Source: Spirochaetota bacterium (lineage in GTDB: Bacteria; Spirochaetota; UBA4802; JAFGDQ01). From it: 46,879 nucleotides of DNA. The position numbers and the translations under genes are program-made. The stretch covers positions 1 to 46,879 of the forward strand of contig JAXHTS010000001.1 of assembly GCA_034190085.1 (NCBI GenBank), written 5' to 3'. How positions within the stretch are numbered: the first letter of the stretch is position 1; each line of letters begins with the position of its first letter. This document shows positions 1 to 46,879 of this stretch, piece after piece. A model generated the notes under the pieces. That model did no database searches. It saw only the letters and a list, made by a program, of their open reading frames with translations, and was not told the origin of the DNA.

Positions 1-107
1 AGAAGAATTGCTTTTATCTTATCTGCATTTTTGATGTCTCTTCTTCTTTTCGCTTCTCGATGGGCGTCTTTAAGCTCTTGGATTTGTTCTGTATTTAGAA
101 AGTTCAT
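1..107 (-). CDS. IS630-family-like transposase, N-terminal fragment cut by window edge
   Basis: Reading leftwards from an ATG at 107, 35 codons stay open to the window edge. The peptide starts MNFLNTEQIQEL, continues with a basic stretch (AKRRRDIKNADK) and reaches KAILL. This matches the N-terminal helix-turn-helix entry of IS630/Tc1-type transposases, where a run like DRIKAILLLNKGYS precedes the DNA-binding helices. The DDE catalytic domain would lie outside the window. The ATG sits in the loop of a perfect hairpin (see 93-120). The family call rests on about 35 residues, so it is moderate; whether the element is intact cannot be judged here. Confidence 0.6.
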   Translation of the reverse strand, partial: MNFLNTEQIQELKDAHREAKRRRDIKNADKIKAIL

Positions 108-120
108 ATACTTTCTAAAT
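93..120 (-). promoter_or_regulatory. Hairpin enclosing the transposase start codon
   Basis: Positions 93-102 (ATTTAGAAAG) and 111-120 (CTTTCTAAAT) are perfect 10-bp inverted repeats around an 8-nt loop that contains the start codon of the transposase fragment. On the minus-strand mRNA the only purine-rich SD-like run (AGAAAG) is inside the stem. Such hairpins are known in some insertion sequences as a block on translation of read-through transcripts. That role is inferred here. Confidence 0.5.
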
Positions 121-474
121 CGTATTAGCTCATTAAGAATTATTTCGTAAACTTATTGCGTTTTAGTATAACATAACATTGAAAGTGAGATATACTATAT
201 TCTATATGTGTAAGAATTAAAAAAAGTGAGGATTGATAATATTTTGGTATTGATCTATAAGATAAAAAAATATACTATCAGGAAAATAGTTTAGACAGAA
301 ATCAATAAAATATACTCTAATCTTTTGAAATTTAGTGAATACATATAATAAATACAAAATAACTAATATATGTAATTAATTCTTGCAGTCAAAAAGAATT
401 TAACAAATTATTTAGCTTTATATAAATAAAGGGATATTTTTGGAACTAACTATGTTGCTAATAAGGTGTATAGA
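108..474. other. AT-rich gap between IS630-like fragment and alaS
   Basis: I see no gene in these 367 bp. The stretch probably holds the upstream end of the IS630-like element and the alaS promoter. A TATAAT is present at 344-349, but there is no matching -35 at the usual distance, so I do not call a promoter. Confidence 0.5.
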
Positions 475-3096
475 ATGTTAAAGGTTAACGATCTAAGAAA
501 GTCTTTCCTTCAATTCTTTGAATTGAGAGATCACAAAATCATAGCTTCGAGTTCTCTTGTTCCGAGGAATGATCCGACATTGCTGTTTACAAATGCTGGA
601 ATGGTTCAGTTTAAAAATGTTTTTTTAGGACAGGAAAAACGCAGCTACAATCGAGCTGCAACTGTTCAGCGCTGTGTTCGAGCAGGAGGGAAGCATAATG
701 ACCTTGAAAAGGTAGGTTATACCGCTCGACATCACACCTTCTTTGAAATGCTGGGCAATTTTAGCTTTGGTGATTATTTCAAGCTTGAGGCTATTACATA
801 TGCTTGGGATTTCTTAACAAAGGAATTGCGACTGCCTGAAGAGCGCTTCTGGATAACAGTTTACAAGGATGATGATGAGGCTGCGGATATTTGGCTTAAT
901 GAGATCGGCATCAACCCAAAGCGCTTTTCTAGAATGGGCGAGAAGGATAACTTCTGGGCAATGGGGGATACAGGGCCTTGTGGTCCATGTTCTGAAATTT
1001 TTTATGACCATGGCAAGGATGTGCCAGGCGGGCCTCCCGGAAGCCCTAATGATCATATGGATCGTTTTGTGGAGATATGGAACCTCGTCTTTATGCAGTA
1101 CAATCGCTCTGCTGATGGTTCCTTAACCCCCCTTCCGAAACCATCTGTAGATACAGGTATGGGATTGGAACGTTTAGCCGCAGTAATTCAGGGTGTTCAC
1201 AGCAACTATGATATTGATATTTTCCAGAATCTACTTAGAGCTGTGGCTGAAGTAACTGGCAAGGAGGATTTGGAAAACAAATCATTGCGTGTTATAGCTG
1301 ATCACATCCGCTCAAGCAGTTTTCTAATAGCTGACAATGTACTGCCATCCAATGAGGGACGTGGTTATGTTTTGCGGCGCATTATTCGTCGTGCCATACG
1401 ACATGGACATAAACTTAAATCTCCCCCTATCTTCTTTCATAATCTTGTTTCAACACTGGCGAAGGAGATGGGGGATGCTTATCCGGAATTACTCGATATT
1501 CAAACTAAAATTGGAAAAATACTATGCTATGAAGAAGAACAGTTTAACAGAACCTTAGATAATGGCATGAGTATTCTCGCGCAGGCGATAGAAGATCTCG
1601 ATGGCAAAATTATTCCTGGCGAGATTGCATTCAAGTTGTATGATACATATGGATTTCCCCTTGACCTCACCGCTGATGTCGCAAGGGAGTATGATATCAT
1701 AGTTGATGAGGTCGGATTCCTGAAGGCAATGGAGGAACAACGCACCAGGGGTAAAAGTAGCTGGAGGAAAAATGGATCTGCTTTTGAAAAAATATTTGAA
1801 CAAATGTCCAATAATGCTGGTAGCACCAATTTCTTGGGATATGAAAACGATACAATCGAGTCAGATATCCTTGTTCTGGCCAACAATAAGGGTGTATTAG
1901 GCCAGCTAAAGATGAATGAAAGGGGTAGCTTGGTAACAAAGGATACATCCTTTTATGGGGAATCCGGAGGGCAGGTCGGTGATACCGGAAGGATTATATC
2001 ATCTAATGGCATCTTCTGTGTCAACGACACAAAGATTTATAATGATACTATTATCCATACAGGTGAGGTTACAGATGGTGGATTCAGGGTTGGAGATAGG
2101 GTTAAGACTGAAATAGATGTACTGAAACGGAATCTAATACGATCAAATCACACTGCCACTCATCTTTTACAGGCTGCCCTTAGGATGATATTAGGAACTC
2201 ACATTCAACAATCTGGATCACTTGTAGCCTCTGAAAGATTCAGGTTCGATTTTTTACATTTTAATCCCTTGACAGGGGAGGAGATAGCTGAGGTTGAAAG
2301 GATTGTAAATGATAAGATATGGCGTGCTTTACCAGTTACAACGGAAATAATGAATATTGATGAAGCCACAGCAAAGGGGGCGCTTGCTGTATTTGATGAG
2401 AAGTATGATGAGATGGTAAGGGTTGTAAGTGTAGAAAACTACAGTATGGAGCTTTGTGGCGGTACACATGTTGATAATACTGGCAAGATAGGAGTATTCA
2501 AGATACTCAAGGAGTCCTCTCCCGGCGCTGGTATGAGACGTATCGAGGCTGCAACGCTAAAGGGGATCTTGGATAGATTTATTGTACAACAAGAAATAGT
2601 ATCTAAGCTGAGCAGAGGTCTTAATGTATCTGAAAAAGAGATAGTCAAGAAGGTTGAGCATATTGTCGAAAGCTACAATAATCTTTTAAAGGAATCGAAG
2701 AGAATAAAATCCGAGGATTTTATTACTGATATTGAGTCATTGATTTCGCATGCTTCAGTGGTTGGAGATGTTAAAATGATTACACATCAGTTCGATAATG
2801 TTGATGTTAATCAACTTCGCGAGATAGCCGATTTGATTCGGTCAAAGGAACAGCATTCCTTGGTTTGTTTCGGATCAAGATCTAATGACAAGGCCTTTCT
2901 TTTATGCGCCGCGACAAAAAAAGCAGTTGCAAAGGGTATTGACTGTGGAAGCCTAGTTAAGGAGATCGCTCCTATTATTGGTGGTGGGGGTGGAGGAAGA
3001 AAGGATATGGCACAAGCTGGGGGAAAATCAATGGAGAGACTCAGGGATGCTTTAGATAAAGCGGAAAACATTGCTCAAAGAATGATTATCAAGTAA
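475..3096 (+). CDS. alaS: Alanyl-tRNA synthetase
   Basis: Cytoplasmic class II synthetase that attaches alanine to tRNA-Ala and edits mischarged Ser and Gly. It is about 873 aa, the full bacterial length. The N-terminal catalytic core contains the FTNAGM and RCVRAGGKHNDLE motifs. The editing domain carries the zinc-ligand motifs HTATH (about residue 558) and CGGTH (about 661). The C-Ala region ends in a glycine-rich run (GGGGGGRKDMAQAGG) typical of the family. An upstream in-frame GTG at 466 exists, but the ATG at 475 is preferred because ATAAGG (461-466) lies 8 nt before it. It is followed 21 bp later by asnS on the same strand, so the two are probably co-transcribed. Confidence 0.97.
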   Translation: MLKVNDLRKSFLQFFELRDHKIIASSSLVPRNDPTLLFTNAGMVQFKNVFLGQEKRSYNRAATVQRCVRAGGKHNDLEKVGYTARHHTFFEMLGNFSFGDYFKLEAITYAWDFLTKELRLPEERFWITVYKDDDEAADIWLNEIGINPKRFSRMGEKDNFWAMGDTGPCGPCSEIFYDHGKDVPGGPPGSPNDHMDRFVEIWNLVFMQYNRSADGSLTPLPKPSVDTGMGLERLAAVIQGVHSNYDIDIFQNLLRAVAEVTGKEDLENKSLRVIADHIRSSSFLIADNVLPSNEGRGYVLRRIIRRAIRHGHKLKSPPIFFHNLVSTLAKEMGDAYPELLDIQTKIGKILCYEEEQFNRTLDNGMSILAQAIEDLDGKIIPGEIAFKLYDTYGFPLDLTADVAREYDIIVDEVGFLKAMEEQRTRGKSSWRKNGSAFEKIFEQMSNNAGSTNFLGYENDTIESDILVLANNKGVLGQLKMNERGSLVTKDTSFYGESGGQVGDTGRIISSNGIFCVNDTKIYNDTIIHTGEVTDGGFRVGDRVKTEIDVLKRNLIRSNHTATHLLQAALRMILGTHIQQSGSLVASERFRFDFLHFNPLTGEEIAEVERIVNDKIWRALPVTTEIMNIDEATAKGALAVFDEKYDEMVRVVSVENYSMELCGGTHVDNTGKIGVFKILKESSPGAGMRRIEAATLKGILDRFIVQQEIVSKLSRGLNVSEKEIVKKVEHIVESYNNLLKESKRIKSEDFITDIESLISHASVVGDVKMITHQFDNVDVNQLREIADLIRSKEQHSLVCFGSRSNDKAFLLCAATKKAVAKGIDCGSLVKEIAPIIGGGGGGRKDMAQAGGKSMERLRDALDKAENIAQRMIIK

Positions 3097-3117
3097 TGTT
3101 ATCATTAGGAGAAGAAG

Positions 3118-4503
3118 TTGAATCGAACAATAATAAACAATTTACTTAACGCAGAATCCTCAGGATATGATGTCCTCATTAAGGGATGGATAAGAACAAA
3201 AAGAGAGTCAAAGGGATTTTGCTTTATTGAGGTTAATGATGGTTCTACTATCAGAAACATGCAGGTGATTGCTGATGAGACACTGCTAAAATATGATGAG
3301 ATAAAAGCTTTGAGCGTTGGTTGTAGTGTATCCATATCAGGGGAGTTGGTGGATTCACCCGGCAAGGGACAAAGATATGAAATTAGGGCAAAGGAAATAA
3401 TCGCCTATGGTATTGCTGATCCAGAGGCTTACCCGCTTCAGAAGAAGAGACATTCATTTGAATTTTTGCGGGAAATAGCTCATCTTAGACCAAGAACCAA
3501 CACCTTTGGGGCTGTTTTAAGAGTGCGCAATGCTTTGACATTCGCAATTCATAAATTCTTTCAGGAGAGAGGTTTTATCTATGTTCACACACCAATAATA
3601 ACTGCAAGCGATTGCGAGGGTGCTGGAGAGATATTCAAGGTTACCACTTTAGATCTAATGAGTTTAGCTAAGGGGAATGAAGATTTGGACTACACAAAGG
3701 ACTTCTTCGGCAAAAAAGTCGGATTAACTGTTAGCGGACAATTAGAGGGTGAAGCACTTGCATCAGCCTTAGGTAATATATATACATTTGGTCCTACCTT
3801 CAGGGCTGAAAATTCAAACACAGCTAGACATTTGTCTGAGTTCTGGATGGTTGAGCCTGAAATGGCCTTTGCTGAACTGGAAGATAATGTTCGATTGGCA
3901 GAGGATTTCCTTAGGTATATATTAAAGTATTGTCTTGATAATTGTCAGGATGATATGGAATTCTTTAATATCAGAATTAAGAAGGGGATAATAGATACTA
4001 TTGAGAAAATAATAAATTCTAAATTTGAGGTTATAACATATACAGAAGCTATTGATATATTAGCTGGATCCGGCATGAATTTTGAATTTCCAGTTAAATG
4101 GGGACTCGACCTTCAGTCAGAACATGAGAGATTTATTACTGAGAATAAGTTTAAAAAGCCGATAGTAATAATAAACTATCCTCAGGAGATTAAGGCCTTT
4201 TATATGAAGTTGAATCAGGATGAAAAGACAGTAAGAGCTATGGATGTTCTGGTTCCAGGAATAGGGGAGATCATCGGTGGCAGCGAACGAGAGGATCGCT
4301 ATGATGTGCTTTTAAACAGGATGAAGAGTTCAGGAATTGATCCAGAAGACTATTGGTGGTATCTGGATATTAGAAGATTTGGCACTATTCCTCATTCAGG
4401 TTTTGGATTAGGTCTTGAAAGAACCATTCAACTTATTACAGGTATGCAGAATATACGTGATGTAATACCCTTCCCTAGATCTCCCAAGAGCGCTGATTTC
4501 TGA
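3118..4503 (+). CDS. asnS: Asparaginyl-tRNA synthetase
   Basis: Class IIb synthetase forming Asn-tRNA-Asn, 461 aa against about 466 in E. coli. An N-terminal OB-fold anticodon-binding domain (about residues 15-105) precedes the catalytic core. Motif 2 is visible as [17 protein letters not shown] and motif 3 as GFGLGLERT near the C-terminus. The start is TTG with AGGAGA (3107-3112) 5 nt upstream; no ATG fits as well. AsnRS rather than AspRS or LysRS is indicated by the [16 protein letters not shown] block and the IGGSERE segment. Its presence implies direct charging of tRNA-Asn, so an amidotransferase route is not needed for Asn-tRNA. It lies immediately downstream of alaS. Confidence 0.95.
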
Positions 4504-4609
4504 TGGCATGAAAATGATCATTATACTCAGACTGTAGTATGTTACACTTCCAAGTGAAAACCTCTCATAATAATATTTCGAGATTTCAAAGATTGTATGT
4601 GTTTCTATC

Positions 4610-5584
4610 CTAAATACACTTTCTCTCCCATTCCAGGGCTGTTTTGCATATTAGCTCAATATCATCATATTGTGGCTTGAATTTTAGCTTTTCAACAATT
4701 TTTGAATTATCAGAAATTAAGATTGCTGCATCTCCTGCTCTTCTTGGGGCCAAGTCAACCCGGAAATCTATCTTGCTCACCTCTTTCATTGTCTCAATTA
4801 CCTCCTTAACGCTGAAACCATGACCATAACCACAGTTGAATATATCGCTATCATTACTCTGGAGATACTCAAGAGCAATTAGGTGGGCCATAGCCAGATC
4901 ATCAACATGTATATAATCTCTTATTCCGGTACCATCTGGAGTGTCATAATCATCTCCAAAAATATCAATTTTTTCTCTTGCCCCCAGAACAGTTTGTGCC
5001 GCAACCTTGATTAGGTGTGTTGCATTATCAAAAGACTGACCTATTCGTCCCTTCACATCAGCACCTGCTACATTAAAATACCTCAATATTGCATATTGAA
5101 AATTCAAGTTTGCCATTGCCGAATCTATGAGTACCTGTTCAATCATCATCTTGCTTGTGCCATAGGGACTGATGGGGCATAGAGGTTCATTCTCCCTCAC
5201 TGGGATCTCCCTTGGATTTCCATAAACAGCGGCCGTAGATGAAAATATAAAATCTTTAATTCCATATTTATTGCAAAGATTGATTAAATTAATAGTATTA
5301 ACAGTATTATTTAAATAATATTTTAATGGATTCTCTACGCTTTCAGGCACCACAATGCTTGCTGCAAAATGTATGATTGCGTCAAACCGCCTTTCCTGAA
5401 TTATTTTCTCAATTAAACTAAAATCTGATAAATCAGCCTCTATAAATTCACCAAAGAGTATCGCACTCCTTTTCCCTGTTGATAGATTATCTACTGTTGT
5501 AATATTAAAATCACCCGTCTCACCTAAGAGTTTAACCACGTGACTTCCTATATAACCAGCCCCACCGGTAATTAATACATCCAT
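4610..5584 (-). CDS. galE: UDP-glucose 4-epimerase
   Basis: Extended short-chain dehydrogenase that interconverts UDP-glucose and UDP-galactose, feeding lipopolysaccharide and other glycan synthesis. The NAD-binding glycine motif GGAGYIG is at residues 7-13, the catalytic SST at 115-117, and the Y141-xxx-K145 pair in SPYGTSK. The FNCGYGHGFSVKEV segment and the RRAGDAAILISDNSK tail are typical of GalE. Length is about 324 aa, normal for the family. The ATG at 5584 is chosen over one at 5599 because AGGG lies 8 nt before it, while the upstream ATG has no SD. The gene stands alone and converges with asnS. Related nucleotide-sugar epimerases are possible, but the GalE-like pattern is strong. Confidence 0.93.
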   Translation of the reverse strand: MDVLITGGAGYIGSHVVKLLGETGDFNITTVDNLSTGKRSAILFGEFIEADLSDFSLIEKIIQERRFDAIIHFAASIVVPESVENPLKYYLNNTVNTINLINLCNKYGIKDFIFSSTAAVYGNPREIPVRENEPLCPISPYGTSKMMIEQVLIDSAMANLNFQYAILRYFNVAGADVKGRIGQSFDNATHLIKVAAQTVLGAREKIDIFGDDYDTPDGTGIRDYIHVDDLAMAHLIALEYLQSNDSDIFNCGYGHGFSVKEVIETMKEVSKIDFRVDLAPRRAGDAAILISDNSKIVEKLKFKPQYDDIELICKTALEWERKCI

Positions 5585-6248
5585 TTGGTTTACCCTCATT
5601 TAAGTAATTGTGATAGTTTCATGTTGAAAAACCTCTTCATAAAGAACCTTGCTTCAAGGATTTATGCATTATCCTTTCACTATAGTCCCTCAATATTCAG
5701 ACTGCTGACTCAGGAAATAGGATTTTTCAAAAATTCATATCATACATGGCTCTACTGCAAAAACTATTTTTGATGAAATTTTGCTTTCCATATCTTGCTA
5801 TAACCGCCTGTAATTGGCTATAATCAATATCAGTATTAAAGAAATCGACTTTTTGCAGGAACGCCATACATAAATATTTCAAACATCTCAATTCTGAAAT
5901 TTCTTTCGGATTATGAATAAATCATTACTGAAAGGATCATAAAGATCGATGCTTATCAATTAATATAATTTCAGTTAAAATGTCAACATGTATCTAATCG
6001 ATTTTGGATCCTACTATACAGGGACTAATTTGGATATTAAATCACATTGTTTGATAATGTTCTTCTATTATATCATTAACTATATTTTTGGCAAATTTAT
6101 CCATCTAATTCAATAGGTTCTATATGCACATATGAGTTCAAATTATGAATAATCAACAACACACATAAACAATAATTTCTCCATAAATATTTTATATTAA
6201 TCACCTATCAAAATTGACGGACATCCTTTTTTTTTGTATTTTATCTAT
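5585..6248. other. Intergenic region galE to beta-barrel gene
   Basis: Apart from the MITE-like element, a minus-strand frame of 46 codons (5727-5867, starting MAFLQKVDFFNTD) is open. It could be a scrap of a transposase N-terminus, but no family can be assigned. The remainder (about 5871-6248) is AT-rich with no supported gene. The divergent promoters of galE and the beta-barrel gene should lie here. Confidence 0.4.
5743..5870. repeat. MITE-like element with imperfect terminal inverted repeats
   Basis: The left arm near 5746-5764 (ATGGCTCTACTGCAAAAAC) and the complement of the right arm near 5849-5867 (ATGGCGTTCCTGCAAAAAG) match at 14 of 19 positions, spanning about 125 bp. An open minus-strand mini-frame (5727-5867) begins at the right arm. 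It could be a miniature transposable element or the remnant of an IS end. I found no second copy in the window. Confidence 0.4.
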
Positions 6249-7805
6249 ATGGAGGAACTTGAATTTGCTCCAAAGACTACACTAATGTATACCCGAGCAA
6301 TCATTATTCTAATCCTCTCCTTTTTCATTTTTTTACAAAATACACAGGCATCAAAACAGATAAACAAAAAAGTAGATGAATCCGCTGTTGTTGAGGGTGA
6401 AGAAGATTACGAGTTTGAAGAATATGAAATGGAGGGAGAATCATCAATAGAGTATGAGTTCAATGGCTTTATTGATTTGGAAAATTTTATTAGCACTTAC
6501 AAAGAAAATACCCCAAAAGAGACAAACCTTAAAAATGAAATAAAGAATAATTTTAATTTTTCAATTGTTGGAGGAAATTTCCAATCAACCATTGATATAA
6601 ATCTATACATTAATTCCAATATTGTTGATGAAAGTTACAATGAAGACTATTTATACTCTCAAGACTTTGATGTTTCAAGAAATGTTAGACTTTCAAATAG
6701 ATCCTACGAAATCATTTTTAATGAATTATATTTTGGTTATGGGATTGAGACACTAAGATTAAGGATTGGTAATCAAAAATATGGATGGGGAACTGCTGAT
6801 GGTGTTAATCCTACATCCTATTTCAACCCACAGGATTTTCGTGAACTCCTCTTTAAGGATGACGATGAGACAAAGATACCCATCCCCTCCATATCGAGTA
6901 TGGTTTTTTTGGCAGATTTAACCCTTGAACTTGTCTTTGCGCCAATACATGTTCCAATGCTCATGGCTGGAAAGGACACTTTCTGGGCAATCAAATATTG
7001 GGAAGGCCCATTCCCTGTTGTCGCTGATAAACCTGAGGAATTGGATGTTGTGTCAAAAAATTTTGGTTATGGTTGTCGATTATCATACAGCTTTTATGGA
7101 ATTGACTTCTCGCTTAGCGGCTTTTATGGGCCAGATGTTGATCCTGTGATGAGGCCGATTGGCCCGACAACTATTCCAGGTGAATCAGTATCCCTTTTGG
7201 TTAGACCTGAATATAACATCAATAGCAAAATAGGACTCGATTTTTCAAAGACTATCGAGAGTCCTCTCGGTAATTTTGTGACACAATTCGAGACTGCCTT
7301 TTCACCTGACAAGTCAGGGGTTGTTGACCAAGGGGATGTACATAACATTGTAGATGCGGATAAGCTAGAGTTCCCATTTGAATTAAAAAAGGGAAAATAT
7401 ATTTCCTACTCTGTTGGTTTTAACTATTTTATTCCATTAAACAGAATATTTAAAGGTCATACAGGAGATACCATCTTGACATTTGAGTGGCATGAATCAT
7501 TCTATTTAAATTCTGACATCCTGCAACCGGTATTAAGCGACATCTTGACATGCAAGTTTGAGGACAGCTACTTTAGCAATTATCTTACACTATCCCTGAT
7601 CGCTGTAGTTGACACCCAAAACAATGGATTGGTGTTTATACCGGAGATTGGAGTTGATTTGCAGAACGGATTCGCACTATATATCGCTTATGCTTACATA
7701 GAGGATTATAATGAAGACTCTGACAACAAAATTGCAAACCAGTCAATGTTTGGATTATATAAAGATAATGATATTATTATTGTAAAAGCAAGGTATAAAT
7801 ACTGA
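6249..7805 (+). CDS. Predicted outer-membrane beta-barrel protein (DUF1302-like)
   Basis: About 518 aa. A signal peptide begins at or near the second methionine (MYTRAIIILILSFFIF, then a cut near QASK). It is followed by a very acidic linker (about residues 42-68) and then alternating beta-strand sequence to a C-terminus ending in an aromatic residue (KARYKY), as in outer-membrane barrels. The segment RIGNQKYGWGTADGVNPTSY, followed by a DFRELL block, resembles the DUF1302/AlgE-like group, in which a W-G motif precedes a conserved N-P turn. Substrate is unknown. The start is uncertain: 6249 and 6285 are both ATG and neither has a well-placed SD. It lies upstream of two large lipoprotein genes on the same strand, although a 345-bp gap separates them. 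Confidence 0.7.
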   Translation: MEELEFAPKTTLMYTRAIIILILSFFIFLQNTQASKQINKKVDESAVVEGEEDYEFEEYEMEGESSIEYEFNGFIDLENFISTYKENTPKETNLKNEIKNNFNFSIVGGNFQSTIDINLYINSNIVDESYNEDYLYSQDFDVSRNVRLSNRSYEIIFNELYFGYGIETLRLRIGNQKYGWGTADGVNPTSYFNPQDFRELLFKDDDETKIPIPSISSMVFLADLTLELVFAPIHVPMLMAGKDTFWAIKYWEGPFPVVADKPEELDVVSKNFGYGCRLSYSFYGIDFSLSGFYGPDVDPVMRPIGPTTIPGESVSLLVRPEYNINSKIGLDFSKTIESPLGNFVTQFETAFSPDKSGVVDQGDVHNIVDADKLEFPFELKKGKYISYSVGFNYFIPLNRIFKGHTGDTILTFEWHESFYLNSDILQPVLSDILTCKFEDSYFSNYLTLSLIAVVDTQNNGLVFIPEIGVDLQNGFALYIAYAYIEDYNEDSDNKIANQSMFGLYKDNDIIIVKARYKY

Positions 7806-8150
7806 TATTCCGTTATTGTTAATAGTATTAATAAAATCCTGGAAATGTTAAAATATAAATAAATTGTAAAATTAAACATCATGGGTAGGAATAGCACGAA
7901 TTTATCCATAATCCTTCCCAAAAATAGTAATAAGATTTACACTACTAACTAAATGAGAAAAAGATGTCCTTGCCTCATTGCCGACATTGGCGTTAGGGAG
8001 AAATATTCTTACCCTTTGATCATTATAAACGATAAAGTATAATTTTATTTCTTGAATAATATTTCAAGTAATCCATAACACGATCATATTGAGCTTGTGC
8101 TCCCAAAAAAATATATAGAAATTTTTTGAAATGTTAAATGGGGTAATATT
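7806..8150. other. Intergenic region before repeat lipoprotein
   Basis: There is no gene in these 345 bp. A weak hairpin is formed by GGGTAGGA near 7883 and TCCTTCCC near 7914, but no T-run follows on the plus strand, so I do not call it a terminator. A promoter for the downstream lipoprotein gene is expected here but none is clear. Confidence 0.4.
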
Positions 8151-10646
8151 ATGAATTCTAAAATGATCAATCTCTTGTTAGTTCTTTTTTTAGTAATGAT
8201 ACCCATTGCAGATTGTGCCAAGGATGAGGATCGACAAATTATCCTATCAGGAAACCTAGAAATCGAGGATGAAGCATTTGGCCCTGCATTTGTAGCAATA
8301 TCCATAACCGATGATATAGAAAAAATCGAAAATGATCCTTATGATACAATTGTTCAGATCGTTACTGTTGATACAAGTGATTATAGTTTTAATGTTGATC
8401 TATCTGAATCAGATCTTATTCCTGGGCAGGAGATTTTTATCTTTGGTTTTGTTGATAATGATTTCAATTATGGGATTCCAGTGCCAGGTGAAGGAGATTA
8501 TGTTGGATTCTATTTTGACTTTCAGAACTGGAAGCCCTCCTATGTTTTACAAGAGGGACATAATGATGGAATGAACATTGAAGTAAAGCGAAGGGTCTAT
8601 AACTTTGATGCCAAGGTATCCGGTGTAATAGATGGTGATTACATCGGTAATATTATTCTTGTAGCTTATGCCGGCGAGTTAACATCCATGACGGATTTCG
8701 GGGAATTAGATATAAATGGCATAGTAGGATACCAAAGATTATTTAAGGGTGATTCTGCATTACCCTACTCATTAAGGATATTCCCCTATGGATATAACAT
8801 TCCTATTAAAAATGTGCTTCTGTTAGCCTTGTTTGATGACAATAAGAATGGCAAACCTGATGCTGGAGACATGATAGGTTTTTACTCTGATGAATACTAC
8901 AATCTACCAAGGATGATTACAATTCATGAGGAGACGATGAATGATAGGATTATCCATTCTGATCCTAGTCATGTTATTAAGTTGACTGAGCCCTCTGGAT
9001 ATAATATACCAATTTGCGGAAGTCTGCATTTACCTGAGGGAGAAATATATGATGAAACCTCCAGTCCTCTCTTTTTATTTATTGCTGAAACGGATGACCC
9101 TACTCAACTTTTGGATGATCCATTCAGGCATGTTAAATATTTCAAGAAAATAGAACCACCAGTAGAGGGTCCCCCACCTGAGGAGGAAGTTCAGAGCATT
9201 GAATTTAACATCTTGTTATCAGAGACAGATTTGAGGGAGGGTGATGAAATCTCAATTGGATCCATCTGGGATATGGATTATTCAGGAGGATTACCCTTTC
9301 CCACCCAGGGAGATTATATTGGTTTTTATATTGATTCTTTCACCATTAGCCCGACCTACAAATTACAGAATCATGAAAACAGTGACATCAATATTCATGT
9401 TAATCGCATGATATATTCATTTGAATCTAAAATCGAAGGCACTTGCTTTGGATGTGACACTGGCGAGCTAACAATAATTGCATATGCTGGAGAAATATAT
9501 TCATTCAATTTTATGGATGCCCTAGACTTCAATTATATAATTGGCTACCAAAAGAAAGCGATTGACCTTGCATACTCAAATTATTCCCTGGGAATATTGC
9601 CCTATGGCTATGATGTGCCAATACAAAATGTATATCTTCTGGCCATGCTGGATAAAAATGGGAATGGGATATGCGATGCTGGTGACATGATAGGGTACCA
9701 TACTGTTGAGTCCAATAACCTTCCATCATTATTAACTGTTGATGATGGTTTAATAAGCAATAAGCATATTAACATGACAATGGAGATAGCAGAACCCTCG
9801 GGATATGAAATTCCTATTATTGGGAGTTTGGAAATACCAGAGGGAGAGGTCTATGACGAAGACTCCGATCCTCTTTATCTCATAATCGCTAAAACCAACT
9901 ACTTCGGCGATATCTTTGATGATCCCGTAAATGTAATAAAATACTTCCAAAGAATAAAACCGCCTGAAAGGGGAATACAAATAATAGGGTTCAATATCGA
10001 CCTCTCTCAAACAGATCTTCAGGCCGGAGATGATATCATCGTCTCTGGGATATGGGATAAGGACTTGATTAGCGGATTTCCCTTCCCAACAGAGGGGGAT
10101 TATGTCGGGTTTTATATTAACTACAACGCCTTTAGCCCCACTTATAGATTGCAAAATGATATGAACGATGAGATAAATATAAAGGTTAATCGAAGTGTTT
10201 ATGGTTTTGATTCAACTATATCAGGAACAGTTGAGGGAGGAGATGCAGGTGAACTAACAATTATTGCTTATGCTCTCGATATCAATTTACTTAATCTAGA
10301 TTTCATCAATGTTGATAATATTATAGCTTATCAGAAAATCGAGAAGGGAGTGTTAGATCAAAATTACACCTTAGAGATTTTTCCTTATGGTCGGAATGTA
10401 CCCATTGCAAACGTCCTTCTCATAGCCTTTCTTGACATAAATAGAAATGGTTTTTTTGATGGAGGAGATTATATAGGATACCACATTGCAGATGACGACA
10501 TTTATTTCCCATCTATATTCACTGTTGTAGATGGAGAGAATTCAAATAAAGACATTAAAATGATTATACATATCCCTAGCCCTGAAGAGATGATACTGAT
10601 CCTTCTCGATACAATCTCTCAATTACTGGAAGATATTTTCGGATAA
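8151..10646 (+). CDS. Three-repeat surface lipoprotein with calcium-loop-like motifs
   Basis: 831 aa, no family recognised. An N-terminal signal (MNSKMINLLLVLFLVMIPIA) ends at Cys22 in IADC. This is a non-canonical lipobox of the relaxed kind seen in spirochaetes, so lipidation is inferred. The rest is three tandem repeats of about 255-270 aa (about 33-287, 288-556, 557-808). Each repeat carries a GDY(V/I)GFY motif (near residues 115, 387, 649), an F/LPYG-N-P block, and a loop of the form D-x-N-x-N-G-x-x-D-x-G-D (near 229, 501, 762) followed by (M/Y)IG(F/Y). These loops resemble dockerin or EF-hand calcium sites. The repeats look like prealbumin-type beta sandwiches. The start has GGGG about 9 nt upstream. 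The next lipoprotein gene begins 36 bp downstream, so they are probably co-transcribed. Confidence 0.75.
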   Translation: MNSKMINLLLVLFLVMIPIADCAKDEDRQIILSGNLEIEDEAFGPAFVAISITDDIEKIENDPYDTIVQIVTVDTSDYSFNVDLSESDLIPGQEIFIFGFVDNDFNYGIPVPGEGDYVGFYFDFQNWKPSYVLQEGHNDGMNIEVKRRVYNFDAKVSGVIDGDYIGNIILVAYAGELTSMTDFGELDINGIVGYQRLFKGDSALPYSLRIFPYGYNIPIKNVLLLALFDDNKNGKPDAGDMIGFYSDEYYNLPRMITIHEETMNDRIIHSDPSHVIKLTEPSGYNIPICGSLHLPEGEIYDETSSPLFLFIAETDDPTQLLDDPFRHVKYFKKIEPPVEGPPPEEEVQSIEFNILLSETDLREGDEISIGSIWDMDYSGGLPFPTQGDYIGFYIDSFTISPTYKLQNHENSDINIHVNRMIYSFESKIEGTCFGCDTGELTIIAYAGEIYSFNFMDALDFNYIIGYQKKAIDLAYSNYSLGILPYGYDVPIQNVYLLAMLDKNGNGICDAGDMIGYHTVESNNLPSLLTVDDGLISNKHINMTMEIAEPSGYEIPIIGSLEIPEGEVYDEDSDPLYLIIAKTNYFGDIFDDPVNVIKYFQRIKPPERGIQIIGFNIDLSQTDLQAGDDIIVSGIWDKDLISGFPFPTEGDYVGFYINYNAFSPTYRLQNDMNDEINIKVNRSVYGFDSTISGTVEGGDAGELTIIAYALDINLLNLDFINVDNIIAYQKIEKGVLDQNYTLEIFPYGRNVPIANVLLIAFLDINRNGFFDGGDYIGYHIADDDIYFPSIFTVVDGENSNKDIKMIIHIPSPEEMILILLDTISQLLEDIFG

Positions 10647-10682
10647 AGAACATTAATGATTAAGAAAATAGGGAGCAGGTCC

Positions 10683-13631
10683 ATGAATTTGAATAAGCTT
10701 AGAGTAATAGCAATCAACTTCTCTAAAATATACGTTTTAGCATTACTTACCCTCTGCTTATCCTTTTATTCATGCAATGGGTTAAGTGATTCTGTCTTAG
10801 ATCCATCCGATTTCGTAACATCAGGAGACAGCATAGAGAATAATCATCCTCCCACACTCGAGACAATAGGTGATCGAACAGTGAAGGATGAAGAACTTCT
10901 ACAATTTACAATATCTGCTGAAGATCCTGACAATGATGCGTTGACCTTTTATGCCAGCAACCTGCCAACAGGGGCAACCTTCGACCCTCATAACCTGCAA
11001 TTTTTCTGGACACCTAATTATAATCAGACAGGAAATTATAAAAAAATTCTCTTTACTGTAACCGATAGCGGCATACCATCAAAGAGTGATTCTGAGTCTA
11101 TCGCTATCTCAGTAGGTAATGTAAACCGACCTCCTTGCCTTGAGGAAATAGAGGATAAGCATGTCAAGGAGAATGAAATACTACAGTTTACTATCTCTGC
11201 AAGGGATCCTGATGGGGATGATTTAACCTACTCTGTTAGCAACCTTCCTAGGGGAGCGACCTTTAATGCCTCCACTGGAGAATTTTTTTGGCAACCAGAT
11301 TATACTCAGTCCGGAAATCACAAGGACATTCTTTTCACTGTGATTGATAATGGAACGCCATCAACGTTAAGCGACTCTAAGGCTATCAACATCACAGTCG
11401 GGATGGTGAATTCCCCTCCTATCCTTACACCAATAGGGGATAAGCTAGTCAATGAAAATGATACCCTTAGCTTTACAATATCCGCCACTGATATTGATGG
11501 AGACGAATTGACTTATTCAGCCAGCAACCTTCCAACAGGCGCGAGTCTTAATACTCCCCAGAGACTATTTAGCTGGACTCCTGACTATTCACAATCCGGT
11601 AATTATAAAAATATTCTCTTCGTTGTGACTGATAATGGAACTCCATCAGAAAATGATTATGAAGAGATCACCATCACCGTCGGAAATGTCAACCGACCCC
11701 CCCTTTGGGATACTATAGGGGACAAGACAATTAGCGAGGGGGAGCTTCTTCAATTCACTATATCCGCGACAGACCCTGATGGGGACGGACTAATCTATTC
11801 AGGCAGCAATCTTCCAACAGGCGCATATTTCAACAGCCAAACTAGAGTATTCTCCTGGATACCAGATTATACCCAATCAGGAAATTATAGGGATATAACC
11901 TTCACCGTTGTTGACGATGGGATTCCCACAGAGGGTGATAATGAGGCTATCACTATCACTGTGGGAAATATTAATCGTCCTCCTGTACTTGATCCAATAG
12001 GAGACAGGAACCTCACTGAGGGTGAGCTTTTAGAATTCACAATATTCTCAACAGATCCGGATGGCGACAACTTGACCTACTCAGCCTCTAATCTTCCTAA
12101 AGGCGCAGACTTTAACAGCGACACAAGGATATTTTCATGGACGCCCAACTATAGTCAATCCGGCATTTATACAGACGTTAAATTCACTGTGACTGACAAT
12201 GGAATACCTAATGAGAGCGACTTAGAGAATATCACCATTACTGTAAATAACAGACAATGGTGGGATATATCCTGGGGATACCGTAGAGAAATTATTCTAT
12301 CTGACAATGGTTCTGAATGGGATCTAACCAATTATCAGGTAAACATTAATTTGGATTCATCTTTTGATTTTGCCAAAGCAGATGAGAATGGCGATGATAT
12401 ACGATTTACTTATTATGAGTCAATGACTCAAAGCGAATCAGAGATAAATTACTGGATTGAAAACTGGGATGTAGTAGCAAAAGAGGCTTCAATATGGGTG
12501 AATGTTACAACAATCCCTAGTGATTCAATTGCTGTAATCTATATATATTACGGCAATGATTCTGTTTCTGCCGTATCTTCAAAAGAACTAACCTTTTATA
12601 ATGACAACTTTATTGATACTTTTTACAATAGTACTAAAATTGATACCCAAGAATCTAGTAATATAAGTGTATATAACAATAATGTAATTATTGATATCGA
12701 TCAATATACTACAATCTATAACTATGATGGTGTTACTCAATCTTTATCAGTTCCAAAAGCGTATGAGAACGATGTTGACCGTTTCCCTTTTGAAGGCGAT
12801 CCAGCTCGCAGAAATGATCATGAAGAGGCAACAGATTCGCAATATGCAGCTATTGCTGCTTCTGATAATAACAGATGGGAAACTGACAATCCCGGTTATA
12901 GTGTAATATGGGGTTGTGACGAAATGATGCTGTGGCTGGATATGGTAATCGATGAACCATTAGAGGATATCACTTATATAGACTTGACATTTGAAGGATA
13001 TTATAGCGATCAAAGTGGTGACTTTAGGATATATGTTTTGGAGAGAGGCGCTGACTGGTGGATGGATGAATCCTGGAATCAATTAGGCAGCGAATTGAGC
13101 ATCCCATCTGGAACTGATGGAGTGATAAGTCGTCCCATATCTTCAGATTTTGACGCTTACATAGACGAACTGGATGGCAATATTACCTGGGTAGTTGGAG
13201 CGCCAGATGTGTGTAGAGAACGTCTATACATCGATTATGTGGAGATGGAGGTCTTTACTCATTCAACACTTGTCTCTGTTGCGATTCCAGAGGATGAAAA
13301 TACTCGACTGATTGCAGGAGAGACACTATCCTTCAATGATACAGAGCCAACAAATACTGAGATAAGATATTACATTGAATACAATACCGGCGATTCCTGG
13401 ACATTAATTCCAGATTCATGTTTATTCGGAAATTTTGCGGGATTTGACGAATCTCAAGTTGACATCTCTTCTATAGCAAGAGACTATGGAAGAATTAGAC
13501 TAAGGGCGGAGTTGTCTACAACAAACTCTTCAATCACACCTATATTACATGACTGGAAAGTATTTCACTCTTACCGAAAATACGTTGATCCTGAACCATC
13601 GTATAATGTTGGCGAGGAAGAATCCCTTTAG
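10683..13631 (+). CDS. Ig-like repeat lipoprotein with DUF2341-type domain
   Basis: About 982 aa, exported. A hydrophobic signal ends in LSFYSC, so Cys31 is a probable lipidation site. Residues about 55-525 are five tandem units of roughly 95 aa, each opening with (N/S)xPP, containing DPDGD and SNLPxGA, and ending in TVTDNGxPS. This is the cadherin-like/putative-Ig pattern found in surface adhesins; the DxD groups may bind calcium. A DUF2341-type domain follows (about 526-640: WWDISWGYRRE, DIRFT, YYGN). The C-terminal 300 residues are unassigned beta-rich sequence. The ATG at 10683 is preferred over 10656 because GGGAG lies 7 nt before it. It is probably the partner of the upstream repeat lipoprotein at the cell surface. 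Confidence 0.82.
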   Translation: MNLNKLRVIAINFSKIYVLALLTLCLSFYSCNGLSDSVLDPSDFVTSGDSIENNHPPTLETIGDRTVKDEELLQFTISAEDPDNDALTFYASNLPTGATFDPHNLQFFWTPNYNQTGNYKKILFTVTDSGIPSKSDSESIAISVGNVNRPPCLEEIEDKHVKENEILQFTISARDPDGDDLTYSVSNLPRGATFNASTGEFFWQPDYTQSGNHKDILFTVIDNGTPSTLSDSKAINITVGMVNSPPILTPIGDKLVNENDTLSFTISATDIDGDELTYSASNLPTGASLNTPQRLFSWTPDYSQSGNYKNILFVVTDNGTPSENDYEEITITVGNVNRPPLWDTIGDKTISEGELLQFTISATDPDGDGLIYSGSNLPTGAYFNSQTRVFSWIPDYTQSGNYRDITFTVVDDGIPTEGDNEAITITVGNINRPPVLDPIGDRNLTEGELLEFTIFSTDPDGDNLTYSASNLPKGADFNSDTRIFSWTPNYSQSGIYTDVKFTVTDNGIPNESDLENITITVNNRQWWDISWGYRREIILSDNGSEWDLTNYQVNINLDSSFDFAKADENGDDIRFTYYESMTQSESEINYWIENWDVVAKEASIWVNVTTIPSDSIAVIYIYYGNDSVSAVSSKELTFYNDNFIDTFYNSTKIDTQESSNISVYNNNVIIDIDQYTTIYNYDGVTQSLSVPKAYENDVDRFPFEGDPARRNDHEEATDSQYAAIAASDNNRWETDNPGYSVIWGCDEMMLWLDMVIDEPLEDITYIDLTFEGYYSDQSGDFRIYVLERGADWWMDESWNQLGSELSIPSGTDGVISRPISSDFDAYIDELDGNITWVVGAPDVCRERLYIDYVEMEVFTHSTLVSVAIPEDENTRLIAGETLSFNDTEPTNTEIRYYIEYNTGDSWTLIPDSCLFGNFAGFDESQVDISSIARDYGRIRLRAELSTTNSSITPILHDWKVFHSYRKYVDPEPSYNVGEEESL

Positions 13632-13682
13632 ATATTCCTTAAATGCTCGTGAAAGAATTAAACACAAAGGAGCTGAATACCT

Positions 13683-14903
13683 ATGAATCCATCAGCGTTA
13701 TCTGACATAAAGGTAGTAGAGTGGAGCGAATCTGTCTCAGGGCCTTATTGCGGGAAGCTTCTTGCTGATTTGGGGGCTGAGGTTATAAAAATTGAAAGGC
13801 CTGGTTTTGGGGACCGATCCAGGAGCTACGGCCCTTTTCCGCAAGACATACCTCACTATGAAAAGAGCGGTCTATTTCTATATCTCAATACCAATAAAAA
13901 AAGTGTAACCTTAGATGTTACAAAAGCGACTGGTGCTGAGATTTTTAGAGAATTAGTAAAATCTGCAGATGTTCTCGTTGAGAACAATCCCCCTAGTTTG
14001 GTTGAAAAGCTATGTTTAAATTTTAAAAATTTAAAAAAGCTTAATAAAAAATTAATTGTAACATCGATTACTCCCTTTGGATATACTGGACCCTATCGAG
14101 ATCACAAGGCATGCGAGCTTACCAGCTTTAATTTAAGCGGTTTAGCATTTACCAATCCTTATGTTGGTGTAGATAATATTGAGGAACAACCACCCTTGAA
14201 GGGGCCACCGCATCAAGGTGAAATTATTGCTGGTTTAGGAGGAGCAATAACCACAATGTCAGCTATTTTTGCATGTAACATATCAGGATTTGGGCAACAC
14301 GTAGACATATCAGAGCAGGAAGCCTTAACCTCTATGATCCGACGAGACCTTGGCCTTTATAATTATGAGGGTATAATTAAGACTAGGATTAAGGGGAGTC
14401 AACCTCAGGTTGAATTTGTGATGGGTCATTGTAAAAATGGTTACTTCTATATGCTTTGTAATACTGACAAGTTCTGGGATGCCTGGGTGGAGCTGATGGA
14501 CAGTCCTGATTGGACAAAAGAAGCCTTTTGCCAGGATCGCGCTTCAAGGCGGGAAAATTGGTATAAGATCAGGCCAAGGATAGAGGAGTGGTCAGAAGGA
14601 CAACTTCTCGAGGATATAGTCAGCGAAGCTCAATCGAGACGCATTCCCTGCATGCCCATCAACACCATTGAAGAATTGTACAAATCTGAACTTTTAAAAG
14701 ATCGAGACTATTTTGTAGAAATTGATCATAAAGAGGCTGGCAAAATAAAATATCCGGGGGCACCTTATAAATTATCACAAACCCCTTGGCATATTAAGTC
14801 TCCTGCTCCTCTTTTGGGTGAACACAATGATAAAATTCTTGGTGGACAACTCGGTTATTCCAGAAAGGATTTAGTAAAGATGAGAGTAGAGGGAGTAATA
14901 TGA
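13683..14903 (+). CDS. CoA-transferase family III (CaiB/BaiF type)
   Basis: 406 aa, close to the family length. The N-terminus has the family signature SGPYCGKLLADLGAEVIKIE followed by GDxxR. Family III enzymes move CoA between acyl-CoA and a free acid, or racemise acyl-CoA, through an aspartate that forms a mixed anhydride. At the equivalent place this protein has HQGEIIAGL, so Glu180 sits where Asp is usual. This is shared, as far as I recall, with some uncharacterised members. The ISGFGQHVDISEQEAL segment that follows is standard. The start has GGAG 10 nt upstream. It is 51 bp after the Ig-repeat lipoprotein gene, but a shared role is not evident. Substrate cannot be predicted. Confidence 0.88.
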   Translation: MNPSALSDIKVVEWSESVSGPYCGKLLADLGAEVIKIERPGFGDRSRSYGPFPQDIPHYEKSGLFLYLNTNKKSVTLDVTKATGAEIFRELVKSADVLVENNPPSLVEKLCLNFKNLKKLNKKLIVTSITPFGYTGPYRDHKACELTSFNLSGLAFTNPYVGVDNIEEQPPLKGPPHQGEIIAGLGGAITTMSAIFACNISGFGQHVDISEQEALTSMIRRDLGLYNYEGIIKTRIKGSQPQVEFVMGHCKNGYFYMLCNTDKFWDAWVELMDSPDWTKEAFCQDRASRRENWYKIRPRIEEWSEGQLLEDIVSEAQSRRIPCMPINTIEELYKSELLKDRDYFVEIDHKEAGKIKYPGAPYKLSQTPWHIKSPAPLLGEHNDKILGGQLGYSRKDLVKMRVEGVI

Positions 14904-15004
14904 GCCGATTGCTCCCCAACTAAATACCTTTTGGAAAAGATAATCCTCTGAAAAACTCGGCACAAACTCCCTGACTCCTAAAGGCATATATCATTTTAGC
15001 CTGC

Positions 15005-15262
15005 TTATTGACAAAAAACCAGCCCAGGGCAAGGCAACTGAACTTCCGGTTTTGAAATTGAATTATCCGTGAATAATTCAATACACACAAATCTGCCTGT
15101 GCTCGTCAAGCGGATGCCGATGTTGTTGTACTCGTTATACGGGTCGTTACTGCACCAATTGCCGGCCTGCATTCTATTAGCAAAGTCGTTTCTGCTTCCG
15201 TTGCGAATCACTCGATTCGAACGGCTTATGATGCCATGCCCCTTAATTTGTATTTTAGCAAA
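15005..15262 (-). pseudogene. DGR-type variable region of a C-type-lectin/FGE-fold protein, orphan fragment
   Basis: The minus-strand frame from a stop at 15263-15265 to a stop at 15005 contains SNRVIRNGSR and later NNIGIRL. The block from GS to IGIRL is 31 residues, the same length as the canonical pattern GGSWxxxAxxCRxAxRxxxxPxxRxxxIGFRL. That pattern marks the C-terminal variable region of formylglycine-generating-enzyme-fold proteins targeted by diversity-generating retroelements. GS, an alanine, the central P and the IGxRL end are kept. Upstream there is only about 50 nt of open frame and no start, so the body of the gene is missing. No reverse transcriptase is present in the window. A perfect hairpin lies just downstream (15058-15081). 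Confidence 0.55.
15058..15081 (-). repeat. Perfect hairpin downstream of DGR-like block
   Basis: TTGAATTAT and ATAATTCAA form a 9-bp perfect stem with a 6-nt loop. In minus-strand reading it begins about 26 nt after the IGIRL codons. Functional DGRs carry a hairpin or cruciform shortly after the variable repeat that helps target cDNA integration. The position fits, but the role is inferred. Confidence 0.5.
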
Positions 15263-15265
15263 TTA

Positions 15266-15782
15266 TTGCCATGATCATTAAATGTCAAATCAGACTCAGC
15301 ATGCTGCTTAGTTCTATTTTTAATTTTTACTTTCAATATCTTTCACATATTCTATTTCCGAAGGAAATAGTAATATCTCTATCTAGTAATTCAGCTTTCA
15401 TATGCCGATGACCTCATGTTGATTTCTTACTCAACTGATCGTAGACCCAACCAAGGGCATCCATCTTTTTTACTTCATTTCACCTTTATCGAGTTATCGA
15501 GAGTTAATATATCGTGTCCTTCTTTGTGAGCATTAGAGCATTGAATAAATCATATACTTTACGCACTAACATTGATTCCAGATTCCAGCGTGCAACATTC
15601 AAAAAAATTAATAAAGCGAGTTCGGTGATTGACACTTTATTAGCTCGATAATTATAAAATAATGTAATATTATTGTCTTCTCAGAATATAGCGATGAGAA
15701 ACGGATGATTTTAAACATAAAGGTAATAACTCTTATGAAATTTTGGTTTGTTACCTTTTCATCGGTAGTTTGCCTTTTACTT
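15266..15782. other. Gene-poor part of decayed region
   Basis: No intact gene. On the minus strand, around 15345-15465, one frame holds MDALGWVYDQLSKKS, a TGA, and then MKAELLDRDITISFGNR. It looks formerly coding, but I cannot assign it to a family. The rest of this stretch is AT-rich. Confidence 0.35.
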
Positions 15783-15905
15783 CTATATGTTTACAAAAAG
15801 CCAGTCAAGTTGAGTAAAGACCTTGTTTTTATCCAGCAGTTTGCGGTTTTCATTGGCCAACTGGTCGTTGGCACCCAGAATGTCTTTAAGGATCTTAATC
15901 TCCAT
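15783..15905 (-). pseudogene. hypB: hypB remnant, N-terminal part
   Basis: HypB is a GTPase that delivers nickel to [NiFe]-hydrogenase. The frame from the ATG at 15905 starts MEIKILKDILGANDQ, followed by an ENRKLLDKN block and VF. This is the well-conserved entry of HypB before its P-loop. After VF the reading fails. Shifting frame recovers LNLT, which is how family members continue (VFVLNLxSSPGxGKT), so about 2 nt appear to be deleted. The P-loop and everything beyond it are absent. It follows the hypA remnant by one nucleotide in the usual hypA-hypB order. Confidence 0.72.
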
Positions 15906-15906
15906 A

Positions 15907-16008
15907 TCATTCTACTTCTATGCTTTTTATCATAAGTTCTCTTCCGGCGATTATTTTCATACTGTCATTGTCACAATAAAGGTATGTCCATGCTTCTTTT
16001 TGGGGAAT
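15907..16008 (-). pseudogene. hypA: hypA remnant, C-terminal end
   Basis: HypA is the nickel chaperone that works with HypB in hydrogenase maturation. The frame ends in YCDNDSMKIIAGRELMIKSI followed by EVE and TGA. This is the typical HypA C-terminus (CPxCGSxDxxIxxGRELxIxSIEVE). Only one cysteine of the last zinc CxxC pair is left. The N-terminal two thirds, including the MHE nickel site, are missing; that space is taken by the decayed sigma gene. Synteny with the adjacent hypB start supports the call. Confidence 0.65.
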
Positions 16009-16068
16009 TGTCGAAGTCTGTTTATTACCAGTAACTAAAAAAGGTTACATCAGCGGATTTTGAAAAAC

Positions 16069-16454
16069 TCAAAATGCTGGTTTTTGATAAGTTATTGAAT
16101 TTGCTTGCTCAAATCCGTAATATCTTCCGGAAGTATTGGTTTGGGCTATATGAATGAGGTCATCAAGGGAAGAAAAGGAGTCTTTCTTTTGTTTTGCAAA
16201 GATCTGTAACCTATATTCTAGGTGATTCTATATAACCATGTATGCATCTTACTGTCTTCTCAGTAATCATCGATACTGCGCCAAGTTTGCACAAAGGCTT
16301 CTTAGGTAACACACTCTGCATCTTCTATGCTCCCCGTTGGTTGATACGTTAAATTATATATTTTCGTTCCAAATGTGCTACATAAATACTCGACACCCTC
16401 CTCATTATCAGCTTAAAGGTTTTTTATTAATTCTCCTTGAATAAGACTTTTCAT
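16069..16454 (-). pseudogene. Decayed ECF sigma-70 factor
   Basis: From the ATG at 16454 one frame reads as an ECF sigma factor with four in-frame stops. Region 2 is clear: KIYNLTYQPTGSIEDAECVT, stop, EAFVQTWRSIDDY, stop, EDSKMHTWLYRIT, stop, NIGYRSLQNKRKTPF. The first stop follows KNL near the start. After KRKTPF the homologous reading continues in another frame as SLDDLIHIAQ. Region 4, the -35-binding part, is absent. This is clear degeneration, unlike the intact ECF gene at 41045. The second stop (TAA) stands where family members have Gln (CAA). Confidence 0.78.
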
Positions 16455-16718
16455 TTATATTTTAGAAATACAGCTGCATATTACACTGATAGTTAGAAAG
16501 CCTAACAAGTAAGTATATAGTTTTCTGTATAGTAAGAATAATACTGACAAGCAAAATTAAATAATGATTGAAGCTTCTTTGTGCAAAATACAACTTGACA
16601 TTCGGTTAATTCTCCTTTGGAATTTCTCAAAAGGATTTTCAATCCCCATCCTTTTATCTGCCTGTTAAGCAATATTTGAATGACAAAGGAGGATTTATTG
16701 ATAAGGGAGGTAAATTGA

Positions 16719-17066
16719 ATGAAATGTACTTTATGTAGCTATGAAGGGTCTAGAAGTAAGTTTAAGAGGGAATTAAATTCTATATATACTACAGCTAGCG
16801 GTTTAAAGCCAAGAATATGTCCTAGCTGTAATCAGCATAACTTTTTTTCTCATGTTGATGAGTTAGAAGATGATGAAAGAGAACTCAAGGCTTTATGTAT
16901 TAAAATGGACGATGCGATCAGGACAGACAATATTGATATTGCCAGCTTAAGAAAAGATATAAAAAAAATGATCGAACTTAATACTTTTCTGAATGCAGAA
17001 TGGGTTGAAAGATTTATTGATTTTGCTTATGCAAAGATAAGAGAGGCTCAGGTCAATTCTGGTTAA
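16719..17066 (+). CDS. Small zinc-ribbon protein, unknown function
   Basis: 115 aa, cytoplasmic. It opens MKCTLCSYEG and has a second pair CPSCNQHNF at about residues 34-42, giving a C-x2-C ... C-x2-C zinc ribbon. An acidic helix-rich tail follows (DELEDDERELKAL and onward). There is no membrane segment. A strong SD (GGGAGG) lies 8 nt before the ATG, and the reading is clean, which supports a real gene. It stands 49 bp before the UPF0280 gene in the same direction and may share its transcript. I do not recognise the family; a nucleic-acid-binding or regulatory role would be a guess. Confidence 0.75.
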   Translation: MKCTLCSYEGSRSKFKRELNSIYTTASGLKPRICPSCNQHNFFSHVDELEDDERELKALCIKMDDAIRTDNIDIASLRKDIKKMIELNTFLNAEWVERFIDFAYAKIREAQVNSG

Positions 17067-17115
17067 TATGAATAATTAGATATTTTTCGATTTTTATCCT
17101 TTATTTTAGATATGG

Positions 17116-17889
17116 ATGTATTTTAGAAATATGGTTGAATCTAATGATTGTGAAATAAAGGGAGAATTACTATCCTTCAATACTTCATTCCGGGAGACTG
17201 ATCTATGCATCTGGTCACAATGTGAGCTTAGGGAGGAGGCTCTAAAGATTGTATTAAAATGTCGCTCCTCATTAGATGATTACGTTGAACGGTACCCATC
17301 TTTTCGAACAGCCCTTGAACCATTTCCAGTTAAAGAAGATGCTCCATCTATAGTAAAGGAAATGTCAAAGATGACAGAAAGGGTTTCTGTAGGACCAATG
17401 GCCGCTGTTGCTGGCGCAATTGCCCAGAAGGTTGGGGAAGAGTTGCTTGCAATTACTCCAGAGATCATAGTCGAGAACGGGGGGGATATCTTTATAAAAG
17501 TCGATAGAAAGAAGGTGATAAATATCTATGCTGGCGAGTCTCCCTTCATCGGAGAGATTGCCCTGGAGATAGAACCTGAGGATATGCCTCTGGGGGTTTG
17601 TACTTCTTCTGGAATGTTGGGGCATTCATTTAGTTTTGGTAGGGCCGATGCTGTCATAGCGCTTGCTCCTTCTGCTACGTTAGCTGATGCTGCAGCTACT
17701 GCTATATGCAATCAAATTATGGATGTCTCGGATATTCCTAAGGGAATCGAATTCGCTCAGCGAATCGACGGCTTAGAGGGTGTTGTTATATTAAAGGATA
17801 ACACGATGGGGAGATGTGGTAAAGTAAACCTGATAGGGCCTAAACTATTTCTTCAGAATAGAAAAGTCGAAATTGTTTCCTTCTCATAA
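17116..17889 (+). CDS. UPF0280 / ApbE-like protein
   Basis: 257 aa. The protein follows the UPF0280 pattern: an early ETDLCIWS block, then VGPMAAVAGAIAQKVGE, ENGGDIFIK, TSSGMLGHSFSFGRADAV and LADAAATAICNQI. The fold is related to ApbE, the FAD-dependent flavin transferase, but the reaction of the UPF0280 group is unproven. There is no signal peptide or lipobox, so it is expected in the cytoplasm, unlike most ApbE proteins. The ATG at 17116 or 17131 could be the start; neither has a clear SD. It is convergent with the RND exporter gene 75 bp away. Zinc-ribbon and UPF0280 genes in tandem suggest a small operon. Confidence 0.85.
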   Translation: MYFRNMVESNDCEIKGELLSFNTSFRETDLCIWSQCELREEALKIVLKCRSSLDDYVERYPSFRTALEPFPVKEDAPSIVKEMSKMTERVSVGPMAAVAGAIAQKVGEELLAITPEIIVENGGDIFIKVDRKKVINIYAGESPFIGEIALEIEPEDMPLGVCTSSGMLGHSFSFGRADAVIALAPSATLADAAATAICNQIMDVSDIPKGIEFAQRIDGLEGVVILKDNTMGRCGKVNLIGPKLFLQNRKVEIVSFS

Positions 17890-17964
17890 CTCGCTTCAAT
17901 ATTGCTATCGCTATTCTACAAGTTCCATTTGCATCTATAGCCCTTATGCGGAGGATGAAAAATA

Positions 17965-20625
17965 TTAATCTTCCACCTTTACGCCAAAGAGTCTTCCAAT
18001 GTAGAGGTATTTCCAAATAATGGATTCAGATTTAGATTCCTCTAAAGATGCCTTGGTGGCTTTAATTACAGAGGGCAACACTACTAATGCTCCAATTGTG
18101 GTGGCGATCATTGTAATAGCTATGAGAATTCCAAAATACATATTCGGTTTAAATGTTGACAGTAAGAAAACAGCGAATCCCAAAACTAGCGCCATTGATG
18201 TAAAGATAATGGCTTTCCCCGCAATCGCAAGTGTTTTCCCAATTGACTCATCAATGTTATAGCCCTGAGCCAACATATGTTTGATCGTATTAAAAAAATG
18301 GATAGTATCATCCACACCAATTCCGATTGTTATTGAAGCAATAATTGCAGTTGCCATGTCAAGATCTATGCCAAACCAGCCCATAATGCCAAAATTCATT
18401 ATAACAGCACAGCTCATTGGGACTAGTCCTATTAAACCTATGGATATCTTTTTAAAGAGCAATACAATAATTATTCCGACTACTATTATGCATAAGATTA
18501 AACTCAAGACCTGTCCGGTCACAACATATTCAGCTAAACGTATAAAAATTGGTATATCACCGGTTATTCTGTATGAGTAATCGGAAAATTCTGTCTTCAT
18601 ATGGGCTCGGATTCTCTTTAAGATCCTATCCATTTCTGATGTGCTGAGGACTTTGTTTTTCTTATCGAACATCAGGGAAAAAACATGAATAGTTCTAAAT
18701 TCCGGACATGTAAATATTTCAAATTCATCTATTCTTCCGTCAGAATTTGAATCCTCCCCAGAGGCTAATTCAAAATAGTCTAGCACATCAACATATTTTT
18801 CAGGAATCTTATAATATTGGATCTTATCATTGTTCATTGCCATGTGCATCTTTTTAACAATATCCTGAAAGGAATTCGCCCGACCAATATTGAGATCAAC
18901 ATTACTTTCACTTTGAAGCCATTTGCAGAATTCATCAACCTTTTTGAGGAATTCAGGCTTTTTAATGCCATCCTCCTCCCCTGTATCTATTAGTATATTA
19001 ACTGGAAATGATCCTCCAAATCTTTTCCCTATAATCCTGTCAGCGATTCTGATATAGCTATCCTCTTTAAAAAAACCCCATGGAGACATCTCTACCTTCA
19101 TCTTAGTCATGCCAACAATGGATATTGAAATTATTATTATTACTACTATCAAACAAGCCTTATAGTGTTTAGTGGAGATAACGGTCATAAGGGAGGTTAT
19201 TTTATCAATTAGTGTGACTTTTACACTTTTATCTTTGTTTAACATGAATCTGGGCATCTTATGTGGAAGAAGGACACATACAGCAGGGATCAGAGTAATA
19301 GAAATGATTACGCATATTACTGCTCCTAAAGAGGCAAGGAAGGCCCATTCACTTATGGCAGTAACCTTGTTCGTTGTAATAGTAACAAATCCAAAGAAGG
19401 TTGTTAAACCTGCAAGGAGAACCGTAATTGAGATATGATGCATAGCTTGCTTAAAGCCTTCATGTCTCCCCTTTTCTGTAATCAGATTAAAATCTATATA
19501 ATACTGATTCATTATGTGAATGGAATAGGAACTGCCAATGGCCATTAAGAGTGAAGGGAGGCCCACTGCCATTATTGTTATCTTATAACCTGCATGACCC
19601 ATAAAGCCGAGGAGCCAAATATCGCTGATTATAAGTGTCAATAATGGGAGCACAACTCCCCTCAGAGATCTAAAATTAAAGAAAAAAACCATCAGCATCA
19701 ATATTAATACCGCTGGAAGAAATTTTTTTAGATCATCCTGCATGTATCCATTTACGAGATAGTTCATTACTGGGGCGCCCAAGGATACAACCCTTATGTT
19801 GTCGTAATTGCTGGTGATCTCCCATATCTCTTCGCCAATATCGTGATGGTCGTCAGTAGTATCCAATTGAATGATAATTCCCAAATCAGTGATCTCCCCA
19901 GTCTTGGGGTCCCTAGCATAAATCTGTTGTTCATAGAAGGGAGTCTTTGTTATTCTCTTTTTTATGAATTCATATTCTTCCTTCGATTTAGGTAATATTC
20001 TTTTTCCATTATCATCCCTTTTAATTAAATCGTAAAACTCCAAGGTGTCATTTTCCCCTGTCACATCCTGCATAGTAAAGAGTGAGGCAATTCTCTTCAC
20101 CCTTTCCTTTGCTTTAATACTATTTGTTATTTCAATCTCTTTTAATAATTTATTAAGATCATTCTGATCTAGTATCTCAACCCTGCCTATATATTTTTTA
20201 ATCTTTCTTCTTAAGGTTTTCTGAAACACGATATCATTATTAAAATAATCAAGCAGATCAATATATTTTATTTCTCCCTTAGAAAATGCATTTTCTAATC
20301 TGGTTATTCTTGAGTCCTCCAATTCCTTGTCTAAAAACTTGAATTCCTCTATCTCTGATATGAGGTTATCAATATCCATAAAAACATCATTGCTCCACAG
20401 ATTATCACTATAAACATCTATCATTACTATTTTGCTGATATTCCCATAGACTTTCAGCGCCTTTTTGTAATATATGTATTCCTCATCTCCCTGTGGCATC
20501 ATTGTATCTATAGAGTAATCAAATACCAGTTTTGGCAATCCCAGTGAAAAAATGACTGTTATGATTGTAAAACATAGGAGTGTAATTTTAGGCCGCTTAA
20601 TTACCCATTCAATATATCTTTCCAT
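17965..20625 (-). CDS. RND/MMPL-family exporter
   Basis: 886 aa inner-membrane protein with the classical RND duplication. One N-terminal membrane segment (about 13-33) is followed by a large periplasmic loop (about 34-297), a cluster of five segments (about 298-455) and a further segment at about 488-510. A second periplasmic loop (about 511-700) precedes the last cluster (about 702-860). The second half keeps IGIGVDDTIHFF, with the acidic pair used in proton relay. The matching place in the first half reads AIGSSYSIHIMNQYY, without Asp. This half-lost relay is seen in several MMPL members. It probably exports lipids or other hydrophobic compounds; no membrane-fusion or outer-membrane partner is adjacent. 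No SD is visible before the ATG. Confidence 0.9.
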   Translation of the reverse strand: MERYIEWVIKRPKITLLCFTIITVIFSLGLPKLVFDYSIDTMMPQGDEEYIYYKKALKVYGNISKIVMIDVYSDNLWSNDVFMDIDNLISEIEEFKFLDKELEDSRITRLENAFSKGEIKYIDLLDYFNNDIVFQKTLRRKIKKYIGRVEILDQNDLNKLLKEIEITNSIKAKERVKRIASLFTMQDVTGENDTLEFYDLIKRDDNGKRILPKSKEEYEFIKKRITKTPFYEQQIYARDPKTGEITDLGIIIQLDTTDDHHDIGEEIWEITSNYDNIRVVSLGAPVMNYLVNGYMQDDLKKFLPAVLILMLMVFFFNFRSLRGVVLPLLTLIISDIWLLGFMGHAGYKITIMAVGLPSLLMAIGSSYSIHIMNQYYIDFNLITEKGRHEGFKQAMHHISITVLLAGLTTFFGFVTITTNKVTAISEWAFLASLGAVICVIISITLIPAVCVLLPHKMPRFMLNKDKSVKVTLIDKITSLMTVISTKHYKACLIVVIIIISISIVGMTKMKVEMSPWGFFKEDSYIRIADRIIGKRFGGSFPVNILIDTGEEDGIKKPEFLKKVDEFCKWLQSESNVDLNIGRANSFQDIVKKMHMAMNNDKIQYYKIPEKYVDVLDYFELASGEDSNSDGRIDEFEIFTCPEFRTIHVFSLMFDKKNKVLSTSEMDRILKRIRAHMKTEFSDYSYRITGDIPIFIRLAEYVVTGQVLSLILCIIVVGIIIVLLFKKISIGLIGLVPMSCAVIMNFGIMGWFGIDLDMATAIIASITIGIGVDDTIHFFNTIKHMLAQGYNIDESIGKTLAIAGKAIIFTSMALVLGFAVFLLSTFKPNMYFGILIAITMIATTIGALVVLPSVIKATKASLEESKSESIIWKYLYIGRLFGVKVED

Positions 20626-21020
20626 AATAAATAACCATAAATAATAATTTTATTTTGAGATTTATTCCTTAAAATTCTGAACTTGGATAGGGGAAAATGT
20701 TTTTATTTTTATAATCTCTTGAATAATATAGTAATTTGTCAACTATTATAAAGAAGATTTATTATTGTAACTGCTCGAAAATTCAGTAATTAGTCAATCT
20801 TAATTTGAATCAATGAATTATTGAGTAGTTACATGAAGATTTTGTCAAATAAATTACATGGATGCACGCTGCGAGATCTGACACTTTTTTCCCATGAGGG
20901 GAATATGTGATGGTTTTCTCATCGGAGGGGCAGATATTATCTTAACTATTACACTTGATGATTTGAATTAGCTGGACTGCAGATTAAACTTATTAGGGAA
21001 GACCACTGATTTAATTCCCT
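20626..21020. other. Intergenic region with imperfect inverted repeat
   Basis: No gene in 395 bp. Arms near 20768-20792 and 20818-20842 are complementary with a few mismatches (GTAACTGCTC pairs with GAGTAGTTAC, with weaker pairing further in). They could form a large stem, possibly a MITE-like remnant. The exporter promoter should lie here on the minus strand. Confidence 0.35.
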
Positions 21021-21422
21021 TTATGTTTTTTGCGTTCTGGGCTTTTGAAGCATGTCTTTCATTATACATTTATAATGAGAAGGGCTGTTGATAATAATTG
21101 AAGTAAAGATATACTCCTCTCTTTTTTGCATCATCATATTGATATGTGATACTATGTCTTGAACCTCGATATCTCTTCTTGATATCCCTTTTTTTATATC
21201 ATTCTCAACTATTTGATTTATAAATTGGATATGGGATTTAATAAATTCTAATGCAATCACCTTTTCTTTTGTATCTGCCTTGTAGTTATTGACGGCATTG
21301 ATGATATTTTCATTGTTTAAGAGTTCTGTAGCTTCTTCCCCAACAATGATTCTATTAGGTTCGTCTTTCCTCTTAGATGTTACTTCATCAATCGTTTGAT
21401 TATGATTTTCTTTCTCTTCCAT
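21021..21422 (-). CDS. Hypothetical cytoplasmic protein
   Basis: 133 aa, not recognised. It is highly charged and mostly helical, with no signal peptide, membrane segment or cysteine pair. The N-terminal 30 residues are polar and probably disordered. The middle (NENIINAVNNYKADTKEKV and onwards) reads as helices and the C-terminus is basic. A good SD (GAGGGG) lies 3-4 nt before the ATG. It is isolated, with about 400 bp on one side and a divergent gene on the other. Confidence 0.6.
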   Translation of the reverse strand: MEEKENHNQTIDEVTSKRKDEPNRIIVGEEATELLNNENIINAVNNYKADTKEKVIALEFIKSHIQFINQIVENDIKKGISRRDIEVQDIVSHINMMMQKREEYIFTSIIINSPSHYKCIMKDMLQKPRTQKT

Positions 21423-21621
21423 TTCCCCTCTTTGAGGTTACAATCATGATACATTTATTTATATTATTAGTTTTTGTGAATTTGTCAAACAATAAACTGA
21501 AATCTTGAATGTATTCATTTATCATTTAATTCCACCTTTGATGAGAAGGATGATTGTTAATTTGCTAAAATCCTTTAAAAAAGACTTGCCTATTTAAGGC
21601 TTTTGGCTAAACATTATAATC

Positions 21622-22296
21622 ATGTTTGACATTGAGGAGTATTACAAGGAATATAATATTCAAGATGCAAGTCATATCCAGATAGAAATTGATGATATTG
21701 AGAGCTATATTAATAATGATATCGATAATCTCTTAAAGAATCGTTTTGACAAGCTCTATCTTCGTGATAAGTTTAAATATAATAAATCTGGAATAGATAT
21801 TATATATCCAAGAATATCATATAATGCCAACCGAAGTTTAGTCAAAGGGGCTGATCACATCAGATTTTTGCTCTCACTTTATCCCAGAAAGGGAGACCTT
21901 GATAATATTGAAAAGATTGTTCTTAGACCACGTCATGTTGAGGTTGAAAATATTGAACTCATGTCCTTATATATTCGAAGAAGAAGAATATTAGTCATAT
22001 ATTTACATCATCCTCATTTATATTCCTTAAAAAATTCAAAATTCGGAGAGTATTCTGAATTTTTACCCTTACATCTACCAGGACTCTTTGATAAAGAGCT
22101 ATTTGAAAATTCAGCCACATTTATTCGAGGTGCTGATATTAAAATATCCTCTCTCTGGTATATAATTTCAATAATATCCTACTCTCCTGACAACAAGATT
22201 GATAAATTCCTAATCAGAAATAACAATAAAAATGATAGGGTAATCTCAAAGGCTCTTGATGAGATATCGTTTTATTATTCGAGACATGGTTATTGA
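21622..22296 (+). CDS. Unknown protein coupled to PHP phosphatase
   Basis: 224 aa, not recognised. It is rich in Asp, Tyr and Ile with no signal peptide. Notable parts are an early acidic segment (IQIEIDDIESYI), RISYNANRSLVKGADHIRF, VLRPRHVEVENIELMSLY with RRRR after it, and LPLHLPGLFD. The RPRHVE and SLYIRRRR parts look like a phosphate- or nucleic-acid-binding surface, but that is a guess. No SD is visible before the ATG. Its stop codon overlaps the ATG of the PHP gene (TGATG), so translation is coupled and a joint function is likely. Confidence 0.7.
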   Translation: MFDIEEYYKEYNIQDASHIQIEIDDIESYINNDIDNLLKNRFDKLYLRDKFKYNKSGIDIIYPRISYNANRSLVKGADHIRFLLSLYPRKGDLDNIEKIVLRPRHVEVENIELMSLYIRRRRILVIYLHHPHLYSLKNSKFGEYSEFLPLHLPGLFDKELFENSATFIRGADIKISSLWYIISIISYSPDNKIDKFLIRNNNKNDRVISKALDEISFYYSRHGY

Positions 22297-23090
22297 TGGC
22301 TTTGGTTGACTATCATAACCATACCTATTTATGCGAGCACGCTTCAGGTAGTTTGGAGGATTATATAAATGCAGCTATTACCTCAGACTTGATTGAGCTT
22401 GGTTTTTCCGATCATGCTCCACTTCCTTTAGAGATCAGGGATGGCATTACGATGCATCCTGAAGAGACAGAGGTCTACATCGCTCTTCTTGAGAAGAATA
22501 GAGATATTTACAGAGATAAGATTGATATAAAATTGGGTTTTGAGATAGATTATCCACTTAGAGAATCATTTAACAGACAATATTTAAGTGATACTAGACT
22601 CGATTATCTGATCGGTTCATGTCATTTTTTGGGTGATTGGGCCTTTGATCAAAGCAGATATGCTAGGGAATTTGAGAATAGGGATATTGATGGTATTTAT
22701 TACGAATACTATAGTGTAATTTTGGACATCGTCTTATCAGGATATTTTAATATAATTGGTCATTTTGACATAATTAAGAAATTTGGCCATAGACCTAAAA
22801 TGGATTTCAGAGAAACAATTATTGGAATTGCGAAAATGATTTCAAAAAAGGATATAGCAGTAGAGATCAACACAGGCGGTCTCAGAAAACCCGTTAGAGA
22901 GATATATCCCTCTGATGATATAATAACATTATTTTATAATATGAATGTCCCAATAACACTGGGTTCAGATTCCCATGCCTCTGAAGAGGTAGGATATATG
23001 TTTGATAGCGCAATTGAAAAGATAAAGAAAGTGGGATATAAAAAGATATCGGGATTTAGCAAAAGGAAGAGATATGACATTTTAATTTAA
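22296..23090 (+). CDS. PHP-domain phosphatase, histidinol-phosphatase type
   Basis: 264 aa, close to HisJ/HisK proteins. The PHP metal motifs are visible: DYHNHTYLCEH (residues 5-15), FSDHAP, GFEIDY, GSCHFLGDW, GHFDII, EINTGG and GSDSHA. These supply the trinuclear metal site of the polymerase-and-histidinol-phosphatase fold. In many bacteria this type dephosphorylates histidinol phosphate in histidine synthesis, but no his gene is nearby, so another sugar- or nucleotide-phosphate is possible. The ATG at 22296 overlaps the upstream stop; a TTG at 22293 is an alternative. Confidence 0.88.
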   Translation: MALVDYHNHTYLCEHASGSLEDYINAAITSDLIELGFSDHAPLPLEIRDGITMHPEETEVYIALLEKNRDIYRDKIDIKLGFEIDYPLRESFNRQYLSDTRLDYLIGSCHFLGDWAFDQSRYAREFENRDIDGIYYEYYSVILDIVLSGYFNIIGHFDIIKKFGHRPKMDFRETIIGIAKMISKKDIAVEINTGGLRKPVREIYPSDDIITLFYNMNVPITLGSDSHASEEVGYMFDSAIEKIKKVGYKKISGFSKRKRYDILI

Positions 23091-23210
23091 CATTAAATGC
23101 TGGTATCCATTCCCACTTGAGTATATTTCAATAAACATGCTTTTTTTGCAGAGGTTTTCAGAGGACATTTAATAGCACTACCCACCATTTTACTAATAAT
23201 AAGATCTATA

Positions 23211-23936
23211 ATGGTATTTAAAAAAGAAGCTAATGGGGTTTACTCACTTTCAGGAGCCTTTGGCCTTGAGATTGGGACAGCATCCAGGGCAGTTAATTAT
23301 ATTGACTACTCTATGGATGATGATCAAATAATATGGGATGAGAAGGCCTTATTAAGCGAGATCACGCACCTTCCTGAAAAAGGTATTATCATTCTTAATC
23401 AGCTTCATGAAGACAGGATTGTCATCGTTGATAGCCCTATCAGGGATAATTTTTTATTCTTTGATGATGCAGATGGAATAATTACAAATATCCCAGAGGT
23501 ATGTATTGTGATAAGGTCAGCCGATTGTGTGCCAGTCTATGCATTTGATTCACATAACCGTATATTAGGTGCAGCTCATTCTGGGTGGAGGGGGTGTATG
23601 CTATCAATTTCCAAAAAGCTGATCATCAAAATGAAGCAGATATTTTCTTCAAATAATAGAGATATCCATGTTTTTATTCTACCTTCAATTGGTCCTGAGT
23701 CCTATGTAATAGGAAATGATGTGGCTTCCTTATTTGAAAGGGATCTATATGTTAGAGATAAGAATATCTATCTAGACCTATGGAAGAATATTGAGCGCTC
23801 CCTTATTGAAGAAGGAATTCCTGAGGTGAATATCTTTAATTCAAGGATCTGCACACTACAGAATAATGATAAATTTTTCTCTTACAGGAATAAGGATTCA
23901 GCTAGAAATCTTAATTATGGTTTCATCAAATTATAA
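23211..23936 (+). CDS. Laccase-domain (YfiH/PgeF-type) protein
   Basis: 241 aa, the normal length. The zinc-site residues are visible: His66 (NQLHEDR), Cys106 (IRSADCVPVY) and His123 (GAAHSGWRG). The PSIGPESYVIG segment and the closing FFSYRNKDSARN block are also family marks. Members of this family are reported as purine nucleoside phosphorylases or adenosine deaminases and as a peptidoglycan amino-acid editing factor (PgeF). Cytoplasmic. The canonical IGPCCYEV reads IGPESYVI here, a small deviation. The SD is weak. It follows the PHP gene by 120 bp in the same direction. Confidence 0.88.
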   Translation: MVFKKEANGVYSLSGAFGLEIGTASRAVNYIDYSMDDDQIIWDEKALLSEITHLPEKGIIILNQLHEDRIVIVDSPIRDNFLFFDDADGIITNIPEVCIVIRSADCVPVYAFDSHNRILGAAHSGWRGCMLSISKKLIIKMKQIFSSNNRDIHVFILPSIGPESYVIGNDVASLFERDLYVRDKNIYLDLWKNIERSLIEEGIPEVNIFNSRICTLQNNDKFFSYRNKDSARNLNYGFIKL

Positions 23937-24312
23937 AATTGAATGAACCCTAATGCTAAATCACCTCTATTTTGTACTCTGTAGCTTAATAAAATGAGCA
24001 TAATAAGCCTTTTCGTTTCCTGATTGAGACAAGGATTATAAATTCTCAATTCAATCATTGATTAGTTATTAGGGTGGGTAAATATTTTTTTATTAATTAC
24101 TTGCTCAAGTTATGGAATTTTGCCAGTATTATACTATTTACTAAATTACACCTTTTTTCACAAACAAGACAGTTAATTAAGTGGGTAATAACATCATAGG
24201 ATCATTCTGCAACTGTAGCATATATGAGCAAGCCTGAACTGTGAAGTAGCATCTTGTTTATTATTATATCGTACAATATGACTTATAATGAATATTTAAA
24301 CTGGAGTCAGAA
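23937..24312. other. Intergenic region
   Basis: 376 bp of AT-rich sequence between the laccase-domain and HD-domain genes. I see no gene and no clear hairpin or promoter. Confidence 0.4.
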
Positions 24313-25245
24313 ATGAAGGAAGCGGATAACATTCAATTGGCCAGTTTCATAAATACTACTAATCCAAAGGTCGTTATTTCTGAAGTTAGAACATTATTCT
24401 CTGTTCATTACCCCAAGAAATATTTTAATGCTATAAATAGGAGTTATAGAAATATCAAGAAACTCTTTGAGGGAAAATTTCCAGGATATAAGGCATGCAA
24501 TACTGAATATCATAATTTAAATCATACCCTTGACGCCTTCCTGGCAACCTCAAGACTCATTTATGGTTATAATCTTGAAGAAGAAAAGAAGATGCCCCTA
24601 GATTTAACAATTGACTTGCTTATCTCATCAATGTTTCACGATACAGGCTATATTCAGGAAGAATGGGATAACGCTGGGACCGGAGCAAAATATACCAAAA
24701 CTCACATTGGAAGGAGCATCGCCTTTCTTGTAAAAGAAGAGAGGAAATTTAATATAACTCAAGAAAATATAGCAATTATCTCAAGATTGATTAGATGTAC
24801 TGGTCTCAATACAAATTTGAATGATATCCCATTCATTTCGAATGAGGAGCGGATAGCTGGGTCAATCCTTGGGACTGCTGATATTCTTGGACAGATGTCA
24901 GATAGGATTTATTTAGAAAAATTATTGTTCCTTTATTATGAATTCAGGGAAGCTGGAATACAAGGATTTAATACAGAATTCGATATAATAAGAAATACCA
25001 TAGATTTTTATGAGCAGACCAAAAAGAGGTTAGACAAGAGTTTTATGAAAAAATATGATTATGCTAGATATTATTTCAAAGATAGATTTAATATTGATCA
25101 AAATCTATATATGAAGGCAATAAGTAATAATATTGCTTATATTTATAAAATAATTGATGATAATAGCACAAACTTTCGGCATAAGCTGAAAAGGGGTGAT
25201 TGGATAAATAAGAGCTATGAACTTTCAAACAGGGTGGAATTATGA
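24313..25245 (+). CDS. HD-domain phosphohydrolase-like protein
   Basis: 310 aa. It carries H67-xxx-H71 (YHNLNHT), the HD doublet His109-Asp110 (SMFHDTGY) and a later THIGRSI histidine, the arrangement of HD-superfamily metal-dependent phosphohydrolases. The substrate is unknown; nucleotides or cyclic nucleotides are possible. There is no sensory or GYP signature, so it is not an obvious c-di-GMP phosphodiesterase. No signal peptide or membrane segment. GGAG lies 8 nt before the ATG. It precedes the nucleotidyltransferase fusion by about 115 bp in the same direction. Confidence 0.8.
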   Translation: MKEADNIQLASFINTTNPKVVISEVRTLFSVHYPKKYFNAINRSYRNIKKLFEGKFPGYKACNTEYHNLNHTLDAFLATSRLIYGYNLEEEKKMPLDLTIDLLISSMFHDTGYIQEEWDNAGTGAKYTKTHIGRSIAFLVKEERKFNITQENIAIISRLIRCTGLNTNLNDIPFISNEERIAGSILGTADILGQMSDRIYLEKLLFLYYEFREAGIQGFNTEFDIIRNTIDFYEQTKKRLDKSFMKKYDYARYYFKDRFNIDQNLYMKAISNNIAYIYKIIDDNSTNFRHKLKRGDWINKSYELSNRVEL

Positions 25246-25360
25246 TTGATGTGAAGGATCTCTTTTATACAATTTATTTCAACACTTATTATTAATAAAT
25301 ATTCATTATTAATTTATTATTTGATTACTATCAAGCTTATTGAGGTGATGGAGAGGAGAT

Positions 25361-27844
25361 ATGATTAGAGCTGTGATTATGGCAGGTGGTGAGGGAACAA
25401 GGCTGAGACCCTTAACCTCAAATCGTTCAAAGCCAATGATTCCAATTATTAACAAGCCAGTAATCGAACATATAATTAAACTATTAAAAAAGCACGGTAT
25501 AATAGATATTATCATTAGTCTTTATTACCTCCCTGAGGGGGCACAGAATTATTTTGGTGATGGTTCTGATTGGAATGTGAATATTACATATTCCGTTGAA
25601 GAGACACCACATGGAACTGCGGGCGGTGTAAAGAAGGCCATTGGAAATCATGATGATACTTTTATTGTTCTCAGCGGTGATGGCGTTATAGACTTCGATA
25701 TTACTCATATATTAGGGTATCATAAGGAGAAGAATTCATCATTTACAATAGTATTGAAGCATGTTAAGAAACCAGTAGATTACGGAATTGTTATTGTTGA
25801 TGATAATGGTAGAATAGTAAAATTTATAGAAAAACCGGCCTGGAGCGAGGTGTTTAGTGATACAGTCAATACAGGAATGTACATAATTGAGCCTGAGGTT
25901 TTAGACTTTATACCCGAAAAAGAGGCCGACTTCTCCCTGGATATCTTTCCATTGTTGCAGAAGAAAAATTTTCCAATTTATGGATACCTGGCAGAAGGAT
26001 ATTGGTGTGATATCGGTAATCTTGATGCCTATAGGGAGGCTCATAAAGCAATTTTAGATGGTCTTGTAAAAATAGATATTATGGGGAAAAAGATTGATGA
26101 AGATATTTGGGTTGGCAGGAATGTCGATATCGCTGCAGATGCAGTGCTTAAAGCGCCCATTATATTGGGTGATTTCGTGAGAATAAAAAGTGGCGCAGAG
26201 GTGGCCGAATATACAATCCTGGGTGATAATTGTGTTGTCGAAGAAAATGCATCAGTTAGACGAAGCATTATACATCATAGCACTGTAATCGGGCCTAAAT
26301 CCGAATTGCGTGGCGCAATAATAGGTAAGAGGTGTGTTTTAGAAGAGGCAGTATCAATTTATGAGGGAGCGGTTGTCAGCGATGATTGTCAGATCGGTAG
26401 TGGAGTTGAGGTACCATCTGACATCAGGGTATGGCCAGATAAGGTGATTGAGCAGGGCACAAGGCTTACAACGGACCTTATTTGGGGTCAGAGAGAAAAA
26501 AAGACTTTGTTTGGTATTGAAGGCATAATCGGATCCTTTAACATTAAGATAACACCTGAATTCGCAGCAAAATTGGGATCAGCGCTTGGGGCATATCTTA
26601 ACAAGAACTCAACAGTTGTGATAAGTCGTGATACTACATCGGCCTCCCGCTTAATTAAAAGGGCTATCTCGTCAGGTTTGTTGTCAATGGGGGTTGATGT
26701 CTTTGATATGGAAATTGAATCAATACCAATAAATAAATATACTACGAGACTACTCAATTCGGATATGGGAATTTATATTCAAAAATCTCCATTGGCAGGT
26801 TTGCAATATATTCAAATAAAGATATTCGACAAACATGGCTTTCAGATCCCAATAAGTGATGAGAAGAGAATTGAGAACATTTTCTTTAGGGGAGACTATC
26901 CGAGAAAGGATGCCTTTGAAGTTGGTAAAATGTTGTTCCCAATACACCAGATTGAATCATATATTTCAAATATTAAGAATTATGTGGATTTCAATCTTAT
27001 AAAAAAGAGGAAATGGAATATCATAGTGGACTGTTTCAACGGTTCCACATCTTATGTCTTTCCTGAGTTGTTATCAAGCGTTGGTTGCGAGGTTATTGTT
27101 CTACGTGGGCAGATAAAGGAGTTTCTAAGTGAGGAAGAGGTGAAAAATGAAACTAGAAAAGCGATAGAGAATATTGTAGCTATGGCAAAGGCGAACAAGG
27201 AGGTTGGAGTAATTATTGGGCCACATGGTGAATACCTGACTATTGTTGATGAGACTGGCAACATCCTATCCAATGATGATATAAGCGCTATTCTGTGTAT
27301 ATATTATCTGAAATATAGGAATGAGAAGATCATTAACATCCCTGTTACATCCTCTATGATTATTGACGAAATTGCATATTCTTATGGTGGAAAGGTTATT
27401 CGAATAAGCTCTAAGATGAGATCGCCGGTTGACACTAACGACTTGTTTCTTAAAGGCACTTCTGGCCGGTATCCTTATCTTGAAAGGGATTATGATCCTA
27501 TGATAACCTTTTTGAAAATTCTAGAATTCGCAACATTAGAGGATACAACGCTATACGAATTGAGAGAGAGCCTTCCCAAAAGTAACATATTAAGGGTATC
27601 AATTCCATGTTCAATTGATGAAAAAGCAACGATAATGAATAGTCTGACTGCAAAGACTGATACTGATAATATTGATATGATTGATGGAGTAAGGATTAAT
27701 AAGGAGGATGCCTGGATACTAATATTGCCAGATGCCACACAGCCATTAATTCATCTATATGCTGAAAGCAAAAATATTCATAGTCGAGAAAAGATAATAG
27801 AGGAATACGCACTCAGAATAAAACAATTTAAGAATTCATCCTAG
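25361..27844 (+). CDS. Sugar-1-phosphate nucleotidyltransferase fused to degenerate phosphomannomutase-like domain
   Basis: 827 aa, cytoplasmic. Residues 1-240 are a GT-A nucleotidyltransferase with AGGEGTRLRPLT (8-19), KPM and the GDGVIDFD block. Residues about 250-370 are a left-handed beta-helix (repeats such as GDFVRIKSGAEV). Residues about 380-827 are a phosphoglucomutase/phosphomannomutase-like domain. In it the phosphoserine loop reads GIYIQKSPL where TASHNP is usual. The metal loop expected as DGDxDR reads GPHGEYL (about 617-623) and has lost its aspartates. The nucleotidyltransferase (mannose-1-phosphate guanylyltransferase-like) is likely active, and the mutase part probably not. 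It serves cell-surface glycan synthesis. Strong SD (GGAGAGGAG) before the ATG. Confidence 0.88.
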   Translation: MIRAVIMAGGEGTRLRPLTSNRSKPMIPIINKPVIEHIIKLLKKHGIIDIIISLYYLPEGAQNYFGDGSDWNVNITYSVEETPHGTAGGVKKAIGNHDDTFIVLSGDGVIDFDITHILGYHKEKNSSFTIVLKHVKKPVDYGIVIVDDNGRIVKFIEKPAWSEVFSDTVNTGMYIIEPEVLDFIPEKEADFSLDIFPLLQKKNFPIYGYLAEGYWCDIGNLDAYREAHKAILDGLVKIDIMGKKIDEDIWVGRNVDIAADAVLKAPIILGDFVRIKSGAEVAEYTILGDNCVVEENASVRRSIIHHSTVIGPKSELRGAIIGKRCVLEEAVSIYEGAVVSDDCQIGSGVEVPSDIRVWPDKVIEQGTRLTTDLIWGQREKKTLFGIEGIIGSFNIKITPEFAAKLGSALGAYLNKNSTVVISRDTTSASRLIKRAISSGLLSMGVDVFDMEIESIPINKYTTRLLNSDMGIYIQKSPLAGLQYIQIKIFDKHGFQIPISDEKRIENIFFRGDYPRKDAFEVGKMLFPIHQIESYISNIKNYVDFNLIKKRKWNIIVDCFNGSTSYVFPELLSSVGCEVIVLRGQIKEFLSEEEVKNETRKAIENIVAMAKANKEVGVIIGPHGEYLTIVDETGNILSNDDISAILCIYYLKYRNEKIINIPVTSSMIIDEIAYSYGGKVIRISSKMRSPVDTNDLFLKGTSGRYPYLERDYDPMITFLKILEFATLEDTTLYELRESLPKSNILRVSIPCSIDEKATIMNSLTAKTDTDNIDMIDGVRINKEDAWILILPDATQPLIHLYAESKNIHSREKIIEEYALRIKQFKNSS

Positions 27845-27968
27845 TATCTGTTCAAAGGAAGGACTACCCTATCTCTATAATTGATTCAGGTAATTATTTT
27901 TGTTTTTCTTGCCATAGAATATATCTTGAACATTTAAATTTTATAATAAAATCCTTGGGAGTAAGTGG

Positions 27969-29093
27969 ATGTATGAGGTAAATTGGGAGAGATTGATTAA
28001 AAGGTTCGTCGATTTAGTAAAAATCCCCTCCCCAAGTTGGGATGAGGGTGGGGTGATCTCCTATATCATAGATGTATTAGAGGATTTAGGCATTTATTAT
28101 GAGAAGCATAAGTGTAATGATTCATATAATCTCCTTGCAAGACTTGATGGAAAGGATAATATGGGTTTGCCCATCCTTTTCGTTTGTCATATGGATACTG
28201 TAACGCCCTGTGAGAATGTAAAACCAATAATAACAGCAACAAAAATATCATCTGATGGAACAACCATACTTGGTGCTGATGATAAGGCTGCAATAGCTTC
28301 TTTTCTCGAGGCATTACATTTTATTAAGGAGAGCAAGATACCTCATGGGAGAATCGAGTTCCTTTTCTCCTGTGCTGAGGAGGTTGGTCTTCAGGGTATT
28401 AAGGGGTTTGATTTATCGTTACTAGATGCTAAATACGCCTTTGTCTTTGACAGCGATGGGGAAATAGGAGGGATTACACTCAAGGCTCCATTTCATATCA
28501 CGATGGAAGTAGCAATAAGGGGTAAATCTTCACATGCCGGTGTTGAGCCTGAAAAGGGGGTAAGTGCGATTAGAGTACTTGCTGAAATAATCAGCAGGAT
28601 GCCGCATGGCCGGATTGATGAGGAGACTACCGTAAATGTAGGCAGCATATCCGGAGGTGGCGCGACAAATATTGTTGCCGAGAGCGCCAAGTTTAATCTT
28701 GAAGCAAGATCAATAAATAGAAGTAGGCTTAGATCGCTTGAATCAGAGATTAGGGATATAATAATGGATGTATCAAGGGGTTATCGAGCAAAAGCGAATA
28801 TTGAAAGAAGAGTCGACTATTCAGGATTTTCGATAAAAGAGAATGAAGGGATTGTAAAAATAGTAAATACAGCAATAGAGAAAATCGGATTAAAACCTGA
28901 ATACAGGACCTCTGGAGGAGGTAGCGATACTAATATTATAAATAAGGCTGGGATTAAGGCTGTAAATCTATCTATAGGGATGAAAAACGCTCATACCAAA
29001 AAAGAATACATTCTTATCAAAAATATTCAAAGAGGTGCTATGCTTGTTCTCTCAATAATTGAGTCAGTGAATAAAAATCCACACTCTATTTGA
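27969..29093 (+). CDS. M20-family metallopeptidase, peptidase T-like
   Basis: 374 aa, cytoplasmic zinc aminopeptidase of the PepT-like group. Metal ligands and the catalytic pair are visible: His74-x-Asp76 (CHMD), GADD (104-105), Glu137-Glu138 (CAEEVG), DSD (161-163) and a C-terminal His in KNAHTKKEY. The dimerisation (lid) domain sits between about residues 176 and 285 (RGKSSHAG through NLEARS). Typical substrates are tri- or dipeptides, or related amides; the exact one cannot be read. GGGAG lies 7 nt before the ATG. It is transcribed in the same direction as the preceding fusion gene, after about 124 bp. Confidence 0.9.
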   Translation: MYEVNWERLIKRFVDLVKIPSPSWDEGGVISYIIDVLEDLGIYYEKHKCNDSYNLLARLDGKDNMGLPILFVCHMDTVTPCENVKPIITATKISSDGTTILGADDKAAIASFLEALHFIKESKIPHGRIEFLFSCAEEVGLQGIKGFDLSLLDAKYAFVFDSDGEIGGITLKAPFHITMEVAIRGKSSHAGVEPEKGVSAIRVLAEIISRMPHGRIDEETTVNVGSISGGGATNIVAESAKFNLEARSINRSRLRSLESEIRDIIMDVSRGYRAKANIERRVDYSGFSIKENEGIVKIVNTAIEKIGLKPEYRTSGGGSDTNIINKAGIKAVNLSIGMKNAHTKKEYILIKNIQRGAMLVLSIIESVNKNPHSI

Positions 29094-29116
29094 TATGCGA
29101 TAGGATTAGGTATAGG

Positions 29117-29860
29117 TTAATGAGAGTAATACTTTGCCGTCTCCTTTATCAGCTTTTTAGCTGTTTCTATAACAAAGGGATCATAGCTTTTCTTGCAATA
29201 TACAGTATGATTTATTATTGGACTCACCCTGCCAGTTCCAAGATTATAGTATTTTATATGAAAAGCGATGTCTGCTCCATCAACAGGGTGATGAGAGAAG
29301 AAATAGCTTACCCTCACCATTGTAGGTTCATCGGTATCCTTCATAGAAATCCTGAATCCATGTCTAACCTTGGTAATGTTTGAAGGAGTCTTCATCAACT
29401 GCCTTGCATATAGTAATCCTTCGGGATTCGGGGATATGGTATCACTCTTCCCATTGAGAATTTCTTCTTTCATTTTTGCATACTTCTCTTGGTTACAGTA
29501 CTCATTTGGTTTTGGTTCAATATCGATTCTATTTAAGTCAACCAACCAATGAGCCACAATATCAACCTTCCCATCCACATTACTATCAGTGATTAGGGTA
29601 ATAGTTCTCTCCTTGGATCGGAAATTGCCAATAACTATATTGCTCTTCTTCCCGATTGCTTGATAGATTGCATAATTTTCATTTGAGTTGGGAACCGGCA
29701 TACTCTCAAGTTTTCTTGGAGTAACAAAATCACCTGGGACAAATGTTCCATGTTCTATGTTTGATTGAATTGGTCTTCCTTTTGTGCGGGATACTACATC
29801 AATCTCAGAGATAAAGACCATTATCATAATCAACATACAGATATTAAATATTAGTCTCAT
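29117..29860 (-). CDS. Hypothetical exported protein
   Basis: 247 aa, not recognised. A signal peptide (MRLIFNICMLIMIMVFIS) is followed by a probably mature region from about residue 20. It is rich in polar residues, with a TDSNVDGKVD segment that could bind calcium, the YCNQ and YCKK cysteines, and an SHHPVDGADI block. A helical C-terminus ends in AKKLIKETAKYYSH. Expected in the periplasm. AAGGAAGG lies about 8 nt before the ATG. It converges with the peptidase gene 23 bp away. Confidence 0.7.
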   Translation of the reverse strand: MRLIFNICMLIMIMVFISEIDVVSRTKGRPIQSNIEHGTFVPGDFVTPRKLESMPVPNSNENYAIYQAIGKKSNIVIGNFRSKERTITLITDSNVDGKVDIVAHWLVDLNRIDIEPKPNEYCNQEKYAKMKEEILNGKSDTISPNPEGLLYARQLMKTPSNITKVRHGFRISMKDTDEPTMVRVSYFFSHHPVDGADIAFHIKYYNLGTGRVSPIINHTVYCKKSYDPFVIETAKKLIKETAKYYSH

Positions 29861-30219
29861 AATAAGCCTTCCTTTTCTATTTATAATATTATGTCTTTTA
29901 TTGTCATATGGCTGAGGATAATTGAAATGAATGAATAATATTATTGAATGATTTAATTATAAAGTCAATTATATTAATTTTATTATTATCCATTTCCAGA
30001 AATGATTAAATAATAAAATAACCCCTCCATGGGTTATTTTAGAATACAGTAATGTATGATATATTTTTATCTATTAGACAGTAAAGTCATCATCACTAAA
30101 AATTATTTGCTTGCGTTCATCCTTGATGGAATATGTTAATTTTTATTGTTTATACATTATTGAGGGAATTCAATACTAGCCTAATTGCTATTACATTCTG
30201 ATTTATGATCAAAAGGATA
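29861..30219. other. Intergenic region with a terminator
   Basis: 359 AT-rich bp between two minus-strand genes. It holds the terminator at 30015-30040. No gene. Confidence 0.45.
30015..30040 (-). terminator. Rho-independent terminator of the FecR gene
   Basis: AAAATAACCC (30015-30024) and GGGTTATTTT (30031-30040) form a perfect 10-bp stem with a 6-nt loop, flanked by T-rich sequence on the minus strand. It sits about 180 bp beyond the FecR gene stop and is probably its terminator. Symmetry allows use in both directions. Confidence 0.65.
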
Positions 30220-31305
30220 TTATATTTTTAACTCTTCCCCATTTTTAATATTGAGCTTTCTAATGCTTCCTTTAGAAGAGACATGCAATTTATTGTCTTT
30301 AATTTGAATGTCCCCATCATTAATGATCCTTTTCTTCCATAGAACAGGTCCATTAACTGAAGCACAAAACACAAAATCGCCTGATGCTATGTATAGTTTA
30401 TCCTCCTGCTTGATAGGTGGTTTTATTATGTTTCCCTTCCATATCTTCTTACCATTCTTTATGAAATATATCTCATATTTTGTTATTAGGAGTATCCCCT
30501 CTGGTTCTGGTTTTTCCTTATCTGATTGTATAATTTTGGCAATTTTTTTTATAACCTCTTTGGGCTGTTCCTGGACAGCAATAATCTCCTTTCTCTCATT
30601 TTGAAAATCCTCAATATTAAATTTCTGTATCTTTTTCTTCGATACCACGACATAATCCTTTATCTTTTCCACAATCTTGGCAACTTCTATCTGTACACCC
30701 CTTTGTGCTCCTTCTTTAATGAGTTTTTCAACAACCTTCTCAGTCTTCTTTACATCCTTCTCAGTTATAACTGTTTTTTCATTTTCCGTGAGCGATGGCG
30801 CTTTATTCAATAACTCTTCAACTTTATCTTCAAGTTTTTTAATGCGTTTTATGGCCTTAACCCTTCCATTAAACACCTTGATTCTAGTAGTCTTTTTAAT
30901 ATCGGCCTCAACAGAAAATCTTGTCCCACGAATTCCAGCAACAACAGTAGGCGTTTTAACTAAAAAACTCTCAGATTTTAGGAGTTTCTTGGTTTTGCAT
31001 AAAAGTCGTCCCACATTTAATCCAAGAATTGTATTTTCGATATTATTCTTATTAACTAACGATGAGATTGATAAACTTGATTTTTCCTTTATCCTAATAA
31101 AGGAGCCGCCAATCTTTACATCGCAAGAAGATATATCTCCTGTTGTAAGGATGTCATTCTCGGCTATTATCTCACCAATATCAATCTCAGTATTGTTCTT
31201 CTTTACATCTCCAATAAAGAAGATAACACTCGCGTATTCATCCTCTGTGCTGGAACACCCTATGGTATAGATTAGTATTATGCATAGTAGCAATATTTTA
31301 TACAT
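30220..31305 (-). CDS. FecR-domain lipoprotein
   Basis: 361 aa. The N-terminus MYKILLLCIILIYTIGC ends in a lipobox (TIGC, Cys17), so it is predicted to be lipid-anchored. A FecR domain covers about 25-150 (GDVKK, GEIIAENDILTTGD, VGRLL, SFLVKTPTVVAGIRGT). A charged, lysine-rich helical middle (about 155-265) may be a coiled coil. The C-terminus (about 270-361) is beta-propeller-like (LYIASGDFVFCASVNGPVLW). FecR-domain proteins of this kind occur in many spirochaetes and other diderms; classical FecR senses TonB-dependent uptake, which is not evident here. AAAGGAAG precedes the ATG. A terminator lies downstream at 30015-30040. Confidence 0.85.
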   Translation of the reverse strand: MYKILLLCIILIYTIGCSSTEDEYASVIFFIGDVKKNNTEIDIGEIIAENDILTTGDISSCDVKIGGSFIRIKEKSSLSISSLVNKNNIENTILGLNVGRLLCKTKKLLKSESFLVKTPTVVAGIRGTRFSVEADIKKTTRIKVFNGRVKAIKRIKKLEDKVEELLNKAPSLTENEKTVITEKDVKKTEKVVEKLIKEGAQRGVQIEVAKIVEKIKDYVVVSKKKIQKFNIEDFQNERKEIIAVQEQPKEVIKKIAKIIQSDKEKPEPEGILLITKYEIYFIKNGKKIWKGNIIKPPIKQEDKLYIASGDFVFCASVNGPVLWKKRIINDGDIQIKDNKLHVSSKGSIRKLNIKNGEELKI

Positions 31306-31677
31306 GGAATTTAACTTCCTTTGAAGAATTATTTATCATTTCTATATTTATCGTAGGATAATTATTGTTCATTTTCGTTTTAATATTATAGTATATAGAT
31401 GTTGGGAAATCAATAAAAATATTAATATTAGAATACTGAATTATTTATGGTTCCCGAATTTAAATTTAGTTTAAATTCATGAAACAGCGTAAGCTTTTAT
31501 TATAGTTGAAATTAGTAGCAATTAATAAGATTAAAGGCGTTATTGGAGTCGCTAGGCTGATGAAGAATATGATGGTGATATTATCTGGGAGACAAAATTT
31601 AATTGACTTAAAAATAAATCAGGATTATTTTAAAATTTTGTTGCCGTTAAAAGTATTCCTGAAAGGGGGCGAGAATT
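31306..31677. other. Intergenic region with a palindrome
   Basis: 372 bp between divergent genes. A palindrome at 31456-31478 (GAATTTAAA, 5-nt loop, TTTAAATTC) could be an operator. An open frame at 31506-31724 overlaps the next gene, has no SD and is not believed. Confidence 0.4.
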
Positions 31678-32486
31678 ATGAGGAGTCTGATTTCAATTAT
31701 AATCGTAACATTTTTATCATTTAAAATTATTTTATCAGACATCTTTGGAAATGTAACAACAATAAATCAGGATTTAGATAATTTAGAAAAAAGTCAAAAT
31801 ATCATAGAAGATCCTTCCTTTAACGAATGTCCTTGTTTTATACAATCACTATTAAAGAGTGAATCCTCAATATTTGTCCAAGAAACTAATGTTGATTTAT
31901 CTCGTGATTATGAACTAGATAATATAAGACCTCCTTTGAAATGGAATAGAATTGGTTATGAGTTTATAGCAGGCCTTGGTGGCCATACTTTAGGTATGAC
32001 TCTATTTATAGGTTTAGCGTACTATGAATGTAAAAAAATCCCGATGCACAATGTGTTTTAGCTGGATTACCCGCAATGCTTTCTGCTCCTGCGTTTTCAG
32101 GATTAGGTATATATATTGTAGGAGATACAGAAACAGAATCTGGATCATTAGGTATGACAATTGGTTCCAGTTATATTGGTTGGCTTACAGGATTATTGAT
32201 TTCTGAATATGTCTCTAATAAGATACAAGATTCATCTCCTAATTTAGATTCTGCATCTCATATTGTATTGCCTATAATGATGTCGGTTGTAAGTGGTGTA
32301 ACAACTTTCAATTCAACACGGTATTATAAACAAGATGTAGAAAACAATAGAAGTATTATTAATGCCGAACCTGAGTTTTATAAAGTGAACCTACCTTTAC
32401 CATATTTAAAAATTGACAATAATAAAAGGAATTTCACTAATAGAGATTTCATGATTTGCATAAATGTTGTTAATCTTCGTCTTTAG
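31678..32486 (+). pseudogene. Membrane/exported protein split by a frameshift at an A7 run
   Basis: Two reading pieces, 31678-32061 and about 32039-32486, read as one 269-codon protein if one A is added to the A7 run at 32032-32038. The first piece has a signal peptide (MRSLISIIIVTFLSF) and a glycine-rich membrane-like segment (FIAGLGGHTLGMTLFIGLAYYECKK, split here by position). The second continues in frame as NPDAQCVLAGLPAMLS, then SGLGIYIVGDTETESG and more glycine-rich hydrophobic sequence. The GGGGGCGAG run before the ATG gives a good SD. Causes could be phase variation, programmed slippage, decay or sequencing error. The family is unknown. Confidence 0.65.
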
Positions 32487-32548
32487 AATCGAGCATATAT
32501 TTTATTCGTTTTCCCGATTCCTATCTCTATGATTAGTAGGCGATTTAT

Positions 32549-32758
32549 CTATATCATCTTCTGGAGGGTGTGATAAAACGTTGACAAGCTGTTGAAACCA
32601 ATCATAGAAGCGATCTGTGTTACATCCTGGTCGCTGCCTATGAGCAGTTCCTTGGCTTTCTTTATATGAAGTGAGTTAATATATTCACTCATCTTCATCC
32701 CCTTGTGCTGCATGAAGGGCTTCCCTATAGTTCTGTGAAATTTTATGCAATTTAGACT
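32549..32758 (-). pseudogene. AraC-family transcription factor, C-terminal DNA-binding fragment
   Basis: The minus frame from a stop (TAA just above 32758) to TAG at 32549-32551 reads FHRTIGKPFM, then MSEYINSLHIKKAKELL, QDVTQIASMIGFNSLSTF and YHTLQKMI. This is the two-helix AraC HTH: a first-helix region with GKPF, the YIN-L-I-KAKELL helix, and the IAxxIGFxSLSxF signature of the second HTH. There is an unusual insert between GKPFM and SEYIN. No start and no effector domain remain, so it is a remnant. It overlaps no intact gene. Confidence 0.72.
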
Positions 32759-32801
32759 TTAAACACCTGTTTAAGGATTCATATCTTAATTGAGAAAGTA
32801 T

Positions 32802-32830
32802 TTGACAAAATAATTTATTATATCTATAGT
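32802..32830 (+). promoter_or_regulatory. Sigma-70 promoter candidate
   Basis: TTGACA (32802-32807) and TATAGT (32825-32830) are 17 nt apart. This is a near-consensus sigma-70 promoter lying about 155 nt upstream of the exported-protein gene at 32985. An alternative TATAAT lies at 32830-32835 but at a poor distance. Confidence 0.5.
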
Positions 32831-32984
32831 ATAATATACTAAGTTATATAAAATTGTAGAATTAGTTATATTTTTTTTACATAAAATATTGAATATGTCT
32901 GCATTTTCTTCGATAATATATTCGCAGCGATTGTTATGGATGCAAATCTGCGATATTCTTTATCATTAACATGGAGGTATTATA

Positions 32985-33887
32985 ATGTTGGGAAAAGTTG
33001 GGAGAGGAGCAATCTTAATCGTTTTAATTTCATTACTAATATTTCAAACTAATAACTCATATTCAAAAGATATTCCATTTAAGCTTATCGAGATTGAAAA
33101 AGTATCTCGTTATCACGAAAACAGAATTGCCTTTCAGCATATTCAAAGACAAATTTCTGATGATTTTGATGATTCTATTTCATGCCTATTGATAATAAAG
33201 GATGATAGGATGTATCTTTTAAGGGATGGTTATGATGATGCGAATGTAATTCGGACAACAAGGTATTTGCTTGAATTAGAAAGGAAGGTTTATGATTCTT
33301 TGTGGGTAAACCTGATAGACAAAAAACCAGATTATATCCGTATAACTGATAGAAGAGTGGAGTTAATGATAAATACAAATAAAGATTTTGTATCGAAAAA
33401 TTTTGGGAATTTTTATGCAAACGTGAGAAATTCCTTTATACAGAAGCATGTTAATGTATTTCGACGATTGTTGAACAACAGAAGTGAAGCTGGATTGCAT
33501 ATTGAAAGGAATCCCATTCAAAAGTCTCTTTTTGTCGGGGCTTCTGACGCTGAAACTAAATATGCTTTAGCAGTATCTGGCAAAACACTTAATGATACGG
33601 TTTACTTTGCAGAGGATGCCGATGGCGATGGCTTTACAGAAACATTTACTGTAGATCTTGTCGATGGGTTTCATTGGGGATTTAAGTCTGGACCAAATAT
33701 TTTATTCATCTATAATAATAAAGAAGAAGACATAAAGCAGATTATTGGAAAGTTGGTTCATGAAGCCTATTATGGAACATCTGATGAGGAAAAGAATATA
33801 TTAGCAAACTTTCCTAAAGATGAGGATATTATTAGTGAATTCAAACTCGATAAAGTAGCGCAAGTCAGTGGGATTTCTGAACAATAG
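32985..33887 (+). CDS. Hypothetical exported protein with calcium-loop-like motif
   Basis: 300 aa, not recognised. A signal peptide (MLGKVGRGAILIVLISLLIF) with a cut near NSYSKD predicts a periplasmic or surface location. The body is rich in aromatic and charged residues. A loop DADGDGFTETF near residue 211 has the D-x-D-x-D-G-F form of an EF-hand-type calcium site. No lipobox cysteine. A strong SD (GGAGGT) lies 7-8 nt before the ATG and a promoter candidate is upstream (32802-32830). It faces the PHP phosphoesterase gene convergently. Confidence 0.75.
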   Translation: MLGKVGRGAILIVLISLLIFQTNNSYSKDIPFKLIEIEKVSRYHENRIAFQHIQRQISDDFDDSISCLLIIKDDRMYLLRDGYDDANVIRTTRYLLELERKVYDSLWVNLIDKKPDYIRITDRRVELMINTNKDFVSKNFGNFYANVRNSFIQKHVNVFRRLLNNRSEAGLHIERNPIQKSLFVGASDAETKYALAVSGKTLNDTVYFAEDADGDGFTETFTVDLVDGFHWGFKSGPNILFIYNNKEEDIKQIIGKLVHEAYYGTSDEEKNILANFPKDEDIISEFKLDKVAQVSGISEQ

Positions 33888-33941
33888 AATGAAGCAAGTT
33901 GCAATTGTTATCTTAAATACTAACTTTTTATTATATTAATC

Positions 33942-34883
33942 TTATCGATCTGGCATAGGTTGGTAGCTAGTATTCATAATTGATACATAGAAATCCTTGA
34001 TCTTTTGGAGAAGAGAGTAATCATTTCCACTAATCCCACCAAGCTTTACCTTTGGTTTTGCAGTTGGACCATGAAAGTCTGAGCCAGAAGTAATCAATAG
34101 AGAATTTTTCATTGCATATTCCAAATAGAATTTTCTGTCTTCAGGGGTATGGTATGTTGATATCGCCTCAATGCCTTCGATACCATAACCTCTTATCTGG
34201 TCCAGCCATTCACGCTTTTTTACGAATTTGGGATGAGCAAGCACTGGTATTCCATCAGCTTTCTTTATAATTTCTACCGCTTCTTTAATATCGATTGTCT
34301 GAAATGGGACATATGCTGGTTTCCCTTCAATGAGATATTCTCTATAAAATGAACCCAATTTATCATCTTTTTTGTCTCCATAAAAATACTCATATAATCT
34401 TGCATCATTAAAGTTTTTTTCATTATCAAATATTTCCACCATTATTGATGTGGCTGTTGGTGATCTCCCGCCAGTCATGTCCCATATCCTTTCCTCATTC
34501 ATTGCAAATCCCAGATTTTGCAGCATCTCAATTCTTTTATTTGTAATGAGTATTCTGCTTTTTTTGATTCTATCTAATGCATTAATTAGATCATTATTTT
34601 TTTCGTCAATAAAGTATCCTAAAATATGTTGTTGAGAACCATCAACCGGAAGTACTGATGTTATCTCCACACCAGGAACGTATTCGATATCGTATTTTGG
34701 TGAAATACTTCTGGCAACCTCAAGAGATTCAATTGAGTCATGGTCAGTAATTGAAATTGCGGAGAGGGGTAAATTACATGCAGACTTAAATATCTCTTCA
34801 ACTGAAAGATCAGCATCTTCGCTAAAATTGGAGTGAATATGAAGATCAATGGTCTTTCCCATGGCTGCCTGGTAATCCAACAA
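33942..34883 (-). CDS. PHP-domain phosphoesterase (TrpH/YciV-like)
   Basis: 313 aa, cytoplasmic. The N-terminus has the PHP metal motif DLHIHSNFSED (His15, His17), then SITDHDS, PGVEIT and HILGYF. The C-terminal half has LAHPKF and GSDFHGP, completing the metal site. This pattern is that of TrpH/YciV, reported to remove phosphates from short 3',5'-bisphosphorylated nucleotides or RNA 5' ends. The start is TTG at 34883 with AAAGGG a few bases upstream; an ATG at 34862 is an alternative without SD. It is distinct from the HisJ-type PHP gene at 22296. Confidence 0.88.
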   Translation of the reverse strand: MLDYQAAMGKTIDLHIHSNFSEDADLSVEEIFKSACNLPLSAISITDHDSIESLEVARSISPKYDIEYVPGVEITSVLPVDGSQQHILGYFIDEKNNDLINALDRIKKSRILITNKRIEMLQNLGFAMNEERIWDMTGGRSPTATSIMVEIFDNEKNFNDARLYEYFYGDKKDDKLGSFYREYLIEGKPAYVPFQTIDIKEAVEIIKKADGIPVLAHPKFVKKREWLDQIRGYGIEGIEAISTYHTPEDRKFYLEYAMKNSLLITSGSDFHGPTAKPKVKLGGISGNDYSLLQKIKDFYVSIMNTSYQPMPDR

Positions 34884-35100
34884 TTATTCCCTTTCTTGCA
34901 AGATCCCCTCTTTTAACAAGGTTTACAGAGATGTGTGAAAACCTTATAGTGAAGCTGTTCCTATGTTCAAGGAGAAGTTATCTCATAATGCAATGAGGAC
35001 ATTGTAAGTATAATTCTATTAAATTGTCAATACAATACACTATTTATTATTTATGTTAATGTCGAATACAGCATAGTTATTATTAAGGATATAAAAAAAA

Positions 35101-35124
35101 CATCCCTGCTAAAAAGCAGGGATG
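35101..35124 (-). terminator. Strong Rho-independent terminator, minus strand
   Basis: CATCCCTGCT (35101-35110) and AGCAGGGATG (35115-35124) form a perfect 10-bp stem with a 4-nt loop. On the minus strand it is followed by eight Ts (A-tract 35093-35100). This is a textbook terminator and shows that a minus-strand transcript ends here, although no convincing gene is seen upstream of it. Confidence 0.8.
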
Positions 35125-35459
35125 AATATCCAAGGGTCTCTCATTTCGGGGGAGGTATGTGGGAACCGAAAATAGAGGATTAAAAAATTGTAGATATTGT
35201 TTAACAAACAAGAACAACATATCAATATCAAAAGTAAACTGACAATCAAAAATTTTTTTATCATCAAAAAATTATTAGAGACCTTCTGGTCGGTTAATTG
35301 TGGTTTGAATGTGGATGTTATCTTGTTTTTCAATAATTCTGAAAATATTATTATGTTAGGATAGTAATATGTTCCGATGACTGAAGTGGAGATGATTATT
35401 GAGTAATGTAATAATCCAACATGAATGACTATAGAGATGAAACCTATAAAGGGCTTCAC
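35109..35459 (-). CDS. Doubtful small hydrophobic ORF before terminator
   Basis: 116 codons from a GTG. An internal ATG at 35264 gives a 51-residue peptide starting MIKKFLIVSLLLILICCSC, which looks like a signal or lipoprotein leader. There is no SD at either start. The stop codon lies in the terminator hairpin. The transcript could instead be a small RNA. Low confidence. Confidence 0.25.
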   Translation of the reverse strand: MKPFIGFISIVIHVGLLHYSIIISTSVIGTYYYPNIIIFSELLKNKITSTFKPQLTDQKVSNNFLMIKKFLIVSLLLILICCSCLLNNIYNFLILYFRFPHTSPEMRDPWIFIPAF

Positions 35460-35804
35460 TTAGTTATTAGAAAAAAGATGGCTTTGATATTGACAAATTT
35501 TATAAAAAAGGTTATTTAATACATTGATGCTTCACTTCCTAAAGCTATGTGAAATATTTTGTAATGAAGGTTTCAATAAATAAACAGAAATTGAGATAAA
35601 AGAATAATTACGTAACTTATATTACTTACATAAATTTCAATTATTAACGGTATTATAATCATTACCATTAAACTCGCAGCAGTTTTTAGTATAATAGAAT
35701 TACATATACATATGCTCTCAATAACTATCAGGGAAGGTGTCTTAATTTTGGCTAACTTTTCAGAAGAGACGCATTATTACATTTTATAAAAAAGAGGTAT
35801 TGAT

Positions 35805-36128
35805 ATGAAAAAGATCCTTTGTACAATAGCTTTTTTAACTATATATTTTTTCCCTTCAACAAATGAGTTAATTAGCCGGGAAGCAAAAAAAAAGATATTT
35901 CATGGGAGAGTAATATGTGTAAATAGTGACAATATTGAGATCAAAAGGGGAAAAATTGAGTTAATATTGTATTTTACTGAGAATACTCGCTATATAAAAA
36001 TGGATAAAACTGAAGGAAGTAAAGGGATTATTGAGATATGCCAGGAAGTAAAGGCGTATTATATTAAAGAGAAAAAGAAGAATATGCTTGTTAAGATTGT
36101 TATTTTAAAGAATAGTGACTGCTTTTAA
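35805..36128 (+). CDS. Small exported protein, possible beta-barrel/OB type
   Basis: 107 aa. A signal peptide (MKKILCTIAFLTIYFF) precedes a short beta-rich body: HGRVICVNSDNIEIKRGKIE, then a TRYIK turn and a lysine-rich end. The G-x-V ... I-x-V ... T-x-Y pattern resembles small DUF5666-like domains, but I cannot confirm this. Likely periplasmic. GAGGT lies a few bases before the ATG. It is followed 36 bp later by the glycosyltransferase gene in the same direction. Confidence 0.65.
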   Translation: MKKILCTIAFLTIYFFPSTNELISREAKKKIFHGRVICVNSDNIEIKRGKIELILYFTENTRYIKMDKTEGSKGIIEICQEVKAYYIKEKKKNMLVKIVILKNSDCF

Positions 36129-36164
36129 TGGAATAATGCCATGCAGGATGGCATAAAGGAAAAT

Positions 36165-37085
36165 ATGTTCATATCAGGTTTTTCGACAGTTAGAAATGGG
36201 ATAAAGCTTGGTTATCCACTTGTGGAATCAATACGGTCTATTCTCCCAGTGGTTGATGAGTTTGTTATCACAATAGGCAAATCCGATGATAACACACTTA
36301 AGACAGTCAAAAGGATTGGAGATCCGAAGATAAAGGTACTTGAGACAACTTGGGATTCTAGATTTACTGTAAAAGGTAGAATCCTCGCCGTACAATCCAA
36401 TTTGGCTTTGTTCCAATGCACCGGCACATGGGCTTTCTACATTCAGGCTGATGAAGTCTTTCACGAAGATGACCATAATAGAATTGTAAAGTTTTGTGAA
36501 AATTATAGTAAGGATGAGGAAGTGGAGGGATTTCTTTTCGATTACACCCATTTTTTTGGGAATTATAGCTGGTATGGGGATTCCTACCACTGGTATAGAA
36601 AGGAGATTCGGGTCATTCGAAATCATAGGGGAATAATCTCCTGGCGATCTGCTCAGAGCTTCAGGGTTGATGGAAGGAAAATAGGGGTTGTTGATACCGG
36701 ATGTCGAATATTTCACTATGGGTGGGTGCGTCCGCCAAAGGTTATGGCAGAAAAGATAAAACAACATGATGAGCTGCATCATGGAAGGGGATATAATAAA
36801 AATATTCATCAAATGGACTATAATTATCTCAATGAAATGGATACTAAATGCATGAAACCCTTTAACGGGAAACACCCTAAGGTAATGACTGACATTATTA
36901 AGGGTTATAATATTGATTTCGATCCTTCATCGATTCAATATAAGCCAAATATGAAGGATTTGCGAAGAAGGGTAGTGAATAAGCTTGGCAAGTGCACAGG
37001 GTGGTATCCAGGAGAATATAAAAATTATAAGAAACTGAAACTCAAGCAATCTGATAGAGTCCAAATAATAAAGAGTGACCATTAG
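36165..37085 (+). CDS. GT-A glycosyltransferase-like protein (family 2 type)
   Basis: About 306 aa, cytoplasmic or membrane-associated. The N-terminus FISGFSTVRNGIKLGYP is followed by a ...VDEFVITIGKSDDNT block, as in GT2-like enzymes binding a nucleotide sugar, and the QADEVFHED segment (about residue 92) takes the DxD position. Later RSAQSFRVDG and RIFHYGWVR resemble the C-terminal part of this group. The acceptor is unknown. The ATG at 36165 is preferred over 36141 because AAAGGA lies 4-5 nt before it. Confidence 0.78.
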   Translation: MFISGFSTVRNGIKLGYPLVESIRSILPVVDEFVITIGKSDDNTLKTVKRIGDPKIKVLETTWDSRFTVKGRILAVQSNLALFQCTGTWAFYIQADEVFHEDDHNRIVKFCENYSKDEEVEGFLFDYTHFFGNYSWYGDSYHWYRKEIRVIRNHRGIISWRSAQSFRVDGRKIGVVDTGCRIFHYGWVRPPKVMAEKIKQHDELHHGRGYNKNIHQMDYNYLNEMDTKCMKPFNGKHPKVMTDIIKGYNIDFDPSSIQYKPNMKDLRRRVVNKLGKCTGWYPGEYKNYKKLKLKQSDRVQIIKSDH

Positions 37086-37260
37086 GATTTGGTATTTCTT
37101 TCCGTTATAATATAATCATAAAATCTAAAATTTTATATGCTACTGGGAATTATACAGGATTTATTTTGAGAAATCCATATCAGAAGTGAAGGCTATTGAT
37201 ATCATTCTATTTTTAATAATTGATATATAGGAAAACTGCCAAACAAGAGGAAATACAGAA

Positions 37261-38673
37261 TTGACCAGGGATATTCATAGTATTTACATGATTGGAATAT
37301 GCGGAATTGCAATGGGCACTCTAGCATGTATGCTGAAGCAGATGGGTTTTAATATATCTGGTTCTGATGATAATGTATATCCTCCCATGAGTGATATACT
37401 CCATGAATGGAATATTGATGTGCATATCGGATTTAACGCGGATAATATCGATGATCCTGATCTTATTATTATTGGGAATGCTATCAGCAGGGGTAACGTA
37501 GAGGCGGAATATACACTGAATAGAAGGATACCTTATCTCTCTATGGCTCAGGCGCTGTACAATTTTTTTTTAAGGGATAAAGAGGTTGTCTCTGTTTCAG
37601 GAACACATGGCAAAACCACAACAACAGCGCTTCTATCACATATATTGGAGCATGCTGGGGGGGAGCCATCCTTTTTCATAGGTGGTGTATCAAGAAATTA
37701 TAATACAAATTTTAAACTTGGATTAGGTAAATACTTTATTATTGAGGGTGATGAATACGATTCCGCCTTTTTTGAAAAGTTTCCCAAATTTATTCTCTAC
37801 AGGCCCCATCACCTAGTGCTTACCTCCCTTGAGTTTGATCATGCTGATATATATAACAGCCTTGATGAGATAAAGTTATGGTTTAAACGGCTTGTTAACA
37901 TTATCCCATCTGAGGGAAACATCATTTTATCCCATGAATATCCTCACCTGAGTGAAGTTGTATCAAGATCCTATGCAAAATGCTATTCCTTTGGAAATTT
38001 GGATTCCGATATCTGCTATGAATTTCTAAGACATTCCGGCGATTTTTCTGAACTCAAGATTAGATTTAAACAGTTTAATGATATTAGGTTGGTCACAAAG
38101 CTTTTTGGGGACTATAATTATGCTAATATTGCCGCAGCTGTTTCAATGGCCTTACTGCTAGGTGTTAATGAGGCCCATATTCAGCATGCTGTGAAGACAT
38201 TCAAGGGTGTAAAGAGGAGACAGGAATTGATCTTTAGCAGCAATACCATCAAAATTTATGAAGATTTTGCACACCACCCCACTGAGATCAGCTCATTCCT
38301 CAATGGTTTGAGGAAAAGATACCCAGACTCAATCCTCTGGGCTATCTATGAACCAAGATCTGCAACAAGCAGAAGAAATATTTTTCAGGATGAGCTTTCT
38401 TGTTCATTCGCTCCATCCAATAGAATCCTCTTTAAAAGACCCTTTAAACTGCAATCCATTCCTGAATCAGATAGGATCGATATTGAGAGGGTTCAACAGG
38501 ATATAATTAATATGAAAAGGGATGCCTTTCTATTTAATAGTGTTGATGAGATTGTTGATTTCACATTCAGGGAGATAGATCCCCAAAGGGATAACGTTAT
38601 AGCCATAATGTCAAATGGAGGATTTGACAATATCTATGAGAAGATGACATGGAGAGCAAGGGAGATAACCTAG
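37261..38673 (+). CDS. mpl: UDP-N-acetylmuramate:L-Ala-gamma-D-Glu-meso-DAP ligase
   Basis: 470 aa. Mpl attaches recycled murein tripeptide to UDP-MurNAc, saving peptidoglycan. The order of Mur-ligase domains is seen: an N-terminal nucleotide-binding region (YMIGICGIAMGTLACML), the ATP P-loop GTHGKTTTT at 115-123, a central EGDEYDSAFF, then the LTSLEFDHADIY metal/ATP segment and the C-terminal EDFAHHPTEI and YEPRSATSRR. The EGDEYDSAFF and EFDHADIY pattern separates Mpl from MurC. The start is TTG with AGAGGAAA upstream. The gene implies meso-diaminopimelate peptidoglycan and recycling. It is followed by ogg in the same direction. Confidence 0.93.
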   Translation: MTRDIHSIYMIGICGIAMGTLACMLKQMGFNISGSDDNVYPPMSDILHEWNIDVHIGFNADNIDDPDLIIIGNAISRGNVEAEYTLNRRIPYLSMAQALYNFFLRDKEVVSVSGTHGKTTTTALLSHILEHAGGEPSFFIGGVSRNYNTNFKLGLGKYFIIEGDEYDSAFFEKFPKFILYRPHHLVLTSLEFDHADIYNSLDEIKLWFKRLVNIIPSEGNIILSHEYPHLSEVVSRSYAKCYSFGNLDSDICYEFLRHSGDFSELKIRFKQFNDIRLVTKLFGDYNYANIAAAVSMALLLGVNEAHIQHAVKTFKGVKRRQELIFSSNTIKIYEDFAHHPTEISSFLNGLRKRYPDSILWAIYEPRSATSRRNIFQDELSCSFAPSNRILFKRPFKLQSIPESDRIDIERVQQDIINMKRDAFLFNSVDEIVDFTFREIDPQRDNVIAIMSNGGFDNIYEKMTWRAREIT

Positions 38674-38743
38674 GAGTTATATTATAAGCTCTGTGAATTG
38701 ATGGAGGGAAGAGTCCATAGACTTTTATCTAAGGTTGTTGGTG

Positions 38744-39391
38744 ATGAATCAAAGGCAGAAGGAGATAGTCGAAATATACAACTCAATTAGGAGCAGAATA
38801 GAGACGCAGTTGGAGAGTTTTAGACGCATTTGGATAGAATTCGATGATAAGGATATCTTTGCTGAGCTTGTTTTCTGCCTATTGACACCTCAATCGCGGG
38901 CAAAATCATGTTGGATAGCGGTTAATAATCTTAGGAAAAAGAATTTGCTCTTCAACGGATGCTATAATGATATAAATATGGAATTGAATTTAGTCAGGTT
39001 TAAGAATAGAAAGACCGAATATATTCTTTTGTCCAGAAACCTTTTTATAACAGATGGCAAGATATCATTAAAAAATTCGATCAATCAATTGGATAATGTG
39101 TACTCAAAGAGAGATTGGTTAGTAGAGAGGATTAAGGGATTTGGCTATAAGGAGGCGAGTCATTTTCTTAGGAATATCGGATTTAGCGAGAATATTGCTA
39201 TTCTTGATAGGCATATTCTCAAGAATTTAAGGTTGTCAAGGGTTATTGACGAGATTCCTGATTCACTCTCCAAAAAGAGATATATTGATATGGAGAATAG
39301 GATGAAGGACTATGCAACTGACATAAGAATCCCATTGAATCATCTTGATTTTGTGTTTTGGTATATGGAGACCGGGGATGTTTTTAAGTAA
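38744..39391 (+). CDS. ogg: 8-oxoguanine DNA glycosylase/AP lyase, Ogg2 type
   Basis: About 215 aa. It belongs to the helix-hairpin-helix glycosylases, Ogg2 group (found in archaea and some bacteria), which remove 8-oxoguanine and cleave the abasic site. The hallmark is GFGYKEASHFLRNIG with the catalytic lysine, then LDRHIL with the catalytic aspartate (Lys136 and Asp155 from the ATG start). There is no C-terminal FeS cysteine cluster, so it is not Nth. ATG at 38744 is preferred; GTG at 38741 and TTG at 38735 and 38738 are alternatives, with AAGG at 38731-38734. It follows mpl after about 70 bp. Confidence 0.88.
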   Translation: MNQRQKEIVEIYNSIRSRIETQLESFRRIWIEFDDKDIFAELVFCLLTPQSRAKSCWIAVNNLRKKNLLFNGCYNDINMELNLVRFKNRKTEYILLSRNLFITDGKISLKNSINQLDNVYSKRDWLVERIKGFGYKEASHFLRNIGFSENIAILDRHILKNLRLSRVIDEIPDSLSKKRYIDMENRMKDYATDIRIPLNHLDFVFWYMETGDVFK

Positions 39392-39770
39392 CTTTTTGAA
39401 GAACGCCCAAATCGCCGCTCATGGAGGGAATTTACGCTCTTCCCCAGTAATTTATTGAAAACCTCCCTTTAAAAGATGAAATATAGCGTCAATTGAATCG
39501 TGTATATTTCATTTCATTAATATGATATAGAGATGTTATTGGTATAATTAAGGGAGAGACTCAATTAGCGATTGACATTTGAGATATTTACTATTTTTAT
39601 ATATCATAATTTTTGATTCCGTTTTTAGAGGGCATGCATGATTTTGATGTGAGGATAATTTTTTATTTTTTGAGTGATGAGAGCCGTGGCGTTTTGAATT
39701 GTAAAATATTTACTATAATTTGTTTGAATAACAGAAATTTTAGAAAGCTTTAGATTGATTGGAGATCGGA
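39392..39770. other. Intergenic region before tyrS
   Basis: 379 bp without a gene. It contains a sigma-70-like promoter candidate at 39572-39600. No T-box or other riboswitch is recognised. Confidence 0.45.
39572..39600 (+). promoter_or_regulatory. Sigma-70 promoter candidate upstream of tyrS
   Basis: TTGACA (39572-39577) is followed after 17 nt by TTTTAT, with further TA-rich sequence. The -35 is consensus and the -10 is weak. It lies about 170 nt before tyrS. Confidence 0.4.
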
Positions 39771-40985
39771 GTGGTAAAGAATTATGTTGAATTGCTTAAG
39801 AGGGGCGTGGAGGAGATTATCCCCCTGGATGAATTTCAGAGGAAGATAGAGATATCTGAGAGGGATAATAAGCCATTAGTAGTTAAAGCCGGTTTTGATC
39901 CCACGGCGCCGGATATTCATCTGGGTCATACCGTTTTGTTGAGAAAGATGAGTCATTTCCAGAAGATGGGGCATAGGGTAATATTCTTAATTGGCGATTT
40001 TACCGGGATGATAGGGGATCCCAGCGGGAAGTCAGAGACGAGGAATAGATTGACAAGGGAAGAGGTGGCGCAGAATGCCGAGACCTATAAGAAGCAGGTC
40101 TTCAAGATATTGGATCCGGATAGGACAGTGATCGAGTTTAATTCCAGATGGTGTGAGAATATGAATTTTGCCGATGTGCTCGATCTTACATCCAAGTATA
40201 ATGTAGCAAGGATGCTGGAGCGTGATGATTTTTCTGAGAGGTATAGGAATGGCAAACCCATATCAGTATTGGAATTTTTGTATCCATTGATACAGGGTTA
40301 TGATTCTGTGGCGCTAAAAGCGGATATTGAATTGGGTGGAACGGATCAGAAGTTCAATCTCTTACTTGGAAGGGACATACAGAGGGAATATGGTCAAATA
40401 CCACAGGTTATTATGACCATGCCGTTATTAGTTGGGCTGGACGGCACGCAGAAGATGAGCAAATCATTGAATAATTATATTGGAATAGATGAGCCGCCAA
40501 AAGAGATCTTTGGCAAGGTGATGTCAATCTCAGATGAATTGATGTTTCATTATTATGAGGTTGTAACGGATGTGCCTCTAGAAGAGATCCGTTCATATAG
40601 GAAGGGGGTTGAGAGCGGAGAGATGAATCCAAGGGATGTCAAAGTTGGATTGGCAAAGGATATATGCAGACAGTTCTACGATAATGATACAGCCGATAGG
40701 GCGGAGGCGGAGTTTAACAAGATATTTGTCAGGAAGGACCTGCCTGATGAGATCCCAGAATATTCTATCCCTGAAGATGTGAGGTTGGAGGGCAAGATTT
40801 GGATTGTTCGGTTGCTTATGCTTACAGGCATGGTTAAGACAAATGGCGAGGCTCGAAGATTGATCAAGGGGGGCGGTATTTACTTTGATGGCCAAAGGGT
40901 TTCCGATGAGGATTATGAGATCATTCTTCCTGTTGAGTCCATATTAAAGATAGGCAAGAGAAGGTTTCTAAGGATAAGGGGCTGA
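39771..40985 (+). CDS. tyrS: Tyrosyl-tRNA synthetase
   Basis: About 404 aa, class I synthetase charging tRNA-Tyr. The HIGH-type motif is HLGH (residues 49-52), with LIGDFTGMIGDPSGKSETR after it, and the KMSKS loop is at 227-231 (QKMSKS). The GGTDQKFNLLLGRD block marks TyrRS. A C-terminal S4 RNA-binding domain covers about 340-404. The compact form with the LGGTDQKFN pattern resembles the TyrZ-like type. The GTG at 39771 is preferred over TTG at 39759: GGAG lies 6 nt before it, and the protein then begins at the usual place. It is followed 59 bp later by the ECF sigma gene. Confidence 0.95.
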   Translation: MVKNYVELLKRGVEEIIPLDEFQRKIEISERDNKPLVVKAGFDPTAPDIHLGHTVLLRKMSHFQKMGHRVIFLIGDFTGMIGDPSGKSETRNRLTREEVAQNAETYKKQVFKILDPDRTVIEFNSRWCENMNFADVLDLTSKYNVARMLERDDFSERYRNGKPISVLEFLYPLIQGYDSVALKADIELGGTDQKFNLLLGRDIQREYGQIPQVIMTMPLLVGLDGTQKMSKSLNNYIGIDEPPKEIFGKVMSISDELMFHYYEVVTDVPLEEIRSYRKGVESGEMNPRDVKVGLAKDICRQFYDNDTADRAEAEFNKIFVRKDLPDEIPEYSIPEDVRLEGKIWIVRLLMLTGMVKTNGEARRLIKGGGIYFDGQRVSDEDYEIILPVESILKIGKRRFLRIRG

Positions 40986-41044
40986 ATATTTTCATTCTAA
41001 ACACCTATTAGTATATGAAAAATCGTAACAAATCAGGATTGGAC

Positions 41045-41617
41045 ATGTCAGATGCAAATGATATAGAGATTATTGACAGGGTGTTATCTGGAGATATTGA
41101 TTCATTCTCTGAGATAATTAAAAAGTATAATAATCGAATTTTCCGGTATGCCTATTCCAAGGTTGGGAATTATGAGGAGGCTCTTGATATCACTCAGGAT
41201 ATTCTCGTTGTTATATTTGAGGCTTTAAAATCTTTCAGAAGGGAGTCAAAATTATCAACCTGGATTTACAGCATAATGGTAAACTATTGCATGAATTATA
41301 AAAAAAGAAAAGAAAAATATAGCTATGTTTCAATCAATAGAATAAATGGCAATGATGAGTTTGAGCTGCAGTTGAGCGATGATAAGCAGAATCCTGAAAA
41401 GGAGACCATTGACAGCGAATCCTTGAGAATACTCAAGGATGAACTCTACAAATTGCCCAATGATTATAAGGAGATTCTTATATTAAGGGATATTGATGGT
41501 TTGCCATATAATGATATTGCGGGTATACTGGGGGTAAACCTTTCAAATGTTAAGGTTAGAATACATAGGGGCAGAGGGTTGCTGAAGAAGAGATTAGTAG
41601 AGAGGGATCTCATATGA
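41045..41617 (+). CDS. ECF sigma-70 factor
   Basis: 190 aa. Region 2 is visible (RIFRYAYSKVGNYEEALDIT, QDILVVIFEALKSFRRESKL, TWIYSIMVNYCMNY) and region 4 near the end (LPNDYKEILILRDIDGLPY and the NLSNVKVRIHRGRG HTH). This is an ECF-group alternative sigma factor directing RNA polymerase to envelope or stress promoters. The ATG at 41045 has AGGA 6-7 nt upstream; an ATG at 41015 has no SD. Its stop overlaps the next start (ATGA), so it is translationally coupled to its anti-sigma factor. It is intact, unlike the decayed copy at 16069-16454. Confidence 0.93.
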   Translation: MSDANDIEIIDRVLSGDIDSFSEIIKKYNNRIFRYAYSKVGNYEEALDITQDILVVIFEALKSFRRESKLSTWIYSIMVNYCMNYKKRKEKYSYVSINRINGNDEFELQLSDDKQNPEKETIDSESLRILKDELYKLPNDYKEILILRDIDGLPYNDIAGILGVNLSNVKVRIHRGRGLLKKRLVERDLI

Positions 41618-42312
41618 ACAAGGAGCATATTTCTTTTAATAGGTTATCTGATCTGCATGACAATATTCTCTCTGAATTAGAAAGGGATGCTATAATGCGG
41701 CATCTGGCGGTCTGTTCTGAATGCAGCAAGAGATATAACAATCTCAATAAGCTTTTGAGAATGATGTCGTATATGGATTTGTTTAGAATAAAATCAGAAG
41801 ACGAATTTGTAGTTAAAACCCTGAAAAAGATCAAGGGTGTGAGAAAGAGGGTATTATTATTTAGATTGTTGCCTGCCTCGGCAGTCATTGCTTTTGTGAT
41901 TATCCTGCTGGGTATTGGCTATTATAGGGGATTTGAGGATGGTGGAAAATATAATCATGAAAATCATCAAGCTATAAGGGAGACTGATGAAGATTATGAG
42001 CCTTCTCAATACAGAGAGATAAATAGTGAATATGGCATGGATGAGACATTATCTATTATCAGGAATAATAACCTACAAAAAGTAAGTATCTCTGAATCCT
42101 ATATTGAAGGGAATATTCATATTGAAGATTATGATAGATTGAAAAGGGAATGCGGTTATACGGATTCCTTTGATTATAATAGCGGATTTAGTATTAGAAA
42201 GGTTAATGGATCAGGCATATTTGAAGAGGAGTCCTTGCTGTATTCCGATCTAAATCTTTTCTCCGGAATGATCGATAGCAGGGTCCTCAGGATTCGGATT
42301 AATGTCAAATAA
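41614..42312 (+). CDS. Membrane anti-sigma factor with zinc motif
   Basis: 232 aa. The N-terminus has His30-xxx-Cys34-xx-Cys37 (HLAVCSEC), the zinc-containing anti-sigma (ZAS) signature, in a helical domain that binds the sigma factor. One membrane segment follows (about 88-106, LLPASAVIAFVIILLGIG), then a polar periplasmic domain of about 120 residues. It should hold the ECF factor at the membrane until a signal releases it. The gene overlaps the sigma gene by 4 nt, which is the common sigma/anti-sigma arrangement. Confidence 0.88.
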   Translation: MNKEHISFNRLSDLHDNILSELERDAIMRHLAVCSECSKRYNNLNKLLRMMSYMDLFRIKSEDEFVVKTLKKIKGVRKRVLLFRLLPASAVIAFVIILLGIGYYRGFEDGGKYNHENHQAIRETDEDYEPSQYREINSEYGMDETLSIIRNNNLQKVSISESYIEGNIHIEDYDRLKRECGYTDSFDYNSGFSIRKVNGSGIFEEESLLYSDLNLFSGMIDSRVLRIRINVK

Positions 42313-42439
42313 TCGCATACTTTTGCCTTTACACATAAATAGCCTTGAATGCCCGCCTTTACTATGATTCCTTGTATACCCCTCTGCTTATAACCCTATT
42401 GCTCGCGATCAATCAAATGAAGATCAAAGAACCCTGAGG

Positions 42440-42973
42440 TTACTTTTCAAATCTGGATGATATATTTTTTATGGTCTCACACAATTCATTATGAAAATCC
42501 TGGAGTTCGTCCTTCTCCCTCAGCCTCCTCACCTTAGGGATATTCCCCATCCTAAGCTCTCTCAGGTACTGAGTCATCACATACACCGGTCCTGATATCT
42601 TATGCGTAATGAAAATAAAGAGCAAAAAGATGATAGCGGATTGAATTACAATCATTACAATGATAAAGTATAGCATTCGAATGCTATTTTTTTTCATATT
42701 AAATAGCATGCTGATATTGTTTCTAAATGTGTTCTCCGCATTCATTATCATTGGATTATCGGCGTTTTGTAGCGCCGGTGTAGTGAGGAAGAGATTTATC
42801 ATCTGATCTTGAGTTTTGACTATCGATTTTGTGTAATTATTATTTATCTTTGCATAATATAATAAAACGCTGCCAATAATCAGTGTGATAATAAGAGGCC
42901 ATAATACGGCTTTAAAGGTAATTCGAAATTGAAAAGTTTTATCAACAATATACTTCTTTCTTTTAGTCCCCAT
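42440..42973 (-). CDS. Two-segment membrane protein with HAMP-like domain
   Basis: 177 aa. A basic N-terminus (TKRKKYIVDKTFQFRI) is followed by one membrane segment (about 22-41), a periplasmic loop (about 42-97) and a second segment (about 98-124). After it comes a HAMP-like region (KISGPVYVMTQYLRELRMGN) and a short charged coiled coil. No kinase or methyl-accepting domain is attached. It may be a signalling adaptor or a truncated sensor. GAGG lies 6 nt before the ATG. It converges with the sigma/anti-sigma pair. Confidence 0.75.
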   Translation of the reverse strand: MGTKRKKYIVDKTFQFRITFKAVLWPLIITLIIGSVLLYYAKINNNYTKSIVKTQDQMINLFLTTPALQNADNPMIMNAENTFRNNISMLFNMKKNSIRMLYFIIVMIVIQSAIIFLLFIFITHKISGPVYVMTQYLRELRMGNIPKVRRLREKDELQDFHNELCETIKNISSRFEK

Positions 42974-43539
42974 TTCTCACCTCGATTTTTTGGTAGTGTA
43001 TGAATATATCGATTAGCAAATCCTATCATTTGTCATTCCGGCCGAAACGCCGGAATCTTCTACTTTTTCAGAAGGTTATAGACTCCCGCATTCACAGGGA
43101 TGACATCAGAAATGATATTTTCGATATATTAAGACACTTCTGATTTTATTATTTTCAGCTATGACAATTGATATTAAAGATCCTCAATACATAATGCTGC
43201 GTTAGCTGAGTTATTTAATTATTATAATATATTCTAATTTAGCGAAGATACAATCAAAAAAATTTTTTTTTATATCTGCGCAAATACTCAATAAACCGGG
43301 GAAAGCCTCTATTTTCGTTGGCGATGAAGAAATAAAAAAGTAAGGTATTCAAAATTGATGGCTTGGCTGGATGTTATATGATGAAGAGGTAATGTTGTAA
43401 TATATTTCTTGAGAAGTGTTGAGAAATATGCTAAGATATTGAGATCGGATTATGATAAATTAATTATCTTTCGAAGGGTTAGATTATTTTAGAAAATACT
43501 ATGTATAGTAATGAGGTGTTAGATAAAAAGGGGGGAGTT
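42974..43539. other. Intergenic region with palindromic repeat
   Basis: 566 bp without a gene. It holds the palindromic element at 43031-43105. Downstream the AT-rich stretch contains GTTAGAT at 43478 and 43518, matching the attC right-core pattern GTTRRRY; neither has an evident partner arm. Confidence 0.4.
43031..43105. repeat. REP/MITE-like palindromic element
   Basis: About 75 bp bounded by TGTCATTCC and GGGATGACA with an internal CCGGC...GCCGG hairpin. The form is that of the extragenic palindromes that start with GTCATTCC and end with GGAATGAC in many genomes. It is more GC-rich than its surroundings. A single copy is seen in this window. Confidence 0.55.
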
Positions 43540-44583
43540 ATGGGTAAGAAAATAGCCTTTTTTGACGCCAAACTCTATGACAGAAGATCTTTCACCGATG
43601 TAAACAAGGATTTCGGATTTGACATCACATATTTTGATACACATCTTAACGCGCAGACTGCGCCCTTAAGCGGAAAGTTTGATGCTCTCTGCGCTTTTGT
43701 GAATGATACAATCGACAGCGCTGTTATAGAAAGTGTGGTAAAACATGGATTACAAATAATCGGACTACGCTGCGCAGGATACAACAACGTTGACATCAAA
43801 GCAGCATACGGCAAAATACATGTAGTGCGTGTGCCGGCATACTCACCTTATGCAATAGCAGAACACGCAGCAGCGCTTATGCTTTCTCTTAACCGCAAGA
43901 CCTATAAAGCCTACCACCGCACCCGTGACGGTAATTTTTCAATAAACGGACTGCTCGGATTTGACATGAAGGGGAAGACCGCCGGCGTCATAGGTACAGG
44001 CAAAATAGGGAAATGCCTTATATCAATATTGAAAGGCTTCGGTATGACTGTATTGGCCTATGACCTCTATCCAGATGAAACATATGCCAAAGAAACAAGC
44101 GTAAAATTTGTCTCTCTTGAGGAAATATACAAATGTTCAGATATCATCTCTCTGCACTGCCCTCTTAATAAAGAAACAGAGCATATGATAAACGCTGATT
44201 CAATTGGAAAGATGAAAAATGGTGTAATGATCATAAACACGAGCCGAGGAAAACTTATCGACACACAAGCCTTAATAGCCGGTCTAAAGTCAGGTAAGAT
44301 CGGCTCAACCGGACTTGATGTATACGAAGAAGAGAGCGAATATTTCTTTGAAGACAGATCTCTCGAACTTATAACAGATGATATGCTTGCTCGCCTACTT
44401 ACATTTCCTAACGTACTAATGACATCCCATCAGGCATTTTTTACAAAAGAGGCCCTTCACAACATAGCGCAGACGACCTTACACAATTTTAAAGAATTTT
44501 TTGAAGGTGAATACTTAAAAAATGAAGTATGCTATAAATGCGATAATCAATGCAAAAAAAAACAAAATAAACGGTGTTTTTGA
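43540..44583 (+). CDS. D-lactate dehydrogenase-like 2-hydroxyacid dehydrogenase
   Basis: 347 aa, cytoplasmic NAD-dependent enzyme, D-LDH group; would reduce pyruvate to D-lactate. The Rossmann motif is GVIGTGKIGKC, the substrate arginine lies in LRCAGYNNVD, and the catalytic Arg is in NTSRGKLIDT. The Asp/Glu and His appear in GLDVYEEES and MTSHQAFFT. The start is ATG at 43540 with a strong SD (GGGGGAG). The C-terminal tail after KNEV is cysteine-rich (CYKCDNQCKKKQNKRCF), which is unusual for the family. The gene looks less AT-rich, with different codon choice, than its neighbours, suggesting transfer. It begins the cassette-like region. Confidence 0.9.
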   Translation: MGKKIAFFDAKLYDRRSFTDVNKDFGFDITYFDTHLNAQTAPLSGKFDALCAFVNDTIDSAVIESVVKHGLQIIGLRCAGYNNVDIKAAYGKIHVVRVPAYSPYAIAEHAAALMLSLNRKTYKAYHRTRDGNFSINGLLGFDMKGKTAGVIGTGKIGKCLISILKGFGMTVLAYDLYPDETYAKETSVKFVSLEEIYKCSDIISLHCPLNKETEHMINADSIGKMKNGVMIINTSRGKLIDTQALIAGLKSGKIGSTGLDVYEEESEYFFEDRSLELITDDMLARLLTFPNVLMTSHQAFFTKEALHNIAQTTLHNFKEFFEGEYLKNEVCYKCDNQCKKKQNKRCF

Positions 44584-44585
44584 AA

Positions 44586-44650
44586 CGAATAACTTCGACC
44601 AGTTATTCCACTGGATTAGTGTAGGCTGACTGGTAAACTTATTGTTAAAT
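44586..44650. repeat. attC-like imperfect hairpin 1
   Basis: It starts 3 nt after the D-LDH stop. TAAC pairs with GTTA and ACCAGT (44598-44603) pairs with ACTGGT (44629-44634). The right end GTTAAAT (44644-44650) fits GTTRRRY. The length (about 65 bp) and position directly after a stop codon, with the next start 4 nt beyond, fit an integron attC. The left core is imperfect. Confidence 0.35.
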
Positions 44651-44653
44651 GTC

Positions 44654-44860
44654 ATGAGAAACAAAGATCTAATTATCGCTAATCTTGAAGAGGCGATAAA
44701 ACAACCTCAAGAAATGGCCAAGTATCTCAGAGATGTTCCAGAGTACTCTGAAGTAGAGCTACAGATAGATCTTGAGAACGCTTATCATCATTTTAATTAT
44801 GGTTTGCATATAATAAATGCAAATGGCATCGTCATAGGCACTCCAGGATCATTCCCATAA
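44654..44860 (+). CDS. Small protein of unknown function
   Basis: 68 aa from ATG, starting MRNKDLIIANLEEAIKQPQE. It is acidic with helical character, then YHHFNYGLHIINANGIVIG at the end. Not recognised. No SD. It begins 4 nt after the attC-like hairpin and reads cleanly with a low stop-codon rate, so it may be a real cassette gene. A second small ORF follows at 44926. Confidence 0.5.
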   Translation: MRNKDLIIANLEEAIKQPQEMAKYLRDVPEYSEVELQIDLENAYHHFNYGLHIINANGIVIGTPGSFP

Positions 44861-44925
44861 ATGTATATGGGAATGATGATAGCAGGAAGTAAATAAAAAC
44901 ATACAAACTTGGCTATATTTCTATT

Positions 44926-45063
44926 ATGCAGAGTAGATCATTACTTACGATGTGTGATATTCCCTCTGAAACTATCGATAAGTTTCTTGAAAATTGGTGT
45001 GAGGTAATAGTTCAGTCGTGGGTGGAAGATAAATTCGCCAATGGTTTTATGGCTAGGCTGTAA
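44926..45063 (+). CDS. Very small ORF
   Basis: 45 aa from ATG, MQSRSLLTMCDIPSETID and so on, ending ANGFMARL. No SD is visible. It lies downstream of the previous small ORF and could be its partner (for example a toxin-antitoxin pair), but there is no homology to support that. Confidence 0.35.
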   Translation: MQSRSLLTMCDIPSETIDKFLENWCEVIVQSWVEDKFANGFMARL

Positions 45064-45391
45064 AACTAATCGACGTTTATGTTATATCAATGATTGTCGT
45101 TAAAAACAATCATACTACTCTTTTTGTTATTGCACATCCTTTAATTGACAGTATAATCTAACCAAATAGTGCCAAGGATAAAAGTATAAATCACACAAAC
45201 CTATTGGAAAGCTATTAATTGGACCGAAATTAATAAGCCTTTGGGAATTATTGAGAAGTCTTTGACAATTACCTCTGATTGAATAACCATAACTAACGAA
45301 TTCACTTAGATGTGTGTTTCACTGCCGTTTCACCCACACCGGTGATTTGGAGCGTTAAATTATTACCTAATATGTGCATGAGGAGATAATA
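45064..45391. other. Gap between small ORFs and EFR1-type gene
   Basis: 328 bp without a gene. It includes the second attC-like hairpin. Confidence 0.4.
45291..45360. repeat. attC-like imperfect hairpin 2
   Basis: TAACG near 45294 pairs with CGTTA near 45353. Internal arms AATTCAC and GTGATTT pair at 6 of 7 positions and GTGTG pairs with CACAC. The right end GTTAAAT is identical to that of the first hairpin and fits GTTRRRY. The EFR1-type gene starts about 32 nt beyond it. Confidence 0.35.
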
Positions 45392-46201
45392 ATGGAAGTT
45401 ACAAAGCTAAAGCTTATCTACTTTTCGCCCACTGGAACCACTCAAAAAGTATTGGAAAGTATTGCTAAAGGTATCACTGTTGAAGCTGTAGAGTATATTA
45501 ATCTGACACTTCCGGAAGGTGCTCAACAAACAATTCCACCCTTTTCAGATGAACTCGTAATTATAGGTGCACCTGTTTATGGTGGTCGTCTGCCAGTTGA
45601 TGCAATCAATCGATTCAAACAGCTAAAAGCGAGCAAAACCTTAGCGATTCTCATTGTTGTATATGGGAATCGGGAGTTTGAAGATGCATTATTAGAATTA
45701 AAAAATATAGCTATTGAGTTAGGCTTTAATCCGGTTGCTGGTGGCGCATTCATTGGAGAGCACTCTTTTGCAACAAAGGATGTCCCCATCGCAAATGGAC
45801 GTCCGGATAGCTTGGATGTTCAAAAGGCAATGGATTTTGGAGTAAAAATTAAAGATAGAGTGAAAGCTTTACAATCACCTGCTGCCCAAATGGATTTAGA
45901 AATTCCCGGCAGATATCCTTATGAGGGCAGACCGCTATCCATGGCTGTTTCACCAGTGACCAAAGAAGACACATGCACAGTTTGTGGTTCCTGTGCTAGT
46001 GTATGCCCAACTGCAGCCATTTCAATTAATAGGAGCGTGGCAACTAAAATCGAGCTATGCATTCGCTGTTGTGCTTGTATCAAAAACTGTCCCACAGGTG
46101 CAAGGGTTATGGAAGATAGCATGATAAAAAATATTGCCAACTGGTTAAATGAAAATTGTAGTATCCGGAAAGAACCTCAAACATTTGGGATAGATGTATA
46201 G
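45392..46201 (+). CDS. EFR1-type flavodoxin-ferredoxin fusion
   Basis: 269 aa, cytoplasmic electron-transfer protein. The N-terminus is a flavodoxin-like domain (LIYFSPTGTTQKVLESIAKG, FMN phosphate loop SPTGTT) to about residue 160. The C-terminus has two [4Fe-4S] clusters: CTVCGSCASVCPTAAI and CIRCCACIKNCPTGA, ferredoxin type. This is the EFRl family arrangement (flavodoxin plus 2[4Fe-4S]). The start at 45392 has AGGAG 6 nt upstream; an ATG at 45374 is less likely. It probably carries low-potential electrons to a partner enzyme, not identified here. Confidence 0.88.
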   Translation: MEVTKLKLIYFSPTGTTQKVLESIAKGITVEAVEYINLTLPEGAQQTIPPFSDELVIIGAPVYGGRLPVDAINRFKQLKASKTLAILIVVYGNREFEDALLELKNIAIELGFNPVAGGAFIGEHSFATKDVPIANGRPDSLDVQKAMDFGVKIKDRVKALQSPAAQMDLEIPGRYPYEGRPLSMAVSPVTKEDTCTVCGSCASVCPTAAISINRSVATKIELCIRCCACIKNCPTGARVMEDSMIKNIANWLNENCSIRKEPQTFGIDV

Positions 46202-46679
46202 AGTCCAATTATGTTAAAAATTTACACTCGAGGTGGAGACTAGGGGAAATGAGCATTTCAGTGATGAGTGTCTTGTAATTAAGTGATTTCTGAATTGAAG
46301 CTTATGGATGTGTTAACGAGCTTAATTCGATACTTTTGGGATATTTAGACTTTCTGATTAGGGAGTAGTCAGACATCATCAAATGACATGGATCTACTCG
46401 CCTCTGTAAGATTTTGAAATCTTGAGGGAAGAGATTTTTGGGGCCACTACAATGAATGGAAATTCAGCGGAAATTATCCAAATTATCGCAAAGGGGAAAT
46501 AGCATGTCCAACCAAAGGCTGGACTTGAAAGATAGGAAATTGCAGTTTGTCGGTTTACAGCATTCTGGAGTTTCCAAACCTCAAATCAACCTTACGGTTG
46601 AGCTGATATTACTATACAAAAATTAATCAGATGTCCTTAGATAATTTAAAGACATTGTCAATTTTATGTGAGGTTCTAT
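46202..46679. other. Intergenic region
   Basis: 478 bp without a gene. A few weak hairpins (for example AAGATTT...AAATCTT near 46409 and GTCCA...TGGAC near 46506) are present. I see no promoter that I can support. Confidence 0.4.
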
Positions 46680-46879
46680 ATGAATAGCGATATTTTACTG
46701 CAAGATTTTCATTGGGATTCTCCAGATGTCAGGAAGAGAGATGGTACTCCTCGCTGGTATGAGATTATTAAAGAAAATGCAGATAGGATACAAAAATCAG
46801 GATTTACCTTGGTCTGGCTTCCTCCATCATCTGACTCAGTAGATAAGCATGGATATGAGCCACGGGAGCTTAACAAATT
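46680..46879 (+). CDS. GH13 alpha-amylase, N-terminal fragment cut by window edge
   Basis: 66 complete codons from ATG at 46680; the remainder lies outside. The start MNSDILLQDFHWDSPDVRKR and the block GFTLVWLPPSSDSVDKHGYE match the first two strands of the alpha-amylase barrel (family pattern LLQGFHWDS and GFTHVWLPPPSHSV). The usual Gly after LLQ is Asp here. No signal peptide is visible, so a cytoplasmic, glycogen- or maltodextrin-degrading amylase is likely. GAGGT precedes the ATG. Confidence 0.82.
   Translation, partial: MNSDILLQDFHWDSPDVRKRDGTPRWYEIIKENADRIQKSGFTLVWLPPSSDSVDKHGYEPRELNK

Follow-up and report, generated by a model that had tools for sequence, protein, structure and literature searches.

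A probable relic template repeat of a diversity-generating retroelement, with a covarying spacer hairpin, in a Spirochaetota genome

Introduction

In diversity-generating retroelements (DGRs), copies diverge from their template at template adenines. A DGR-type repeat that stands alone raises the question of which side of the system it belongs to, the template repeat (TR) or the variable region (VR) of a target gene, and of what has become of its reverse transcriptase (RT). Such a repeat occurs in the window, the whole 46,879-nt stretch of DNA analyzed here, which is the complete contig C1 of assembly G000 (4.27 Mb, 86 contigs, 96% complete). It had originally been predicted to be a VR without its RT, either a leftover or a remotely served target. 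We argue that positions 15226-15057 of the minus strand are most probably a fossil DGR template locus whose avd and RT genes have been lost, with a target, on a different contig, that is now frozen.

The repeat and its surroundings

The minus-strand frame at 15005-15262 contains SRSNRVIRNGSRNDFANRMQAGNWCSNDPYNEYNNIGIRLTSTG, in which the predicted RVIRxGS ... P ... NNIGIRL pattern is present with the spacing originally described. The frame comprises only 85 codons from stop to stop, and no formylglycine-generating-enzyme (FGE) domain was found upstream of it; as the upstream sequence is riddled with stops in all three frames, the frame is not part of any gene. The features of the locus are as follows.

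15096..15226, minus strand: degenerate DGR template repeat, AGCCGTTCGAATCGAGTG...CGCTTGACGAGCACAGG, bounded by homology to the TRs of genomes G004, G105 and G176 (63% amino acid identity to the G004 TR, and 77% at the DNA level across 142 nt with the hairpin; of 34 template-adenine sites, 25 have A)
15057..15082, minus strand: spacer hairpin of the TR transcript, with a stem of 10-11 bp and a CACG tetraloop, starting 27-28 nt past the GIR codons
15030..15056, minus strand: rest of the 3' spacer, with partial likeness to relatives (GTTCAG... CCTTGC), a weak match made visually
16210..16379, minus strand: decayed piece of an ECF sigma-factor gene, interrupted by in-frame stops (Pfam Sigma70_r2, E=2.6e-7, 30.7 bits against a cut-off of 24), in the same gap as the TR and given as context only

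The TR sits in a 1.8-kb intergenic gap alongside other dead gene pieces, and the unit starts sharply, with no homology upstream of the TR start. A possible N-terminal fragment of HypB (hydrogenase maturation) was also observed at 15800-15905 (minus strand; MEIKILKDILGANDQLANENRKLLDKNKVF), with an NCBIfam match (E=0.0055) far under the family cut-off. A DNA search identified no second copy of the element in G000, Rfam returned no match for it, and searches of phage, plasmid and viral contigs gave no credible match.

Homologous elements in related genomes

Among 46 genomes of the order, a strong match was found in one, G004, which belongs to another family; its record was also the only one returned by a contig database search. 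Across about 65 residues, and with the hairpin region counted in, the two homologues are 62-63% identical in amino acid sequence; their DNA is 77% identical across 142 nt (E=3e-24). The G004 element is an AAC-rich repeat in noncoding DNA; a target gene with a VR lies on its 5' side, and the same hairpin on its 3' side. It is clean, despite having no adjacent RT, and adjoins a truncated four-helix-bundle gene whose full-length version in G040 is PF05635, not bAvd. The only RT found in G004 is on contig C53 and has its own, different template: a 574-codon frame (L043, 7531-9252, minus strand) contains both an N-rich, template-like stretch, NAWNVNMNNGNVNNNNKTNNNYVW, and an RT in which IGNLTSQ is present. 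This locus is a separate DGR, the TR of which overlaps the RT frame. By eye, palindromic attC-like sequences were seen 3' of DGR-type target genes in G040 (L067, contig C5, 700-1000) and G004 (L018, contig C43, 8400-8700); the two regions have a 38-nt conserved stretch in common (L081) and are possibly integron cassettes.

A phylum-wide search led to two further genomes. The DGR of G105 (contig C160, L124) is complete, comprising a target with a VR, an HRDC-domain gene, an Avd (bAvd/DivGenRetAVD, NF033474, 107 bits), an RT carrying the IGNLTSQ motif and a TR directly 3' of the RT, while in G176 (contig C97, L125) the order is likewise Avd, RT, TR. A TR downstream of the RT defines group 2 in the DiGReF classification (PMC3521204). 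Both DGRs resemble the window in their homologous TR, identical type of 3' sequence and covarying hairpin, and G105 also in its FGE-fold target; they differ in that bAvd and RT directly precede the TR, whereas the window has neither. The G004 homologue, with its hairpin, shows that the resemblance goes beyond chance, and the original assignment of the repeat to the DGR type, in the FGE/C-type-lectin class, was right. Two marks of a template repeat locus, namely a noncoding repeat homologous to the TRs of complete DGRs and a structured 3' spacer in common with them, are found in the window; for a third, retention of adenines at variable sites, the window falls between VRs and intact TRs. Elsewhere, in G045 (L046, contig C53, 7307-7411, minus strand), a template-like repeat follows an RT (RYYYYPYSRGYS); it has TAC where others have AAC, so that its adenines fall mainly at second codon positions.

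Template or copy

Adenine comparisons covered the first two positions of each of 35 codons, with Fisher p-values that are nominal in treating bases as independent. As a positive control, the G105 TR was compared with its own VR, revealing changes at 19 of 38 adenines and at 0 of 32 other bases (p=8e-7). Within G000, which has eight FGE-domain genes, the closest match to the window fragment is the C-terminus of a 584-residue protein encoded by an intact gene on contig C34 (13890-15644, minus strand); it carries three Big_2 domains and an FGE domain, and its N-terminal sequence looks like a lipoprotein signal. Two adjacent same-strand Big2-FGE genes lie in this region (L044, 13890-17950), only one of which has a VR-type end. 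Although DNA searching gave a single copy of the repeat in G000, a diverged VR is therefore present on C34.

Relative to the G004 TR, the C34 VR, at 13908-14012 of that contig, is adenine-biased, with changes at 20 of 35 adenines and 2 of 35 other bases (p=5e-6). With the window as template, the counts at codon positions 1 and 2 are 17/30 and 8/40; the wider comparison (A 23/38, non-A 19/79, p=2e-4) is adenine-biased but gives too many non-adenine differences for a cognate pair, and the G004 TR fits far better. Since non-adenine mismatches stand at 8/40 for the window and 2/35 for the G004 TR, the window TR in its present form probably did not write the C34 VR. Between the G004 TR and the window, 8 of 35 adenines and 5 of 35 other bases differ, without adenine bias (p=0.5), which points to ordinary erosion and not to mutagenic copying.

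At the 34 template-adenine sites, A is kept at 25 in the window, at 13-20 in nine VRs and at 30-34 in three intact TRs. Past the IMH*-like end, the window and the relative's TR read CGAGYACAGG, whereas related VRs, with few exceptions, read CGAGGAC. The intermediate adenine count and the TR-only 3' sequence place the window on the template side, in an eroded state.

The spacer hairpin

The hairpin predicted downstream of the motif is real, with a perfect stem of 10 bp instead of the 9 bp first reported (inverted repeat 15057-15066/15073-15082), or 11 bp around CACG if the inner U-G pair is counted; this 11-bp form begins 27 nt downstream. In the window, G004, G105 and G176 alike, a 10-bp stem capped by a YAYG tetraloop starts 26-28 nt downstream of the TR. 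Over these four TRs, 40 of 40 cells are paired and 10 of 10 pairs are kept, 5 of them changed on both sides; the covariation score was reached by 0 of 500 shuffles, support that is good but not overwhelming, as there are only four sequences, two of them near-identical. Eight further DGR TRs that were inspected had no matching hairpin at the equivalent place. By MFE, the spacer as a whole folded no better than shuffles (z -0.5), the hairpin alone standing out.

Because the stem covaries across four TRs at a fixed distance, the hairpin is best read as part of the spacer of the template RNA and not as a VR cruciform. Its earlier interpretation as a VR targeting hairpin fails, since the same hairpin follows TRs and not VRs. 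The VR hairpins of phage DGRs are GC-rich, 7-10 bp long, with a 4-nt GRNA loop, and located downstream (PMC3240598), whereas that of the window is AT-rich and its CACG loop is closed by U-G. Between G000 and G004 the hairpin is identical at 23 of 24 positions, against 106 of 156 (68%) in the remaining element (p=0.003), and this near-constancy may reflect selection until recently, or even now. In BPP-1, bRT-Avd is recruited by the folded spacer that lies 3' of the TR (PMC12875486); by analogy, the spirochaete hairpin spacer would play the same recruiting role.

Searches for RT and Avd

The absence of an RT from the window, as originally noted, extends to the genome: RVT_1 had no match in G000 at E<=1, and tblastn with a DGR RT found none, although with an assembly that is 96% complete and in 86 contigs the RT is possibly missing from the data. 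Matches to RT, avd and HRDC remnants in the window were at chance level only, and tblastn with the bAvd of G105 and G010 gave no credible Avd near the TR. A candidate avd remnant upstream of the TR aligned locally no better than shuffles. As cognate enzymes, the RT of G001 was rejected as group II-intron-like by motif, and that of G004 (C53) for its own N-rich template.

Proposed history and competing explanations

When the locus was active, the transcript of TR and spacer would have been bound by an Avd-RT complex and copied into cDNA by reverse transcription that was error-prone at adenines; FGE-domain genes would then have received this cDNA at their 3' end. The C34 gene would be one such target, retaining its adenine-scrambled sequence and now frozen. 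We infer that the window locus was transcribed and once active, and that its RT was lost rather than missed. Against this reading stand the near-constant hairpin, which could mean that selection still acts on it, the clean TR of G004 with no RT next to it and a differently templated RT on C53, and the incomplete assembly.

Of the alternatives, the one that survives best, although unlikely, is that the window TR still functions as a template for an RT acting in trans from an unassembled replicon, a prophage or the missing part of the genome. The preserved hairpin and the incomplete assembly (96%) are in its favor, as is Thiohalocapsa PB-PSB1, in which incomplete loci are reported to be diversified in trans (PMC10907252). 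However, at non-adenine bases the C34 VR is closer to a relative's TR than to the window, the template adenines are being lost, and G000 yielded no RT. Slightly less likely still, the TR-spacer unit could persist on its own, still transcribed, as an RNA donor acting in trans for transient RTs carried by prophages or plasmids; if so, in this spirochaete DGR lineage the templates would evolve as modules apart from the RTs, with the preserved hairpin as the handle.

The original view of a leftover or remote target, in which the repeat is an orphan VR from the 3' end of a lost gene, is improbable. It would account for the FGE C-terminal motif and its spacing and for the partial loss of template adenines, but no upstream coding sequence or protein is attached, the TR-only 3' sequence and spacer hairpin are present, the adenine content (25 of 34 sites) exceeds that of every VR, and the window has AGA where most related VRs encode W, F or C. 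Very improbable is an ordinary FGE-domain pseudogene fragment with no DGR connection: G000 does have eight FGE-domain genes and the gap holds other pseudogenes, but the conserved unit continues past the gene end to take in the hairpin, it has homologues in noncoding TR loci, and the window-VR differences are adenine-biased. Least credible of all is a mutagenized cDNA copy of TR and spacer at an off-target site, which would fit the sharp start without upstream homology and the TGC, AGT and TAC in place of some template AAC codons, but not the differences from the G004 TR, which show no preference for adenines (8/35 vs 5/35, p=0.5); a DNA search found no intact parental TR elsewhere in G000.

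Relation to known systems and significance

The DGR of Treponema denticola retains its RT, whereas none was detected in the genome of the window. At the level of class, the window element is like this DGR (TvpA) and its remote targets, which are FGE/C-type-lectin lipoproteins in a spirochaete (PMC10907252). Partial DGRs without an RT have been described in DUSEL4 Nanoarchaeota and called fossils or remote (PMC4372165); those retain target, VR and cis elements, whereas the window retains template and spacer. In Pseudogulbenkiania sp. NH8B, distal targets lie beside a strongly mutated RT gene (PMC3521204), likewise a DGR copy without RT function, but that genome has another RT and none was found in G000. 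Compared with known RT-less DGR pieces, the survivor here is the template with its spacer, and no RT was found to serve it.

Read as a fossil template locus, the window shows a DGR after loss of its enzyme, in which template and target outlast the RT; DGR searches that begin from the RT would miss such loci. The covarying hairpin with a YAYG tetraloop, present in one spirochaete DGR lineage, provides a concrete candidate for the RNA handle of Avd-RT, one that can be tested in the complete elements of G105 and G176.
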